Below, in pieces: positions 1 to 64,000 of a stretch of DNA of 64,000 nucleotides. Location: NCBI GenBank assembly GCA_007120035.1, contig SKON01000013.1:1-64000 (forward strand). The letters are read 5' to 3'. The position numbers were made by a program, and so were the translations under genes. The notes below the pieces were generated by a model, which ran no database searches, was not told where the DNA came from, and saw only the letters and a list, made by a program, of their open reading frames with translations. The stretch comes from Myxococcales bacterium. Its GTDB lineage: Bacteria > Myxococcota_A > Bradymonadia > Bradymonadales > Bradymonadaceae. The first letter of the stretch is position 1. Each line of letters starts with the position of its first letter.

Positions 1-141
1 GAAGAAGCCGATGGCCGCCGTCACCAGCAGGAGGCTCGCCAGCGCTACGAGACCCTCGGCGTCGATCTCCCCCTGGTCCTCGAGGGCTGGCCCGTCCCCC
101 CCGACCGGGCTCGCCTCCGCCACGATGATCCCGCCACCTGA
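1..141 (+). CDS. C-terminal end of a gene cut by the window edge
   Basis: Frame 1 is open from the first base to a TGA at 139-141, giving 46 residues that end in a charged, Arg-rich tail (ends RLRHDDPAT). The codon choice, with G/C in most third positions, matches the neighbouring genes, which supports real coding. Only the tail is visible, so no family can be assigned. The next gene begins 79 bases downstream on the same strand and could belong to the same transcript. Confidence 0.5.
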   Translation, partial: EEADGRRHQQEARQRYETLGVDLPLVLEGWPVPPDRARLRHDDPAT

Positions 142-220
142 TCGGTTGTGCCCCGGGCGTTCCTCTTTTACACTTCTCGGGACGACTTCTCCTCCCTACC
201 TCTCTACCCGAGGGTCCTCC

Positions 221-1507
221 ATGGTGCTCACCCGCCTGCTTGACCTGCTCAACCTGATCGACGAAGCCATCGAAGGCGAGGACCATCGCCGGGCGCTACA
301 GCTCATCCTCAACAATTGGTACGGACTCCCCGACCCGTCGCCCCTTCGGGAGCGCGCCGGGCTCTTGCTCGCCACCGTGGGACGCAAGAAGGAAGCCGTC
401 GAGGTCTACAGCATCGTCGCCAAACATTACGCGAACTCCGGCTACCCCACCCGGGCCCTGGCCGCGATCAAGCAGATGCAAGCCCTCAACCCCTCGTCGA
501 CCCAGCTCCTGGATCACTTCACGACCCTCTACTCCGTGCGGAGCCCCTTCCTGGAGCGGGGGCGCCAGCAAGCCGACTTGCCCCGCCCGGCCGGAAAGTT
601 GCAGGACCAGGTCGCCGACGACGGGGAGCTCGACGAGCTCTTCCAGCAAGCCCTTCAAAGAGCCACCGATATGGAAGGGACCGCCGAACGACCCGGGGCG
701 CTTCCCGCCCTGCCCTTGCTCAGCCTCTTGCCTCCCAAGACCCTCCGGCGCCTCCTGGATCTCGTGGAGTACGAGATCTTCGCCAAGGCCCAACCGGTCT
801 TCAACGCCCAGAGCGGCGCCGGAGACCTGATCTGGTCGGTCAGCCCCGATCTCCTGATCACCGAGCTCGACGAACCCATGAAGATCCCCGCCGGCTCCAT
901 GCTGGGTCTCAACGCCTTCGGCCCCGACGCCCCCGACGCCAACCACACCGTGGTCAGCCACAAGGGCAGCGAGTGCCTGCGCCTGACCGCCGCCGCCATC
1001 GCCCAGATCAGCGAGGAGTTTCCCGACTTCCCCAACCGCCTAGCCACCCTACGTCGTCACGCCCTGACCGAGGGGATCTTCCACCGTCACCCGATGTTCC
1101 AAAATGTCGATCTCGACGTCCCCGACGCCCTTCCGGATCGATTGATGGGCCTGAAACTCCCTCCGGGAACAGTCTGCGTCCGTCAGGACAAGACCAGCCC
1201 CGGGCTCTACGTCCTCCTCGATGGCAAAGTGGATATCGTCTGCTCTGACGACGACTGGGAGTTGACCATTGGCACCCTGCAAGCCGGCGAGGTCTTCGGC
1301 GATATCGGGCTCGTCGATCCTCGGCCCAGCCCAGCCACGGCGATCACCACCACGGACTGCCACGTGCTCTACCTCTCCCGAAAATACTTCACCGCCTTCT
1401 GCGAGAAGTTCCCTTCCGTCGCCGAGTATTCCCGCGCCCGCGGCGCCGAGCGGGCCGCGGCCATCGAAGAAGCGATCGCCGCCATCGATTTGGCCGAGAT
1501 GGAGTGA
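221..1507 (+). CDS. Cyclic-nucleotide-binding domain protein with helical repeat N-terminus
   Basis: A 428-residue cytoplasmic protein. Residues about 1-100 are helical and TPR-like, with an ALAAIKQMQALNP segment. The middle (about 165-285) looks like a degenerate cNMP-binding fold, and the C-terminal 120 residues look like a proper one: a PGLYVLLDGKVDIV strand pair is followed by the phosphate-binding-cassette-like GEVFGDIGLVDPRPSPATA. The ATG at 221 was chosen because upstream codons in this frame overlap the preceding gene in another frame and look non-coding. No DNA-binding helix-turn-helix is visible, so it is more likely a signalling or scaffold protein than a CRP-type regulator. The ligand is unknown. 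A second cNMP-binding protein lies at 4160-4594. Confidence 0.75.
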   Translation: MVLTRLLDLLNLIDEAIEGEDHRRALQLILNNWYGLPDPSPLRERAGLLLATVGRKKEAVEVYSIVAKHYANSGYPTRALAAIKQMQALNPSSTQLLDHFTTLYSVRSPFLERGRQQADLPRPAGKLQDQVADDGELDELFQQALQRATDMEGTAERPGALPALPLLSLLPPKTLRRLLDLVEYEIFAKAQPVFNAQSGAGDLIWSVSPDLLITELDEPMKIPAGSMLGLNAFGPDAPDANHTVVSHKGSECLRLTAAAIAQISEEFPDFPNRLATLRRHALTEGIFHRHPMFQNVDLDVPDALPDRLMGLKLPPGTVCVRQDKTSPGLYVLLDGKVDIVCSDDDWELTIGTLQAGEVFGDIGLVDPRPSPATAITTTDCHVLYLSRKYFTAFCEKFPSVAEYSRARGAERAAAIEEAIAAIDLAEME

Positions 1508-1518
1508 TTCGATATACT
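1490..1518 (+). promoter_or_regulatory. Putative sigma70-type promoter for the subtilase gene
   Basis: TTGGCC at 1490-1495 and TATACT at 1513-1518 are separated by 17 bases. The -10 hexamer is one mismatch from consensus. The -35 lies inside the end of the preceding gene. Transcription would start near 1525, giving a leader of about 87 bases before the ATG at 1612. Confidence 0.5.
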
Positions 1519-1611
1519 ACCTCTTCCGGGTTCCCATTTTGTCGGGAATGCACCCGGTGGTTACGTTCGTTGCACAGAGCGTGACCTGTCTCCAGACCAG
1601 GACTTTTCAGG

Positions 1612-3540
<1,929 letters not shown>

Positions 3541-3558
3541 GCTTCTGACTCACCATAG

Positions 3559-3594
3559 AAAAGGCCCCGCCGAGTCACCTCGGCGGGGCCTTTT
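3559..3594. terminator. Bidirectional intrinsic terminator
   Basis: A perfect 16-base-pair inverted repeat with a TCAC loop (3575-3578). The left arm begins AAAAGGCCCC and the right arm ends GGGGCCTTTT. It lies between two convergent genes (the plus-strand protease ending at 3540 and the minus-strand PilZ gene ending at 3629), and the A-run on one side and T-run on the other let it serve both. Confidence 0.92.
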
Positions 3595-3628
3595 GCTTTC
3601 CTCCGCAGCGGGAAGGAACTCTTGCAGC

Positions 3629-3970
3629 TCAGGCCGAGAACTCCGGCAAGCTCTGATCCAACACGTGATCCCGTACCCAGTTGCGCAGCTTCACAAAGTG
3701 CGCATGAGAGATATTCGTAAATCGAACGCCCACGCGTCCGTCTTGCTCGTGAACCTTCGTCCCGGCCACCCAGATCGGATCCTCATCTCCGGGGAGCGCA
3801 AACTGCAGCTGTACCTGCTCTCCCTGACCCTGATGGGACTCGGCCACTCGCTCCAGCCGAATCCCGCCCAGAGACAGGTCCGTGGCCCGACACACATTGG
3901 TGTGCCCGCCCTCCACCTTGTTCAGGAGCATGTCGCACTGGAATCGATTCTGCCGTCGTTGTTCTTTCAT
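3629..3970 (-). CDS. PilZ domain protein
   Basis: A 113-residue single-domain protein. It begins MKEQRRQNRF, followed by ATDLSLGGIRLE and GRVGVRFTNIS, which match the PilZ pattern of an N-terminal RxxxR-type loop, D/NxSxxG, and a terminal strand with GxxF. PilZ domains bind cyclic di-GMP; here the RRQNR stretch and the SLGG motif are the expected contact residues. The start at 3970 is set by a strong ribosome-binding site seven bases upstream; the frame stays open further upstream but without one. The next gene, divergent from it, encodes a cNMP-binding protein. No output domain is attached, so it probably acts through partner proteins. Confidence 0.88.
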   Translation of the reverse strand: MKEQRRQNRFQCDMLLNKVEGGHTNVCRATDLSLGGIRLERVAESHQGQGEQVQLQFALPGDEDPIWVAGTKVHEQDGRVGVRFTNISHAHFVKLRNWVRDHVLDQSLPEFSA

Positions 3971-3976
3971 CGTTGA

Positions 3977-3983
3977 CCTCCTT
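3977..3983 (-). promoter_or_regulatory. Ribosome-binding site fixing the PilZ gene start
   Basis: Read on the minus strand the sequence is AAGGAGG followed by TCAACG and the ATG at 3970. This is a full match to the anti-Shine-Dalgarno sequence and excludes the longer upstream start. Confidence 0.8.
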
Positions 3984-4159
3984 GGTCCATGGTTTCGCGT
4001 TCCCTGCTTTGGCTCGCAACCACGTCGAGCCTCCTCTTCATGGATACCACCCCCGTGAGCACGCACAAGAAATTCGCCTCCTCATTGCAAGAGCCCTCCC
4101 CCCATTGCTACCCTGCACCCGATTCGCCTTTCCCACTTCCCGTGCCGCATGGATCAGAC

Positions 4160-4594
4160 ATGACCGAACAGATCGAACAGGCCATTCAGGAGAGCCCCCT
4201 CTTCAAGCATCTCGACGACAGCGATCTACAAACCCTGATCGCCGCCAGCTCCGCCCGGGTTTTCGAGCCCGGCACCCAGATCATTGAAGAGAATCAGAAT
4301 ATCCACCACCTCTACATCGTCCTAATGGGGCGAGTCCGCGTCTGGACCAACGGCCCTCGCGGCGAGGTAGAGCTGAAGACCATGGGCCCCGGCGCCTATT
4401 TCGGCGAGGTTTCCCTGATGAGCGGCAACGCCGCCACGGCCTCTATAGAAGTCAAGACCGGACCCGCCCAGGTCGTGGCCATTGAGAAAGAAGCTCTGAT
4501 GGATCTCGTGAAACGCGATGAAAAGGTCCGTAAGATGCTCCAAGGGGTGACCCTGGCCCGCGCCAAGGACACCATCGGCAAAGTGTTTAAGTAG
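4160..4594 (+). CDS. Single-domain cyclic-nucleotide-binding protein
   Basis: A 144-residue protein that is essentially one cNMP-binding fold. It opens with the typical SPLFKHLDDSDL helix, followed by IHHLYIVLMGRVRVW and a phosphate-binding-cassette-like GAYFGEVSLMSGNAATASI. The cassette has GE but serine/glycine rather than the canonical arginine downstream, so cAMP or cGMP binding is uncertain. The start at 4160 was chosen because it begins exactly at the conserved domain; the 57 codons upstream are proline-rich and look non-coding. It is transcribed away from the PilZ gene and just ahead of the lipoprotein at 4609 (14-base gap). Confidence 0.85.
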   Translation: MTEQIEQAIQESPLFKHLDDSDLQTLIAASSARVFEPGTQIIEENQNIHHLYIVLMGRVRVWTNGPRGEVELKTMGPGAYFGEVSLMSGNAATASIEVKTGPAQVVAIEKEALMDLVKRDEKVRKMLQGVTLARAKDTIGKVFK

Positions 4595-4608
4595 CCCGGA
4601 TCGTTTTT

Positions 4609-6333
4609 ATGACCTCCCTGTTTCGCCTCTCGATGCTCTCGACGCTCTTTCTGATCCTCCTCCTGGCGGGGTGCGGCTGGTTCAGCGAGGACGACAACTA
4701 CACGCCCCCCGACGACGATCGCCCCTGGGTCCTCGTCGATATCTACCATACAGACATTCAAAACCCCGAGGATCACTGGCTCCACCGAGATCAGTACGCC
4801 TACCAGGGCACCTACGGATTCCGACAGGTCTTCGAGCACCTGGAGCGCAACGACTATCCCTGGAGCAGCTTCCGGACCATGCCCCTGTCCCGGGAGCGCC
4901 TGCAGGGCTACTCGATCCTCTTCATCAACCTGATCCACAACCGAAACCCCGACTTCACCCCCGAAGAGGTGGACCTGATCATCGAGTTCGTGGAAAACGG
5001 CGGTGGCCTCTTCGTGATCGCCGATCACACCAACGTCTATCGCCACGCCGAGCGCATCAACCCCTTCCTGATCCCCATGGGGATCGAGGTGATGTACCAC
5101 ACCGCCGTGGACTTCCCGCCCCTCTACTCCATCTCGGGACGGGGCTGGCTCATCACCCATGACTTCGCCGACCACCCCACCACCGAAGGGGTGGAGATGA
5201 TCTCCTTTAAGACCGGCGGCCCCCTGGACACCGAGTACGGCGTGGCCTTCTCCTCGGAGCGCAGCTTCGCCGATTATTGGGATCCCGAGATGGACGCCGG
5301 ATACTACGGAGACTGGCAGCAGACCGATCCCGAGCTCGAGCCCTCGGGCCCCCTGAACCTGGCGGCCGCCGCGGAGTTCGGAGAAGGCCGGGTCGCCGTC
5401 GTCGGCGACCAGAATATCTTCGGCGATGGCTGGCTCCACGTGGGCCACAACTTCGAGTTCGCCATGAATATCATCGAATGGCTCGCCGGAAACGAAGACA
5501 CCGACACCCCGCTCCGCCTGCAGCCCCGGGCCGGCCATAACATCGCCATGGAGGCCCGGACCAACTACTACCAGGCCGCTCGAACCCCCAACCACGGCTA
5601 TTACACGGCCTTCATCGAGGCCAACCGCAACGCCCACGCCACCACCCGGATCACCCCCAGCCTGGAAACGTTGAACACAGACACCCTCTTCTTCCCCTCC
5701 TCGGATATCACCTTCACCTCGGAGTACAGCCACCTCAACGAGCTGGAGTTCGAAGAAGACGAGCTCGACGAGATCGAGAGCTTCTTGCGCACCGGTGGCC
5801 AGGCGGTGATCAGCTTCGAGGCCAACGACATCCGGCATCCCACGGTGCAGCTCCTCCAGCGCCTGGCACCGGACTTCGAGATCCACTACGGCGACGACCA
5901 GGTCTGGGTCCCCGGAGACGAGGGCTCCCCCGACCCCGACTCCCCGGCCGGGTACTTCCCCATCTCATCACCACACCTGGACGTCGAAGATCTGGTCCTG
6001 GGCTCTCGGAGCTTCTTCCCCAACATCGGCGACCCCGACAGCAACGGGCCATTCTATCCCGAAGACTACGAAGACCTCCCCGGATACCTCTTCGAGGTCA
6101 CCTCTCCCTGGGGTGAGCCCTTCCTCGACGCCGACATCGGCGGCTCCACGGCCACCATCGCCCGCCGGGCGGTCGTCGGTGACGGAGAGCTGATTATCTT
6201 TGTCCAGGACGGGTTCTTCCGAAACCGCACCCTGGGTAGCAACGAGCTCCTCCGCCCCCAGGCCAGCTTCCGGGTCAACGCCATTGAGCTGCTGCACCAC
6301 TTCATCGACTACCTCTCCTCGGCCACCGAGTAA
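4609..6333 (+). CDS. Lipoprotein with duplicated glutamine-amidotransferase-like (DUF4350-like) fold
   Basis: A 574-residue protein with a lipoprotein signal: hydrophobic stretch LSTLFLILLLAGC, with the lipobox Cys near residue 22. The body seems to hold two related alpha/beta halves. The first has FTPEEVDLIIEFVENGGGL followed by FVIADH; the second has FEEDELDEIESFLRTGG. This is the strand-loop pattern of ThuA/DUF4350 GATase-like domains, but I see no Cys-His-Glu triad, so it is probably a binding domain rather than an enzyme. It heads a run of four tightly spaced genes (4609-8293) for secreted proteins, including two HExxH proteins. Function unknown. Confidence 0.72.
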   Translation: MTSLFRLSMLSTLFLILLLAGCGWFSEDDNYTPPDDDRPWVLVDIYHTDIQNPEDHWLHRDQYAYQGTYGFRQVFEHLERNDYPWSSFRTMPLSRERLQGYSILFINLIHNRNPDFTPEEVDLIIEFVENGGGLFVIADHTNVYRHAERINPFLIPMGIEVMYHTAVDFPPLYSISGRGWLITHDFADHPTTEGVEMISFKTGGPLDTEYGVAFSSERSFADYWDPEMDAGYYGDWQQTDPELEPSGPLNLAAAAEFGEGRVAVVGDQNIFGDGWLHVGHNFEFAMNIIEWLAGNEDTDTPLRLQPRAGHNIAMEARTNYYQAARTPNHGYYTAFIEANRNAHATTRITPSLETLNTDTLFFPSSDITFTSEYSHLNELEFEEDELDEIESFLRTGGQAVISFEANDIRHPTVQLLQRLAPDFEIHYGDDQVWVPGDEGSPDPDSPAGYFPISSPHLDVEDLVLGSRSFFPNIGDPDSNGPFYPEDYEDLPGYLFEVTSPWGEPFLDADIGGSTATIARRAVVGDGELIIFVQDGFFRNRTLGSNELLRPQASFRVNAIELLHHFIDYLSSATE

Positions 6334-6336
6334 GAC

Positions 6337-6960
6337 ATGCGACGACTCTCCGCACTCCTCTTCCATCTGGCGATCACGGCGCTCCTCCTGCCCTCGACGG
6401 CGACAGCAGCCACGGTCCTGAAACACGACCTGGACAGCCTGGTCCGCCACTCCGACGCCATCGTCATCGCCTCCGTGGCCAACGTTGAGGCTCGCCGTCA
6501 CGACGACGGCCGGGTCTACACCACGGTCACCCTGGAGGTGGAGGAGATCCTGAAGGGTCAGCAGCGTGAGACCATCACGATCCGCCAGGTCGGCGGTCGC
6601 GATCTGGAGGCCGACATCGCCACCGTGGTCCCCGGGATGCCCCAATTTGAGCCCCAGGAGCGGGTCTTCCTCTTCCTCAACGAGGGGAGCGACGCCCGGC
6701 CGACCGTCACGGGCCTCTCCCAGGGTAAGTTCTCCATCGCCCTCGGCCCCGACGAGTCCACGGAGTTCGTGATCCCTCGCCTCTCCGGCCTTCATCTCAT
6801 CGCTGACCACCGTGCCATCCGCGGCGCCCCGGAGCCGTCCCTCCCTCCCGAGGAGCTCGCCGAGCGGCACCACCAGATCTTCGACCAGGTCCACGAACTC
6901 TCCGCCTTCCAGCGTGACGTAGAGCGTATCATCGATCTCCATCACGAGGTGGGTCAATGA
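6337..6960 (+). CDS. Secreted protein of unknown function, matrixin operon
   Basis: A 207-residue protein with a clear signal peptide (ITALLLPSTATAA, cleavage about residue 24). The mature part begins LDSLVRHSDAIVIASVANVE and continues with a strand-rich segment VTLEVEEILKG. This resembles small beta-sandwich exported proteins found beside matrixins in delta-proteobacteria, but I cannot name a family. It starts 3 bases after the preceding stop, and its TGA overlaps the next ATG (ATGA at 6957-6960), so it is probably translationally coupled to the protease. A chaperone, inhibitor or substrate role is possible but unsupported. Confidence 0.7.
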   Translation: MRRLSALLFHLAITALLLPSTATAATVLKHDLDSLVRHSDAIVIASVANVEARRHDDGRVYTTVTLEVEEILKGQQRETITIRQVGGRDLEADIATVVPGMPQFEPQERVFLFLNEGSDARPTVTGLSQGKFSIALGPDESTEFVIPRLSGLHLIADHRAIRGAPEPSLPPEELAERHHQIFDQVHELSAFQRDVERIIDLHHEVGQ

Positions 6961-7832
6961 GCCGACCCTTGCGAAGCTCCGCCGGCCCCGTCATCGCTCT
7001 GGCGGCCTTGATGGTGGTCTCGCTCCCCACGGCCCAGGCCGAGTTCGTCCAGACCATGACCTGCCAGCCCTCGGGCTTTAACCGGTGCGAACCTGGTGAG
7101 GAGCCCAAGCCGGTGCGGTGGTACAAGCAGTTCGTTCCCTACCGCGTGCACGACCTGGGCAGCCCCAGCCTCCACCCCGACTCCCCGGACATCACCGACG
7201 ACCTCAAAGAGTCCGTCTTTAGCTCCTTCGACGAGTGGAATAATCAGGACTGCAGCGAGTTCGAGATGGTCTACGAGGGGACCACCCCATCGGACTTCAC
7301 CGGCTACAACCAGAACATCGCCCACGAGGACAATATCAACGTCCTGGTCTGGCGAGATGACCAGTGGCCTCACGCCGGCTACCAGGCCGTCGCCCTGACC
7401 ACCGTCACCTACCGGCCGTCCAACGGCGAGATCTTGAGCGCCGACATCGAGTTCAACACCGCCGACTACGTCTTCACCGACACCGAAGACTCCGCCGGCG
7501 CCATCATCGACTTTCGCAACACCCTCACCCACGAGATCGGCCACTTCCTGGGCCTCGATCATTCGCCGAACCCCGCTGCCACGATGTTCGCCACGGCCCC
7601 TCCCGGAGAGATCGCCAAGCGCGAGCTGCACCCGGCGGACATCGAGGGCCTCTGCCACATCTATCCCCTGGGACAATCCTTCGATCCCGAGGACAACATC
7701 GAAGACTACGTGCCTCTGCAGCCCGACGGTCGCGAGCGCCGGGGGTGGTGCTCCTCCACCCCGTCCACCCCGAGCCCCGCCCTGGTAGTGCTCGTCCTCG
7801 TCGTCCTCGGGCTCCTGCGGACTCGCCGGTGA
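6957..7832 (+). CDS. Matrixin-family zinc metalloprotease with MYXO-CTERM-like tail
   Basis: A 291-residue exported protease. After a signal peptide (cleavage near TAQAEF) come a matrixin catalytic domain and the full zinc motif HEIGHFLGLDH (His192, Glu193, His196, His202), with a downstream Met (AATMFA) as the Met-turn. The C-terminus reads GWCSS, then Ser/Pro spacer, then VVLVLVVLGLLRTRR: a Cys, a hydrophobic helix and terminal Arg residues. This is the layout of MYXO-CTERM sorting signals, where the Cys is proposed to be exposed and lipid-modified at the cell surface. It overlaps the preceding gene by ATGA and the following one by GTGA. Confidence 0.88.
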   Translation: MSRPLRSSAGPVIALAALMVVSLPTAQAEFVQTMTCQPSGFNRCEPGEEPKPVRWYKQFVPYRVHDLGSPSLHPDSPDITDDLKESVFSSFDEWNNQDCSEFEMVYEGTTPSDFTGYNQNIAHEDNINVLVWRDDQWPHAGYQAVALTTVTYRPSNGEILSADIEFNTADYVFTDTEDSAGAIIDFRNTLTHEIGHFLGLDHSPNPAATMFATAPPGEIAKRELHPADIEGLCHIYPLGQSFDPEDNIEDYVPLQPDGRERRGWCSSTPSTPSPALVVLVLVVLGLLRTRR

Positions 7833-8293
7833 ACCCCCGGGGGCTCACCGGACCCGAGAGAGAGCTGACACTCTCCCCTCTCCTCCAGAGCGGCGTCGGC
7901 GATGAGGCCCTCTGCCGACGAGCCGTCGCCGAATGCCTCCTCATCTCCTTTCAGCACCGACTCCCCCCGGTCTTCCAAGGGATTCGCCCCTTGATCGCCT
8001 ACGGTGCCCTGAACAGCACCGCCCGAGGGATCACCCTGGGCCGCCGGATCTACATCCGTCACGACGCCTTCGATACCACCGGAGGCCTCCCGCCCTACCT
8101 CTTGGTCCACGAGCTCGCCCACGTGGTCCAATTCCTCCGCGACGGCACGCCCCGATTCCTCACCCGGTACCTGACGGAGTACTTCGCCGGCATCCCCCGA
8201 TACGGCTCCACCCGAGAGGCCTACCTCAACATCTCCTACGAAATCGAAGCTCGTCAGGTCGAGACCTTCCTCCCCGAGCACCTCCAGCGTTAG
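7829..8293 (+). CDS. Small HExxH protein, DUF4157-like putative metallopeptidase
   Basis: A 154-residue protein with the motif LLVHELAHVVQF (His94, Glu95, His98), preceded by GITLGRRIYI. This is the arrangement of DUF4157 domains, where a predicted zinc site is followed by a helical tail containing an EIEAR-like segment, here YEIEARQVE. No signal peptide is visible. The GTG start at 7829 overlaps the stop of the matrixin gene (GTGA), which argues for translational coupling. The 3' end overlaps ksgA on the other strand by 4 bases. DUF4157 domains often occur with contractile injection systems, but no such genes are nearby, so that link is not implied here. Confidence 0.78.
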   Translation: MNPRGLTGPERELTLSPLLQSGVGDEALCRRAVAECLLISFQHRLPPVFQGIRPLIAYGALNSTARGITLGRRIYIRHDAFDTTGGLPPYLLVHELAHVVQFLRDGTPRFLTRYLTEYFAGIPRYGSTREAYLNISYEIEARQVETFLPEHLQR

Positions 8294-9171
8294 AGCTCCC
8301 CGCGCTCCAACAACCCCCGGGTCAGCTCCCGAAATTCACCAAAACTCACCCGCTCGGGCCGCACCTTCTTGCCCAGCCCCAGCTCCTCCAAGAGCTCCTC
8401 CACCAGGGCTTTCTCACAGCCCAGGGCCTTCAGCCCGTTCGCCAGGGTCTTTCGACGAGCCTGAAAGCCGGCTCGCACCACCCGCCGAAACGCCTCCCGC
8501 AGGGCCTCGTCCTTGATCCTGCTGCCCTCAAGCGGCTTCAGCACCACCACTGAGCTGTGCACCTTCGGAGGCGGCACGAACGCCCCGGGCTTCAGCGTCA
8601 GCGCCAGATACCCGTCGGCGAAGAGCCGCACCATCAGGCTGAGCACCCCGTAGCCATCGTCGCCGACGTCGGCCACGATCCGCTTGGCCACCTCTCGCTG
8701 AAACATCAGCACCATGGTGTCGATCTTCGCCGAGGACTCCAGGAGACGAAAGAGGATCTCCGTCCCCACGTTGTAGGGCAAGTTCGCCACCACCTTCCAC
8801 CGGGGCGCACCCTCCAACAGTTCGTCAAGAGACACGTCCAGGGCGTCGCCCTCGTGCAGTTCCATGGGGAAATAAGGCACCAGGGCGGACCTCAAGAAGT
8901 GGGCAGCGTCCCGATCCTTCTCCACGGCCACCAGGCGAGCTCCCTGCTGCAGGAGCACCAGCGAGAGCGTCCCACACCCGGGGCCGATCTCCAGAACAGG
9001 ATCGTTGAGGCGCAGATCCGCCAACCCCACGATCTCTTCCAGAATCCCCGGGTCCACCAGGAAGTGTTGGCCAAACCGCTTCTTGGCTCGCTCCTGATAG
9101 GCTCGGTACAGCTCCTGTGGCTCTTCAGGCGCCTCCGTCACGTCAGGAGTCTCCCTCGCTCTGGGACACAT
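8290..9171 (-). CDS. rsmA: 16S rRNA (adenine1518-N6/adenine1519-N6)-dimethyltransferase
   Basis: RsmA/KsgA dimethylates two adjacent adenines in the 3' hairpin of 16S rRNA during 30S assembly, using SAM. The 293-residue protein has the family signature KKRFGQHFLVD, SAM motif I LEIGPGCGTLS, the acidic VEKD, and catalytic motif IV NLPYNVGTEIL. The start is uncertain: ATG at 9171 overlaps the preceding gene by 29 bases, while a GTG at 9141 starts just past that gene's stop. Neither has a convincing ribosome-binding site. It is last in a minus-strand run after a TatD-like protein and a universal stress protein. Confidence 0.93.
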   Translation of the reverse strand: MCPRARETPDVTEAPEEPQELYRAYQERAKKRFGQHFLVDPGILEEIVGLADLRLNDPVLEIGPGCGTLSLVLLQQGARLVAVEKDRDAAHFLRSALVPYFPMELHEGDALDVSLDELLEGAPRWKVVANLPYNVGTEILFRLLESSAKIDTMVLMFQREVAKRIVADVGDDGYGVLSLMVRLFADGYLALTLKPGAFVPPPKVHSSVVVLKPLEGSRIKDEALREAFRRVVRAGFQARRKTLANGLKALGCEKALVEELLEELGLGKKVRPERVSFGEFRELTRGLLERGEL

Positions 9172-9640
9172 CGCTCAGGGGCACAGTCATCACGGCGCGG
9201 CTGGTCCCGAAGTAGACGCGCTGGCTCGTCGTCCCCAACCGGATATCGCTGTGGTCGATGTAAGCTCGGCGGCCCATCACGATCAGGTCTACTTCCTCTT
9301 GATCGGCCTGATCGAGGATGATCCGCCACCGCTGGCCGATCTCGATATGAAACCGCGCCGAGATCCCCTCGTCAGCAGCCTCCTCCACCAGGGCCTCCAG
9401 CCGAGTCTTGGCCCTCTCCATCAGATCCCCGAAGAACTCGTCGAACCCCTCGTCGTCCTCGTCGACGGCCTCGGCCTCCTCGCCGCCTCCGGCGATGGGC
9501 TCGATCCCGTGGACCATGAACACCTCTGCGCCGAAGCTTCGGGCCAGGGAGAACGCGACCTCCACGGCCCCCGTCGTCCACTGGCTAAAGTCCGTCGCCA
9601 ACAGGATTCGCTCCATCGGGGCTTCTCTTCTGCTACTCAT
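9143..9640 (-). CDS. Universal stress protein (UspA) family
   Basis: A 165-residue single Usp domain beginning MERILLATDFSQ after eight leader residues, with the terminal strand TSRAVMTVP. The nucleotide-loop region reads LIVMGRRAY...RLGTTSQRV: the final G-T/S-S element is present but the G-x2-G spacing is imperfect, so ATP binding is unclear. An acidic insertion (about residues 55-70, many Glu/Asp) follows the second strand. The start at 9640 was preferred because GAGGAG lies 5 bases upstream and the ATG overlaps the TatD-like gene's end by 8 bases; ATG 9616 is the alternative. It is probably co-transcribed with its neighbours. Confidence 0.87.
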   Translation of the reverse strand: MSSRREAPMERILLATDFSQWTTGAVEVAFSLARSFGAEVFMVHGIEPIAGGGEEAEAVDEDDEGFDEFFGDLMERAKTRLEALVEEAADEGISARFHIEIGQRWRIILDQADQEEVDLIVMGRRAYIDHSDIRLGTTSQRVYFGTSRAVMTVPLSDVSQSEGDS

Positions 9641-10448
9641 GGCTCTCCTCTTCTTCGTAGCGGCCTTTTGCGTCGAAGAGCCGCCTGGCGTTCTCACACA
9701 CCCACCCTTCGATCACCGAGGCGGCGACGCCGAGCTCCTGCAAGGCGACGATCGTCTTGGGCACCCCCAGCACGTCGGCGCTCGCCGTCCGCAGCCCGGA
9801 GGTGAGCAAGACCCTCTCTGCCGGGCCGCTCTTCTCCAGCAGATCCGCCAGAAACCGCGCCGCCTGTCGGGGCTCGTTGGTCGCTGCCCCCACAGGATAG
9901 CCCGCGCAAAAGCCGCTCTCAATCACATTCTCCACCATCTTCTCGTCCATTCGATGCACCAACACCCGCTCCGGCGCCACCCCGGCCTTCTCCAGCCGGG
10001 CCATCATCTTATAGGTCAGGGTGATCTTCAGTTCCACCGGCGGCACCAGCAGGATCGCCAGCTCTCGCTCCACGGCCATCTCCACCTGGCGCAGAAAGAG
10101 CTGCCACTGGCTGCGAGTGTCCTCCCACACCCCGATCTCCCCGACGGCAACCACCACGTCTCGCTCCAAAAGCTTCGGTAGCTCCTCCCACACCTCGTAG
10201 TGAGTCCGCCGAGGTCGGGCGTCGGGCGGCACGCCGAGCGCCACATGTCCCCGAATCCCGCACCGCTCCAGACGCCTCACCTCTCCCTCGGTGAGCTGCT
10301 CCAGATACCCGATGAGCTGGGACGCCTTCTCAAACCCCTGCCCCCCATGGGCGACAGTCACCACCTCCTGGGTCCCGAAATAGGCCAGGTTCTTCAGGAC
10401 CTCATCGGGCTGGGTACGGCTTCGAATGTAGGGGTCATAGATCTTCAA
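9633..10448 (-). CDS. TatD-like metal-dependent hydrolase family, metal ligands altered
   Basis: About 271 residues, related to the TatD-like subfamily (COG1099/EboB-type) whose members begin with a DPHIHMTSRT-like signature. Here the same position reads DPYIRSRT, so both histidines of the HxH zinc pair are missing. The conserved GEIG glutamate remains (VVAVGEIG), the next expected His position reads LLVPP, and one later histidine is kept (VLVHRMDE). Catalysis is therefore doubtful. The TTG start at 10448 was chosen because it gives the family-like N-terminus MKIYDPYI and avoids the divergent lipoprotein gene; the frame stays open to 10523. It heads the operon with the stress protein and ksgA. 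Confidence 0.72.
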   Translation of the reverse strand: MKIYDPYIRSRTQPDEVLKNLAYFGTQEVVTVAHGGQGFEKASQLIGYLEQLTEGEVRRLERCGIRGHVALGVPPDARPRRTHYEVWEELPKLLERDVVVAVGEIGVWEDTRSQWQLFLRQVEMAVERELAILLVPPVELKITLTYKMMARLEKAGVAPERVLVHRMDEKMVENVIESGFCAGYPVGAATNEPRQAARFLADLLEKSGPAERVLLTSGLRTASADVLGVPKTIVALQELGVAASVIEGWVCENARRLFDAKGRYEEEESHE

Positions 10449-10501
10449 AATCCCACACCGGAGTGCTAAGTCTCTCTTTGCGCCTCTCTCAGGGACCCAC
10501 C

Positions 10502-11377
10502 ATGAATCTCCATTCTTGCACACCTCAGCGGTTCTGTCTCGCAGCCGGACTGCTCCTTCTGTTGGCCCTCGTGGGCTGTCAGACCGCGCCGACCGAAGCT
10601 GACATCTTCCTCCGCGACGCCTATCTGGCCCGCGACGCCGGCGACCGGGAAGAGGCCCGGGCCCAGGCTCAGAAGGCCGTCGACGACGGTCGACGCGCCC
10701 GAGAAGCCCGGGAGCTGAAAGCCTTTCTCCACCGCGAAGACGCCCGGGAGGCCCTGGAAACCGGCGACCCTGCCGCCGCCAAAGCCTCCTTTCTGCTGGC
10801 CGCCGAGGCTGAGCTCGACCGTATTCGCCGCGGCCGCGACCTCCACGCCGCCCTGCGAGCCGCCGACGAGATCCCCCTCGGCCCCCAGGAGATCCTGGAC
10901 CTCATCGAGCGCACCCTCCGGGAAGACCCCCAGAACCACGACCTCCAACTCCGATCGGCTCATATCGCCGACGAGCTCGGCGATCTCGACCGGGCCGTCG
11001 CCCACTACACCTGGGTCATCGCCGCCGACCCCCGGGACATGCGCTCCACCCTCCGCCTGGGGATGCTCTACCAGGACCAGGGGCGGTACCGAGAGGCCGC
11101 GGCTGTCCTGCAGCGAGTCTATCAGGCCCAGCCTGACAACCTCCCGGCGGCCATGAACCTCATCGCCTCCCTAACGGAGCTCCACCGGACCGACGAAGTA
11201 GGCCCCATCTACGAAGAGCTCTTGCGCCACTTCCCGGAGCAGCCTGTAGTTCTCTCCCGATACGCCGACTTCGAGGAGTCCCAGGGCCGCCCCGAGCGCG
11301 CCGCCCGCCTCCGCCGCCAGGCCGAAGCGGCCTCCCCGGCCATCGAAGAGCGCGAGGAGATGCGGCCCCTCAGGTGA
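10502..11377 (+). CDS. TPR-repeat lipoprotein
   Basis: A 291-residue protein with lipoprotein signal LLLLLALVGC (Cys about residue 27). The rest is helical repeats: alanine- and arginine-rich helices at about 40-110, then typical TPR units such as GDLDRAVAHYTWVIAADPRD and QGRYREAAAVLQRVYQAQP. It probably forms a periplasmic protein-binding scaffold on the outer membrane; partner unknown. It is divergent from the TatD-like gene across a 53-base gap, and its 3' end overlaps the PLP-enzyme gene on the other strand by 8 bases. Confidence 0.85.
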   Translation: MNLHSCTPQRFCLAAGLLLLLALVGCQTAPTEADIFLRDAYLARDAGDREEARAQAQKAVDDGRRAREARELKAFLHREDAREALETGDPAAAKASFLLAAEAELDRIRRGRDLHAALRAADEIPLGPQEILDLIERTLREDPQNHDLQLRSAHIADELGDLDRAVAHYTWVIAADPRDMRSTLRLGMLYQDQGRYREAAAVLQRVYQAQPDNLPAAMNLIASLTELHRTDEVGPIYEELLRHFPEQPVVLSRYADFEESQGRPERAARLRRQAEAASPAIEEREEMRPLR

Positions 11378-12536
11378 GCGCCCGCTCCAGGTCGCCCAAC
11401 AGGTCATCCACGTCTTCGATCCCCACGGAGAGCCGCACCAGGCCGTCGGAGATCCCCAGCTCGGCACGCACCTCCGGCGGGACCGACGCGTGGGTCATGA
11501 TCGCCGGATGCTCGATCAAGCTCTCCACCCCGCCCAGGCTCTCGGCCAGCGCGAAGATCTCTACGCTCTCCAGCATCTTCCGAGCCGCCTCCAGCCCTCC
11601 GCCCAACGTGAAGGTGATCATCCCTCCGAAGCCCCGCATCTGCTTCCCGGCGATCTCGTGCTGAGGATGGCTCTCCAGCCCCGGGTAGATCACCTGGTCG
11701 ACGGCGCTGTGCTCGTCCAGATAGGCTGCGATCCGTCGGGCGTTGGCCTCATGCTGCCTCATCCGCACCGACAGGGTCTTCACCCCCCGGAGCACCAACC
11801 AGCTATCCATCGGCCCCGGCACGGCCCCGATGGAGTTCTGCAAGAACCGCAGCCGCTCCGCCACGGCGTCATCGTTGGTGATCACGATCCCACCGACCAC
11901 GTCGGAGTGGCCGTTGATGAACTTCGTCGTCGAATGGACCACCAGATCGGCTCCCAGCTCCAGAGGTGTCTGGAAGTAGGGGCTCATGAAGGTGTTATCC
12001 ACCACCACGGGGATCTTCCGGCTATGAGCGATCTCACAGATCTTCTCGATATCGCAGATCTTCAGCATCGGGTTCGTCGGCGACTCCAACCACACCAGCT
12101 CCGTCGAAGGCGTCAGTGCCTTCTCGAAGGCCTCCACGTCGGTCATGTCCACGAAGGAGAACCCGATCCCCATATCCCGAAACACCTTCGTGAAGAGTCG
12201 ATAGGTCCCCCCGTACACGTCATCGCCGCTGACCACGTGGGCCCCGGACTTCAAGAGGTGCATGATCGTCGACGTCGCCGCGCACCCCGACGCAAACGCC
12301 ACCCCGTGCCGCCCCTTCTCCAGACTGGCCAGGCAATCCTCCATGGCGTTTCGGGTCGGGTTGTGGGTCCGGCTGTACTCAAACCCCCGGTGTTCTCCCG
12401 GGGAAGACTGCACGTAGGTGGACGTCTGAAACACAGGGGTCATGATCGCCCCCGTGGTCGGGTCCGGCTCCTGGCCGGAGTGAATCACGCGGGTGTCCAG
12501 AGACCAGTTCAGATGCGCCAGGTGAGGCTTATGCAT
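11370..12536 (-). CDS. Trans-sulfuration PLP enzyme (cystathionine gamma-synthase/lyase family)
   Basis: A 388-residue cytoplasmic Cys/Met-metabolism PLP enzyme. Family landmarks are TRVIHSGQEPDPTTGAI at the N-terminus, the PLP-phosphate region FASGCAATST, VVDNTFMSPY, and the Schiff-base lysine in VVHSTTKFINGHSDV. Cystathionine gamma-synthase, gamma-lyase, beta-lyase and O-acetylhomoserine sulfhydrylase cannot be told apart from the visible sequence, although the length and the RVIHSGQ-type start fit CGS/CGL. The start at 12536 is supported by AAGGAAG just upstream. It is a single-gene unit with its own promoter in front. Confidence 0.9.
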   Translation of the reverse strand: MHKPHLAHLNWSLDTRVIHSGQEPDPTTGAIMTPVFQTSTYVQSSPGEHRGFEYSRTHNPTRNAMEDCLASLEKGRHGVAFASGCAATSTIMHLLKSGAHVVSGDDVYGGTYRLFTKVFRDMGIGFSFVDMTDVEAFEKALTPSTELVWLESPTNPMLKICDIEKICEIAHSRKIPVVVDNTFMSPYFQTPLELGADLVVHSTTKFINGHSDVVGGIVITNDDAVAERLRFLQNSIGAVPGPMDSWLVLRGVKTLSVRMRQHEANARRIAAYLDEHSAVDQVIYPGLESHPQHEIAGKQMRGFGGMITFTLGGGLEAARKMLESVEIFALAESLGGVESLIEHPAIMTHASVPPEVRAELGISDGLVRLSVGIEDVDDLLGDLERALT

Positions 12537-12600
12537 GGTTCTTCCTTTGGGTTTGATGCAAAATTGGCTTGATACAATGAAAACCGATCGAGCGGCGCTC

Positions 12601-12628
12601 ATCATAGCCACTCGAATCGATTTGCCAA
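12601..12628 (-). promoter_or_regulatory. Putative sigma70-type promoter for the trans-sulfuration gene
   Basis: On the minus strand TTGGCA (12623-12628) and TATGAT (12601-12606) are 16 bases apart. Transcription would start about 60 bases before the ATG at 12536. It lies in the short gap after the tamB-like gene, in a local stretch of lower GC. Confidence 0.6.
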
Positions 12629-12633
12629 CGGCC

Positions 12634-15600
12634 TCAATACACATCGAAGTAGATCGTCAGCCCACCTTCGTTCCGATTGGTCCAGCTCAGCTCCGCCATC
12701 CACCGGGGCAGAAAGTGGTACTCCGCCCGATAGATCGTGCTGGCCTGGTCCTCTTCAGCCCGGAGTTGCCGCCGGATGGACAGGTAGAGATCACTCCGCG
12801 GGTAGTGACCGATCTCCAACCGAGTCCCCCTCAGCCCCCCTTCTCCGGCTTCCAGGCGCACCACGTCGAAGGGCACCAGCCCCTCGAGCTCATCCTGGAG
12901 CATCTCCACGAAGATCCCCCCCACCGCAGAGAGCGCCTGAGAGGCCACGCCTTCTTCCTGCCCCACCCCGGTCCGGTCTGGCGGACGGCCCGTGAGCAGC
13001 ACGTAGAGGATCTCCGTCTCGCTCATCGGCGGATCCGCCGACAGCTCCAGCCGCGGAGTGTCTGCTGTCCCCGAGACCCGGAAGACGATCCGAGGCTCTC
13101 CCGACGACGGGGTCCCCAACGCCTGGGCCACGGCCTGGGGCAAGATGTAATGGGCCTCCAACTGCAGCCTCGGGTTCGGGGGATGGGCCCCCACAAAGAT
13201 CACCTGGCTCTCCTGCACGATGAACCGACGCCCCAGAAACTCCAGGTCCCCCCGCAGAGCGTCCACGTTCCCCGTCATGGTCACCATGGTCCCCGAGATA
13301 TCGGCGCTCAAGTCGGCCTGGAAGTTCAACTGCCCGTTGGGGTGCCTCGCCCACGCGTCTCGTGCGATCACCACGTTGACCCTCAACTGTAGCCCCCGCG
13401 GACCCTCTTCGCCCTCCAGAAGATCTTCAGACAGCCGCTGGGCTTCTCGCCGCAGCACCACGATATCCTCGTCGAGCTCGGTGCGGTGCAAGGTCCGGTC
13501 CCACTCATCGGTGAGCTCCACGTTCAGGCCCGAGATCGATACATTCATCTCCCCGGGCTCTCCTTGCAGGTTCCCGTTTACCTCCGTCTCGGCCGTCACG
13601 AACACCGGGAAGTCGATCCCGAACCCGCCCAGGTTGAACTCATCTGCGCTCAATGACAGGCTCACCGCGTCGGGCACGAAGAATTCGTGCCCCACCGTGC
13701 CCGTCAGTGACAACGAGCTCGACCCGTCGGCCAGCTCGAACCGGCTGATCTCCAGCTCTCGATCATCGAAGTCCATCCGGCCGTTGATATCCGTGAACCG
13801 CCGGGCGAACTCCGGCAGGGTCAGCGCCCCCTCGTCGATCTGCAAGAATCCGCCGATCCGGGGCTCCTCCCAATTCCCAAACACCTCCACGTCCAGGGCC
13901 AACCGCCCGTCGGGATCGACCAGAAAGTCCGAAATCAGCTGCGTCGGTATCACCCGCGCCAGGTCGATCTCCTCGCTCTCCACGTGGAATCGGAGATCTC
14001 CGGGCAGCTGCCACGACGTGCCCCGCGCCAACTCGACGATATCCAGAAGGATCGGCGCCCGACCGTTGAACGACAAGAACGGGTCCACTCGATAGCAGAG
14101 AGCTCCGTCGATCTGCACCTCGTTGTCTCCGCCGGTCACCTCCACGTGGAAGGTACCGGGATTGCCGTCTCCCAGCTGGGTGTTGAACACCCCGGCTCGG
14201 GCCCGGAATCTCGGGTTTCGCAGCGTCCCCCCGAGTTCCACAAAGGCCCCCAGAGAACCCCGGACCCGGGCGAACTCGTAGTCGATGGGGCTCAGCCGCG
14301 AGATCGGGGTCTCTCGCAACTCCCAACGGAAGTTCAACGGCACGTCCTCCACGGTCTCTCCGGCGAGGAGCGGGGCGATCGGAAGCGGCACCGACCCGTC
14401 AGCCATGAAGATCTCATCGTCGCCCCAGGAAAAGCTCAGCTCGTCGATATGGGCGTGCCGATCCGCAAGCCGCACCTCACTGACCAGGGAGAGATCCTGG
14501 AACCGGTCCCACCCCAGGCTCTTCAGATCCATGGACACCGTCCCCCTGGGATCTCCCAGCGCCCCGTCGAGATCGATGTTCAGATCCACCTCCCCCCGAA
14601 GCCGCTGTTCCTGAAGGCTCTCCAGGGGAATCCGCTCCAGATCAAACCCGGGGACCATCACCCGCAGCCTCAAGGGGAGCTCCAGAAACTCCTCCTGCCA
14701 GTCCAGGGGCTCCTCAGACTCACTCATCATCGCGTAGAGCCACCGCTCCAGGGGCAACGGGGTCTGCAGCTCCAGCTCTCCTACAGGCTCCCCTTCCCAC
14801 GTCGCCACCGCCGACGCGTCGATCCCATGGCCTCCGCTCTCCGGGGACGCGTACTCCAGCCGGGAGCTCACCTCTACGTCGCGCAACGAAATGAAGTCTC
14901 CGTCCACCTCCCCCTCAAACCGGAACCGCCTCAGGTCGAACCCCAGGTCGATCACGGGATCGTTGAGCTCTCCCCTGAGCCGCATCCACCCCTCCACCTC
15001 TCCATCGACGCCGAAGTCGTTCAGCTCCGGGATCGGTTCGTGAAACTCACGCAACTGGACGGGCAACACCCGAGCGTCGGCGGCCACGGGGCGATCCCAG
15101 ATCGGCTCGGCCTGCCCCTCGAGATCGATCACCATCGGCAGACGGGCCGTCAGCTCGATCAGCTCCTTGCCATAGGCCGACGCGTCGAACCGCTCCACCT
15201 CCAGGACCTCATCTTCGTATCGCACCTGAAACCGGGCCGCGAAAGGGCCGTACCCTTCAAAGCGCCCCTCCCGGAGCGACCCGCCGGCCTGCAACACCGG
15301 TCGCTGCGTCGTGCCCGAGAGATGGGCCTCCAGCCCCACCACCCCTGCCACGTCGGGGATCATCTCCTCCAGGTGGAAGTCTCGGCGCAGATCATCGACC
15401 CGAACCCGGCTCAGGTTCGCCATCAGATCCTGAGAGTGCCCCGGCCGCATCCAGCCGTCGACCCCCATGGATTGCTCCCCGTTGTCCAGGGTCATCTCCT
15501 GAGCCTGCAGCTCCTCGTTCTCCCATCGCAGCACGCCACCGTCCCGGGCCACCCACTCCACCCGATCCGACCCCAACCGCAGGTCCTCCACGGCGAACGC

Positions 15601-18021
15601 CTCGTACCCCCGGGAGTACGCCACGTTGGCGCCCAGGAAGTAGTACTTCTCCGGCGAGAGGTGGGCCTGCACCAAGAACTCTCCTCGCCGCCCCTCCAGG
15701 AGCTCTACCTCGCCGACTACGCTCTGAAAGTCGAACTCTCCGGCGCTCACACCATCGACCTCCAGGGAGACCGTCCCCTCCGGCGCGTCGAGAGCTCCCG
15801 AGAGCGCCGTCGACACCGTCGCCGATGTGACCCCGACCTCCCCGGCCCCGATCTCCCGCACCGACAACTCTCCGACGGCCTCGAAGGCCCGGACCAGGTC
15901 GAAGGGTTCGGGGATCGCCTCCACCTCGAAGGGGACGAGATCCACCTGGGTCTGAAACCCCGCCTCCGCCGCCGCCACCGTGATTTCACCGGACCGTAAA
16001 CCGTCCACCTCCCCCTCCAACTGGGCCCGGATCCGCCGGGGTAGCCCGGGCCGCTTATCGACCCGGGCCGACAAGAGCCCTCGCTCCATCGTCAGGTCCG
16101 GGGTCCGCACCCCTCGCGCCTCCACCTCCAGGTTGTTATTGAAGGCCCGTACCAACTCCATGGGGTCTTCTTCGCTCAGCCGGACCGTGAACTCCCCGCG
16201 GTCCGTGAGGGTCCCGTCCCGAACCACGAGCCCCGGCACCACCAGGCCGTCCACGGAGGCCCTGGCCAGGTAGTCGCCCACCACGTTCCCCTGGCGCCCC
16301 GCAGACCCTCGCCCCCGGGCCACCACGGAGCCCGTGCTCCGCGCGACCCGAATGTCTTCGGCCTGAAAGTCCTCGAACTCCCAGGTCCCATCCACGTCGA
16401 ACCCGTGGATCCCGTCCAGGAACTCTTCGGCCTCGAACCGCTCCAGATCGACGGGGTCGAACCGCAGATCGCCATCCACGATCAGAGTCGCCGTGGACGG
16501 CCGGGCCTCGGCCCATCCCCCGAGCGTCCCCAGACGCGCGACCTCGTCTGCCTGCTCCCGGTCCGCTGTGGTGCGCACCGACGCCCGCGCCTCTCCCTCC
16601 GGGTCGAACCGGAAGGTGGCGTACACGTCCAAGTAGGGGGTCAGCGCCCCCAACCGGTGCCCTTCAAACACCCCCTCCACAGCCTCCACGTCGAACTCGA
16701 AGAGATCCACTTCGTAGGTCTCTTCCACCCGAGCGTTCACCAGCGCCCCCCGCAGCCGAGCCGACAGGTCCGCCGGCTCAAACCCCTCGCCGGTGGCCGC
16801 CACCAGGAGATCCCCCTCCACCTCGGGCAGGCCCTCCTCATGGAGCCACCGGGAGAGCACCATCCCATCGCCCCGGGCCGACAGTGCGTAGCCCGGGCGG
16901 TCCTGATCGTAGTCGCTCATCTCCACGGCCACCGACACCGGCGACCCATCGCCCACGGAGAGGTTCGCCGTCAACGCCAGCTTCCTCGCGTCCAGGGCCA
17001 ACCGGGCGTCGAAGTTCACCGCCGACGGCAGCGGTACATCCGGCACGGCCCACCCCAGAGCCAGCGGCCCGACTTCTCCGCTCTCGATCTCGAAGACCAT
17101 GGCCTCCATGGCGTCCTCGGATCCCTCGGGAGCCACCCGAAGCCCCAACCACAGCCCCGACGCCTGAAACCACCCCGGAGCCGACACCTCTGGAATCGCC
17201 ACGGTCACAGTGCTCGCCGACACCTCCACGTCGACCTCCGAGACGGAGACCGCGAGTATCGGCGAGAAGAGGTCCGCCCCCACCTGTGCCGCCACCTCCG
17301 TCAGGGACACCACGACCTGATCCCCGGCCACCTCGGCGGCCCCCTCGGCCTTCAGATCATCGACGAAGAGCGCCACGGGCCCACGAGGTGTCGCGTAGGC
17401 CGGCTCCATCATCCCCTGAACCCGCCAGGCCTCTCGCCAGGCTTCGGCCACCTCGGCGCCGCGCCGGAGCCCGTCGAGTTCCTCGATCCGGTCACTGCGG
17501 AACCCCGAAAGGCCCGGCACATCCTCGTAGGGAGCCATCTCGTCGAGGTAGGCCACCTTCGCTCCCACCAGCACCATCTCGGCCACCACCACCTGGGCGT
17601 CCGGGGCCTCCTCCTCCACGGTCTCCTCCGTGAGGGTCAGCCAGTTCAGCACCCCGTCGTCGTAGGTCCGCACCACCACCAGCGGCCCCTCCAACCGCAC
17701 TTCATCCACCATCACTCGCGTGAAGAGCAGCGGCAGGATCTGAAACCGGAGCTCCGCCACCGGCGCGTCCGCCGCCAGCCGGCCTCGCCCGTCATAGATC
17801 CGCACTCCCTTGGCCCGGGCCTGCCCCAGCAACGAGCCCTCGAGCCGATCCACTTCGATCGTCCCCGCCAATTCGTCATTCACCGCCGAGAGCGTCCGGT
17901 CCAACACGAATCCCCGCACCGCTTCGGTCTGCAACACGGCGACGAGCAACAGGACCAGCACCACCATCACGAGGAGCAGGACCACGAAGAACTTGGCTAT
18001 TTTGGATAACCAGCGAGTCAT
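12634..18021 (-). CDS. tamB: TamB-like translocation/assembly module protein (AsmA-like, DUF490 C-terminus)
   Basis: A 1795-residue protein with one N-terminal membrane anchor (FFVVLLLVMVVLVLLLVAVL, about residues 11-30), followed by a very long beta-rich region of repeating short strands such as VDRLEGSLLGQARAKGVRI. The C-terminus is the conserved DUF490/TamB domain: an LTGRPP segment, then SIRRQLRAEEDQ and YHFLPRWMAELS to the end. TamB-like proteins bridge inner and outer membranes and are linked to outer-membrane protein assembly and phospholipid transport. At about 1800 residues it is longer than the E. coli protein (about 1260). No TamA/BamA partner is in the window. The start at 18021 places the anchor at the N-terminus; ATG 18075 would add 18 residues. 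Confidence 0.92.
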   Translation of the reverse strand: MTRWLSKIAKFFVVLLLVMVVLVLLLVAVLQTEAVRGFVLDRTLSAVNDELAGTIEVDRLEGSLLGQARAKGVRIYDGRGRLAADAPVAELRFQILPLLFTRVMVDEVRLEGPLVVVRTYDDGVLNWLTLTEETVEEEAPDAQVVVAEMVLVGAKVAYLDEMAPYEDVPGLSGFRSDRIEELDGLRRGAEVAEAWREAWRVQGMMEPAYATPRGPVALFVDDLKAEGAAEVAGDQVVVSLTEVAAQVGADLFSPILAVSVSEVDVEVSASTVTVAIPEVSAPGWFQASGLWLGLRVAPEGSEDAMEAMVFEIESGEVGPLALGWAVPDVPLPSAVNFDARLALDARKLALTANLSVGDGSPVSVAVEMSDYDQDRPGYALSARGDGMVLSRWLHEEGLPEVEGDLLVAATGEGFEPADLSARLRGALVNARVEETYEVDLFEFDVEAVEGVFEGHRLGALTPYLDVYATFRFDPEGEARASVRTTADREQADEVARLGTLGGWAEARPSTATLIVDGDLRFDPVDLERFEAEEFLDGIHGFDVDGTWEFEDFQAEDIRVARSTGSVVARGRGSAGRQGNVVGDYLARASVDGLVVPGLVVRDGTLTDRGEFTVRLSEEDPMELVRAFNNNLEVEARGVRTPDLTMERGLLSARVDKRPGLPRRIRAQLEGEVDGLRSGEITVAAAEAGFQTQVDLVPFEVEAIPEPFDLVRAFEAVGELSVREIGAGEVGVTSATVSTALSGALDAPEGTVSLEVDGVSAGEFDFQSVVGEVELLEGRRGEFLVQAHLSPEKYYFLGANVAYSRGYEAFAVEDLRLGSDRVEWVARDGGVLRWENEELQAQEMTLDNGEQSMGVDGWMRPGHSQDLMANLSRVRVDDLRRDFHLEEMIPDVAGVVGLEAHLSGTTQRPVLQAGGSLREGRFEGYGPFAARFQVRYEDEVLEVERFDASAYGKELIELTARLPMVIDLEGQAEPIWDRPVAADARVLPVQLREFHEPIPELNDFGVDGEVEGWMRLRGELNDPVIDLGFDLRRFRFEGEVDGDFISLRDVEVSSRLEYASPESGGHGIDASAVATWEGEPVGELELQTPLPLERWLYAMMSESEEPLDWQEEFLELPLRLRVMVPGFDLERIPLESLQEQRLRGEVDLNIDLDGALGDPRGTVSMDLKSLGWDRFQDLSLVSEVRLADRHAHIDELSFSWGDDEIFMADGSVPLPIAPLLAGETVEDVPLNFRWELRETPISRLSPIDYEFARVRGSLGAFVELGGTLRNPRFRARAGVFNTQLGDGNPGTFHVEVTGGDNEVQIDGALCYRVDPFLSFNGRAPILLDIVELARGTSWQLPGDLRFHVESEEIDLARVIPTQLISDFLVDPDGRLALDVEVFGNWEEPRIGGFLQIDEGALTLPEFARRFTDINGRMDFDDRELEISRFELADGSSSLSLTGTVGHEFFVPDAVSLSLSADEFNLGGFGIDFPVFVTAETEVNGNLQGEPGEMNVSISGLNVELTDEWDRTLHRTELDEDIVVLRREAQRLSEDLLEGEEGPRGLQLRVNVVIARDAWARHPNGQLNFQADLSADISGTMVTMTGNVDALRGDLEFLGRRFIVQESQVIFVGAHPPNPRLQLEAHYILPQAVAQALGTPSSGEPRIVFRVSGTADTPRLELSADPPMSETEILYVLLTGRPPDRTGVGQEEGVASQALSAVGGIFVEMLQDELEGLVPFDVVRLEAGEGGLRGTRLEIGHYPRSDLYLSIRRQLRAEEDQASTIYRAEYHFLPRWMAELSWTNRNEGGLTIYFDVY

Positions 18022-18187
18022 GACCGCAAACCAACGCCTGGATCGGGAGGACCACCACGGCAGGTTGTAGAACATCGTCGCCGGCCTGACTATTGCCAAC
18101 GGATGGCCCCCGAACGCTCGGTGCCTTTTCGTGGGTTCGCGGCAAAGGACATCGGAACGTCGGGGTTCGCGAACCTCCGAAGACGGG

Positions 18188-18217
18188 TTGCACCCTCCAC
18201 GAGCCCCGAGGTAGAAT
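18188..18217 (+). promoter_or_regulatory. Possible promoter for the PEGA-protein/TPR-kinase pair
   Basis: TTGCAC at 18188-18193 and TAGAAT at 18212-18217 are 18 bases apart, upstream of the ATG at 18262. The -10 is a good match and the -35 a weak one. The element lies in the 240-base gap between the divergent tamB-like gene and this operon, which holds no other gene I can support. Confidence 0.4.
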
Positions 18218-18261
18218 CTTGTAGCGTTCTTCTCCCATCGATCGTCTCTGGAGCCACCCCA

Positions 18262-19206
18262 ATGCCACGAATCTCCCATCTCCTCGCGCTGGCAACCCTC
18301 CTGCTCTGCTTGAGCTTCTCCGCCACGGCCCTCGCTGACCAGCCCTCCACGGCCGATGCACTGCAGCATATCCGGTCTGGAAACGACGCCTTCGACGAAG
18401 GCGACTACGAGACCGCCTACGAGCACTACCTCGCCGCCCACGACATCCTCCCGGAGCAGGCGATTCGATACCGCCTTGGCCAGTCAGCCATGCGTATGGG
18501 GCAGGTCCGTAACGCCATCTACCACTTCGAGGCCTTCCTCCAGGAGAGCGAAGACGAGGACCGCCTCGCCCGGGTCCAAGAGTGGCTCCCGGAGCTGCGG
18601 GCGAATATCCCAGCCATCGTCACCGTGACCACCCGGCCCGAGGGCGCCGCGATCTTCTCGATCACCGAGGAAGAAGAGGTCGGCCTCGGCCGCTCCCCCG
18701 GAGAATTCGAAGTCGCCCCGGGCACGATCCGCCTGGAGGCCCGCGCCCCGAACTACGAGACCGATACCTTTGAGGCCACCGCCGAGCCCGGCGAAGAGCT
18801 GACCTGGGGTACGGTGCTCACCCCCAGGGACGCCCCCCCCGTGGAAGATGGCGAGGGCCCCTCGACCCTCACCATCGCCGGCTGGACCAGCACAGGGCTC
18901 GGGGTCGCTCTCCTCGCCACGGGCGGCGCATTCTCGTTCCTCCAGATGCAGTCCACGAACCTCGTCAACGAATACGACAAGCAGGCCGACGGAGCCTCTC
19001 GTGGCGAGCTCGAGGCCTTCCGGTCCGACGCCGAGACCTACCACGGCATCGCCCGCATCAGCTATGTGGCCGGCGGCGTCCTCGCCGCCACCGGCATCGG
19101 GCTCCTGGTCTACGAGGGCATGCAGGACGACTCCGACGCTCGCGTCAGCCTCTCCGTGGGCCTCACCCCTGACGGCGGCGCCCTGACCCTGGGCGGTCGA
19201 TTCTGA
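18262..19206 (+). CDS. Exported TPR and PEGA-like domain protein
   Basis: A 314-residue protein with signal peptide (LATLLLCLSFSATALA, cleavage about residue 26). One or two TPR-like units follow (GNDAFDEGDYETAYEHYLAA and AIRYRLGQSAMRMGQ). Next is a PEGA-like beta domain: VTTRPEGAAIFSI, a GLGRSPGEFEVAPGTI turn and a closing strand. Two hydrophobic segments come later (about residues 220-240 and 275-295), and it ends in a short strand region GALTLGGRF. PEGA domains are associated with surface layers and with Ser/Thr kinases in Myxococcota. It lies 17 bases ahead of the TPR-kinase gene, each preceded by TCTGGAGCC, so the two are probably an operon with related function. Confidence 0.82.
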   Translation: MPRISHLLALATLLLCLSFSATALADQPSTADALQHIRSGNDAFDEGDYETAYEHYLAAHDILPEQAIRYRLGQSAMRMGQVRNAIYHFEAFLQESEDEDRLARVQEWLPELRANIPAIVTVTTRPEGAAIFSITEEEEVGLGRSPGEFEVAPGTIRLEARAPNYETDTFEATAEPGEELTWGTVLTPRDAPPVEDGEGPSTLTIAGWTSTGLGVALLATGGAFSFLQMQSTNLVNEYDKQADGASRGELEAFRSDAETYHGIARISYVAGGVLAATGIGLLVYEGMQDDSDARVSLSVGLTPDGGALTLGGRF

Positions 19207-19223
19207 TCCTCTCTGGAGCCCCC

Positions 19224-21623
19224 ATGTACCCCCTCCTCGCCCAGGTCGCCGACTACATCCAACTCGCCGAAGGCGTGGGGTACGGCACCAGCGCGGCTAC
19301 GGTCTTCGCCTTCGTCGGTGGCGTGGCCGTGGTGGTGGTCTCCATCGGCACCGCCATCGTCGGCATCCGGTGGTTCCGCGCCAACCGGTCGTCGAACACC
19401 TCTCCCCCGGTCCAGATCATCCCCCGGGAAACCCGGGAGCGGGCCCAACGAGCCCTCTCTACCGGCGAATACGTGGCGGCCGGCGACATCCTGGCCCGGG
19501 CTGGCGAGCACTTCGAAGCCGGGGAGGCATACCTCCACGGCGGCGCATACGAGAAAGCCGCCCAGGTCTTCGAGGAGTCCGGGGTTCTGGCCCGCGCTCT
19601 CCATGCATACAAGCGTGCTGGGCGCTACGAACAGGCCGCCCGCATCTACGAGAAACTGGAGCGCCCTCACGACGCCGCCGCCGAATATTTCCGGGCCGAA
19701 GCCTGGGATCGAGCCGCCACCTGCTACCTCGCCGCCGGCGACTACCGCCGCGCCGGTGAGAACTTCGAGCGAGCGAACAACTTCCTGCAGGCCGCCGACG
19801 CCTTCGAGCAGGCCGACCGCCCCATGCAGGCCGCCGAGTCCTACGCCACCTACCTCCGGTCCCACCTCGGCGACGACGAGCTCGACGACCTCCCCGAGTC
19901 CGAACGGGAGCGGGCCCGCCGGGCAGGCGAGCTCTTCCGAGAGGCCGGAGACCACCAGCGCGCTGGCGAGATCTTCCTGGCCGCCGGGTTCGCCGACGAG
20001 GCCGCCGAAACTCTTCGAGTCTCCGGTGACTTCACCCGAGCCGCCGAGCTCCTGATGGAGGCCAACCGCCCGCGACTGGCCGCCAAGTTCCTCGAAGAAG
20101 CCGGCGAAGAACAAGAGGCAGCCCGGATGCGCGCCGATGCCGCCCTCGAAGAGGGCGACATCGTCGAAGCGGCTCGTCACTTCCGCGAAGCCAACGATGG
20201 CGAACGGGCCGCCCAGCTATTTGAAGAGGCCGGCGAGCTCGATGAAGCCGCCCAGGTCTACGAGGAACTCAAAGACCACGAGAAGGCCCTCGAGCTCTTC
20301 CTCTCCATCCAACGGTACGCCCATGCCGCTCGCTGCGCCGAGGCCCTCGGCAAGCTCGCCCGCGCCGTGGAGTACTACGAGGAAGCCGGCGACATCGACG
20401 GTCAGCTCCGGGTCCTCAAAGCCCAGGGAGACTTCTTCCGTGCCGGCCGCCTCCAATTCGAGCACCGGATGTACGAGGACGCCCTGGAGTCCCTGGACTC
20501 CATCGACTCTCGCGACGCCAACTACGCCCGGGCCATCGAGCTCCAGGGCGACGTCTTCCGCGCTCAGGGCCGTGGCGAAAAAGCCTACAGCAAGTACCGG
20601 GCAGCCCTGGGCAACCGAGACCCCAGCCCCGGAACCCTCCCCCTCCTCTACAAGATGGGCCGGGCCCTCGAGGAGGAGCCCGACCTGGCCGGCGCCCTGG
20701 AGTGCTACACCCAGATCATCGAGATCGACGAACACTTCGAAGACGCTGAGCTCCGCGTCAAGGCCATCCGCAAGCGCATGCGCCGGGGCTCCATGACGGG
20801 CCGCACCAACAGCGGCATCTTCGGCCCCGACAGCGACGGCGACGAGGCCTTCCGGTACGAGATCATCGAGGAGATCGCCCGCGGCGGCATGGGCATCGTC
20901 TACAAGGCCCGCGACACCGTCCTCGGCCGCACCGTGGCCTACAAAATCCTCGGCGAGAACCTCCGGGACAACGAGACCGCCGTGAAGTACTTCCTCCGGG
21001 AAGCCCGGGCCGCCGCCGCTCTCTCCCACCCCAACATCGTCACCATCTACGACGCCGGGGAACAGGACGGCGAATACTACATGGCCATGGAGTACGTGGA
21101 GGGCACCACCCTCAAAGACCTGATCCGCCGACACGGCGCCTTGAGCGACGACAAAGTCCGGTACATCCTACGCGGCTGCTGCCGGGCCCTGAACTACGCC
21201 CACAGCAAGGGCATCATCCACCGGGACATCAAGAGCGGCAACGTGATGACCACTCGCGACCGGGCCCTTAAGGTCATGGACTTCGGCCTGGCCAAGTTCC
21301 TCCGAGAGTACCAGAACAACCACACCCAGCAGGTGGGCACCCCCTTCTACATGTCTCCCGAACAGATCATCGGCAAGGACATCGACTTCCGCAGCGACCT
21401 CTACAGCCTGGGCTGCACCATCTTCGAGTGCGCCACCGGAACCGTGCCCTTCTTCAAGGGCGACCTGAGCTACCACCACGTCCACACCCCGCCGCCGGCC
21501 CCTCGCTCCATCAACCCCGGCCTCTCCGAAGAGATGGAGGCCTTGATCCTCAAGCTCCTCGAGAAGGATCCCGCCGACCGCTTCCAGTCCGCCAGTGACG
21601 TCCTCGATACCCTCGAAGACTGA
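19224..21623 (+). CDS. Membrane-anchored TPR protein with C-terminal Ser/Thr protein kinase domain
   Basis: A 799-residue protein with a short N-terminus, one membrane helix (VFAFVGGVAVVVVSIGTAIVG, about 28-48), then about 450 residues of TPR-like repeats rich in A-Y/F-E-A-G patterns such as AGRYEQAARIYEKLERP. The C-terminal 255 residues are a Hanks-type kinase: glycine loop ARGGMGIVYKA, the lysine in VAYKIL, catalytic loop HRDIKSGNVM, DFG in MDFGLAKF, and GTPFYMSPEQI. All catalytic residues are present. The usual layout in these bacteria is kinase first and sensor after; here the order is reversed. It follows the PEGA-domain gene and ends at a repeat-rich intergenic region. Confidence 0.93.
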   Translation: MYPLLAQVADYIQLAEGVGYGTSAATVFAFVGGVAVVVVSIGTAIVGIRWFRANRSSNTSPPVQIIPRETRERAQRALSTGEYVAAGDILARAGEHFEAGEAYLHGGAYEKAAQVFEESGVLARALHAYKRAGRYEQAARIYEKLERPHDAAAEYFRAEAWDRAATCYLAAGDYRRAGENFERANNFLQAADAFEQADRPMQAAESYATYLRSHLGDDELDDLPESERERARRAGELFREAGDHQRAGEIFLAAGFADEAAETLRVSGDFTRAAELLMEANRPRLAAKFLEEAGEEQEAARMRADAALEEGDIVEAARHFREANDGERAAQLFEEAGELDEAAQVYEELKDHEKALELFLSIQRYAHAARCAEALGKLARAVEYYEEAGDIDGQLRVLKAQGDFFRAGRLQFEHRMYEDALESLDSIDSRDANYARAIELQGDVFRAQGRGEKAYSKYRAALGNRDPSPGTLPLLYKMGRALEEEPDLAGALECYTQIIEIDEHFEDAELRVKAIRKRMRRGSMTGRTNSGIFGPDSDGDEAFRYEIIEEIARGGMGIVYKARDTVLGRTVAYKILGENLRDNETAVKYFLREARAAAALSHPNIVTIYDAGEQDGEYYMAMEYVEGTTLKDLIRRHGALSDDKVRYILRGCCRALNYAHSKGIIHRDIKSGNVMTTRDRALKVMDFGLAKFLREYQNNHTQQVGTPFYMSPEQIIGKDIDFRSDLYSLGCTIFECATGTVPFFKGDLSYHHVHTPPPAPRSINPGLSEEMEALILKLLEKDPADRFQSASDVLDTLED

Positions 21624-21665
21624 CCCCCCTCGGGTGTGTTCCACGTTGATCGGTTGCTCCGCAGC

Positions 21666-21740
21666 CCGCAGCGGGCCTTGGCCCGCGAGGACCCTCGGGC
21701 GTAGCCCGACTCGCGAAGCCTCGTGGCCTTGGCCCGAGGG
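21666..21740. repeat. REP-like dispersed repeat, copy 1
   Basis: The core GCGGGCCTTGGCCCGC is a perfect 7-base inverted repeat around TT. It is followed by GAGGACCCTCGGGC, GCCCGACTCGC and a second GGCC-rich arm. The same order of blocks, with small differences, recurs at 32899-32978. Confidence 0.75.
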
Positions 21741-21775
21741 GAGGTTCCGCGCCGCCCTCTATTTCCGTTTCACAA

Positions 21776-21830
21776 ATCGGTCTTCCTCAGCGGTTCGTCC
21801 TCCAGCGATCCCAGGAGGCGAACCTGGCAC
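21776..21830. repeat. 55-base palindromic repeat, first unit
   Basis: The unit contains arms GGTTCGTCCTCC (21792-21803) and GGAGGCGAACC (21814-21824) around a 10-base loop, so transcripts could fold into a hairpin. The second unit begins 72 bases after the start of this one and differs at only a few positions. Confidence 0.8.
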
Positions 21831-21847
21831 CACTTCCGCGAACGCCA

Positions 21848-21902
21848 ATCGGTCCTCCTCGGCGGTTCATCCTCCAGCGACCCCAGGAGGCGAACCTGGC
21901 AC
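21848..21902. repeat. 55-base palindromic repeat, second unit
   Basis: A direct copy of the unit at 21776-21830 with a handful of substitutions, one of them (G to A) in the left arm. The right arm GGAGGCGAACC is unchanged. A short palindrome, CGGGCCAAGGCCCG, follows at 21910-21923. Confidence 0.8.
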
Positions 21903-21943
21903 CTCTCCTCGGGCCAAGGCCCGCACCCCACCCCTCTTTCCAG

Positions 21944-21972
21944 TTGACAACCCCGGCCCTCGTCGTTAGGGT
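21944..21972 (+). promoter_or_regulatory. rpsA promoter
   Basis: TTGACA (21944-21949), a 17-base spacer and TAGGGT (21967-21972). The -35 is perfect and the -10 keeps the key T-A-----T positions. Transcription would begin near 21979, leaving about 180 bases of leader before the ATG at 22161. Confidence 0.7.
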
Positions 21973-22160
21973 TCGCCGTCGCTTCCCCGGGCGCGTGAGG
22001 AGATCTTGTATCTTCCGGCAACATCTTTGCCACTTCGGGGCGGGCTCTCGCCCGATCAAACAGGTGGAACCGCTCCATTCGATGGGCCGACCATGGGGGT
22101 CGGCCGGTGGGTCCCCGTTATCGCTTTGGCTGTTTTCAAGCGCACGAAACAAGGTCGTCA

Positions 22161-24005
22161 ATGACTGTTGAACAAACCGAATCCTCTTTCCCGACCACCG
22201 ATGACTTCGCCGCTCTCCTCGAAGAGCAGGACGACTTCACTCCTACGGTCCGAGAAAACGAAATCACCCCCGGCAAGATCCTCGAAGTGGGCGACGACTA
22301 CGTCCTCGTCGACATCGGATTTAAGTCCGAGGGGCGCATCGACATCTCGGAGTTCACCGACGAGTTCGGCAAGGTCGGCGTGAAAGCCGGAGACGTCGTC
22401 GACGTCCTCCTCGAAGCCCGCGAAGACGACTCCGGTCAGTGCGTCCTCTCCAAGGAACGCGCCGACAAGATGAAGGTCTGGGAGATCATCAGTACCAAGG
22501 CCGACGACGATAAGCTCGTCCGCGGCGTGATCACCAACCGAGTCAAGGGCGGCCTCCAGGTCGACATCGGCGTCAAGGCATTCCTCCCCGGCTCTCAGGT
22601 CGAACTGCGCCCCACCCGCAACCTCGACAAGTACCTGGGCCAAGAGTACGCCTTCAAGATCATCAAGTTCAACAAGCAGCGCGGCAATATCGTGCTCAGC
22701 CGTCGGTCCCTCCTGGAGACCGAGCGGGCCGAGCTCAAGCGCAAGACCCTCCAGAAGCTCAAGGCCGGCGCCGTCATCGACGGCATCGTCAAGAATCTCA
22801 CCGACTACGGTGCCTTCGTCGACCTCGGCGGCATCGACGGCCTCCTTCACATCACCGACATGAGCTGGGGCCGGGTCGCCCACCCCACGGAGCTCTTCAA
22901 CGTCGGCGATGAGATCCAGGTCAAGGTCCTGAAGTTCAGCCCCGAGAGCGAGCGGGTCAGCCTGGGCTACAAGCAGCTCACCCCCGATCCCTGGGAAGGC
23001 GCCGAAGACCGCTACCCCGACGGTATCCACGTCCTCGGTCGCGTGGTCAGCCTCATCGACTACGGGGCGTTTGTGGAGCTCGAGGAAGGCATCGAAGGTC
23101 TGGTCCACATCTCCGAGATGAGCTGGACCCGACGGATCAAGCACCCCAACCGGGTCGTCAGCGAAGGTGAGATCATTCGCTGCGTGGTTCTCAACCTCGA
23201 CACGGACGCCAAGAAGGTCAGCCTCGGGATCAAGCAGATCGAGCCCAACCCCTGGACCCTCCTGGAAGACCGGTACCCCGTGGGTACCCGAATCCTTGGC
23301 AAGATCCGCAACATCACCGACTTCGGTCTCTTCGTGGGCATCGAAGAGGGCATCGACGGCCTGGTCCACATCAGCGACATCAGCTGGACCCAGAAGATCC
23401 GTCACCCCTCCAGCATCTACGAGCCCGGCCAAGAGGTGGAAGCCGTCGTCCTCAACATCGACGTCGACAACGAGCGGTTCTCCCTCGGGATCAAGCAGCT
23501 CGATTCCGATCCCTGGGAGACCCTCCCCCAGCGGTATCCACCGGGCAAGATCATCAACGCCACCATCACCAAGCTCACCGACTTCGGCGCCTTCGCCGAG
23601 GTGGAAGAAGGCATCGAGGGCTTGATCCACATCTCCGAGCTCGCCAGCGAGCGCATCGAGGAGCCCGCCGAGGTCGTCAAGGTCGGCGAGGAGCACAAGG
23701 TCGAGGTGATCAGCGTCGATCCCAAAGAGCGCAAGATCGCCCTCTCCATCAAGAACTTCGTGCGTCGCTCCGAGTCCGGACACCTCACGGAGTACAGCGA
23801 AGAGAGCGGAGCTACCGCTCAGCTCGGTGACCTCCTCAAGGGCAAGCTCGGTGACCTCACCGGTGATTCTTCCGACGAGGAAGAAGAGCCCGCGCTCGAA
23901 GCCGCCGAGGAAGCGGAAGCTCCCGAGGAAGTGGAAGCCGAAGAAAGCGCTGAAGAGAGCGCCGGCGACGAAGATGGCGACGAAGAAGAGAAGACCGAGG
24001 AGTAA
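22161..24005 (+). CDS. rpsA: 30S ribosomal protein S1
   Basis: A 614-residue protein with six S1 RNA-binding domains: two divergent N-terminal ones (start ITPGKILEVGDDYVLVDIG) and four typical ones with repeated patterns such as TDYGAFVDLGGIDGLLHITD and GIEGLVHISEMSW. Domains 1-2 would anchor to the ribosome through S2 and domains 3-6 bind mRNA. After the last domain (about residue 535) comes an acidic tail of roughly 70 residues, mostly Glu/Asp, which E. coli S1 lacks. The ATG at 22161 begins the conserved N-terminus; AAGGT upstream is a weak ribosome-binding site, as is usual for rpsA. A strong terminator follows. Confidence 0.97.
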   Translation: MTVEQTESSFPTTDDFAALLEEQDDFTPTVRENEITPGKILEVGDDYVLVDIGFKSEGRIDISEFTDEFGKVGVKAGDVVDVLLEAREDDSGQCVLSKERADKMKVWEIISTKADDDKLVRGVITNRVKGGLQVDIGVKAFLPGSQVELRPTRNLDKYLGQEYAFKIIKFNKQRGNIVLSRRSLLETERAELKRKTLQKLKAGAVIDGIVKNLTDYGAFVDLGGIDGLLHITDMSWGRVAHPTELFNVGDEIQVKVLKFSPESERVSLGYKQLTPDPWEGAEDRYPDGIHVLGRVVSLIDYGAFVELEEGIEGLVHISEMSWTRRIKHPNRVVSEGEIIRCVVLNLDTDAKKVSLGIKQIEPNPWTLLEDRYPVGTRILGKIRNITDFGLFVGIEEGIDGLVHISDISWTQKIRHPSSIYEPGQEVEAVVLNIDVDNERFSLGIKQLDSDPWETLPQRYPPGKIINATITKLTDFGAFAEVEEGIEGLIHISELASERIEEPAEVVKVGEEHKVEVISVDPKERKIALSIKNFVRRSESGHLTEYSEESGATAQLGDLLKGKLGDLTGDSSDEEEEPALEAAEEAEAPEEVEAEESAEESAGDEDGDEEEKTEE

Positions 24006-24029
24006 ACCTCCCCGGCAGTTCCTTGGAAG

Positions 24030-24058
24030 AAGGGCGGCTCTCGGAGCCGCCCTTTTTT
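24030..24058 (+). terminator. Intrinsic terminator after rpsA
   Basis: An 11-base-pair stem AAGGGCGGCTC / GAGCCGCCCTT with a TCG loop, running into a T-tract. It begins 25 bases after the rpsA stop and ends 14 bases before the -35 of the next promoter. Confidence 0.9.
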
Positions 24059-24071
24059 CATGGGCCCACGG

Positions 24072-24100
24072 TTGACACTGCCGGCGACCCTTTCTACAAC
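24072..24100 (+). promoter_or_regulatory. Promoter of the ArsA-like gene pair
   Basis: TTGACA (24072-24077), a 17-base spacer and TACAAC (24095-24100). This is close to the sigma70 consensus. The start point near 24107 implies that translation begins at ATG 24140, not at the upstream in-frame ATG at 24107. Confidence 0.75.
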
Positions 24101-24139
24101 CGAGCGATGATCCGGCGAGAGCCGCGAGGAAATGACCTG

Positions 24140-25174
24140 ATGCTGCTCGATCAACTCCTGGACAGACGCATCCTCTTCGTCACCGGCAAAGGTGGCGTGG
24201 GGAAGAGCACGACCACCGCCGGCCTGGCCCACGCCCTGGCCAAGGCGGGCCGTCGCACCCTGGTCTTGGAGACCGACACCTTCAGCGCCATGGAGTCCTT
24301 CTTCGACTTCCAGTCCACCGGCCTGGAGCCCGTGTCGATCACAGACAACCTGTGGGCCTCCAACCTCGACTCCGAGGAGTGCTTCATCGCCACCCTCAAG
24401 CGCTTCGTCCCTGGCGAGCGGGTCGCCCGGGCGGTGATCAAGAACCGGATCGCCCGGGTCTTCTTCCGAGCCGCCCCTTCGGTCAACGAGGTCACCATCC
24501 TCGACCAGGTCCGGGTCTTCTACGAGCGCCAGAACCCCGACGGCTCCCCTTACTTCGACCACATCATCGTCGATCTCCCAGCCAGCGGGCACGCCGTGAC
24601 CTTCCTCAACGTCCCGGCCACCATGACCGGCATGATGCGGGGCCGCGGGCCCATCGCCAAGATGACCGCGCAGGTCTCGGCGCTCATCGAAGACCCCTCG
24701 GTCACGGCGGTGGTCGCCGTCTGCCTCCCGGAAGAGATGCCCGTCAACGAGACCATCGAGCTCGCCGCCAAGCTCGAGGAGGTCTTGAGCAGGCCCCTGG
24801 ACATGACCATCGCCAACCAGGTCCACCCCGCCCCGCTCAAAGGCGACGATCGAGAGACCTTCCAGACCCTCCACAAACAGGTCCGAGAGACCCACCCCGA
24901 TCTGGAGACTCTCTTCTTCGAGACCGACGGCAGCGAGGGCGAGACCACCGCCCTGGCCCGCGTCGTCGAGGGCAACGCCCTCTCCCTGGGATGGCACGAC
25001 CGAGATCAGACCTACCTCAAGCTCCTCCACGACCGCCTCGATCTGCCGATCATCGAGGTGCCCGTCTTCTACGAGGCCACCGGCTCCGACGTCGTTCGAC
25101 ATCTGGCCCGATTCTTCCTCGGTGAAGCCGACTCGCTGGAGGCATCTCAGCCTCAGGAGGAGTCCCGACCATGA
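24140..25174 (+). CDS. ArsA/Get3-like ATPase, first of a tandem pair
   Basis: A 344-residue cytoplasmic P-loop ATPase. It has the deviant Walker A GKGGVGKST with its signature lysine, followed by LVLETDTFSAMESFF and a VDLPASGHAVTFLNVP segment that corresponds to the ArsA/Get3 switch region. There is no arsenite-binding Cys cluster and no ars genes nearby, so an arsenic role is unlikely. Tandem, diverged ArsA-like pairs occur in actinobacteria (Mycobacterium Rv3679/Rv3680) and in Myxococcota, where they are thought to form heterodimers. The start at 24140 follows from the promoter position, with GAGGA upstream. The stop overlaps the next ATG (ATGA). Confidence 0.88.
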   Translation: MLLDQLLDRRILFVTGKGGVGKSTTTAGLAHALAKAGRRTLVLETDTFSAMESFFDFQSTGLEPVSITDNLWASNLDSEECFIATLKRFVPGERVARAVIKNRIARVFFRAAPSVNEVTILDQVRVFYERQNPDGSPYFDHIIVDLPASGHAVTFLNVPATMTGMMRGRGPIAKMTAQVSALIEDPSVTAVVAVCLPEEMPVNETIELAAKLEEVLSRPLDMTIANQVHPAPLKGDDRETFQTLHKQVRETHPDLETLFFETDGSEGETTALARVVEGNALSLGWHDRDQTYLKLLHDRLDLPIIEVPVFYEATGSDVVRHLARFFLGEADSLEASQPQEESRP

Positions 25175-26343
25175 CCCGCCCCTCGGACACCACCAACGGC
25201 GCTTCCAAAACCATCAGCAAGGTCCTCTCCAAGGGCCGACTCGTCGTCTGCGTCGGCCCCGGCGGGGTCGGCAAGACCACCACCGCCGCGGCCCTCGGCC
25301 TGCGAGGCGCCCTCGCCGGCCGCCGCACCATCGTCCTGACCATCGACCCCGCCCGACGCCTTGCCAACAGCCTCGGGCTGGAGTCCCTGACCAACGATCC
25401 TCAGCCCATTGACCTCCCCGACAACGACACCGACGGGGAACTCTGGGCCATGATGCTCGACTCCGAGCAGACCTTTAATGACCTCGTCGACCGCCTCGCC
25501 CCCGACAAGGGCGCCCTGAAGCGAGCCAAGCAGAACAACATCTTTCGGCTCCTCTCCTCGGCTCTCCACGGGATGCAGGAGTACATGGCCCTCGACAAGC
25601 TCCACGACCTCTACACCGGCGGCCACTTCGACCTGGTGATCCTCGACACCCCGCCCACCAAGAACGCCCTGGAGTTCCTCGAGACGCCCTCCCGGGCCGC
25701 GACCTTCTTCGACGAACGGATCATCAAGTGGTTTCTCCCGGGACAGGGCGAGCCCGGGTTCTTCGGCCGCATGTTCAACCCCAGCTCCATTGTCCTGACC
25801 CTGATCTCCAAAGTCCTCGGTGAGGATTTCGTCAACGATCTCGTAGAGTTCTTCGGCACCTTCCACTACCTGCAGGAAACCCTCCAGCAGCGCGGCGAGA
25901 TGATCGAGTTCATCCTCCGAGACAACCGAACCCACTTCTTCGTGATCACCAGCGCCGATCCTCGCCGCATGAAAGAGGCCTACTACTTCCACGAAAAGCT
26001 CGGCGGCCTCGACCAGCGGGCCGATATGTTCGTGATCAATCGCGTGATCCCCAGCTTCTCTGCCGAAGACATCGCCCACCTCGATGACGATGAGTTCGCC
26101 GCCCTCCTGGAAAACCAGGGCGTCACCGACTCCTCCCAGGTCCGCTCACTGCGCAGTCAACTGGAGGCCCAGTACGCTCGACTTGCCAAGCTGGCGCTAA
26201 GGGATCGCGACGCCATCGCCACCCTCTCCCGCCGGGTCGGAGACGACGCGGTTCGGCTGATCCCCCTCCTCGGCGAGGACGTCCACAACCTCTCCCACCT
26301 GCTGAAACTCAGCGACTTCCTCACTCCCCTCGAGGACTCCTGA
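25171..26343 (+). CDS. ArsA/Get3-like ATPase, second of a tandem pair
   Basis: A 390-residue P-loop protein overlapping the preceding gene by 4 bases. Its Walker A is GPGGVGKTT: the catalytic lysine is kept but the signature lysine of the deviant Walker A is replaced by proline. The region LTIDPARRLANSLGLE and the DTPPTKNALEFLETP switch-like segment are typical of the family. The middle carries a helical, hydrophobic-rich insertion (about residues 190-240) that could bind a client. Together with the upstream gene it probably forms a heterodimer. Its 3' end overlaps cmk on the other strand by 23 bases. Confidence 0.87.
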   Translation: MTRPSDTTNGASKTISKVLSKGRLVVCVGPGGVGKTTTAAALGLRGALAGRRTIVLTIDPARRLANSLGLESLTNDPQPIDLPDNDTDGELWAMMLDSEQTFNDLVDRLAPDKGALKRAKQNNIFRLLSSALHGMQEYMALDKLHDLYTGGHFDLVILDTPPTKNALEFLETPSRAATFFDERIIKWFLPGQGEPGFFGRMFNPSSIVLTLISKVLGEDFVNDLVEFFGTFHYLQETLQQRGEMIEFILRDNRTHFFVITSADPRRMKEAYYFHEKLGGLDQRADMFVINRVIPSFSAEDIAHLDDDEFAALLENQGVTDSSQVRSLRSQLEAQYARLAKLALRDRDAIATLSRRVGDDAVRLIPLLGEDVHNLSHLLKLSDFLTPLEDS

Positions 26344-26995
26344 CCGCCTCGACCCGGGCTCGCAGCACCCTGAGGACCTCTTCGATGGTCATCTCCGTGG
26401 TGTCCACCACGACGGCGTCCTCCGCCTGCTTCAGGGGGGCCACCTCCCGCTCGGTGTCCCGCTTGTCTCGGGCCACGATTTCCTTGAGCACCTCCTGATA
26501 ATCCCCGTCCTCACCGCACTCTTCCATCTGTTCCAGCCGTCGACGGGCTCGGGTCTCTGCGGAAGCGGTCACAAAGGCCTTCACCTCGGCATCGGGAAAG
26601 ACCACGGTGCCGATGTCACGGCCTTCGAGGACGCTGGAGCGTCCTCGCCCGACCCGCTGCTGCTGCTCTACCATCGCCGTCCGGACATCGGGGTGGGCCG
26701 AGATGATGCTCGCCGCACGGCTCACCTCGGCGGTGCGTATCTCCTGATCCAGGGCTTTCCCGTTGCAGAAGACCACGTTCTCTCCTTCCACGAACCGAAA
26801 CTCGAAGCTCAGCGTTCGGGCGATCTTGGCCACAGCCTCCTCGTCGCCGAGGTCTACCCCGGCGTTCAACGCCTCGAAGGCCACGGTTCGATACATGGCA
26901 CCGGTGTCCACGAGCTGGTACCCCAGGGTCTTCGCCAGCTCCTGGGCGACCGTGGACTTTCCCGCCCCTGCCGGTCCGTCAATGGCAATGATCAT
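26321..26995 (-). CDS. cmk: Cytidylate kinase
   Basis: A 224-residue enzyme that phosphorylates CMP/dCMP with ATP. The N-terminus MIIAIDGPAGAGKST is the P-loop, followed by VDTGAMYRTVAF, the CMP-binding segment VVFPDAEVKAFVTASAETRARRR and RDKRDTEREVAPL, all cytidylate-kinase landmarks. Length is normal. It is last in the minus-strand operon mutL-miaA-hisC-cmk; its ATG overlaps the hisC stop (26992-26995). hisC followed by cmk is a recurring order in delta-proteobacteria. Confidence 0.96.
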   Translation of the reverse strand: MIIAIDGPAGAGKSTVAQELAKTLGYQLVDTGAMYRTVAFEALNAGVDLGDEEAVAKIARTLSFEFRFVEGENVVFCNGKALDQEIRTAEVSRAASIISAHPDVRTAMVEQQQRVGRGRSSVLEGRDIGTVVFPDAEVKAFVTASAETRARRRLEQMEECGEDGDYQEVLKEIVARDKRDTEREVAPLKQAEDAVVVDTTEMTIEEVLRVLRARVEAVRSPRGE

Positions 26996-28113
26996 CGGCC
27001 TCCCTCCACCTGGTCCAGAGCACGCTCCAGCGCGCCCAAGCAGCGCTCCATGTGAACCGCCTCGGCCAGGGAGATCCGCAGATGTTCGGGCAACCCGTAC
27101 CCGGCCATCGGCCGCACGATCACCCCGAGCCGCAACATGGCGTCGTAGACCGGACGAGCCTCCACGGGGAGCTTCACGAGCAGGAAGTTCGTCTCGCTCG
27201 GCGTCCAGGAGACACCCCGGTCGGCGAGCCCGGCCAACCCCTCTTCCAGGGCCCTTCGGCCCTCTTCGTTCACCGTCACGGAACGCTCGATGAACTCACG
27301 GTCCGAGAGGGCCGCCGGCACACAGACCTGGGCCATCATATTGCTGTTGAAGGGCTCCCGAATCCGGTCCATGAACCCCACCATCTCCGCCGGGGCGATG
27401 CCGTACCCGGCTCGTACGCCCGCCAGGCCGTAGACCTTGCTGAAGGTCCGGGTCACGATCAGGCGCTCGTGCGCGTCTCGCATCTCGAGGGCGCTCTCAT
27501 AGGCTTCGGCCCGCACGTACTCGTGATAAGCTTCGTCCACCAAAGCCACCACGTCGTCGGGCAACCGCTCCAAGAACCGGCGCAGATCCGTCCCCGACAC
27601 GGAGGTCCCCGTAGGGTTGTTGGGGTTGGCGAGGAACACGATCTTCGTCCGCTCGTCGACGGCGTCGAGGAGGCCGTCCAGGTCGTTGACGAACCCCTCC
27701 TTCACCGGCACCTTTCGGACCTCCACGTCCTGAGCCTGGCTGACGATCCCGTAGGCCGCGAAGCTGTACTCCGGCATCAACGCGACGTCCGAACCGGACC
27801 GACAGAAGGTCCGCACCGCCATGGTGAGCACCTCGTTGGAGCCGTTCCCGGTGAGCACCTCCTCTCGGCTGACGCCGTGGGCCTCGGCGATAGCCTCCCG
27901 CATTCGGTACGAAGCCCCGTCGGGATAGAAATGATTGGACTTCAGCACGGCCCCCATGGCTTCCACGGCCCGTGGGCTCGGCCCCAGCGGGTTCTCATTG
28001 CTCGCCAACTTGATCGGATCATCGACCCCCAGCTCCCGCTGCAGCTCCTCCAGGGGCTTGCCCGGCACGTAGGGCTTCAGGGTCTGGATGTGCTCTCCCA
28101 CGAGTTTCTTCAT
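26992..28113 (-). CDS. hisC: Histidinol-phosphate aminotransferase
   Basis: A 373-residue fold-type I PLP aminotransferase. Landmarks are KLASNENPLGPSP near the N-terminus, FYPDGASYRMREAIA, NPNNPTGT, DEAYHEY, and the PLP-lysine in TRTFSKVYGLAGVRAGY, followed by the substrate-phosphate arginine. These are the hallmarks of HisC, which acts in histidine synthesis and may also serve aromatic amino acids. GAGG lies 8 bases upstream of the ATG at 28113. It starts 23 bases after miaA and overlaps cmk. Confidence 0.94.
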   Translation of the reverse strand: MKKLVGEHIQTLKPYVPGKPLEELQRELGVDDPIKLASNENPLGPSPRAVEAMGAVLKSNHFYPDGASYRMREAIAEAHGVSREEVLTGNGSNEVLTMAVRTFCRSGSDVALMPEYSFAAYGIVSQAQDVEVRKVPVKEGFVNDLDGLLDAVDERTKIVFLANPNNPTGTSVSGTDLRRFLERLPDDVVALVDEAYHEYVRAEAYESALEMRDAHERLIVTRTFSKVYGLAGVRAGYGIAPAEMVGFMDRIREPFNSNMMAQVCVPAALSDREFIERSVTVNEEGRRALEEGLAGLADRGVSWTPSETNFLLVKLPVEARPVYDAMLRLGVIVRPMAGYGLPEHLRISLAEAVHMERCLGALERALDQVEGGR

Positions 28114-28136
28114 CGCTCTACCTCTTACGGACGCCG

Positions 28137-29159
28137 TTAGCGCTGCACGTTATAGGGGTCTACCTCGGCCCATTCAAGGCGTGGCTTGCCTCCCCCCAGA
28201 AAGGCCTTCAGATCGTCGACCACCGCCGGCGGCACCGCGCCACCCCGCAGCACGGGCGCCATCACCCACCGGGCCCCGGGCTCTCCTCGGAACCAAGAGA
28301 TCTGCCGCTTGGCATATCGGCGGGTCCGCCGCTTGATCTCGTCGATGGCCTCGTCACGATCTCGGCCGTCTCCGAGGACCTCCACCATTTGTTTGTAGCC
28401 CAGACTCTGCATGGGCTTGACCTCCGGCCCGATCCCCCGCTCCAGGAGGCCCCGGACCTCGTCCTCCAGCCCGGACTCGACCATCACATCCACCCGCCGG
28501 TTGATCCGATCGTAGAGCTCCTCCCGAGGCCGGATCAGCACCAACTTCAACGCGTGGTACTCGGGACGGCGAAACCGATGCTGGCGCTGGTGCTCGCTCA
28601 GCGGCGTCCCGGTCTGCTCGGCCACCTCCAACCCCCGGATGATCCGGACCTGGTCGTTGGGGTGGAGCTTCTCAGCCAGCTCCGGGTCCACCTCTTGCAG
28701 TCGCCGGTGCAGCGCCGGCGCCCCTTCGGCCTCGATCACCGCCATCAACCGCCCCCGGATCTCCTCGTCCGGCTCGGGCCCTTCGAAGAACCCGTGCACC
28801 AGTAGCCGCAGGTAGAGCCCGGTCCCTCCCACGAGCAGCGCCGCCTTCCCCCGGCTGTGGATCTCCTGGATCGCCGCCCCGGCCAGTCGGCGGTAGTCGG
28901 CGACGGTGAACTCTTCGGTGGGCTCCACCACGTCGATCAGGTGATGGGGCACCCGGGCTCGCTCCTCGGCGCTCACCTTGGCGGTCCCCACGTCCAGGCC
29001 ACGGTACACCTGCAGGCTATCGGCCCCCACGATCTCGGCGTTCAGCGACTCCGCCAGGGCCAGGGAGAGCGCCGTCTTCCCGACCCCCGTCGGCCCCGCC
29101 AGGATGATCACCCGGGGCAGCCCCTCCAGATCTTCTTCGGTGTGGTCGAACTCCATCAT
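28137..29159 (-). CDS. miaA: tRNA dimethylallyltransferase
   Basis: MiaA adds a dimethylallyl group to N6 of A37 in tRNAs reading U-starting codons. The 340-residue protein has P-loop AGPTGVGKT, the DSLQVYRGLDVGTAK segment that includes the catalytic Asp, LLVGGTGLYLR and QSLGYKQMVEVL, with the zinc-free C-terminal RRYAKRQISWFR motif. Length is slightly above the bacterial norm because of an N-terminal acidic leader and a C-terminal extension. The ATG at 29159 overlaps the mutL TGA; mutL followed by miaA is a widely conserved pair. Confidence 0.96.
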   Translation of the reverse strand: MMEFDHTEEDLEGLPRVIILAGPTGVGKTALSLALAESLNAEIVGADSLQVYRGLDVGTAKVSAEERARVPHHLIDVVEPTEEFTVADYRRLAGAAIQEIHSRGKAALLVGGTGLYLRLLVHGFFEGPEPDEEIRGRLMAVIEAEGAPALHRRLQEVDPELAEKLHPNDQVRIIRGLEVAEQTGTPLSEHQRQHRFRRPEYHALKLVLIRPREELYDRINRRVDVMVESGLEDEVRGLLERGIGPEVKPMQSLGYKQMVEVLGDGRDRDEAIDEIKRRTRRYAKRQISWFRGEPGARWVMAPVLRGGAVPPAVVDDLKAFLGGGKPRLEWAEVDPYNVQR

Positions 29160-31084
29160 CGCCTGTCGAAGGCCTTCTCCAATTCGAAGAGCGAGATCCG
29201 ATAGTACACGGGTCGCCCGTGAGGACAGTTCCCCCGAAAGTCGATCTGATCCATGTCCACCAGCAGGGCTTCACACTCCGCCGTGGTCAGCTCCGTGGGT
29301 CCCCGGACGACGGAGTGGCAGGCCATCCGGCTCAGCACGGAGTCCACGGCCTCCTCCACTCTAGCCGTGTTTCCCACCTCCGAGAGATCGTCCAGGGCGT
29401 CCCGGATCAGGCGCTCCTGATCGGCCCCCTGCAGGGCCGCCGGGATCTCCTTCAGCACGTAGGTCTGCTCTCCGAAGTGGTCGATCTCGAACCCGGCGTC
29501 GAGGAAGAACTCCCGATGCTCGGCCATCACGACGGCCCGCATCGCGTCGAGCTCCAACCGCACCGGGAAGAGAAGCGGCTGCCGCTGGCCGTGATCCCGC
29601 TGGAAGTTCTCCTTCAACACCTCGAAGGCCAGCCGCTCATGGGCGGCGTGCTGATCGATCACCACCAAGCCCGATGCGTCCTCACAGAGGATATAGGCCC
29701 GTCGAAACTGCCCGATCACCTTCAGCGTCGAGAAGTATGCCCCCTCCTCGTCGTCGGGGGGCATCACCCCGGCCTCGCCAAGGTCCACCCGCGGCGGCTC
29801 CCGCAACGGGGTCAACCCCGTGGCCTTGAACCCCCTCTGGGCCTTCCACAGCTCCGGGCGCCCGGCCTGCTGCTCCGATAGCCGGCGCCCGCCGCCGTTC
29901 ATCGGCTTCACGGCCAACGCCCCGGGCCGAATCATCGACGGCGCCTCCTCGTCGGAGGCCTCCTCCCCGTCTCCATAGACCCTCCGAGGCCCCAGCTGAT
30001 AGGTCTTCGTGTTCCCCTCGGTCAGCCAGGGCGCCTCGGCCAGCGCGTCCGCCACGGCGTGGTACACGGCCCGAAAGATCGGCTGGGTGTCCTCGAACCG
30101 CACCTCCGTCTTCGCCGGGTGGACGTTGATGTCCACCAACCCGTGGGGCACATCCAGAAAGAGCACCACGCTGGGATACCGCCCCTTCTGCAGCATCCGG
30201 TCATAGGCCCGCTTGATCGCCGCCCGGATCGTCCGATCCTGGACGAACCGCCCGTTCACGAAGGTGTACATATTGCGAGCTGTCCGCTGGGAGTGCCCGG
30301 GCTTGGAAAAGTAGCCCCGGGCCACCACCCCGTGGATCGCCGGATAATCAAAGGTGGGATAGAGGTCGTCGTAGACCTCCCGCCCCAGCACGGCCAGGAT
30401 CCGGTCCTTCAGGCTCTCCGCTCGCGGAAGATCGAGGCGCACCGTCCCGTCTCGCTTCAGCCGAAACCGCACATCGGGCCGGCTCAAGCTCATCCGCACG
30501 AGCATCTCCGTGATGTGTCGGCTCTCCGTGTTGGGGGTCTTCAAGAACTTCAGCCGCGCCGGCGTGTTGAAGAAGAGCTCCTCCACCACCACGGTGGTCC
30601 CCGGGGCCTTCCCCACCTCTTCGATCTCGGAGATCACGCCCCCTTCCACGAAGATCCGGGTCCCCGCCACGGCGCCGGCCGGCTTGGTCTGGACCTCCAT
30701 CCGCGACACGGAACCGATGGACGGCAAGGCTTCGCCCCGAAACCCCAACGTCCCGATCGCGAAGAGGTCCTCCACGGTGGTGATCTTGCTCGTGGCGTGG
30801 CGCTCCAGGGCCCGCAGGGCGTCCTCCCGCTCCATCCCACACCCGTCGTCCTCGACGCGGATCAGGTGTCTGCCCCCCTCTTCGATGGTCACCGTCAGGC
30901 TCCGAGCTCCTGCGTCCAGGCTGTTCTCCACGAGCTCTTTGACCACCGAGGCCGGACGCTCCACCACCTCCCCGGCGGCGATCTGGTTGGCCAGCTCCGG
31001 GGGAAGGACGGACACACGACGGGTCTCGGTGGCCACCGCGTCGGCGGCCCGATTTCTCCACGTCTTGTCCTGGATCTCTTCCAT
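29156..31084 (-). CDS. mutL: DNA mismatch repair protein MutL
   Basis: A 642-residue GHKL ATPase with motifs ELVENSLDAGA, RVEDDGCGM and GTLGFRGEALPSI. The C-terminal half holds the endonuclease motif DQHA-x2-E-x4-E (DQHAAHERLAFE) plus ACHSVVR and NCPHGRP, so this MutL should nick DNA itself, as expected in bacteria lacking MutH. A proline/glutamate-rich linker separates the halves (about residues 345-440). ATG 31084 was chosen with AGGAG about 10 bases upstream; GTG 31093 is possible. It is the first gene of the operon with miaA, hisC and cmk. Confidence 0.97.
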   Translation of the reverse strand: MEEIQDKTWRNRAADAVATETRRVSVLPPELANQIAAGEVVERPASVVKELVENSLDAGARSLTVTIEEGGRHLIRVEDDGCGMEREDALRALERHATSKITTVEDLFAIGTLGFRGEALPSIGSVSRMEVQTKPAGAVAGTRIFVEGGVISEIEEVGKAPGTTVVVEELFFNTPARLKFLKTPNTESRHITEMLVRMSLSRPDVRFRLKRDGTVRLDLPRAESLKDRILAVLGREVYDDLYPTFDYPAIHGVVARGYFSKPGHSQRTARNMYTFVNGRFVQDRTIRAAIKRAYDRMLQKGRYPSVVLFLDVPHGLVDINVHPAKTEVRFEDTQPIFRAVYHAVADALAEAPWLTEGNTKTYQLGPRRVYGDGEEASDEEAPSMIRPGALAVKPMNGGGRRLSEQQAGRPELWKAQRGFKATGLTPLREPPRVDLGEAGVMPPDDEEGAYFSTLKVIGQFRRAYILCEDASGLVVIDQHAAHERLAFEVLKENFQRDHGQRQPLLFPVRLELDAMRAVVMAEHREFFLDAGFEIDHFGEQTYVLKEIPAALQGADQERLIRDALDDLSEVGNTARVEEAVDSVLSRMACHSVVRGPTELTTAECEALLVDMDQIDFRGNCPHGRPVYYRISLFELEKAFDRR

Positions 31085-31215
31085 CACCGACACACTCCTA
31101 CCTCAGTCTTCGTCCCCTGAGTGATGGCACGAAACATCTGGGCTCGCAATCTCGGCTCAACTTCGCTACCACTTCCGCCCGTCGCAACTCGGCCCTGTTT
31201 TGGTAGTGCCCGATC

Positions 31216-32061
31216 ATGATCACACCTCTGAAGAAGCTCTACGACTTCGTCGGCGACGCCCTGCGTACCCACGACGAAGAGGCCCGCCACGCCCAGCTCT
31301 CTCGGCCCCCCGGGGTGTTGGACAGCCAGGTGATCTGGGTCATGGTCCTGGCCGCCGTGATCCTCACCCTCCTGGATTACTATGGTGGCTCCGGGGATTG
31401 GCGCACCCTCGAGCTCTTCGTCAAGCCCTTCACCGACGACTACGCCCGAGTGCTCGAGAATATCTTCGTCCACCCCGAATACGGCCGCCTGGCTCGGCTG
31501 GCCTACTGGAGCGGCACGACCTTCATCGGCTACTTCGTCCTCCCCGTCCTCTTGATCAAGCTCGTTCTCCGCCAACGCCTGCGGGACTACGGGATGCCCT
31601 GGCCGGGCTCCCGGGCGCCCTTCGGGATCTTCCTGGTGCTCTACCTGATCATGGCCCCCTTCGTGGTGGGCGTGGCCTTCACCGACAGCTTTCAGTCCAC
31701 CTACCCCTTCTATCAGCAGGCCGACCGAAGCCTCCTGGAGTTCTTCGTCTGGCAGTGCATCTACGCGGCCCAATTCTTCGCCCTGGAGTTCTTTTATCGG
31801 GGGTTCTTGATCCATGGCCTTCGCCACCGGTTCGGCGTCTACTCGATCCTGATCTCCATGATCCCCTACTGCATGATTCACTTCGGCAAGCCCTTGCCCG
31901 AGACCCTGGGATCGATCATCGCCGGCATCGCCCTGGGGGCGATCACCTATCACTACCGGTCGATCTGGCCCGCCGTCGCCATCCACATCGCCATCGCCTT
32001 CTCCATGGACGTGTTCTCCCTGAGCGCCCAGGGACGGCTCTTCGCCCTCTGGCCCTTCTAG
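31216..32061 (+). CDS. CPBP-family (type II CAAX-like) intramembrane protease
   Basis: A 281-residue polytopic membrane protein with about seven hydrophobic segments. The conserved core reads LEFFYRGFLIHGLRHRFG, a version of the EExxxR motif with the first Glu and the Arg kept and the second Glu replaced by Phe. It is followed by YCMIHFGKPLPETLGSIIAG, holding the second-motif His and Glu, and by a late HIAIAF histidine. CPBP proteases cleave membrane proteins near C-termini. In Myxococcota some members (myxosortases) process MYXO-CTERM proteins; two such tails are encoded in this window, but the link is only a possibility. It is divergent from mutL and convergent with lexA. Confidence 0.85.
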   Translation: MITPLKKLYDFVGDALRTHDEEARHAQLSRPPGVLDSQVIWVMVLAAVILTLLDYYGGSGDWRTLELFVKPFTDDYARVLENIFVHPEYGRLARLAYWSGTTFIGYFVLPVLLIKLVLRQRLRDYGMPWPGSRAPFGIFLVLYLIMAPFVVGVAFTDSFQSTYPFYQQADRSLLEFFVWQCIYAAQFFALEFFYRGFLIHGLRHRFGVYSILISMIPYCMIHFGKPLPETLGSIIAGIALGAITYHYRSIWPAVAIHIAIAFSMDVFSLSAQGRLFALWPF

Positions 32062-32080
32062 ACGTCTTCCAGCCGTCTCG

Positions 32081-32767
32081 TTAGATCCGCCGGAACACCC
32101 CCACGACGACCCCCAGGATCTGGGTCTGCCGGGCCTCATCGGCCCCCACGAAGATGGGCTCCATCGACGAGTTGGCCGGCTGCAACCGCACCTGCCCCCC
32201 CTCACGGAAGAGCCGCTTCACCGTGGCTTCTCCGTCCACCATCACCGCCACGATCTCCCCGTCCCGGGCGTCGTCCTGCTTCCTCACGAAGATCGTATCC
32301 CCGTCGAGGATCCCGTCCTCGATCATGGACTCCCCGGTCACGGTCAACGCGAAGACCTGCCCCCGCTGCCGCCCCAACAGGCCCTCTCCCAGCGCCAGAA
32401 ACGCGTCGGTCTCCTCGATGGCCTCCACGGGCGACCCCGCCGCGATCCGCCCCACCAGCGGCACCTGATGGATCTCCACATCGTAGTCGGGCCCATCCTC
32501 AGCCCCGCCTCCGGCCCCCGGATCGTAGGCCCTCCCGTCGGGCCAGAAGAGGGGCCGCATGGTCCGCGACTTGGCGTCCTCCCGCGACAGATATCCCTTC
32601 TTCTCCAGGGCTTTCAGGTGGTCATTGACCCCGTTGGTGGATCGAATCCCCAGAGCGTCGCCGAGCTCTCGGATCGTCGGCGGATACCCCACCTCCTCGA
32701 TATGCTGCGCGATCATCTCCAACACCGTGGCCTGTCGCTTCGTCAGAGACTGCGTGGGCTTCTCCAT
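32081..32767 (-). CDS. lexA: LexA repressor of the SOS response
   Basis: A 228-residue repressor-protease. The N-terminal winged helix contains YPPTIRELGDALGI and NGVNDHLKALEKKGYL. A linker of about 30 residues leads to the self-cleavage site Ala110-Gly111 (GRIAAGSP), and the catalytic dyad is Ser147 in TGESM and Lys184 in ATVKRLF. RecA-stimulated cleavage would release SOS genes. The start at 32767 is fixed by AGAGGAG upstream and the family-typical N-terminus; the frame extends 26 codons upstream into the promoter. A LexA-like operator lies inside its own promoter, so it is autoregulated. Confidence 0.96.
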   Translation of the reverse strand: MEKPTQSLTKRQATVLEMIAQHIEEVGYPPTIRELGDALGIRSTNGVNDHLKALEKKGYLSREDAKSRTMRPLFWPDGRAYDPGAGGGAEDGPDYDVEIHQVPLVGRIAAGSPVEAIEETDAFLALGEGLLGRQRGQVFALTVTGESMIEDGILDGDTIFVRKQDDARDGEIVAVMVDGEATVKRLFREGGQVRLQPANSSMEPIFVGADEARQTQILGVVVGVFRRI

Positions 32768-32816
32768 CGCCTCAACTCCTCTTGGGAACTCTCGACACTG
32801 AACAAAGATCCCCCGG

Positions 32817-32845
32817 AATGTACTGAACAGGTGTGCTGCCGTCAA
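32817..32845 (-). promoter_or_regulatory. lexA promoter
   Basis: On the minus strand TTGACG (32840-32845), 17 bases, TACATT (32817-32822). Transcription would start near 32810, giving a leader of about 43 bases. The spacer is occupied by the LexA box. Confidence 0.72.
32822..32838 (-). promoter_or_regulatory. LexA operator (SOS box), Myxococcus type
   Basis: Minus-strand CAGCACACCTGTTCAGT matches 15 of 17 positions of the published M. xanthus consensus CTRHAMRYBYGTTCAGS. It sits between the -35 and -10 of lexA. A second GTTCAGT half-site lies about 24 bases downstream (revcomp at 32797-32803), without a matching left half. Confidence 0.72.
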
Positions 32846-32898
32846 GTATGTTGGCCGGGATGGGTGTGATCGGTTTCCGTCGATGGGTTGTCTCCATT

Positions 32899-32978
32899 CC
32901 GCAGCGGGCCTTGGCCCGCGAGGACCTTCGGGCCGCTGGTTCAGGCCCGACTCGCTTTAGCCTCGCGGCCTGGCCCGA
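32899..32978. repeat. REP-like dispersed repeat, copy 2
   Basis: It shares with 21666-21740 the block GCAGCGGGCCTTGGCCCGCG followed by AGGACC and TCGGGC, then GCCCGACTCGC, AGCCTCG and GGCCTGGCCCGA. An insertion of a few bases follows the first half. The palindromic core is identical in both copies. Confidence 0.75.
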
Positions 32979-33117
32979 TGCCGTGGCGACCAATCAACGC
33001 GGATCACGGTCTACCTACGGTTGGGATCACCGAAGCAATGTGGCAGAGTACCGAGGGTGGTCCCCTTAACGATGCTATGAACTACGACGCTAGATCTCCC
33101 CAACTCCAGGAGTACCC

Positions 33118-34412
33118 ATGTGTGCTGAGACGGCAGACCTCTTCTCGGAGCTTACCGAACGAAAGCGAAAAAACATGGGCCCTCGCCTCCAAAAGATCGA
33201 CGATCCCAACGGTCATGACCACGAGCGGGCGCTGGAGAAAGCTGTCTCCTGGGACAAGACGGGGGCTCTTCTCTGGCACTGGCCCGGCTCTTCGGAGCCG
33301 ACGAGGAGTGGGACCAGGCGCTGATCGACGCCGCATTGAAGGGCGAGTGGATCAACTCGCCACAGATCGCCGACGCGATTCGGCGCGTGCCCACCGACCA
33401 ACTACCCACCCTCTTGCTCGGTGGCGAGAAGAGCGGTCTCATGAGGACGGATACGCAGGAAACGGCCGTCTTGAAGGCCCTGGAAGAGCGTGAAGACGAC
33501 GATCCAGAGGTGCTGCTCGCTTCCGCTCTGGAAATGATGGACGCCGCGGAGTGGCCCCCGGAGGACCTCTGTGAGCTCCTGGGTCTCTACGCGGCTGCTC
33601 GCTTCGGAGAGCTGAACCGGGCCGTCCCCGAAGAGCTGGATCGCCTGCTCACAGGGCGGTTCGTGTCCAATCGATTCCCGCGGATCGCGCTGGCCATCGA
33701 GGGCTTCCGCGCGCTGCCGGCCGCCCGTGCTCACGCCATCGCGCGACGGGGGCTCGAGGCTCGGGGTCTCAGAGGTCCCGACTTGATCCCCCTGGCGGCC
33801 CACTTCGATAGCGATCTCTTCGACGCCATGCTGGCCAAGGACGACCAGCTACCGCTCCTCGACCCGGCCTGCGTCGGAGCCTTCGGGGCCCGTAAACTCG
33901 GGCTACTGCTGGATCTCTACGAAGAGGCCGACGAGTATCGGCGGCGCGATCTGTCCAAGGGGATCCTTGTTGCCATGGCCCTGATGGCGGAGGAGCCGCC
34001 GGAGGAGCTGGATCGGTTCATCGACTTCGGAGGGAGTGGAACCCTTTATGCAGACGACGCCGAGCTACAGAGACGCGCCTTTGAGCGCCTGCCAAAAGAG
34101 CGACGGAACAGGCTCGTGACCGGGGCCCTCGAAGAGCAGGTGCGGCCCCTGCAGGTCTTGAAGGTCGTCGCCTCGCCGGAGTCACCGGCGCTGGTCGAGT
34201 CTGTGCTCGTAGAGATCTTTCAGGACTGGAGAAGAGTGTCCCTGAAAGATCTCCGGAAACAACTCGATCCCCTGGGAGCCGAGGGGATCGAGATCCTGGA
34301 GAGAATCTTGCCGGGGGCGCAGAACCGGGAACAGCTCTTTCAGTTCAACGGCCTGAACTCGGTCTACGACGGAGAGATCCTGGAGAGGCTTCGCTCCGCC
34401 GCCGGTTCGTAG
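33118..34412 (+). CDS. Unknown helical protein, reading frame broken near 33261
   Basis: Two overlapping frames appear to be parts of one gene. The first starts at ATG 33118 behind AGGAG (33108-33112) and runs to a stop at 33324. The second is open from 33219 to 34412 but has no ATG near its beginning (first usable codon TTG 33336). Adding one G to the five-G run at 33261-33265 would join them into a protein of about 431 residues, reading AVSWDKTGGSSLALARLFG across the junction. The rest is Leu/Glu/Asp-rich and probably all helical, with VPTDQLPTLLLGG and PEELDRLLTGRF segments reminiscent of HEAT-like repeats. No signal peptide. I do not recognise a family. The frameshift may be a mutation, a slippage switch or an assembly error. 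Confidence 0.6.
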
Positions 34413-34429
34413 CGTGGTACCGCGGCGGT

Positions 34430-34459
34430 TTGACACTCTTTCAAGCCCCGTGCTAGTCA
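34430..34459 (+). promoter_or_regulatory. Promoter of the nuo operon
   Basis: A perfect -35 TTGACA (34430-34435), an 18-base spacer and TAGTCA (34454-34459). It lies in the 128-base gap before nuoA, leaving a leader of about 75 bases. The -10 is weaker than the -35. Confidence 0.6.
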
Positions 34460-34540
34460 AAAGCCCAGCTTCGGGCGCCCTCGCTCACGCGCTCGCCTCC
34501 GGGTCCCGTACCACGCCCGCTAACCAGTTGAGATCCTACG

Positions 34541-34918
34541 ATGGTTATTGCTGATTATCTGCCGCTTCTCGTCCTCACCGCGATGGCTCTCGGGGTCGTC
34601 ACGGTGATCATCTGCCTGGCGCAGTTCTTCGGCCCCAAGAACCCTACGCCCGAAAAGATGATGCCCTACGAATCGGGCTCCGATCCCATCGGTGAGCCTC
34701 AAGCCACCCGGTTCAGCGTCAAGTTCTACATGGTGGCCATCAGCTTCATCCTCTTCGACCTGGAGACCATCTTCGTGATCCCCTGGGCCATGAGTTGGCA
34801 GGACAGCGCCGCTCTCGGTCACGGGCTTTACTCTTTCGCAGTCATGGCTATCTTCCTGTCGATCCTCACCGTGGGGTTGGTCTACGAATGGAGCCAAGGA
34901 GGTCTCGAATGGGACTAG
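34541..34918 (+). CDS. nuoA: NADH-quinone oxidoreductase subunit A
   Basis: A 125-residue membrane subunit of complex I with three transmembrane helices. The loop between helices 1 and 2 has the conserved PYESGSDPIGEP, and helix 2 is preceded by RFSVKFYMVAISFILFDLE, including the conserved acidic FDLE. It lies at the junction of the membrane arm and the quinone site. It is the first gene of a seven-gene nuo operon; its end overlaps the nuoB start by 10 bases. Confidence 0.96.
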   Translation: MVIADYLPLLVLTAMALGVVTVIICLAQFFGPKNPTPEKMMPYESGSDPIGEPQATRFSVKFYMVAISFILFDLETIFVIPWAMSWQDSAALGHGLYSFAVMAIFLSILTVGLVYEWSQGGLEWD

Positions 34919-35466
34919 AACATCAACTACCGGAAGTACTTACAACTCGACTGGAGAGCGCCGTGGGCTGGGCCCGCAAGCACTCCCTCTTTCAGTACCC
35001 CTTCGCCACCGCCTGCTGTGGGATGGAGTACATGGCGACCGCCTCGTCGCGGTATGATATCGCCCGGTTCGGGGCAGAGATCCCTCGGTTCTCCCCCCGA
35101 CAGGCCGACCTTTTGTGGGTCGTGGGGACCGTGAACCACAAGCTCGCCCCCTTTCTGCGGCGAATCTACGAGCAGATGGCGGAGCCCAAGTGGGTCATGG
35201 CCTTCGGGGTCTGTGCCTCTACCGGCGGGTTCTACGACAACTACGCGACCGTCCAGGGGATCGACAAGATCATCCCCGTGGACTGCTACATCCCGGGGTG
35301 CCCTCCCCGGCCGGAGCAGGTCATCGACGGGCTTTTGGCCCTGCAGTCCAAGATCCAGGCCGAGCCCTGGATGAAGTACGCCTACGAAGAGAAGGCCAAA
35401 CGCCGCGCCGAGATGGAGCGATCCGGCAACCCCCTCTTCACCCCTATCGACGGCCAGGAGACCTAA
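34909..35466 (+). CDS. nuoB: NADH-quinone oxidoreductase subunit B
   Basis: A 185-residue peripheral subunit that carries iron-sulfur cluster N2, the last electron carrier before quinone. The four cluster ligands are visible: adjacent Cys36-Cys37 in FATACCGMEY, Cys102 in GVCAS and Cys131 in PGCPPRPEQ. The ATG at 34909 has a strong AAGGAGG just upstream, inside the end of nuoA, so translation is coupled. Confidence 0.97.
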   Translation: MGLEHQLPEVLTTRLESAVGWARKHSLFQYPFATACCGMEYMATASSRYDIARFGAEIPRFSPRQADLLWVVGTVNHKLAPFLRRIYEQMAEPKWVMAFGVCASTGGFYDNYATVQGIDKIIPVDCYIPGCPPRPEQVIDGLLALQSKIQAEPWMKYAYEEKAKRRAEMERSGNPLFTPIDGQET

Positions 35467-35470
35467 GACG

Positions 35471-36022
35471 ATGTCCAAGAAGTTGATCGACTTCGTGGCC
35501 AAGCACTTCGCCGACGAAGTGTTGGACTCTCACTCTCGCCTCGGCAACGATACCGTGGTTCTCAAGCGCGACCGCCTCCCGGAGATCGTGGAGCGTCTGC
35601 GCGACGACGAGTCCACGGCGATGAACATGCTCCGGGCCATCACCTCCGTGGACTACCTCAACCGAATCCCCCGATTCGAGGTGGTCTACGTCCTCTACTC
35701 GATCTCCAAGAAGCATATGCTCACCCTCCGGGTGGTCGTCGAGGAAGAGGACTGCACCGCCCCCTCGATCCACCACCTCTACGGCGCCGCTGGATGGATG
35801 GAGCGAGAGGTCTGGGACATGTACGGCGTCGAGTTCGACGGCCACCCCGACCTGCGACGGGTCCTCCTCTATGAGGAATTTGAAGGCCACCCCCTTCGTA
35901 AAGACTACGCCAAGCAGGCCTCCCAGCCTCGCTTGGATCTGCTGGTCCGCGAGCGGGATAGCGTCGAGGAATTCAACGTCTTTTATAAGAGCAAGCCCTC
36001 CGAGGGCTCCCGCGACTCCTGA
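35471..36022 (+). CDS. nuoC: NADH-quinone oxidoreductase subunit C
   Basis: A 183-residue hydrophilic subunit (30-kDa type). The family signature is near the C-terminus: GWMEREVWDMYGVEFDGHPD, then LRRVLLYEEFEGHPLRKDY. The N-terminal half has the usual alpha/beta fold, with AITSVDYL. It is a separate protein here, not fused to NuoD as in some proteobacteria. It starts 4 bases after nuoB. Confidence 0.95.
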   Translation: MSKKLIDFVAKHFADEVLDSHSRLGNDTVVLKRDRLPEIVERLRDDESTAMNMLRAITSVDYLNRIPRFEVVYVLYSISKKHMLTLRVVVEEEDCTAPSIHHLYGAAGWMEREVWDMYGVEFDGHPDLRRVLLYEEFEGHPLRKDYAKQASQPRLDLLVRERDSVEEFNVFYKSKPSEGSRDS

Positions 36023-36060
36023 GAGAGCCGCGGCCTTCCATCTCCCGGTGAGTTGTTACC

Positions 36061-37266
36061 ATGGCCGAAGACATCTACCAGCCTCTGGATCAGGACATCC
36101 ACACCGAGCCTATGATCCTCCAGATGGGGCCCAGCCACCCCGCCACCCACGGCACGGTGCGGTTCACCCTCACCCTCGATGGCGAGAAGGTGATCAAATG
36201 CGACACCGAAGTGGGCTACCTCCATCGGGGATTCGAGAAGGAGTGTGAGAACTCCACCTGGACCCAGGTCTTCCCCTACACGGACCGCCTCAACTACGTC
36301 AGCCCCTTGCTGAACAACTTCGGCTACGCCCTGGCCGTAGAGCGGCTCCTGGAGATCGAGGTCCCGGAGCGGTGCAACTGGATCCGCACCATCATGGGCG
36401 AGATCAGCCGCCTGTCGGACCACCTCACCTGCGTCGGCGCCGGCGGCCTCGAGCTCGGGGCCATGACGGCATTCCTCTACGCCCTGGAAGGCCGGGAGCT
36501 GGTCTGGGACCTCATCGAAGAGGTCACGGGCGCTCGCCTCACCGTCAGCTACGGCCGAATCGGCGGCGTGAAAGACGACCTCACTGAGGACTTCGCCGAC
36601 CGGTGGGCCTACACCAGGGGCCGCCTCCAGGAGATCCACGCCAACACCCATAAGCTCCTCACCCGCAACCGAATCTTTTTGGACCGGATGCAGGGCACAG
36701 GCGTCCTCACCCCGGAGATGGGGATCTCCTACGGCTACACCGGCCCTGTCCTCCGCTCCACCGGCGTGGACTACGACGTCCGCAAGGACCACCCCTACTT
36801 CATGTATGGCGAGGTCGACTTCGACGTCCCTGTGGGCGATACCGGCGACAACTACGACCGGTACCTGGTCCGCATGGAAGAGATCACCCAGTCGATCCGG
36901 ATCATCGACCAATGCCTGGAGCGTATGGAGCCCGGCCCGGTCAACTCCGATGACCCTCGAGTGGTCCTCCCCGAGAAGGAAAAGGTCTACAACTCCATCG
37001 AAGGCATGATCAATCACTTCAAGATCATCTTCGAAGGCATCCAGGTACCCCCCGGTGAGGTCTACAGCTACACCGAAGCCGGCAACGGCGAGCTCGGCTT
37101 CTACATCGTCTCCAACGGCACCGGAAAGCCCTGGAAGATCCACGTCCGCTCCCCCAGCCTGATCATGATGGGGGGGCTCCACCACCTCATCGAGGGCGGT
37201 CTACTGGCAGACATCATACCCACCTTCGACACCATCAATATGATCGGTGGCGAGTGCGATAAATAA
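36061..37266 (+). CDS. nuoD: NADH-quinone oxidoreductase subunit D
   Basis: A 401-residue subunit (49-kDa type) that forms the quinone pocket with NuoB. Landmarks are MGPSHPATHGTVRF (the quinone-site His), GYLHRGFEKECEN, and the C-terminal GGLHHLIEGGLLADIIPTFD. The start at 36061 lies 38 bases after nuoC, the largest gap in the proximal part of the operon. Where nuoE and nuoF would normally follow, nuoG begins after only 14 bases. Confidence 0.96.
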   Translation: MAEDIYQPLDQDIHTEPMILQMGPSHPATHGTVRFTLTLDGEKVIKCDTEVGYLHRGFEKECENSTWTQVFPYTDRLNYVSPLLNNFGYALAVERLLEIEVPERCNWIRTIMGEISRLSDHLTCVGAGGLELGAMTAFLYALEGRELVWDLIEEVTGARLTVSYGRIGGVKDDLTEDFADRWAYTRGRLQEIHANTHKLLTRNRIFLDRMQGTGVLTPEMGISYGYTGPVLRSTGVDYDVRKDHPYFMYGEVDFDVPVGDTGDNYDRYLVRMEEITQSIRIIDQCLERMEPGPVNSDDPRVVLPEKEKVYNSIEGMINHFKIIFEGIQVPPGEVYSYTEAGNGELGFYIVSNGTGKPWKIHVRSPSLIMMGGLHHLIEGGLLADIIPTFDTINMIGGECDK

Positions 37267-37280
37267 CCGCGAGTCTTCCC

Positions 37281-38822
37281 ATGCCCAAAGTCACGATCAA
37301 CGGCACCGAGATCGAAGTCGAGAAAGGGACCACCCTCCTGCGAGCCGCCGCCCAGGCCGGCTACGAGGTGCCCCACTTCTGCTACCACCCGGCGCTCTCC
37401 ATCCCGGCCAACTGCCGGATGTGCCTCGTCGAAGTCGAAGGCAACTGGAAGCTCCAGCCCGCCTGCTACTCCGAGGTCACCGACGGAATGGTGGTCAACA
37501 CCAAGAGCGATCGGGTTGTCAAAGCCCAGAAGGCCGTCTTGGAGTTCATCCTGGTCAACCACCCCGTGGACTGCCCGATCTGCGATCAGGCCGGGGAGTG
37601 CAAGCTCCAAGACTACTACATGGCCTACGACGCCCAGGAGTCCCGGCTCCGGACGGAAAAGCAGTCCAAGGTCAAGGTCTTCCCCATCGGCCCCGAGGTC
37701 CTCTACGACGGCGAGCGTTGCATCCTCTGCACCCGATGCGTCCGGTTCTGTGAGGAGATCACCGGGACCAACGAGCTCACCATCGTTCAGCGAGGCGACT
37801 CCGCCGAGATCCGGACCTTCCCGGGCCGAGAGCTCGACAATGACTACTCGGTCTGCACCGCCGACATCTGCCCTGTGGGCGCCCTGACCTCCCGTGACTT
37901 CCGGTTCAAGTGCCGAGTGTGGCTCTTGAGCTCCACGGACAGCGTCTGCACCGGCTGCTCCCGAGGCTGCAACATCCACCTGGAGCACTTCCGCAACGAG
38001 ATCCAGCGCTATCGACCCCGGTACAACCCTCAAGTCAACGACTACTGGATGTGCGACGCCGGTCGACTCACCTACAAAGAGGCCCACGAAGACCGCCTGT
38101 TGCGCCCCATGAACAACGGCGTACAGCTCAACTGGCACGCCGTCGGCGAGGCCACCGCCGATAAGCTCCGTCGAGTCCTCAAAGACGACGGCGCCGCCAC
38201 TATGGCCTTTGTGGTAAGCCCCCAGGCGAGCTGTGAAGATCTCTTCCTGGCCCGGGAGTTTGCTACCAAGGTCCTGGGGACCACGAACTTCTACCTCGGC
38301 GGCAAGGCCGACGGAGACAGCGACGACTTCCTCATCGAAGCCGACAAGAACCCCAACCGGGAAGGCCTCAGCCAGGTCTTCGGTGGCCTCGACGACCTCA
38401 AAACCGCCGTCCAGCTCCTCCAGGACCTGGAAGAAGGGACCCTCTCCTCGCTCTACATGATGGAGAGCCACCTCCCCTTCGACAGCGGAGAGCGGACCCG
38501 GTTCATCGACGCCCTCGACCAGCTCGACCTCTTCATCCTGCAGGCTCAGCACCGATCCGACCTGGCCGCCAAGGCTCACCTGGCGCTGCCGACCTGCTCC
38601 CATGCCGAGACCTCCGGGACCTTCGTGAACTCCCAGGGCATCCACCAGCGGTTCGACCAGGCCTTCGCCCCTCATGGCCAAAGCCTGCCCCACTGGCAGA
38701 TCTTCACTCGTCTGTCCAAGGCTCTGGACGCTCCCCTGGAGTACACCTTCGTCCATCAAGTGCAGAAAGAAATGTTTCCCGCTCCCGAAGAGGAAGACGA
38801 CGCGGCCCAGCCCGCCGAGTGA
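37281..38822 (+). CDS. nuoG: NADH-quinone oxidoreductase subunit G, short form
   Basis: A 513-residue subunit of the electron-input arm. The N-terminal 2Fe-2S ferredoxin domain has HFCYHPALSIPANCRMC. The His/Cys N5 site reads VDCPICDQAGECKLQDYY, and two 4Fe-4S sites follow with CILCTRCVRFC and CTADICPVGAL. A further Cys set, CTGCSRGCNIHLE with a later DYWMCDAG, matches the N7-type site of molybdopterin oxidoreductases. The molybdopterin-like region is then cut short: E. coli NuoG has about 900 residues and many others about 800. The end still has the LPTCSHAETSGTFVN motif, so the gene looks compact rather than broken. Confidence 0.93.
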   Translation: MPKVTINGTEIEVEKGTTLLRAAAQAGYEVPHFCYHPALSIPANCRMCLVEVEGNWKLQPACYSEVTDGMVVNTKSDRVVKAQKAVLEFILVNHPVDCPICDQAGECKLQDYYMAYDAQESRLRTEKQSKVKVFPIGPEVLYDGERCILCTRCVRFCEEITGTNELTIVQRGDSAEIRTFPGRELDNDYSVCTADICPVGALTSRDFRFKCRVWLLSSTDSVCTGCSRGCNIHLEHFRNEIQRYRPRYNPQVNDYWMCDAGRLTYKEAHEDRLLRPMNNGVQLNWHAVGEATADKLRRVLKDDGAATMAFVVSPQASCEDLFLAREFATKVLGTTNFYLGGKADGDSDDFLIEADKNPNREGLSQVFGGLDDLKTAVQLLQDLEEGTLSSLYMMESHLPFDSGERTRFIDALDQLDLFILQAQHRSDLAAKAHLALPTCSHAETSGTFVNSQGIHQRFDQAFAPHGQSLPHWQIFTRLSKALDAPLEYTFVHQVQKEMFPAPEEEDDAAQPAE

Positions 38823-38865
38823 CTGCCTCCCTTGAGCCTCTCGTCTGTTTCATGAGGACGCCTCC

Positions 38866-40014
38866 ATGGCTGAGATCCTTCTAAGTGTTGTTAAAATTGC
38901 GGTGATCGTCTTCGGCTTCGTCATGTTGGTGGCGAGCTTGATGACTCTCCTGGGTGACCGGAAGCAGTCGGCGAAGATCCAGAACCGAATCGGCCCCAAC
39001 CAGGCCAGATTCTTCGGGTTCAGTCTGGCCGGGATCCCTCACTTCCTGGCCGACGGGATCAAGATGATCCTCAAGGAGAACGTCACCCCTGCCCAGTCCA
39101 ATAAGTTCCTCCACACGATCGCCCCCGGGCTGGTCTTCGTGCCCGCCCTGGTCGGTTGGGCCGTGGTCCCCTTCATGGACCACTACTGCACGGGGACGGT
39201 CCAGACCCTGCCGCAGATGAATTACACCGAGGTCTGCGTCGGCGGAGAGTGGAAGAACTACTTCTCCATCATGCACTTCAACTCGGGCCTCCTTTTCGCG
39301 TTCGCCATTGCCGCGGTCTCTGTGTACGGCGCCGCCATCGCCGGGTGGGCCTCGAACAGCAAGTTCAGCCTCCTCGGAGGTCTTCGGTCTTCGGCCCAGA
39401 TGATCTCCTATGAGGTCTCCATGGGTCTGAGCCTGGCTGGTGTCCTGATGATCTACGGCACCCTGAACCTCAACGAGATGGTTCGGATGCAGGGCAATAT
39501 GTTCGGCGACTGGCTCCCCATGTGGGGCGTCGTCGTGCAGCCCCTGGCGTTCTTTCTCTTCTTCCTGGCCGGGCTGGCCGAGACGAAGCGAGCTCCCTTC
39601 GACCTCCCCGAGGACGAATCCGTGATCGTCGCTGGTTACATCACGGAATACAGCTCCATGAAGTTCGCCATGATGCAGCTCTCGGAGTACGCCGCCACGG
39701 TCTTCATCGCGGCCCTGATCGCCGTGATCTTCCTGGGCGGCTGGCAGGTCCCCTACGTGTACGCCGACGGGATCCGGTTCCTCGACAACCACTGGGTGCC
39801 CTTCGGCGAGGACGCCTGGTACTGGATCTCGATCTTCCTGCGCATCGGCGCCATGGTGTTTAAGATCCTCTTCCTTGTGTGGTTGCAGTTCATGATGCGA
39901 TGGACTCTGCCCCGGTTCCGTTATGACCAGGTGATGACTCTGGGCTGGAAGATCCTCCTGCCTCTGAGCATCGCCAACCTCTTCGTCACCGCGCTTGTGC
40001 TGGCGATCCTCTAA
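38866..40014 (+). CDS. nuoH: NADH-quinone oxidoreductase subunit H
   Basis: A 382-residue membrane subunit with about nine transmembrane helices that shapes the quinone channel. Conserved stretches include [53 protein letters not shown] and YTEYSSMKF-like [11 protein letters not shown]. It starts 43 bases after nuoG and lies 29 bases before nuoI. Some 30 residues of loop (about 105-135, with two Cys) are longer than in E. coli. Confidence 0.96.
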
Positions 40015-40043
40015 CTCGAACGATCAACCTGGAGTCGAGCCCC

Positions 40044-40574
40044 ATGGGCAACGTCACCGTCAAAAATGTCGACCGTATCAAGCAGACCCTCTGGGAGAAG
40101 TCCTATATCCCTGAGATCCTGCGCGGGCTCTCGGTCACGACGAGCCACTTCTTTCGGAACCTCAACCCGAACAAAGAGAAGCGGACCATCTTCACCCGGG
40201 AGTACCCGGAGGTGATCACCGAATACCCTGAGCGATACCGGGGACTCCATCGGCTGATGCTCCGGGATGACGGACAGGTTCGATGCGTCGCCTGCATGTG
40301 CTGCTCCACGATCTGTCCCGCCGACTGCATCCACATCGAAGCCGGGGAGCACGACGACCCCACCATTGAGAAGTATCCGACGGTGTTTGTAATCGACGAA
40401 CTTCGGTGCATCGTCTGCGGCCTCTGTGTGGAAGCCTGCCCCTGCGACGCCATCCGGATGGATTCCGGCCGACACATCCCCCCCTCGCTGGAGCGGGACG
40501 AGGCTTTCTTCGATCGGGACCTCCTGATGGAGCTCGGCGGGCTCTCGGAAGCCAAGCAGGGCGGCCAGCGCTGA
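40044..40574 (+). CDS. nuoI: NADH-quinone oxidoreductase subunit I
   Basis: A 176-residue subunit with two 4Fe-4S clusters (N6a/N6b). The binding motifs are [16 protein letters not shown] and [16 protein letters not shown], each a CxxCxxCxxxCP ferredoxin signature. The N-terminus is an amphipathic helical arm ([15 protein letters not shown]). It is the last recognisable nuo gene here; nuoJ-N do not follow. The next gene starts 27 bases downstream and encodes an unrelated exported protein. Confidence 0.95.
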
Positions 40575-40601
40575 CCCCCACAGCAGCCCACAGGTAGGCC
40601 C

Positions 40602-41552
40602 GTGTCCCTACGTCATCGCGCCGCTGCTCTGACGGTCCTTCTCCTGGTGGGCGCCGCTCTGGCCTCGCTCTTCGCCCAGTGCTCCTTCTCCCGCGCTGCT
40701 CCTGACCCTTCCGACTGGCAGGCCGCCGCCGAGGCCGCCGTTGCCAAGGCTCAACCCACCGACGGCATTCGGGTCCACCCCACCTGGACGGAGACCCCCC
40801 TTCCCTTTCTGACCCCCGTGGGCAACCTCCTCCACCGTCACCACGAGCCCTACCTGGAAGACTACGCTCGCATCGAGCGGGTGTTGATCCTCACCGAGAC
40901 CGCCCGCACCGGCGAAGCCCTGGAATCGCTCCCTTTCCCGGCACCACCCCTCTCGGAGATGGACCACCAACGGTTCGGGGAGATCCTCCTCATCGTCGCG
41001 CCGATCCCCGAGGAGTGGCAGCTCCACGCCGACGCCACAGACCACCTCTCGGAGGCCACGGTCACCATCATCGAGCCCGCCGGCGGTGAACCCCACCGCT
41101 GCGGCCCCTTCTCTCCGGCAGACCGCACCTGGCGGTGCGACGGTCGCGACGCCGACGCCATGGTCCGCCCCATCCTCCTGGAGATGGTCGACGATCCCCG
41201 CCGCTGCGTGCAGGCTTTTCCCCCGACCGACCGCAGGGTCCTCTCCGTGGAGCTCCCCTTCGACGTCCCGAACCCGATCCTCCGAGTCCGAGCCGGCCTG
41301 GACCAGCGCTCCGCCCGGATCGAGACCGGTGACGACGTGATCTATCGAATCTACGTCGACGACGAGCTCCTCCGCGAGGAGCGGCACCCCGCTCATGAGT
41401 CCACCTGGGACGCCACAGATATCACCCCCGGCACAGACCGGGTCACCCTCCGGGTGGAGGTCGAGTCCGTGAGCCCCCGGCCTGTTCAACGGCGGTTCTG
41501 CTTCAACGCCTGGTCCTTAACGGAAGACCAGGCTCAGAGGTCGAATCGATAG
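40602..41552 (+). CDS. Exported protein of unknown function
   Basis: A 316-residue protein starting with GTG at 40602, with an N-terminal hydrophobic helix (ALTVLLLVGAALASLFAQC). The Cys is not in a standard lipobox, so it is either a signal anchor or an atypical lipoprotein. Two His-rich turns (LLHRHHEPYLEDYARIERV) and four spaced Cys residues in the second half could form disulfides. The C-terminal 90 residues look like a beta-sandwich (DVIYRIYVDDELL, VTLRVEVES). No family recognised. It may ride on the nuo transcript. It overlaps the kinase gene on the other strand by 19 bases. Confidence 0.7.
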   Translation: MSLRHRAAALTVLLLVGAALASLFAQCSFSRAAPDPSDWQAAAEAAVAKAQPTDGIRVHPTWTETPLPFLTPVGNLLHRHHEPYLEDYARIERVLILTETARTGEALESLPFPAPPLSEMDHQRFGEILLIVAPIPEEWQLHADATDHLSEATVTIIEPAGGEPHRCGPFSPADRTWRCDGRDADAMVRPILLEMVDDPRRCVQAFPPTDRRVLSVELPFDVPNPILRVRAGLDQRSARIETGDDVIYRIYVDDELLREERHPAHESTWDATDITPGTDRVTLRVEVESVSPRPVQRRFCFNAWSLTEDQAQRSNR

Positions 41553-43045
41553 CGCTGAATCGAGCGCCCCGACTCCACTCGAATGTTCACCTCTTTGGTC
41601 TTGTCCTCGGTCCGCAGCTCCAGATCGTACTGACCGGGCTCCAGTAGCGTATCAAAGGGGGTCCGCCCCACCTTGTCGCCATCGTAGTAGAGGTCGGCGG
41701 GCTCGCTGGAGACGATGGACACGATGTTGCCACCGGAGTGCCGCCAGGCGCTGCGCTCCTCCTCCTGCCCCTCGTCGTCGGTGATCACCTCGGCCAGCTC
41801 CGGGTTGGTGTCCGTCCCGGAGTGCCGCACGAAGAGAAACCCTCCCACCACGACGGTCGCCAAGAGCCCCAGGATCATCACCACAAAGACCGCGATCAGC
41901 CCCAGGGACATCCCCTCGGACTCGGCCTTGACCTTCAGGGCCCGGGTCATCCCGCTGCCCTCCCGCCGCGCCTTCTTGCGAACAACCGGTCGCTCCGCTG
42001 TGGTGTCCTTGAGTGCAGGCGCCGCCTCTTCGACCTCCAACTGCTGGTTGACGGTCATCCGGGGGCCGGCCTTCTCCACCCCGTGCTTCTGGAATCCGAA
42101 GAGCTGATCCGTGGGCTTTGACGTCGGTAGATCCCGAAGCTGCCGAACCATCACGGAGAGCTCCCGGCTGGTCACGGCCTGGCCGCAGCTCCGCAGGTAT
42201 GCCTGGATCGCCTGATCCATCTCGGCGGCCGACGTATACCGCTCCTTCCGATCTCTCTTCAGAGACTTCAGGATGATCTCCGCCACGGCGTCGGGAATGT
42301 CCTTTCGGATCGTTCGAGGATCCGGGACCGTGCTATCCGCCGAGATGATCAACGACACCGCCCGGAGGTCTTCCCCGAAGGGCTTCTTGCCCGTGAGGAG
42401 CTCGAAGAAGAGGGTTCCCGTGGCGAAGACGTCGACCCGATGGTCCAGATCCTTGTTCTCGATCTGCTCCGGCGCCATGTAGGCGAACTTCCCCTTCACC
42501 GCCCCGGTCTCGGTCTTGTGGCTATTGAAGGTCGCCTTAGCCACGCCGAAGTCCACCAGCTTCACGACCCCATCGTTGGAGATCAACACGTTATGGGGCG
42601 ACACATCTCGGTGGATGATCCCGGCGTGATTCCCCTCGCGGTCGATGAAGTTATGGGCGTAGTCCAAGGCTGTGAGCACATCGGAGACGATCTTGGCCCC
42701 GTAGGACACAGGGAGGCTCATCCCCCGATCGGCCACCTCCTCTCGAAGCTCCGCCAGATCGACGCCGTCGATGAACTCCATGGCGATATAGTAGTCGCCG
42801 TCGTCCTCCCCGAGCTCAAAGACCTGCCCGATGTTGGGGTGGGTTAGATAGGCCACGGTCCGGGCCTCGTCGACGAACATCTGCATCATCTGCTTATCGT
42901 CGGCGAGCTGGGGCAAGATCCGCTTGATCACGATCTCTTTGTTGAACCCACTCGGTCCCCGCTGCTCGGCGAGCCAGATCTCGGCCATCCCACCGGTGGC
43001 GATATGTCGGATCAGGTTGTATTTTCCCAGGCGGTTTTCGGTCAT
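41534..43045 (-). CDS. Ser/Thr protein kinase with transmembrane helix and PEGA domain
   Basis: A 503-residue Hanks-type kinase. The kinase domain (about 9-275) has TGGMAEIWLA, the lysine in VIKRIL, IIHRDVSPHNVLI, VDFGVAKA and YMAPEQIENKD; the HRDxxxxN loop has Ser-Pro-His in place of the usual Lys-Pro-x, a variant common in myxobacterial kinases. A linker follows, then one membrane helix (LGLIAVFVVMILGLLATVVVG, about 380-400), and a C-terminal PEGA domain (SSEPADLYYDGDKVGRTPFD) outside the membrane. It is probably a receptor kinase sensing the envelope. Monocistronic. Confidence 0.93.
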   Translation of the reverse strand: MTENRLGKYNLIRHIATGGMAEIWLAEQRGPSGFNKEIVIKRILPQLADDKQMMQMFVDEARTVAYLTHPNIGQVFELGEDDGDYYIAMEFIDGVDLAELREEVADRGMSLPVSYGAKIVSDVLTALDYAHNFIDREGNHAGIIHRDVSPHNVLISNDGVVKLVDFGVAKATFNSHKTETGAVKGKFAYMAPEQIENKDLDHRVDVFATGTLFFELLTGKKPFGEDLRAVSLIISADSTVPDPRTIRKDIPDAVAEIILKSLKRDRKERYTSAAEMDQAIQAYLRSCGQAVTSRELSVMVRQLRDLPTSKPTDQLFGFQKHGVEKAGPRMTVNQQLEVEEAAPALKDTTAERPVVRKKARREGSGMTRALKVKAESEGMSLGLIAVFVVMILGLLATVVVGGFLFVRHSGTDTNPELAEVITDDEGQEEERSAWRHSGGNIVSIVSSEPADLYYDGDKVGRTPFDTLLEPGQYDLELRTEDKTKEVNIRVESGRSIQRYRFDL

Positions 43046-43171
43046 CCTCGGCCCATGCGAAGGGGGACGAACACCCTCGCCACGGTAGGTCAGGTCGGCG
43101 ATGGTGGCAAGTTCAGCGACCCTGGGATACTCTATTCCCTATCTACCTTTGCCTCTACCCTCAGGATCGTA

Positions 43172-44764
43172 ATGCGAAACCCCAGGTGGCTCTTGGCCGC
43201 AGGCTTAGCTGCACTTCTCTTCTTCGGCTGTACCAATGAAAGAGAGACCGCCGGTGACACCGGAGTCCCCGACGCCTCCACCGGCGAGGACGTCGTCGAC
43301 GAACCGGACGCCCCGGACGCTGACGAACCGGACGCCTCCGAGCCCGACGCCGACGCCGGCGAAGATCCCGACCCTTCGGCGGGTATCGAGCCCTTGCCCC
43401 TGGGCAGCGGCCCCATCATCTGGGTAGACAACAGTTGCCCCACCAACGGTGACGGCACCACCGACGACTGCGACGACGGCGAATCGGGCCCCTTCAACGA
43501 TCTTCACCTGGCCCTGGCCGCCGCCGAGCCCGGAAACACAGTGCAGATCCTCCAGGGTACCGGGGACTATGTGACCAACCACATGGGCGACTACCGCCCC
43601 CACGTGGACGGTGGCTTCCACATCGAAGCCCCCATGGGCTCCACAGACCCCATCACGATCCGGTCCGCCCCGGGCCACCAGCCTCGCTTCGCCAACTGCG
43701 CCATCGACGACTTCGAGAACTACTGTCCCAACCCCACCTTCACCGCCCGGGGCGGACGAATCGTCTTCGACGACCTCACCATCCAGGGCGGGATCGTGAT
43801 CCGAGGTGACGGCGCCGTGACTCGCTCCCGCCTGAGCAAAGGCTACGAGCCCCAGGGAGACGGCAACATCGGAGCCATCAAAGTGATCAACCCCGGGGGC
43901 TGGGAGACCGCCCATGTCGGCCCCTTCCGCAACAATTACTTCCACGACTTCCACGGGCTCGAGACCTCGGCCTTCACAGGCTCCTGGATCTACATCTTTC
44001 ACTCCCGAGATGTGGTCATCGAGTACAACACCTTCGAGGGATTCGAATACACTGGCGGCCACGGGGCCCTCGTGGACAAGCATAGCCACTCCGAGAACCT
44101 GATCTTTCGCTACAACTTGATCATCGACGGAAAGGCCGGCCCCCTGGGCAATCAGACCGACTTCCAATCCTACGGCAATGTGATTCACTGCGGCGGAGAC
44201 ACCCGATCCGCCATGGAGGTCGCCAACGGGGACCAGTTCCACAACACCGTCGTCGACTGCACGGTGGGCCTCTACGTCAACCAGGAAGATCCCCGGTACC
44301 CGGAGCGGCTCGGGACCCGTGACGGCGAGCTCTACAACAATATCTTCGCCGACATCCACGACGCGAACCTTCGCCGCTGGGAGCCCTGGGACGAAGAGCC
44401 CGACTACTTCACCGGCCTGGAGCGTATCGACTTCAACGCCTACACCCCGGGTCGCTACTTCTGGTGGATGCACAGCCACTACGGGATCTCCTGGCAGGAG
44501 TGGCAAGAGGGGATCGCCGAGGAGTTCGGCTTCGACCAGAACTCCGCCGAGCTCGTCTGCGAGTTCCGCGACCCCGCGGCACACGACTACCGGCTGGTTC
44601 CAGGCTCGGTCTGCACCAGCTTCGGCCGGGAGGGCGGGGTCACTACGGGAGACCCCGTCGAGCTCGGCGCATTCGCCGTGACCGACTGCGTAGGTCACCT
44701 CTGCTATCCCGGAGCGTCTTTCATCCCCTACGACTCGAGCTGGCGGGCCGCCGCGCTGCAGTAG
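43172..44764 (+). CDS. Surface lipoprotein with Asp/Ala/Pro linker and right-handed beta-helix
   Basis: A 530-residue protein. The lipoprotein signal LAAGLAALLFFGC (Cys about residue 20) is followed by a low-complexity linker rich in Asp, Ala, Glu and Pro (about residues 30-68), then a Cys-containing beta-helix domain with repeated short strands such as GGRIVFDDLTIQGGIVI and VVIEYNTFEGFEYTGGHGA. The fold resembles pectate-lyase-like and right-handed beta-helix proteins, but I cannot identify catalytic residues. Such linkers are typical of surface lipoproteins in Myxococcota/Bradymonadales. It is divergent from the kinase gene across a 126-base gap. Confidence 0.8.
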   Translation: MRNPRWLLAAGLAALLFFGCTNERETAGDTGVPDASTGEDVVDEPDAPDADEPDASEPDADAGEDPDPSAGIEPLPLGSGPIIWVDNSCPTNGDGTTDDCDDGESGPFNDLHLALAAAEPGNTVQILQGTGDYVTNHMGDYRPHVDGGFHIEAPMGSTDPITIRSAPGHQPRFANCAIDDFENYCPNPTFTARGGRIVFDDLTIQGGIVIRGDGAVTRSRLSKGYEPQGDGNIGAIKVINPGGWETAHVGPFRNNYFHDFHGLETSAFTGSWIYIFHSRDVVIEYNTFEGFEYTGGHGALVDKHSHSENLIFRYNLIIDGKAGPLGNQTDFQSYGNVIHCGGDTRSAMEVANGDQFHNTVVDCTVGLYVNQEDPRYPERLGTRDGELYNNIFADIHDANLRRWEPWDEEPDYFTGLERIDFNAYTPGRYFWWMHSHYGISWQEWQEGIAEEFGFDQNSAELVCEFRDPAAHDYRLVPGSVCTSFGREGGVTTGDPVELGAFAVTDCVGHLCYPGASFIPYDSSWRAAALQ

Positions 44765-44897
44765 TCGTTACGAAAGGAGAAAAAATTTCCCACACCCCGA
44801 TTCTCTCCTACACTTGCCAGTGAGCCGCCGCGTTTGTCCTACATCGGAATACCCGACGGCTCAGAGGTTCCACGGACGGTTCAACCTCGGAGAGAAC

Positions 44898-45815
44898 ATG
44901 GTGTCCCCAAAGAAGATCAGCCTCGCCGCCGCCTTCCTCGTCGTGACCATCGCTTCGGCGACGGGATGCTCCACGACGACGGCTCCCTTCCACATGTACT
45001 CCTCGCCATTGTTGGAGGGCGAGGCCTCGTCTCATCCCACGGCCCCCGGCGGTGAGGAAGGGACGGCCGGCGTTCAGGCGCGTCAGGTGTACACCTTCCA
45101 GCGATGGGGCACGGACACGGTCCAGGGCACACCGAGCCGCCAGATTCGGCAGCCCTCGGAGCGGCGCGGGCCTCGTCGAGACATCGTCGATGTCCCAGAT
45201 CGTCCCGTCCTCGCTCAGGCATCGACGACGGGCACCGGCGCCGGACGGGCTGTGGCCGACGCCGGCACCAGCTCCCCTCGGCCGCCCATTGAGGCCCCCA
45301 GGGTCGACGTCGACGACAGCCAGCGGGCCTCCACGGCCGCGGCCTACGCCCACGCCGTGCTCTCCGTCAACGACGTGGAGCTCCCCGACGAGGCTCGGGA
45401 GAGCATCCCCGAGCTCTACAGACAATGCCGGGCCGCCGGCGGGCTCTATCACTCGAACCAACCCAACGTGGGTGACCTGGTCTTCTTCCACAACACCTAC
45501 GACGCCAATCAAGACGGTCGCAACAACGACTGGTATACCCTGGTGGGTATCATCGAGGGCGGTAACTCTCGTGGCGGCGTAGACTTCTTGGCCTTCCACG
45601 AAGGCCGGGTCCAGCGCCTGCAGATCAACCTCGACGCCGTCGGCGACCGGGCCAGCAACAGCCGCTTGCGCCAGGAATCCGCCGAGGATCCCCCGTTTAC
45701 CCAGTACCTCTCGGGACAACTCTTCGCTGGCTACTGCGACATCCTCGGCGACCGATCCGATCTGGTGGTGATCGACAACTGGACCCCCGATATGGACCTC
45801 ACCGACGAGCCCTGA
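44898..45815 (+). CDS. Lipoprotein with degenerate CHAP/NlpC-like domain
   Basis: A 305-residue protein with lipoprotein signal (VVTIASATGC, Cys about residue 24). Residues 25-155 are a disordered, Pro/Arg/Ser-rich linker. The C-terminal 150 residues contain QCRAAGGLYH, then GDLVFFHNTYDANQDGRNND and WYTLVGIIEGG, a pattern seen in CHAP-type amidase/peptidase domains, where GDLVFF precedes the catalytic-His strand. That strand here has Leu (YTLVGI) where a His is expected, so enzymatic activity is doubtful. CGGAGAG upstream supports ATG 44898. The assignment to CHAP is tentative. Confidence 0.65.
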   Translation: MVSPKKISLAAAFLVVTIASATGCSTTTAPFHMYSSPLLEGEASSHPTAPGGEEGTAGVQARQVYTFQRWGTDTVQGTPSRQIRQPSERRGPRRDIVDVPDRPVLAQASTTGTGAGRAVADAGTSSPRPPIEAPRVDVDDSQRASTAAAYAHAVLSVNDVELPDEARESIPELYRQCRAAGGLYHSNQPNVGDLVFFHNTYDANQDGRNNDWYTLVGIIEGGNSRGGVDFLAFHEGRVQRLQINLDAVGDRASNSRLRQESAEDPPFTQYLSGQLFAGYCDILGDRSDLVVIDNWTPDMDLTDEP

Positions 45816-46365
45816 GCTCCCCGGAAAACCTCTCCTCCAGCAGCGGCTTTGGCTCTTCTCCGAGGACCACGAGCCGGTTCATCATCGCCGACCCCACAAA
45901 GAGTCCGCGTTCCTCCCATGCTCGAAGTGCCCTCAGGGTCTGGCCCCGATGATCATCGAGGACCAGAGAGATGTGGGGTACCCACCGGTCCGCTTCGTAG
46001 TTCGGCCGAGGTCGGAACCCGGCATGGGCCGTCACCTCAGCGATCTGGTGAAAGAGATGATCCAGCCAGAAGGTACGAACGACGGTCACGTAGGCAACCG
46101 GACGAGGCCACCGAAAGAACCCGAGACCCCGGAGCTCAAGGGTCACCGGCGCCGTCCTCTCCGCCAGCCTTTGCAGCTCCTCTCGGACGGCCAGGGGCAA
46201 CGCCCGGTCAAAGAGTTGGAAGGTGAGATGGGGAGACCAGATAGGAGCCGTCAGCTCCTCACGGCCCGCCCCGATCAGGACGTTCGTCACCTCCGTGAAG
46301 AGGCCTGTGGTCTCTTCATCGAGCCCTCCCACCACAGCGGCCCTGGCGACATCGGGTCGGTCCAC
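45799..46365 (-). CDS. 2H phosphoesterase superfamily protein (2'-5' RNA ligase-like)
   Basis: A 188-residue protein with the two HxT/S motifs of the 2H phosphoesterase fold: SPHLTFQLF at about residue 45 and VPHISLVLDD at about residue 130. This suits a ThpR/LigT-like cyclic phosphodiesterase or an RNA end-processing enzyme; the substrate cannot be read from sequence. It begins two bases after the SDR gene's stop, so it is probably third in an operon with that gene and an MBL-fold protein. Its 3' end overlaps the convergent lipoprotein gene by 17 bases. Confidence 0.82.
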   Translation of the reverse strand: MDRPDVARAAVVGGLDEETTGLFTEVTNVLIGAGREELTAPIWSPHLTFQLFDRALPLAVREELQRLAERTAPVTLELRGLGFFRWPRPVAYVTVVRTFWLDHLFHQIAEVTAHAGFRPRPNYEADRWVPHISLVLDDHRGQTLRALRAWEERGLFVGSAMMNRLVVLGEEPKPLLEERFSGELRARR

Positions 46366-46367
46366 GC

Positions 46368-47192
46368 CTACTCGTCTTCGGTGTACCGCTCCTGAGCTCG
46401 CCGACCCTTACGGGCCAAGAGCGGCCCCAGGAGACGCGACATCTGCGGTGCCGCCCCGGCCGCCCGGGCCAGGGTCGCCCGCCCCAGGGGCAGGGTCACC
46501 TCCAGAGGTCGCTTCGGTAACACCTGCCGAAGGAACAACTCCGAGACCTCCTCGACACTCAGAGGCCTCTTCCCCGAAAAGGTAAGCGCCGCCTCTTCAT
46601 AGTCAGCCTGCAGGTCCAACATCGGAGTCTTCACGGCGTCCAGGAGCACCAGGGTCACGGCCACCCCTCTGGGGCGCAGGTCCTCGGCGGCCGAGAGGGT
46701 AAACCCCCGCACGGCGAACTTCGACGCCACGTAGAGGCTCAGCCCTGGCACGGGGCTCAAGGAGGCCAGGGATCCGATATTGATGATGTGTCCGCGCCCC
46801 CGGGGCACCATCACCGCCGCGGCCGCCTGGGTGCCCAAGATCACCCCCTTGGTGTTGATGTCCAGGTGCCGGTCGACCTCGGCGGCGCTCACCTCCTCCA
46901 CCCGCCCGGGCCGAAGATACCCGGCCACGTTCATCACCACGTCCACGGGACCCATCGTCTCTTCCGCTTCCTCGATCACCTGCCGCCAGGCGTCGCCGTC
47001 GCGGACGTCGAGGTGCCGGGCTACCACCTGCTCCGAGGTGTAGCCGCCAGCCTGAATCCACCGGGCCATCCCCTCTTCATCGATGTCGGTGCATACCAAC
47101 CGATGCCCGGCCTCCAAGAGCTCTCGTGAGAGGTGGCGGCCGATGCCGCTGGCGCTTCCGGTGATCACCATCACCTGCGGGTCAAAGCTCAC
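46368..47192 (-). CDS. Short-chain dehydrogenase/reductase
   Basis: A 274-residue NAD(P)-dependent oxidoreductase of the classical SDR family. Visible are the cofactor glycine motif TGSASGIG, an acidic CTDID after strand 2 (suggesting NAD preference), VMNVAG, the catalytic Ser in IINIGSLAS and the YVASK dyad. The C-terminal helix is Arg/Leu-rich. The GTG start at 47192 forms a GTGA overlap with the upstream gene and has CGGAGGG in front. Substrate unknown; the genes on both sides encode an MBL-fold hydrolase and a 2H phosphoesterase. Confidence 0.9.
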   Translation of the reverse strand: MSFDPQVMVITGSASGIGRHLSRELLEAGHRLVCTDIDEEGMARWIQAGGYTSEQVVARHLDVRDGDAWRQVIEEAEETMGPVDVVMNVAGYLRPGRVEEVSAAEVDRHLDINTKGVILGTQAAAAVMVPRGRGHIINIGSLASLSPVPGLSLYVASKFAVRGFTLSAAEDLRPRGVAVTLVLLDAVKTPMLDLQADYEEAALTFSGKRPLSVEEVSELFLRQVLPKRPLEVTLPLGRATLARAAGAAPQMSRLLGPLLARKGRRAQERYTEDE

Positions 47193-48295
47193 CTCGAGCC
47201 CTCCGTCGACGGATAGGTGGGGCTCCCAAAGGAGAGGTTCCCGAACTGCAAGGTGGGCTTGATCCCGGGAAACACCCAGTACGACGCCAGCTCCGAGGAG
47301 CACACCACGTTGGGAAACCGTACGTCCCGCACCGACGGGCCGGCGATGGTCTTCTCCAGGATCATCGAGATGTACTGATCCAGGCCCCGCTCCAGGGTGT
47401 TGCCGTTGAGCACCACCTCCATGCCGGTCTTCTCCGCGTACTCCCGCACGGGACGCAGCTCGCTGGAGAGCGGCGCGTAGCAGTCCGGCCCCACGCCGTT
47501 CTCGCTGGTGACCATCACCCCCTCAGGGGTCCTCACCGCCACGGAGTGGTTCCCCTCGGTGTGCCCCGGGGTCCGAATCAGGGCCACCCCTTCTCCGAGG
47601 ATCACGTCCCCGTCGAGCAAGATCACCCGATCCATGTCGACCTCGTCGATCCCGTCAGGGCAGTACCACGGCTCCTGGGGAGGCAGGAGGTTCTGGGTGG
47701 AGATCCACTCCTGGCGCATCACCAGGAGCTCGGCGTTCGGGAAGAGCCCGGGCTCCTCGGGGGTCCCCATCCACCCCCGCAGATCCTGGGTGTGGAGGTG
47801 GTCGTAGGTGATGTAGTCCACATCCTCGGGCTTCAACCCGGTCTGGGCCAGGGCCTCCTCCACGGAGGCTTCCTGAGGAGCCATCAACCGCTCCCCGGTC
47901 TTGCGAAAGGGCCCGAAGGAATCGGAGAGGGCCTTGAAAAACGGGGTCTCCCCGTTTCGATCGGCGTCCGACGGCGATACCAGCAGGGTCTTCAGCCCGT
48001 CGTCGGAGGGAAACTGGATCACGAAGAGCCGGTTGACGATATGCACGAAGGGGCTCTTCAGCCCCCGAACGTTATGGAAGGCATACCGCGTGGGATAGGG
48101 CACCCGCACCAGCTCAAAAGACCGGTAGTAGGGAACGGGCTCCATCTCCATCATCAGCTCGTGGATCTCCTGACCCCGGCGACGCACCTCCTCGAGCCGC
48201 TTCTTCGGCGCCGGCTCGTCGAAGGCCCCGTTCATCACACCCAGGGGCTTGATCACCCCTTTCTTGTCGATGCTCTTATTCTTCTTCTTGGCCAT
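47189..48295 (-). CDS. Metallo-beta-lactamase-fold protein with altered metal motif
   Basis: A 368-residue protein. A Lys-rich leader (MAKKKNKSIDKKG) precedes an MBL-type fold. The first metal motif, normally HxHxDH, reads YDHLHTQDLRGW: the first two His remain but the Asp-His pair is displaced to Gln-Asp. The second region RTPGHTEGNHSVAV keeps its His. The C-terminal part has VLNGNTLERGLDQY. Activity may rely on one metal or a different ligand set. ATG 48295 was preferred for its basic N-terminus; ATG 48307 adds four residues. It is the first gene of an operon with an SDR and a 2H phosphoesterase. Confidence 0.82.
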   Translation of the reverse strand: MAKKKNKSIDKKGVIKPLGVMNGAFDEPAPKKRLEEVRRRGQEIHELMMEMEPVPYYRSFELVRVPYPTRYAFHNVRGLKSPFVHIVNRLFVIQFPSDDGLKTLLVSPSDADRNGETPFFKALSDSFGPFRKTGERLMAPQEASVEEALAQTGLKPEDVDYITYDHLHTQDLRGWMGTPEEPGLFPNAELLVMRQEWISTQNLLPPQEPWYCPDGIDEVDMDRVILLDGDVILGEGVALIRTPGHTEGNHSVAVRTPEGVMVTSENGVGPDCYAPLSSELRPVREYAEKTGMEVVLNGNTLERGLDQYISMILEKTIAGPSVRDVRFPNVVCSSELASYWVFPGIKPTLQFGNLSFGSPTYPSTEGSR

Positions 48296-48526
48296 CTCTG
48301 GACTCATCCTTCGGGACAGAACTCTTCGCCCCAGATCATGCCATTCACCGGCCCGAGAGACAACCGGAGGTCCGCTTGCCGATCCGCCGTCTGCGCTTAG
48401 CTTCGCATGCTGAGCGAGTCGCGGTCCGTGCCTCTGACCGCTCACACCTTGACATAGGGATTGGCGATTTGCGAACTTCTCGCCACCTCGCTCCCTTCAG
48501 GAGCGCATCCACGTGACGAGCATTTC

Positions 48527-49639
48527 ATGAGTAAGCGCGACTACTACGAAGTCCTGGGTGTCGGCCGGGACGCCACGGACAAGGAACTCAAGAAGGCCTA
48601 TCGCAAGAAGGCCATGGACTTCCACCCCGACCGAAACCCCGGAGACGCCGAGGCCGAGGCCAAGTTCAAAGAGGCCGCCGAGGCCTACGAGGTCTTGAGC
48701 AACCCCGAAAAGCGTTCCCTCTACGACCGGTTCGGTCACGAGGGGGTCCGAGGCGCCGGTCGGGGCCCGGGATTCGGGTCCATGGACGACGTCTTCTCCC
48801 AGTTCGGGGACATCTTCGGCGACGTCTTCGGCTTCGGCGGCGGCGGTGGCCGCCGACGGGGCGGCCCCCAGAGAGGCCCCGATCTCCGGTATGACCTGGA
48901 GCTCACCTTCGAAGAGGCCGCCTTCGGCACCGCCAAGAACCTTACTATCCCTCGCCATATCCCCTGCTCCACCTGCGAGGGCTCCGGCGCCAAGGCGGGC
49001 ACCTCGCCGACCACCTGCCCCACCTGCCAGGGCCGCGGCCAGGTCCATCATCGCCAGGGCTTCTTCACCCTCTCCTCCACCTGCCCCCAATGCCGGGGCT
49101 CCGGACAACATATCGCCGACCCCTGTGCAGACTGCGACGGCTCCGGCCAGGAGCGGGTAGAGCGAGAAGTGGAGGTCAAGATCCCCGCCGGCGTCGACAC
49201 GGGCACTCGACTTCGCCTCCGCGAGGAGGGCGAGGGTGGCAGCCGTGGAGGCCCTCCCGGCGATCTCTACGTCTTCCTCCACGTCGCCGAGAGCGAGGTC
49301 TTCGAGCGGGACGGCGAAGATCTCCACGTCCGCCAGGAGATCTCATTCGTTCAGGCCGCTCTCGGCTGCGAGGTGGAGGTCCCCACCCTTGGTGAGCCCA
49401 CAGTGGTCACCGTCAAGCCGGGCACTCAGTACGGCGACAAGAAGGTGCTTAAGAATGAGGGCATCGCCCGGGTCCGCGGCTCCGGTCGAGGAGACATCGT
49501 CGTCCACTTCGACGTGAAGATCCCCACGGCGCTCTCCAAGAAAGAGCGAGAGATCCTGGAAGCCTACGCAGAAGAGGCCGAGATCCCCGTGAAATCCGGC
49601 GGGTTCTTCAAGAAGATGAAGGAGAAGCTCAGCAGCTGA
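48527..49639 (+). CDS. dnaJ: Chaperone protein DnaJ
   Basis: A 370-residue Hsp40 co-chaperone of DnaK. The J domain has [20 protein letters not shown] and the HPD motif in DFHPDRNP. A Gly/Phe-rich segment follows (residues about 75-110), then four zinc-finger motifs [24 protein letters not shown] and CADCDGSG, and the substrate-binding C-terminal domain. It is a complete type I DnaJ. No dnaK or grpE is adjacent. The ribosome-binding site is weak, and the 231-base gap upstream has no clear heat-shock element. Confidence 0.96.
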
Positions 49640-49705
49640 GGGTTTGCATTTGTCCGCACCTCAAGGCATCCTTGAAGGCCAGGTAACCCTTTCTCGGATC
49701 TCCTG

Positions 49706-50371
49706 ATGCTGCTGCGATTCTCTCAGACACTGGCCACGTTCTCCATCGCCCTCCTCTTGACGGGCGCCACCTGCGCCGAGCCCTCGACCGAGGTCTCCGA
49801 CAAGTCCGAAGAGACCGAGGAAACCGACGAGCAAGGCCTCACCGCCGATCCCCCCACACCGGTCGCTCCCTCCCCGGATCCCGTCGAGCCCGCTCCTGCC
49901 TACGAAGAGGTCGAGATCCTGTGGGATGAGGCTCGCGACGCCCATCGCATCGATCCGGCGCGGATCTCCGAGGCCTCCCGACAGGCCGCCACGGAGTCCC
50001 CGGTCCCGGTCCTCCTCCCCGACGATGACGAGCTCCTGGCCGCCGCACAGATCACCTCCGGCCCTACCTGGTACGCCGTCAACATCCCCGCCGAGGGCCA
50101 CGTGATCACCATCCACGGCACCAACGTTGTCCACCCCATGCCCGGGCTGACCACCAAGGAAGAAGCTGGTGAGCCGATCCTTCCTGACGGCGACGAGGAG
50201 CTCCGCGTCAGTCGCACCCACGGGATCATCAACGTCTCCTTCCAGCGGTTCGGGGCCGCCTATTCCCTGGACATCGACTGCCAGAACCCCCACGAGAACC
50301 CCCATTGCGCCGAAGATGACTACGCGCTCTCCCTGATCGACGGCGCCGGCGTCCTGGATCTGCAGCCATGA
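49706..50371 (+). CDS. Secreted protein of unknown function with acidic linker
   Basis: A 221-residue protein with a hydrophobic signal (FSIALLLTGATCAEP, about residues 12-26); the Cys is preceded by Thr rather than Gly/Ala/Ser, so lipidation is uncertain. Residues 28-65 are Glu/Asp/Pro-rich linker. The C-terminal 120 residues look like a small beta domain (VNIPAEGHVITIHGT and AYSLDIDCQNPHENP with paired Cys). Family unknown. Its TGA overlaps the next ATG (50368), so it is probably co-translated with the M23 peptidase and may assist it. Confidence 0.72.
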   Translation: MLLRFSQTLATFSIALLLTGATCAEPSTEVSDKSEETEETDEQGLTADPPTPVAPSPDPVEPAPAYEEVEILWDEARDAHRIDPARISEASRQAATESPVPVLLPDDDELLAAAQITSGPTWYAVNIPAEGHVITIHGTNVVHPMPGLTTKEEAGEPILPDGDEELRVSRTHGIINVSFQRFGAAYSLDIDCQNPHENPHCAEDDYALSLIDGAGVLDLQP

Positions 50372-51786
50372 AGCCACTGACTGGCCGAGCGTTCTTCCCG
50401 ACCCTCCTCCTGGTGGCCTTCTCCCTGCCGATGGCCGGCGAGTCCGCGGCCCAGGAGTTCACCTACCAGCCACCGGGGACCCTGGTGGACGGCAGCGGCA
50501 CGGGCCGCGTCGATCACGAGGTCTATGTCCCGGGGATGCGATTCCCCATCGAGAACTCTCCGGCCTACCCCAACTCCCAGGTCTGGGGTCACGGCGGCAT
50601 GAACGGCCCCGGCGGCGGCCAATGCCACGCCGACAACTACTCCTACCCCTGGTGGGACAACTACTGCGAGACTCGCCAGTGGACCATGCCCCTCTGCCCC
50701 GGCGGCACGGGCCACCAGGGACAGGACATCCGCCCCTCCACCTGCGAGGACAAGGCCCACTGGGCTGTGGCCGCCGAAGACGGCACCATCACGGGCATCG
50801 GCACCTATTCGGTGAACCTGATGACCGCCGACGGCACTCGCCATCGATACCTCCACATGGATCCCCCCACCCTGGCCGTGGGCGTCGGCGATACCGTCCA
50901 GAAGGGTCAACGCCTGGGCCTGGTCTCCAACGCCTTCGGCGGAACCCCCACCACCATTCACCTCCACTACGACATCCAGCGAAACGTCGCCCCCCACGGC
51001 ACGGTCTACGTCCCCACCTACATGTCCCTGGTCCGGTCCTACCAGGATCTGATCGGCCAGCCCGAGACCCCCTGCGGGTTCATCGGCGCCACCGGCGGAG
51101 TGATCGACAACCAGGACGACTGCTTCCGTCTGATGGGCAACATCGGCACCTGGCGCACCGAGTCCTCCGGTCATGACGGCTCCCTGTACTGGACCTACGC
51201 ATACGACGGCGCCCAACCCGACGGCTACGCCCGGTGGACCCTCCACATCGAGGAACCCGGCGACTACGAGGTGGCGGTCTTCATCACCCCTGAGTTCGCC
51301 CAGAGCACCCAGACCCGGTACGTACTCCGAGCGGGCGGATCCAACCAGGAACTTCGCCTCGATCAGAGCGCCGCCGACGGCTGGACTTCCCTGGGCACTT
51401 TTTCCTTCGCTGGCGACGACGACGAGTGGCTCGAGATCTACGACAACACCGGCGAACCCTTCGCCGACCGCCTCCAGTTCGTCGCCGACGCCCTCCGCCT
51501 CTCCCCTGACCTCCCCGACGAACCGGGCGCTCCCGACGCCGGCCCCGACACCCCCGACGCGGGCTCCCAGACCGACGCCGGTCTCCTCGACGACGCCGGC
51601 CCCGACCCGGCCGCCACCGACGCGAGCCACACCCAACGGGTCACCACGAGCTCCTGCTCCACGGCCCCCGCCTCCCCCTCCCCGCTCCTCTTCATCGTCG
51701 TCGGCGCAGGCCTTCTACTCGTCCGGTGGCGACGGATCTACGGCCCCCACGATACAGCCCACCCGGTTTTCTGGCGGGCCAAATGA
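50368..51786 (+). CDS. Secreted M23-family (LytM-like) peptidase with MYXO-CTERM-like tail
   Basis: A 472-residue exported protein with signal peptide ending at ESAAQ. The peptidase domain has the zinc motif HxxxD (His116, Asp120 in GHQGQDI) and HLHYD (His198-Asp202), as in LytM-type endopeptidases that cut peptidoglycan cross-links. A beta-sandwich region follows (about residues 260-390), then an Asp/Ala/Pro/Gly-rich linker, then CSTAPASPSP, hydrophobic PLLFIVVGAGLLLV and RWRR, a MYXO-CTERM-like signal. Unusually, 16 more residues follow the Arg cluster, and this end overlaps the neighbouring minus-strand gene by 72 bases. Confidence 0.88.
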   Translation: MKPLTGRAFFPTLLLVAFSLPMAGESAAQEFTYQPPGTLVDGSGTGRVDHEVYVPGMRFPIENSPAYPNSQVWGHGGMNGPGGGQCHADNYSYPWWDNYCETRQWTMPLCPGGTGHQGQDIRPSTCEDKAHWAVAAEDGTITGIGTYSVNLMTADGTRHRYLHMDPPTLAVGVGDTVQKGQRLGLVSNAFGGTPTTIHLHYDIQRNVAPHGTVYVPTYMSLVRSYQDLIGQPETPCGFIGATGGVIDNQDDCFRLMGNIGTWRTESSGHDGSLYWTYAYDGAQPDGYARWTLHIEEPGDYEVAVFITPEFAQSTQTRYVLRAGGSNQELRLDQSAADGWTSLGTFSFAGDDDEWLEIYDNTGEPFADRLQFVADALRLSPDLPDEPGAPDAGPDTPDAGSQTDAGLLDDAGPDPAATDASHTQRVTTSSCSTAPASPSPLLFIVVGAGLLLVRWRRIYGPHDTAHPVFWRAK

Positions 51787-52851
51787 GCTACTGGGCCGAA
51801 CGCGTCCTCGCTGGTCCATGGTCAAGTCTCCTTCCAACCCACTACAGGCTGGCTGTAGCTCGTTGACCGCGTCTACACGATTCCCGACGAAGAAAAAACT
51901 AAAGAGACTCTCCGTGCTTGGCATGTGGGTCTTCGTGGTCCCTCCGTTGTCCTCTAGTCCACCGAGATCCAGGTTCGCCCCGACCATGAAGAAGGCATCA
52001 TCGTCGGACAGCCAGCTCTCGCATGCGTTCGGCACCAGGTTGGTTCGGATCACATAGCCTGTCCCCTGCTCTGGATCGTTCAGCAGCGACGTTACGACCG
52101 CGTGCCCCCCACAGTCTAAAAGACCGTTCCCGTAAAAGAGCGCTCCAACCAGGCTCACGAAAGGACCTGTCCGCCCTTCCTCGAGCCCACGACGCAGCGC
52201 CTCGTCCACGTGCAGACCGAACCCTCCTCGTTCAGCCAAGCCGAGATTCTGCCCCTGGTTCTCCACAACCGTCACGTACCGAAGACGAGCCACCGGCTCA
52301 GAAGTCTCTACCGGCCCCAAGATCAGTACCCCCGCGCCGGCTGCGAACGGTGGGACGGTCCAAGTCGCGTCTTTGCCCACACGATTGCCGCTGACCGTAG
52401 AGTTCTCCATCTCCAACAGGGAATCCGCTTCCACTGCCTCCATCACGATCCCGCCCCCTCCAGCATAGGAATCCAAATCTTCGGCTCCGCCAGAGACCAA
52501 CACTTGATTGCCGGACACCGTCGATCGCTGCAGCCGAATCCGCCCGGTCCCCCGAGCGCTGAGACCACCCCCGACCCCGGCGATCGTCGCGTCATCACCG
52601 CGATTCACAAGCCCTGATCCCAGGGATACATCGATCTCGTTGCCGTCGATGGTCACCTCCTCCATCGTGAGGTCGCTGTCCTCCAGATGAAGGGCCCCGC
52701 CCCGGACATCCATCCCGAACGCTACGCCGCCGGCTTCGTCGATCTCGACCGCGATCTCATTCTCCACAAGCCGGACCCGGGACATCTCCACCACCGAACT
52801 CCGGGCGTAGAGGCTACCCCCACAGGTGATCGCTGGCACCAGAGAACTCAT
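51715..52851 (-). CDS. C-terminal part of a split beta-helix lipoprotein (choice-of-anchor Q-like)
   Basis: 378 codons that lack a signal peptide and begin in mid-domain. Rungs of a parallel beta-helix recur, with SGN-type turns (VSGNQVLVSGG, VSGNRVGKD) and GGAL/GGSL strands. The end, DQRGRVRP then CIVGAVDPS, is the usual close of such polymorphic surface proteins. It is the continuation of the lipoprotein at 52814-53575: the repeat pattern NEIAVEIDE...GGALHL here matches NSIMVTVDE...W in the upstream frame, and a G-run at 52817-52821 lies at the join. Whether it is made at all depends on the frameshift. Confidence 0.65.
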   Translation of the reverse strand: MSSLVPAITCGGSLYARSSVVEMSRVRLVENEIAVEIDEAGGVAFGMDVRGGALHLEDSDLTMEEVTIDGNEIDVSLGSGLVNRGDDATIAGVGGGLSARGTGRIRLQRSTVSGNQVLVSGGAEDLDSYAGGGGIVMEAVEADSLLEMENSTVSGNRVGKDATWTVPPFAAGAGVLILGPVETSEPVARLRYVTVVENQGQNLGLAERGGFGLHVDEALRRGLEEGRTGPFVSLVGALFYGNGLLDCGGHAVVTSLLNDPEQGTGYVIRTNLVPNACESWLSDDDAFFMVGANLDLGGLEDNGGTTKTHMPSTESLFSFFFVGNRVDAVNELQPACSGLEGDLTMDQRGRVRPSSSFGPPENRVGCIVGAVDPSPPDE

Positions 52852-53575
52852 CCACGGTGACCATGATGCTATTGCCCGTCATCTCCGAATCACTGACGTG
52901 CACCTCGCACCCTTCGGCCCGAATCACGCCGCCATACAACTCCAACCCCTGCCCACCGGTCACCTCCGCCCGGTTGTCGCTGATACGGCTGTCGTTGATG
53001 GCCTCGAACTCACCGCCATCGCAATCCACCGCCGCCGGACCCGAGTCATATCGCTCCAGGTTCACGAGCGCCCCATCGTCCAACTCCAACCTCCCCGACG
53101 GCCCGACGTGAATCACGGCCGCCCCGTCCATCTTCACTCCCTGAATCCGAGTCTGCTCCACCCGGACCTCCCCATGCACCTCCACGAGGGGCTCCCCGAA
53201 GGGGTCAAGCCCGGGGCTGGCCTCCACCACCAGGCTTCGGAGCCGAACCGTGGCCCCCTGGCTCACGTTCATCATGGGACCGTCAGCGCCAACCCGCGCT
53301 CCGCCGCCGCCCCCCCGGATCTCCACATTCCGATCCACGTGCAACGCCACCCCATCGCTGGAGACCGCCGCGGTGAACCCACCGGGGACCTCGATCACCG
53401 CACAGCCCGACTCATAGGCATCGGCGATCGTCGCCACCACGTCGCCATCGACAGTGCACCCCGGATCCACAGGTACCTGGTTCTGCTCCCCATTCAAGAG
53501 ATCTGCCGGATCCCCGATACAACCGGCGACCATCAGGACCAGCGCTGCACCAACCAACTCAAAGGTATGTCTCAT
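52814..53575 (-). CDS. N-terminal part of a split beta-helix lipoprotein
   Basis: 253 residues with lipoprotein signal LVLMVAGC (Cys about residue 19), followed by CIGDPADLLNGEQ, a motif shared with the lipoprotein at 53657-55003. The body is beta-helix (GVALHVDRNVEIRGGGGGA, VRVEQTRIQGVKMDG). It ends at TAG 52814-52816, immediately after a five-G run (C-run 52817-52821 on the plus strand); the downstream frame continues the same repeat architecture. Restoring the frame would give one protein of about 620 residues anchored to the outer membrane. Interpreted as a frameshifted, slipping or mis-assembled gene. Confidence 0.68.
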   Translation of the reverse strand: MRHTFELVGAALVLMVAGCIGDPADLLNGEQNQVPVDPGCTVDGDVVATIADAYESGCAVIEVPGGFTAAVSSDGVALHVDRNVEIRGGGGGARVGADGPMMNVSQGATVRLRSLVVEASPGLDPFGEPLVEVHGEVRVEQTRIQGVKMDGAAVIHVGPSGRLELDDGALVNLERYDSGPAAVDCDGGEFEAINDSRISDNRAEVTGGQGLELYGGVIRAEGCEVHVSDSEMTGNSIMVTVDEFSGASDHLWG

Positions 53576-53656
53576 CTTCGACCATCCAGGGCAGAGTTCG
53601 CCCCCCGACCGTAGAACCAGGATAATCCGAATCTTATCCCACTTCCACCCTGCGCC

Positions 53657-55003
53657 CTATCGTTGCCCTTCCCATCGAAGCCGAGGATACGTTTGGGTGG
53701 CACCGTTATGATACCAGATCGTGTCAAGATCCCAGTCCCCGAACTGCGAAGGGTTTCGAAACTCTTCCTCACTCAGGGGTATCCCTATGTGGGTGTCTCC
53801 CGGGTTTCTGGTGCTGTTAAAGAACGACCCATTCACCTGCCCAGTCACCGCCCCTTCCTCCGGGTTCAGCGGCCCCCCTAACAGCCCACCGGAGAGATTC
53901 GCTGCTCCGTCGGCGTCTCTGACCTCCCCATAGGCAAAGGAGTCTTCGATCACACCGTCCTCACCATGCCCACCGACGAGCCCGCCATGAATGTCGCTGC
54001 CTTCGACCGTTCCGTCGGCGTAGGAGTTGATGATGGTTCCCTCGTTTCCTCCCACCAGTCCCCCCACTGCCACCGCGCTCGTCAGAAGGTCAGCTCTGGA
54101 GAAAGACTCGCTGATCTTTCCCTCGCGCACATTCAGACCTACCAGCCCCCCGTATAGAAACGCTTCGCCGACGGAACCACTGGAGTTGATCACACCGAAC
54201 GAGGAAGATCCACGGATCTCCGCGCGGTTCATTCCCACAAGCCCACCGATACCGACGGACCGTCCCTGCATGGTGATCTCCGCCGAGGAGTCGACGATGA
54301 GCGCCGTGTTCGTCCACGACAGTGATAAGCCGACAAGACCTCCGGCAATCGCCACCCGGTTCACTTCGCTGTCCCCCCAAACCGAGGGCGTCGGGCCTCC
54401 GTTAACGTCCACGTTAGAGCTGCGGACGTGGGAGTCACGAATGACCCCCTCGTTCCATCCAACCAAGGCTCCTGCGACGTTTTCAGCTTTCACCGCGGCG
54501 TTCTCGACGATCACATTAGTCACCCTCCCACCCGATCCGAGAGTCCCAGCAAGCGCCCCCACGCGGGTCCCACCACTGATCTCAGGGTCCCAAAGACCCA
54601 GAGCATCGATCCGTCCAGTGACGTTCCCGAAAAGCCCCGCCGCCTCCGTGGTATCCACTCGAAGATTCGAGATCCTGAGTCCATCGCCATCGAAGTCCCC
54701 GGAAAAGGGTGTCTCTTCATCACCGATGGGCTCCCAGAGGTCGGTCAGCGTGATGTTGGCTCCCAGCCCGAAGTCCAGGGCCCAATGCTCTCGAGTCGCG
54801 GCCAGGCGGCGAAGGTCCTCCTCGGAACAGATCACATAGGGAGCCCGCGCCGTGCCTTCCCCACCGCTGTACGCCTCAGCGTCGGACTCGCAGGGATAGG
54901 CTCGACTGCCATCCACGAACTCCGCCGGGTCCCCGATACACCCCATCAGTGCGAGCGCTGACACCACCATGAACCCACCGACAATCGTCTTCCATGTACT
55001 CAT
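53657..55003 (-). CDS. GLUG-type repeat surface lipoprotein
   Basis: A 448-residue protein with lipoprotein signal VVSALALMGC and then CIGDPAEFVDG, the same post-lipobox motif as the split lipoprotein downstream. About eight repeats of GGLVG-type turns follow (AGGLVGLSLS, GGLVGMNRAEI, YGGLVGLNVREG, VGGLVGGNEGTI, HGGLVGGHGED), which are GLUG motifs typical of adhesin-like, IgA-peptidase-related surface proteins. The end has WDLDTIWYHNG and YPRLRWE, a common close of such proteins. A likely adhesin or matrix protein. ATG 55003 places the signal peptide at the N-terminus. It lies 89 bases downstream of the ECF sigma gene, possibly in its operon. Confidence 0.85.
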   Translation of the reverse strand: MSTWKTIVGGFMVVSALALMGCIGDPAEFVDGSRAYPCESDAEAYSGGEGTARAPYVICSEEDLRRLAATREHWALDFGLGANITLTDLWEPIGDEETPFSGDFDGDGLRISNLRVDTTEAAGLFGNVTGRIDALGLWDPEISGGTRVGALAGTLGSGGRVTNVIVENAAVKAENVAGALVGWNEGVIRDSHVRSSNVDVNGGPTPSVWGDSEVNRVAIAGGLVGLSLSWTNTALIVDSSAEITMQGRSVGIGGLVGMNRAEIRGSSSFGVINSSGSVGEAFLYGGLVGLNVREGKISESFSRADLLTSAVAVGGLVGGNEGTIINSYADGTVEGSDIHGGLVGGHGEDGVIEDSFAYGEVRDADGAANLSGGLLGGPLNPEEGAVTGQVNGSFFNSTRNPGDTHIGIPLSEEEFRNPSQFGDWDLDTIWYHNGATQTYPRLRWEGQR

Positions 55004-55092
55004 CGCCACGTGACTCCCGAAACGTCCGCGTTGCTCGAACCCCACCTACGATAGAGCGGATCGACCCGGCTTTCCACCTCAACCCCGCCCGG

Positions 55093-55701
55093 CTACTCCA
55101 CGTCAGTGATGCTCTCGCTCCGCCCCAGATAGGGTTCCAAGGACGCCTGCAAGAAGAGCCGCGCCCGGTGCAGCCTCGTCTTCACCGCTCCCTCGCTCAG
55201 CTCCAGGACCTCACCGATCTCTTTCAGGCTCAGTCCCTCCAGCTCCCGCAGCAGAAAGACGGTCTGGTACTTGGGATCGAGCTCGTCGATAGCCGCGACG
55301 ATCTGCTCCCGAAGCTCCTGGTTCTCGGCTGCCACATCGGCCTGCACTCGCCAGGAAGTAGGCACCGCGAACGCCCCCTCCTCGGGCTCCGGCGCTTCCG
55401 GTGAGAACCCGGTCTCTCGCCGGCGCTGCTCCTTTCGAATCCGCATCAGGGCCGCGTTCACCACTACCCGGTAGATCCAGGTGCCGAGGCGAGCGTCACC
55501 GGCGAAGGTGTGGAGCTTTCGGTAGACGTTCAGGAAGGCGTCCTGCACCACGTCCTGGGCGGCGGCGTCGTTCTTCACCAACCCCCAGGCCAGGCGATAG
55601 GCCTTGTCCTGATGGCGGACCACGATCTCCTCAAAGGCCTCGTAGTCGTCCTCGAGGGCCCGGGAAATGAGCTCCCCCTCGCTGACCTCCTCAAGACCCA
55701 T
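55093..55701 (-). CDS. ECF-family RNA polymerase sigma factor
   Basis: A 202-residue sigma factor of the extracytoplasmic-function class. Region 2 has DDYEAFEEIVVRHQDKAYRLA, AQDVVQDAFLNVYRKL and WIYRVVVNAALMRIR. A linker rich in Glu/Pro (about 98-118) leads to region 4, with ELDPKYQTVFLLRELEGLS and the helix-turn-helix LKEIGEVLELSEGAVKTRLH. No anti-sigma gene is adjacent. The ATG at 55701 overlaps the end of the preceding gluzincin gene by 11 bases, with GGAGG upstream. Regulon unknown; the GLUG lipoprotein downstream may be a target. Confidence 0.94.
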   Translation of the reverse strand: MGLEEVSEGELISRALEDDYEAFEEIVVRHQDKAYRLAWGLVKNDAAAQDVVQDAFLNVYRKLHTFAGDARLGTWIYRVVVNAALMRIRKEQRRRETGFSPEAPEPEEGAFAVPTSWRVQADVAAENQELREQIVAAIDELDPKYQTVFLLRELEGLSLKEIGEVLELSEGAVKTRLHRARLFLQASLEPYLGRSESITDVE

Positions 55702-58441
55702 CACCGCCTGCCTCCATTTGGCGAAACTCGTCGGCCCACTGCGCCTGGCCGAGCTCGTCCATCGCCCGGGCGGCCTCCTGCAGGATCACCTCCCGACGCC
55801 CTGGCGACGCCAGGGAGGCCCGCAAGAAGGCTCTCCGGGCGGCCCCGGCCTCCCGGGCCTTCACTGCACCACGAGCCAACGCCAGATGGGCCTCGGCGTC
55901 CATCGCCGCGATCTCCGTCCACCGCCGGGCGGCGCCCACAGCTCGATCGTAGTCACCGACCTCTTCATAGGCGACCGCCATCCTCCGGGCCAACCCCGGA
56001 TCATGGGGGCGGCGCTCAAAGTACTCCCGTCGAGCCCATCGGACAAACCTCTCCTCCCCGGCCGCCTCGGCCGCCGACATCAGGGTCGACCAGGCCTCGG
56101 GGTCGACCTCGGCCAACATCGCCCCCGAGAGAGCATGCACAAAGGCTTGCTCCGTCTCCTGAGCCAACGTCGACAGGCGCACCATGTCGAGCCGCAGGTC
56201 CAGGCCCTCCACGCCCAGCCCCAACGCTCGCCATCCCAACTCCAGGCCCTCCTGGACCTCCTCCAGTAGCCGATGCAGGTGAACCAGGACCACCAACACC
56301 GCAGGCTCCTCCTCGCCACGGCGCAGGGCGTTCTCCATCTGCAGCCTGGCCTGCTCTCGGTTCCCCTGAAGAACCGCGACGAGCGCCCGATAGGCCGCCG
56401 CCTCCCCACGGGAGCCGTGCTCCACGTCCTCCCCCTGTGCCATCCGCTGCACCCGGGGCCAGTCGATCCACACCTGGGTCAAGAGTCCGGCGTAGCGATC
56501 TTCGAGCCACCCTCGAAACTCCGCCTCGAGCCGGGAAAAGTCGGTCCCCAGAGCCACCTCAAAGACCTCTCCCGTCTCCCGGTGGTCCCCGTAGGCCTCC
56601 AAGATCTCCACGATCGCGTCAAACCCCCGGGTCTCCTCCAGGAAGATCATCACCAGGAGTGACACTTGATAGGCAAGGATCACGTCCAGACCCCTGCCCG
56701 TCATGAACACCTCGTCGAGCTCCCCGATGGACCACAGCCGGTCATGGGCGATCAGCCGAGCGATGTCCACGTCGTGGAACCTCGTCCACGACGGATCCCG
56801 CCGATAGGTCTCGTACTCGGCCAGCCCCTCCGTAAACCACGCCGGCACCCGATAGTCCGAGAGCGCCAGGTGGAAGGAGTGGGCCAGCTCGTGCCACACC
56901 ACAAGCGACCAGTTGAAGTCCCCCTCGGCGGGGTTCCTGGTCAGGATCACCGGCCCGAAGCAGATCCCGTGAGGATCCACGTTCGGCAGCCCCACGCTCC
57001 GTACGGCGAAGCTCTCCCGCTCGGCGTAGACCTCCATCGTCAACGCCGGCAGCACGATCCCGTACCGCTCCTCGAAGTCCTCCAGGGCCTCGCCGACCAG
57101 GGGCTCTGAGAGCTCTCGGATCAGATCGAAGTGATCCACGTGGGCCCTCAGCCGAAACCCCTCGACCTCCATGGTCAGATAATCTCGCAGACCCCGATCG
57201 TAGAACTCGAGCATGTTGTAGACCCGCACGTGGTACGGATCCACTCCGAAGGCGTCCTCCAGGTACCCCAGCCCTCGAGACTCCTCTCCCACCCGGGTCA
57301 AGGCGATGCCGATCCCCGTCAACGACGGAGCGTGCTCACCGTCCCTCTCCAGGGCCTCTTCAAAGAACCGGATCGCCGCTGAGTTTCGCCGATTGAACGC
57401 CGCCGCCTCCCCGGTCCGGCTCAAGAGGTCTGGCCGGCCCGCCCGTCGCTCGTCGAACCGCTCCCGGGTGGCTTGAAACTCCCCATCGCGCCCCAGAAGA
57501 AAGGTCGCCGCTGCCCGCAATGAGAGCCCCTCCGTGTCCAGGGGGGCCCGCTCCAGAAGGTCGTCGGCCTGTCTCATCCCCTCCTCCCATCGCCCCTGGG
57601 CGATCAGGAGCTCCGCCCGGGTAGCCTTGGCCACGGGATCGCCGGGGTAGGCACCCAGAGCCTGATCCACGAGTTCCATGGACCGGGCAAACCGGCCGCT
57701 CCGATAGAACTCGATCCGTGCCATCCCCGCCAATGCCTCCGGGTGATCCCCGTGCCGCTCCAAGACCTTCTCGAAGGCCCCTTCGGCCTCGGCGGTGTTG
57801 TAGTGGCTCCACATCAACTCCCCGAACCGCAGGTTCGCCTCCAGGTGGTCCTCATCGTCCCGCAGAACCGCTCGATAGGCCCGGTTGGCGTCCCGAGGGC
57901 GACCGGCCGCGGCCATAGACCGCCCCAACCACACCAGCTCTTCGGCGTCGGTGATCAACCCGTCGTTGAACCGCCGCGCCGGGGCCTCCAGGATCCCTCG
58001 TCCCTCGTCCTCCTCGCCATCGTCGATCAGAAACGAGCCCAGCCAGAACCGGGTCTCCACCTCCTGGGGCGCCTCAGCCAAGAGCTCCCGCAGCTCCGCC
58101 ACCGCTTCGTCTCGCTCTCCCCGAAACCACCGCAACACCGCTCGATCTCGACGGGCCCTGCGGACCACCTCTGGCCGCCCGCCGGCGTCGACGGCGGCCA
58201 CCAAGAACCGGGCCGCGTCGTCATCCTCGCCACGCAGAAAGGCAAACCGCGCCCGCATTCGCACCGAGTCAGCGTCGTCCCGATCCAGAGCCTGCCGGGA
58301 CGCCTCGGACCACCGCCCGGCGTCCCAGAGCTCCGAGGCGCTCTCCTGAGCGCTCAGCCCCCCTGCGCACAACGAAAACACCACCGCAGAGATCGACGCC
58401 ACCAGGGCCGGGCCTGCTCTCCTGGGCGCACGTAGGGTCAC
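55691..58441 (-). CDS. Exported TPR protein with HExxH gluzincin (peptidase MA-like) domain
   Basis: A 916-residue protein with a signal peptide (VVFSLCAGGLSAQ). Residues about 30-430 are TPR-like repeats (PEALAGMARIEFYRSGRF). The middle holds a peptidase domain with WHELAHSFH (His517, Glu518, His521) and WFTEGLAEYE (Glu538), the His-Glu-His...Glu set of peptidase MA/gluzincins. More TPR-like helices follow to the C-terminus (about 650-916). The start is GTG 58441, two bases after the stop of the upstream lipoprotein gene. It ends inside the ECF sigma gene. A second, membrane-bound protein with the same domain pair lies two genes upstream. Confidence 0.85.
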   Translation of the reverse strand: MTLRAPRRAGPALVASISAVVFSLCAGGLSAQESASELWDAGRWSEASRQALDRDDADSVRMRARFAFLRGEDDDAARFLVAAVDAGGRPEVVRRARRDRAVLRWFRGERDEAVAELRELLAEAPQEVETRFWLGSFLIDDGEEDEGRGILEAPARRFNDGLITDAEELVWLGRSMAAAGRPRDANRAYRAVLRDDEDHLEANLRFGELMWSHYNTAEAEGAFEKVLERHGDHPEALAGMARIEFYRSGRFARSMELVDQALGAYPGDPVAKATRAELLIAQGRWEEGMRQADDLLERAPLDTEGLSLRAAATFLLGRDGEFQATRERFDERRAGRPDLLSRTGEAAAFNRRNSAAIRFFEEALERDGEHAPSLTGIGIALTRVGEESRGLGYLEDAFGVDPYHVRVYNMLEFYDRGLRDYLTMEVEGFRLRAHVDHFDLIRELSEPLVGEALEDFEERYGIVLPALTMEVYAERESFAVRSVGLPNVDPHGICFGPVILTRNPAEGDFNWSLVVWHELAHSFHLALSDYRVPAWFTEGLAEYETYRRDPSWTRFHDVDIARLIAHDRLWSIGELDEVFMTGRGLDVILAYQVSLLVMIFLEETRGFDAIVEILEAYGDHRETGEVFEVALGTDFSRLEAEFRGWLEDRYAGLLTQVWIDWPRVQRMAQGEDVEHGSRGEAAAYRALVAVLQGNREQARLQMENALRRGEEEPAVLVVLVHLHRLLEEVQEGLELGWRALGLGVEGLDLRLDMVRLSTLAQETEQAFVHALSGAMLAEVDPEAWSTLMSAAEAAGEERFVRWARREYFERRPHDPGLARRMAVAYEEVGDYDRAVGAARRWTEIAAMDAEAHLALARGAVKAREAGAARRAFLRASLASPGRREVILQEAARAMDELGQAQWADEFRQMEAGGDGS

Positions 58442-58443
58442 GA

Positions 58444-58971
58444 TTACATCCCGCCGATGATCCGCCAGCGATCCCCTTCCCGAGCCAGTTCCATTCGGTT
58501 GACGTCCCGACCGGCGTCCAGCTCTTCTACGTCGCCGACCCGGAATCGAAAGGAGTACTCAAACTCGAAGTCGATATGAGCCTGGTTGCCGTCGACCTGC
58601 AGGTCCTTGACCAACACCCGATACCGGATCTCCTCGGCGTGTTGAGCCATCAGCTCGAAGACGCTCTCCAGGTCCGACCGGGTCCAGTCGTCCGCCGTGG
58701 TCTGGGTCGTCCCGGCGTTGTCGTAGTATTCGTCGGACACCAGCCGCGTCAGGGTCCCAAAGTCCTTGCTCACCAGCGCCTGACGGTACTGGTAGAGGAC
58801 GTTGAGCACCTCTCGGGCCTCCGTGGTGTCCACGATCTCGGCCTCGGCGTCGATCCGGAAGTCCCGGTCGTCGGGGTAGAGATCGTCGGATCTCAGGTGA
58901 CCTGACCCACAGGCCGTCAACATCAACCCCACCATCACCAACAACCCCAACGCGCTCATCCTGATCGGCAT
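58444..58971 (-). CDS. Small lipoprotein, NTF2/SnoaL-like
   Basis: A 175-residue protein with lipoprotein signal LGLLVMVGLMLTAC (Cys about residue 21). After an acidic stretch, the helix VLNVLYQYRQALVSKDFGTLTRLVSDEYYD, strand IDFEFEYSFRFRV and closing GDRWRIIGGM give the helix-then-beta-sheet pattern of NTF2/SnoaL-like folds; the catalytic role is unknown. AAGGAG lies 7 bases upstream of ATG 58971. It lies between the two gluzincin-TPR genes and probably acts in the same envelope pathway. Confidence 0.82.
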   Translation of the reverse strand: MPIRMSALGLLVMVGLMLTACGSGHLRSDDLYPDDRDFRIDAEAEIVDTTEAREVLNVLYQYRQALVSKDFGTLTRLVSDEYYDNAGTTQTTADDWTRSDLESVFELMAQHAEEIRYRVLVKDLQVDGNQAHIDFEFEYSFRFRVGDVEELDAGRDVNRMELAREGDRWRIIGGM

Positions 58972-59040
58972 GCTTTGCTCCTTCACGTGTCGTCGCCGTC
59001 CCAAGCCTACGGGAGTGACAAACCGGGCCTCGTCGAGTTC

Positions 59041-61350
59041 CTATTCCTCGCCATCTTCCAGGGACTCGGACCAGTCCAGACGCTTCAACCACAACCGGGC
59101 GGCCTCACGGTATCTCGTGATCTCCGAGAGGGCCAGATCTTCAAAGATCTCTCGGGCCAGCGTCGGCTCGCCCGCCTCGTAGTAGCTGTGACCTAGCATT
59201 AGCCACGCCTCGGCGTCCAGAACTTCGACCCCCATGGCGCCGGCGGCGTCCTCCAGATGCTCCCGGGCCTCCTCGTAGTGCCTCCCGGCCCACAGCCGGC
59301 GCCCCAGAAGATAGGCCGCTTCCGAACGATGGGGCTCCTCCCGTCGCCATCGGGTCAACAGATACATCGCCCGAACCCCGTCCACCCCGTCCACCAGGAG
59401 CTCCCGGGCGGCCCCTCCCCCGTCATCGCCGACCAATCGGCTCTTCATCACCAGATTGCGCTCCTGAGCGACGGGCACCCCCAGCCCCAACGCCTCCTGG
59501 TAGACCCGGCGCGCCTCGACCTCCGATCCCGCCTGCCAGTGGAGATCCCCGGCGAGCTCCAGGAATTGGGCTCGCTGGACCAGAGAGATCCCCTCAGGGG
59601 GCTCCAGAGCGATCGAGAGGGCTTCCTCTCCCCGCTCCATGCGCCGCAGCAGCCGTCCGTACTCCAACCTCACCGCGACGTCCTGAGGGTCGTCAGCGAG
59701 CACGTGCTCATAAGCCGACGCCGCCCGGCTCAAGAGCCCGGCCCGGGAAGCTCGCCGCGCCGTCAGGCGCCGCTCCGCCAGGGCCCTGGCGCAGACCTTC
59801 CCGAAGATGCTCGGCCGATCAAACCGGAACCGGGCTACCTCCTCCTGGCGCTCCGTCAGCTCGATCCGGTCCAAAAACTCCTCCCACTCCGCGATCAGCT
59901 CCTCCACGGGTCGCCCGTAGGCCCCATGAAAGTCGCCGTCTCCGTAGGCCACCTGAAAGGTGTCCATCCCCCAATGATCCACGAGATACCGCACGAAGGA
60001 GCCCATCGCCGTGTACGCCGGCCCCGACGCCTCCGTCCAGAACCCTCCCACCCCGAGGATCGTTCGCAGGTCGGGACCGATCCCCAGCCGCCGCATCGCC
60101 GCCGACGCCTCATGGGGGGTGAAGTCCTCCGCCGACCACTCCGCCGCCGAGGCGATCCCCTCCACGAGCCCCATATTTACCCCCACCAACCCCTGCATAC
60201 TCAACTTAAGCGGCCCTCGCCCAAAGGGCGCCGTGAACAGGTGAGCCAGCTCGTGGGCCAGCATCCGATCTCCCGTTCCGCTCCACAGAATATGCATCTC
60301 TCCCAGCCAGATCTTAGCCACCATCGTGTCCCGGCCCCCCATCAGCCGCCCTTTGGCGTCCCGGTTGGGGTACACGAAGCTCTTCAGCTTCTCCCCTCTC
60401 TCCGCCACCGGATCGGTGCCGAAGAACTCTCGCATCTGGTGGTATCGAAACTCGTGATCCTCGATCAGGCCCTCCAGATTCCCCCCGTACCCCATGGCCT
60501 CCGGGTAGTAGATCACGAAGTGCTCCGTCTCCACCTCCCCGCCCAGCTGGGCCTGCACGTAGCCCCGATCGATGTACAGCCCCGCCTCTTGTCGGTGAGC
60601 GAAGCTGACCACCAGCAGGATCGCCGCTCCCACCGTCAGCGCCACCTGCCACCCGAAGTGCTGCCCCCGACGGATCCGGAAGGTCGCCTCCAACCCGGCC
60701 ACGATCACCACCACCGCCAGGGCGTGAATCCCCCGGAGCACCACCAGGCTCATAGGCACTCCCAGTGCCTCGTCGTAGATCGACCCCCCGAAATACCCCA
60801 TCCACATGTGGTGGCCCACGATCGACGGCCCCAGCGCAAGATGCCCGAGGAGCACCGCCGTATCCAAGAGGGGGATCGCCAGGGCCAACACCCAGATCCG
60901 CCGAGGCTTCCCGGCCAGCGCCGTCGCCGCCACCCACCCACAGGCCTGACCCACCAACACGGCGAAGAGCGGGATCAGCCCCCAGAACAGAAACCCCGCC
61001 ACCCAATCGCAGTTGGGCACCCGAAACCCGTTCAGGCTCAACACCAACAGGGGCCCCACCAGTAGGGAGAGGTGGATCAGCGCCAGGCGCCCGAAGTCCC
61101 CCGAAGGACCCCGGTTCCGCTCCTCGGAGAGGGGCGCCTCCACGGCCCCGGAGGTCACGGCGAAGACGGTCAAGACCAGCGCCAGAACGCCCCCGACCAC
61201 CCCGAAGATCGCCGCCGATTCGTACCCCAAAAGGTTCAAGAGCGGCACGAAGGAGAGCGCCACAGCTACGGCGATCACCAGCCCGTGGGCCGCGATCACC
61301 GCCCGCGGGTACTTCTCATTGGGCAGTCGGCTGATGAGTCGGGTCCACAT
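59041..61350 (-). CDS. Polytopic membrane protein with HExxH gluzincin domain and TPR tail
   Basis: A 769-residue protein. The first 265 residues hold about seven membrane helices (AAHGLVIAVAVALSFVPLL, LALIHLSLLVGPLLVLSL and others). Then comes a soluble peptidase-like domain with LAHELAHLF (His366, Glu367, His370) and NMGLVEGIASAAEW (Glu397). The C-terminal 250 residues are TPR-like repeats. The metal ligands are complete, so it may be an active zinc protease. The start at ATG 61350 overlaps the DUF192 gene by 35 bases. Membrane anchor, protease domain and TPR tail in one chain is an unusual layout. Confidence 0.82.
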   Translation of the reverse strand: MWTRLISRLPNEKYPRAVIAAHGLVIAVAVALSFVPLLNLLGYESAAIFGVVGGVLALVLTVFAVTSGAVEAPLSEERNRGPSGDFGRLALIHLSLLVGPLLVLSLNGFRVPNCDWVAGFLFWGLIPLFAVLVGQACGWVAATALAGKPRRIWVLALAIPLLDTAVLLGHLALGPSIVGHHMWMGYFGGSIYDEALGVPMSLVVLRGIHALAVVVIVAGLEATFRIRRGQHFGWQVALTVGAAILLVVSFAHRQEAGLYIDRGYVQAQLGGEVETEHFVIYYPEAMGYGGNLEGLIEDHEFRYHQMREFFGTDPVAERGEKLKSFVYPNRDAKGRLMGGRDTMVAKIWLGEMHILWSGTGDRMLAHELAHLFTAPFGRGPLKLSMQGLVGVNMGLVEGIASAAEWSAEDFTPHEASAAMRRLGIGPDLRTILGVGGFWTEASGPAYTAMGSFVRYLVDHWGMDTFQVAYGDGDFHGAYGRPVEELIAEWEEFLDRIELTERQEEVARFRFDRPSIFGKVCARALAERRLTARRASRAGLLSRAASAYEHVLADDPQDVAVRLEYGRLLRRMERGEEALSIALEPPEGISLVQRAQFLELAGDLHWQAGSEVEARRVYQEALGLGVPVAQERNLVMKSRLVGDDGGGAARELLVDGVDGVRAMYLLTRWRREEPHRSEAAYLLGRRLWAGRHYEEAREHLEDAAGAMGVEVLDAEAWLMLGHSYYEAGEPTLAREIFEDLALSEITRYREAARLWLKRLDWSESLEDGEE

Positions 61351-61963
61351 CAAAGAGCTTCATCCTCGATCCGGCTTGAATCCCGACCTCCCCGGCCAGG
61401 CCTCCATTGATCTCCAGGACGTACCGCGACAACCCATCGACGCTTCGTGGGGTCTCCGTCAGCGGCTCGGCCCTCTCCACGATCCCCACCACGACGCCTT
61501 CGCCGTCGATAAAGATCATGTCCAGCTCGATCAGGGTGTTTCGCATCCAGAAGCTCAGCTCCCGATCGCTGGGGTAGATAAAGAGCATACCCCAGTCATC
61601 GCGCATTTCCTCCCGATACATCAACCCCCGCCTCTGCTCCTGGCGGCTGACGGCCAGCTCCAGATAGAAGCTCGCCAGCTCCTCCCCGTCAGGGGAGTTG
61701 AAGGTGGCTCGAGGCGTCGACTCCGTCACTTCTCCTGTGATCGCTGGCGGCACGGCGCACTCTCCCTCGATACAGCGAAGATACCGATCACAGTGGTGAT
61801 CCCTGTGACACTCCGGAGCGCTCTCGGACTCGCCGCCGGACCCACCGGCCCCGGCGGTCCGCTCCGGCGTGGTGACCGGCCCGCCCCGATCACAACCGAT
61901 GATCACAGAACAAGCCATAATCAGGAGGAGCGTCCCTGTCGCGCCGACCATCCCTGGATTCAC
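61316..61963 (-). CDS. DUF192-domain lipoprotein with Cys-rich segment
   Basis: About 215 residues, with lipoprotein signal LLLIMACSVIIGC. A short Cys-rich segment (ECHRDHHCDRYLRCIEGEC) is followed by a DUF192 domain: RRGLMYREEMRDDWGMLFIY, the LSFWMRNTLIELDMIFID core and YVLEINGGLAGEVGIQAG. DUF192 proteins are small, exported and of unknown function. The start is uncertain: GTG 61963 has GAGG upstream, with GTG 61969 and ATG 61951 as alternatives. It is second in the operon, after the HEAT-repeat gene. Confidence 0.82.
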   Translation of the reverse strand: MNPGMVGATGTLLLIMACSVIIGCDRGGPVTTPERTAGAGGSGGESESAPECHRDHHCDRYLRCIEGECAVPPAITGEVTESTPRATFNSPDGEELASFYLELAVSRQEQRRGLMYREEMRDDWGMLFIYPSDRELSFWMRNTLIELDMIFIDGEGVVVGIVERAEPLTETPRSVDGLSRYVLEINGGLAGEVGIQAGSRMKLFDVDPTHQPTAQ

Positions 61964-61973
61964 GCACACCTCA

Positions 61974-64000
61974 TCAGATCTGCTGAAGTTTGGTCCGCAA
62001 GAACTCTTGGACCTCCGGATCTCGCTCCCGCTCCAGTCGCTGCTCCAGCTCCCCCCGGGCCGCCGCGCCCTGCAGCCGGGTCAAAGACTCGATCGCCTCC
62101 CGCCGCACCTCGGGCTCGGGATCTCCCAGCGCCGACGTCAGAAGTGGCCGAGCGCTGCTATGCCCGGTGTCCGCCAAGGCCCGAATCGCCGCGATCCGCA
62201 GCTCCGTGTCTTCCGCGCCCACCTGCAGGGCGATGTTGGTCACCGCCAACTGGCTCTCGAACCGACCCAACTGGGCCAGCGCGATCAACCGCACGTGCTG
62301 CTGGGAGTCGTTGACGGCGCCGCTCAAGGTGGCCAGATGCTGGCGCACGGCGGCCTCGTTGTCGCGATCCAGGAAAGTCGTGGCCGCTCGGATCGCGCTC
62401 CCCCGAATCAGGTGGTTGTCGTGGCCCACCATTCCTCGGATCCGCTCCGCCGCCCGGGCGTCCTCCCGCTGCTCCATGGCGTCAATGGAGGCAGCCACCA
62501 CCCCGGGATCGCCGTCGTCGAGGTATCCCTCCAATGTGTCGGCGTGGGCGTCAGAAAAACTCCCCAGCGCCAACGCCACCTTTCGTCGCACCTCGGCGCT
62601 GGAGTCCCCGGTCATCCCGCTGAGCACCTCCAGAGCCGGGTCGGTCCCCAGCTCTCCCAACGCCAGCGCCGACGCCCCCCGGATCGCCGCCGACCGATGG
62701 CTCGCCCCGGTTTGAATCGTCGACAGCACGTCGTTACCGCCCTGGGCGGAACCCCGCTCTCCCACGGCCTGGTAGGCGAGTTCTTGGACCGCCACCGAGC
62801 TGGCCCGGGTCTGCTCCAGGATGGTCTCCCAGGGCTGGGCCACCATCAACTGATAGGCGGCGTCTCGCAGCAGCTGAGTCTCGGGCTGACTCTCCGACGC
62901 CGAGAGCAACGCCGGCGCCGCCTCGATGTCGCCGCGCTCTCGCAGCGCCGCCGCCGCGGCCAGCCGTTGGCCCCGGGAGTCGGAGGTCAAGAAGACCTCC
63001 ACGGCCTCTCGGGCTGCGGGGATCGGCAAGGTCGCCATCGCCGCGATGGCCTGGTTGGCGTGACCCTCGGACCGATTCGACGCGATATACTGATAGCCCG
63101 CCAGCCGAACCGCTGCAGGCTTCCCGTCCCCGGCCAAATCCTGGGCCATCTGCAAGCGCACCGCCCCATCGACGTCGCCGTCGCCCAGGGCCGCCACCCG
63201 CGGCTCATGGCTCCCCAGAGCCTCCAGGGACTCCGCGGCTGCCGTCGCCACGGCGTCTCGCTCGTCGCGCAACGCCTCGCTGAGCTTCTCCACGGCCCGG
63301 GCGTCTTCCCCGAACTGCTGGAGCGCCGTCACCGCCGCCTGGGCCTCTTCATCGCTCCCGTGATCTACGAGATGCATCGGCTGCAGCACCCGGTATTGAG
63401 CGTCCCGGGAGCTCCCCAAAAACTCCGCCATGCTCTTGGCCAGGGTCTGGTTCGACTCCTCTGCCAGCGCCGCCGCCACCCCCTGGAGCACGTCGCCGTT
63501 GTTCTCCTGGCCCTCCAGCGCTCCCAGCGCTTCCTGACGCACCCGCGCCGAGGAGTGGGTCAGAAGTGGCGTCACCTTCGCGACCTGAAGCTCCCCGAGT
63601 TCCGGCAGCACCCGGAGCACGGACCGAACCGTGTGCTCCACCCCGGACTCCAGATAGGAGTACACCCCGTCTACCAGGGTAGCTCGATCGCTTCGCCACT
63701 GGGCCTGTACCTCCGAGACCGGCACCAGCGTATCGTCGGGCATCCGCACCTGGGCTGTCGTCAACGGTCCCGGCGGCACCACCTTCCACAGGGGCACCGT
63801 CAGGCTGTACGCCGCGAACGGGACGTCGGCCCGGGTCAACCCGCCCTCCACAACCCCCGGGAAATGAACCTCCGGGATCCCCATCTCCGTCAGGGTGTAC
63901 ACCGACTCAGCGATAATGATCGGCGCATAGCTGCGAGCGTTGGCCGCGATATGCACCTCGACGGTGGCCCGGTTCGGCAGCTGCCCTCGGACGTTGGCGT
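61974..64000 (-). CDS. HEAT-repeat protein, 5' end beyond the window
   Basis: At least 674 residues; the frame stays open to the right edge, so the start is outside the window. The visible N-terminal part is beta-rich (NRATVEVHIAANARSYAP), and from about residue 130 the rest is a run of HEAT-like helical pairs with Ala/Leu/Glu patterns (SARVRQEALGALEGQENNG, EVRRKVALALGSFSDAHAD, PEVRREAIESLTRL). HEAT repeats form protein-binding solenoids. It is the most upstream visible gene of the minus-strand operon that ends with the ECF sigma factor, 10 bases or fewer before the DUF192 gene. Confidence 0.85.
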   Translation of the reverse strand, partial: ANVRGQLPNRATVEVHIAANARSYAPIIIAESVYTLTEMGIPEVHFPGVVEGGLTRADVPFAAYSLTVPLWKVVPPGPLTTAQVRMPDDTLVPVSEVQAQWRSDRATLVDGVYSYLESGVEHTVRSVLRVLPELGELQVAKVTPLLTHSSARVRQEALGALEGQENNGDVLQGVAAALAEESNQTLAKSMAEFLGSSRDAQYRVLQPMHLVDHGSDEEAQAAVTALQQFGEDARAVEKLSEALRDERDAVATAAAESLEALGSHEPRVAALGDGDVDGAVRLQMAQDLAGDGKPAAVRLAGYQYIASNRSEGHANQAIAAMATLPIPAAREAVEVFLTSDSRGQRLAAAAALRERGDIEAAPALLSASESQPETQLLRDAAYQLMVAQPWETILEQTRASSVAVQELAYQAVGERGSAQGGNDVLSTIQTGASHRSAAIRGASALALGELGTDPALEVLSGMTGDSSAEVRRKVALALGSFSDAHADTLEGYLDDGDPGVVAASIDAMEQREDARAAERIRGMVGHDNHLIRGSAIRAATTFLDRDNEAAVRQHLATLSGAVNDSQQHVRLIALAQLGRFESQLAVTNIALQVGAEDTELRIAAIRALADTGHSSARPLLTSALGDPEPEVRREAIESLTRLQGAAARGELEQRLERERDPEVQEFLRTKLQQI

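Follow-up and report, generated by a model that had tools for sequence, protein, structure and literature searches.

Related systems and overall reading

Envelope proteolysis is well known in Escherichia coli and largely unmapped in the Myxococcota, a phylum that includes predators and multicellular forms. HtpX is an inner-membrane protease of the M48 family in E. coli. BepA is a periplasmic zinc metallopeptidase with tetratricopeptide repeats (TPRs) that acts on stalled outer-membrane proteins in quality control (PMC7950410, PMC8423444), and its third zinc ligand is a Glu (H140-E201) located approximately 61 residues after HExxH (PMC7950410).

The window analyzed here, which covers positions 1 to 64,000 of a contig of 120,007 bases, contains six adjacent minus-strand genes encoding, in transcription order, a HEAT-repeat protein, a DUF192 lipoprotein, a seven-transmembrane (TM) gluzincin-TPR protein (membrane protease), an NTF2-like lipoprotein, an exported TPR-gluzincin-TPR protein (exported protease), and an extracytoplasmic function (ECF) sigma factor. 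The best explanation of this set is a single transcription unit for envelope proteolysis. Like BepA, the exported protease is an exported zinc metallopeptidase fused to TPRs in a diderm envelope, with Glu as the third ligand. However, it has TPRs on either side of the peptidase domain and does not belong to M48, and the spacing from HExxH to Glu is 17 residues (H521-E538) in the exported protease and 27 residues (H370-E397) in the membrane protease, versus 61 in BepA. The membrane protease is a polytopic inner-membrane metalloprotease and a possible functional counterpart of HtpX, although it has seven TM helices with conserved loop motifs of its own, a C-terminal TPR solenoid, and a peptidase domain that is predicted to be periplasmic and belongs to a different family. 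The sigma factor resembles self-regulated ECF factors of the sigmaE type in containing only regions 2 and 4 and in that a putative -35 element of the GGAAT type precedes the operon to which it belongs, but it is encoded last in a protease/lipoprotein operon, without an adjacent anti-sigma gene.

Overall, these genes are best explained, with a probability of roughly 0.5, as a self-inducing operon for envelope quality control or maturation, comparable to sigmaE with BepA and HtpX and using peptidases of the MA clan rather than M48. The function is proposed by analogy, and the safest claim is that the locus represents a conserved unit for envelope proteolysis, in which two probably active zinc peptidases of apparent MA type carry TPR solenoids. 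A literature search turned up no paper that links TPRs with peptidase MA or gluzincin domains in the Myxococcota.

Organization of the operon

All six genes had been recognized in a first-pass annotation of the window, which described them as partly overlapping and separated by at most 69 bases. This description agrees with the intergenic distances of 4, -35, 69, 2, and -11 nt measured from HEAT to sigma, and the overlap between the exported-protease and sigma genes is real. The HEAT gene starts at contig position 64250, 250 bp past the window edge. Direct reading of the region upstream of it revealed a short gene for a zinc-ribbon-like protein and a hairpin that is rich in GC and has a T run, so that HEAT likely opens the operon. 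The same annotation had named a promoter and terminator between each gene as the finding that would break up the module; predicted internal promoters and terminators were no more frequent in the operon than in shuffled sequences.

The gene-neighborhood search that it had proposed revealed that both gluzincin-TPR architectures, the NTF2-like lipoprotein, DUF192, and HEAT occur together in order throughout the taxonomic order. In the Bradymonadales/Lujinxingiaceae, the order HEAT, DUF192, membrane protease, NTF2-like lipoprotein, and exported protease is kept wherever contigs are long enough, with G004 as the exception, and it persists between genera whose proteins are only 28 to 57% identical. 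As judged from these sequences, the grouping is far beyond chance since the same order recurs across genera of the order, and the operon almost certainly represents a functional unit. In G004 (L059), HEAT, DUF192, the membrane protease, and the NTF2-like lipoprotein are kept, and the exported protease and the linked sigma are lost.

The membrane protease

The membrane protease (59041..61350, minus strand) is a protein of 769 aa. Its AlphaFold model (mean pLDDT, 93.4) consists of a TM region at residues 13-251, a mixed domain with HExxH at residues 262-512, and TPRs at residues 521-769. The seven TM helices (60598..61314, minus strand) carry conserved C114, G189, Y192, and D193 in predicted periplasmic loops; the gluzincin domain (59815..60567, minus strand) carries an invariant Y446 and is followed by the C-terminal TPR solenoid (59044..59790, minus strand). 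The HExxH motif (H366, E367, and H370) lies at 60241-60255 and the third ligand, E397, at 60160-60162, both on the minus strand. K/R outnumber D/E in the predicted cytoplasmic loops, and the loop at residues 174-199 is acidic; this charge pattern places the peptidase domain outside. The model and the charge bias of the loops confirm the earlier proposal of seven TM helices followed by a soluble domain, and the seven helices most probably anchor the peptidase domain on the periplasmic side of the inner membrane.

Across the phylum, 40 loci show no variation at H366, E367, H370, E397, Y446, C114, and Y192 and almost none at G189 and D193. The membrane protease matched PF13485 weakly, with 13 of 34 orthologues at E values of ≤1 (best, 7.8e-4), and its arrangement of seven TM helices, peptidase domain, and TPRs corresponds to no named family in Pfam or NCBIfam. 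Divergent homologues with 23 to 24% identity were found in metagenome-assembled genomes (MAGs) mostly from animal guts (L170-L175); their zinc ligands are kept, and His299/Glu300 are not conserved.

The exported protease

The exported protease (55691..58441, minus strand) is a Peptidase_MA_2 protein of 916 aa with a signal peptide. Its peptidase MA domain (residues 415-655; 56477..57199, minus strand) has an invariant Y591, with HExxH (H517, E518, and H521) at 56879-56893 and the third ligand, E538, at 56828-56830, both on the minus strand. Matches to PF13485 were obtained for 15 of 16 orthologues at E values of ≤1e-3 (best, 1.8e-13), and the window copy reached 1.6e-7 and 31.8 bits, against a cut-off of 32.4. 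The PF13485 match, together with an invariant HExxH and a downstream Glu as third ligand in the orthologues, places the protein in the Peptidase MA superfamily, and the signal peptide, the TPR models and fold, and the zinc peptidase domain give it a BepA-like architecture. Its structural model was fair (pLDDT, 86.8). The exported peptidase should be free in the periplasm or located further out.

The catalytic residues assigned in the first-pass annotation, His366/Glu397 and His517/Glu538, are at the positions given there and are invariant in 23 and 22 orthologues of the order and in 40 and 20 phylum-wide homologues, respectively. Both peptidases are very probably active and extracytoplasmic, and the TPR solenoids of both very likely bind substrates or partners. 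A profile alignment of the two peptidase domains was weak but collinear (E value, 0.0012; probability, 20%); in it, HExxH, Glu, and Tyr line up. No Peptidase_M48 was present among the reported Pfam hits for either protease, and searches of the PDB with peptidase-only profiles found nothing, including no M48 structure. Fold searches of the PDB with both models retrieved only TPR solenoids at low TM-scores and did not place the peptidase and TM domains. A PDB match to the Myxococcus anti-sigma factor DdvA (8rot) was rejected, with an RMSD of 29.5 Å over a helical solenoid.

The HEAT-repeat protein and the lipoproteins

The first gene of the operon (61974..64000, minus strand, continuing to contig position 64250) encodes an exported HEAT-repeat protein of 758 aa with a signal peptide ending in AWA. 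A GerMN-like reading of its N terminus was dropped, as none of 16 orthologues showed GerMN among the Pfam families listed. The DUF192 lipoprotein (61316..61969, minus strand; lipobox VIIGC) matched PF02643 in Pfam at 4e-30 and 104 bits, against a cut-off of 27, and has relatives in the PDB (3m7a and 3pjy). Its gene overlaps the membrane-protease gene by 35 nt, and an overlap of 32 to 38 nt is found in many genomes of the order. The NTF2/SnoaL-like lipoprotein (58444..58971, minus strand) has a lipobox cysteine, Cys21, that is invariant in orthologues, and the lipobox cysteine of the DUF192 protein is likewise kept. The window copy matched SnoaL_3 of Pfam below the cut-off (6.2e-4), and 13 of 18 orthologues matched (best, 1.3e-5). 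The two lipoproteins and the HEAT-repeat protein may serve as adaptors of the proteases. TPR and HEAT proteins are generic, a point against the quality-control reading of the operon.

The ECF sigma factor and the upstream motif

The last gene (55093..55701, minus strand; its start overlaps the exported-protease gene by 11 nt) encodes a sigma factor that matched PF04542 (5.7e-16) and PF08281 (5.1e-19) and exceeded the cut-off of TIGR02937; it contains regions 2 and 4 and no region 3, which identifies it as an ECF sigma factor. The gene is linked to the operon in G000, G002, G006, G007, G009, G011-G018, and G020. It is inverted in G009 and absent from the locus in G001, G003, G004, G005, G010, and G025, which have weaker homologues elsewhere (≤50% identity). 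The contigs of G008, G019, G022, and G023 stop short of the sigma position, and the best homologues elsewhere in these genomes are 33 to 43% identical. Sigma-linked genomes occupy at least four places in the membrane-protease tree, on an unresolved backbone. The sigma factor is best read as a lineage-specific regulatory addition that is dispensable to the core operon; its membership in the module, as first proposed, holds in that an ECF-like promoter element tracks the linked gene and fails in that the gene lies outside the conserved core.

The promoter-like element, TGGAATGA-N18-TTATA, is common to the region upstream of HEAT in the sigma-linked loci, often with CGTC before TTATA, and as a sequence pattern it has the layout of an ECF promoter. 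At the window locus it reads GGAATGATCTTGATTAGAGCGCCCGTTCTG (contig 64294-64323, upstream of the HEAT start), with GGAATGA intact and the second half degenerate (TTCTG for TTATA). Readings of the motif as a sigma54 or sigma32 element were dropped on spacing. With up to two mismatches, GGAATGA-N18-TTATA occurred in all 11 linked loci with a readable HEAT upstream region, as well as in G019, where the sigma position is off the contig, and it was absent from all seven other loci (G001, G003, G004, G010, G022, G023, and G025); this comparison is circular to the extent that the motif was read from some of the tested loci, and it covers a small number of lineages, some of them related to each other. 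On both strands, 840 kb contained just some 13 other matches with ≤2 mismatches, and a backward control pattern gave 0 to 3 matches per genome. Allowing ≤1 mismatch in a longer form of the motif, G009 and G011-G014 hold two to three sites each, one of which is the HEAT site, and G002 has seven motif sites, with two mismatches in its HEAT site. The linked sigma factor would transcribe its own operon from GGAATGA-N18-TTATA upstream of HEAT, giving positive feedback, and such self-regulation is probable.

Several minor features were also noted. In three Lujinxingia genomes (L206-L208), a second conserved site lies upstream of a zinc-ribbon/kinase-like gene near yhbY, and its neighbors give no functional clue. 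Just upstream of the presumed operon promoter, L001:14396-14620 encodes a zinc-ribbon-like protein of 74 aa with a weak YdjO match. L001:14730-14960 (contig 64730-64960), which adjoins short GC-rich repeats, is a degenerate fragment resembling the C terminus of the L002:312-2081 lipoprotein and is probably a gene remnant.

The presence of the sigma gene in the same operon, its overlap with the exported-protease gene, the polytopic nature of the membrane protease, and the ECF-like promoter would all suit a signaling module, in which the ECF sigma factor is freed once an anti-sigma factor has been cut by the membrane protease, perhaps also by the exported one, as in sigmaE/RseP or PrsW. However, no anti-sigma gene is adjacent to sigma in 14 loci, where the upstream neighbor is the exported protease, and the proteases occur without a linked sigma gene both in the phylum and in the order. 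In addition, HExxH is part of the soluble domain that follows the seventh helix and is predicted to be periplasmic, rather than part of a TM helix, which separates the membrane protease from the intramembrane proteases RseP and PrsW. A signaling module is thus improbable, and the earlier proposal that the protease pair senses and the sigma factor responds finds no visible link at the locus.

Downstream of sigma, the neighbor in the 14 loci is mostly a convergent dnaJ gene or unrelated genes. In the window, dnaJ is approximately 5.4 kb from sigma, with lipoprotein genes between them. This stretch (50368-55045) contains M23/golvesin, beta-helix, and GLUG lipoprotein genes that are absent from relatives, and these genes look like a local insertion, since in most relatives sigma and dnaJ are immediate, convergent neighbors.

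Distribution and proposed role in the Myxococcota

The membrane protease was found in 25 of 26 genomes of the order, with the match in G005 being a C-terminal fragment at a contig edge, and the exported protease was found in 22 of 26; both are single-copy there, except where contigs break or where, as in a few genomes, a second, weak homologue occurs. At the class level, the membrane protease was present in 54 of 57 genomes and is single-copy in nearly all of them, the matches in G005 and G024 being partial or TPR-only. The two mostly single-copy families, with intact active sites, extend to 120 of 189 sampled Myxococcota genera for the membrane protease (including a few weak, TPR-only matches) and 40 of 109 for the exported protease, which makes them candidates for core envelope maintenance. 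Outside the class, the two genes are mostly at separate loci, and the membrane protease occurs in 35 of 36 genomes with the exported protease versus 22 of 78 without it (genomes G057-G170; Fisher p, 7e-13, a value that ignores phylogeny). The two proteases, whose co-occurrence across the Myxococcota the first-pass annotation had proposed to check, are thus found together far more often than by chance on the phylum scale. In sequence terms, the five-gene core is conserved, two peptidase families with fully conserved zinc sites recur across the Myxococcota, and both families are older than the operon.

The Myxococcota are rich in secreted hydrolases, and one of the proteases is exported; a digestive role, in which the pair degrades prey or environmental protein, is nonetheless very improbable. 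The membrane protease stays anchored in the inner membrane, the single-copy state applies to both families, and the length of the TPR arrays and the lipoprotein partners are in keeping with specific binding. The linkage of sigma, lon, and dnaJ varies between lineages, as would be expected of a neighborhood carried by descent in one family without a functional link. This explanation can hardly be accepted, given the gene order kept between diverged genera, the strong co-occurrence of the proteases, and the repeated pairing of NTF2, in other classes, with one or the other protease at their separate loci: the NTF2-like lipoprotein gene adjoins the exported protease in L184, L185, L192, L193, and L195 and is convergent to the membrane protease in L117, L122, and L136.

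In 12 of 40 sampled loci, the gene immediately preceding the membrane protease, in the same orientation, is lon, and the gap between the two is mostly short. This association points to proteostasis, although the lon and dnaJ neighbors may be coincidental. It also bears on a role in a surface or predation apparatus, in which the proteases would mature or secrete specific surface or outer-membrane components such as adhesins, lipoproteins, or a killing apparatus. The operon's two lipoproteins and its exported repeat proteins, the GLUG/beta-helix lipoprotein genes after sigma in the window, and the placement of close relatives in a group described as predatory (PMC7460792, PMC7188933) would fit such a role. 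However, the neighborhood has no conserved gene for an adhesin, a secretin, or a pilus, relatives lack the GLUG genes and mostly have dnaJ next, and lon favors proteostasis, so that a surface or predation role is unlikely, if still worth considering.

In the quality-control reading, the operon products may check or mature proteins that are exported or destined for the outer membrane, a task that falls to BepA and HtpX in E. coli; a specifically BepA/HtpX-like function, drawn by analogy, is tentative, with chances slightly short of even. A more elaborate, Myxococcota-specific system of two stages could also be imagined, in which the conserved periplasmic loops (C114 and GxxYD) of a 7-TM gluzincin that represents a new class form an entry site for membrane-bound substrates, the NTF2-like lipoprotein hands them over to the exported TPR-gluzincin nearer the outer membrane, and a dedicated, self-amplifying sigma factor was added in the Bradymonadia; such an arrangement is rather unlikely. 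The operon is a good lead on envelope upkeep in the Myxococcota, in which both protease families are uncharacterized, and the recurring partners of the proteases provide a short list for genetics. The named relatives include soda-lake MAGs and the cultured Lujinxingia vulgaris TMQ2 (L146), and the presence of the full operon in the latter makes the question directly testable. Near the lon-membrane-protease locus in L116, L119, L129, and L133, gene pairs encoding ExbB/TolQ- and ExbD/TolR-like proteins were observed in mirror-image arrangement.
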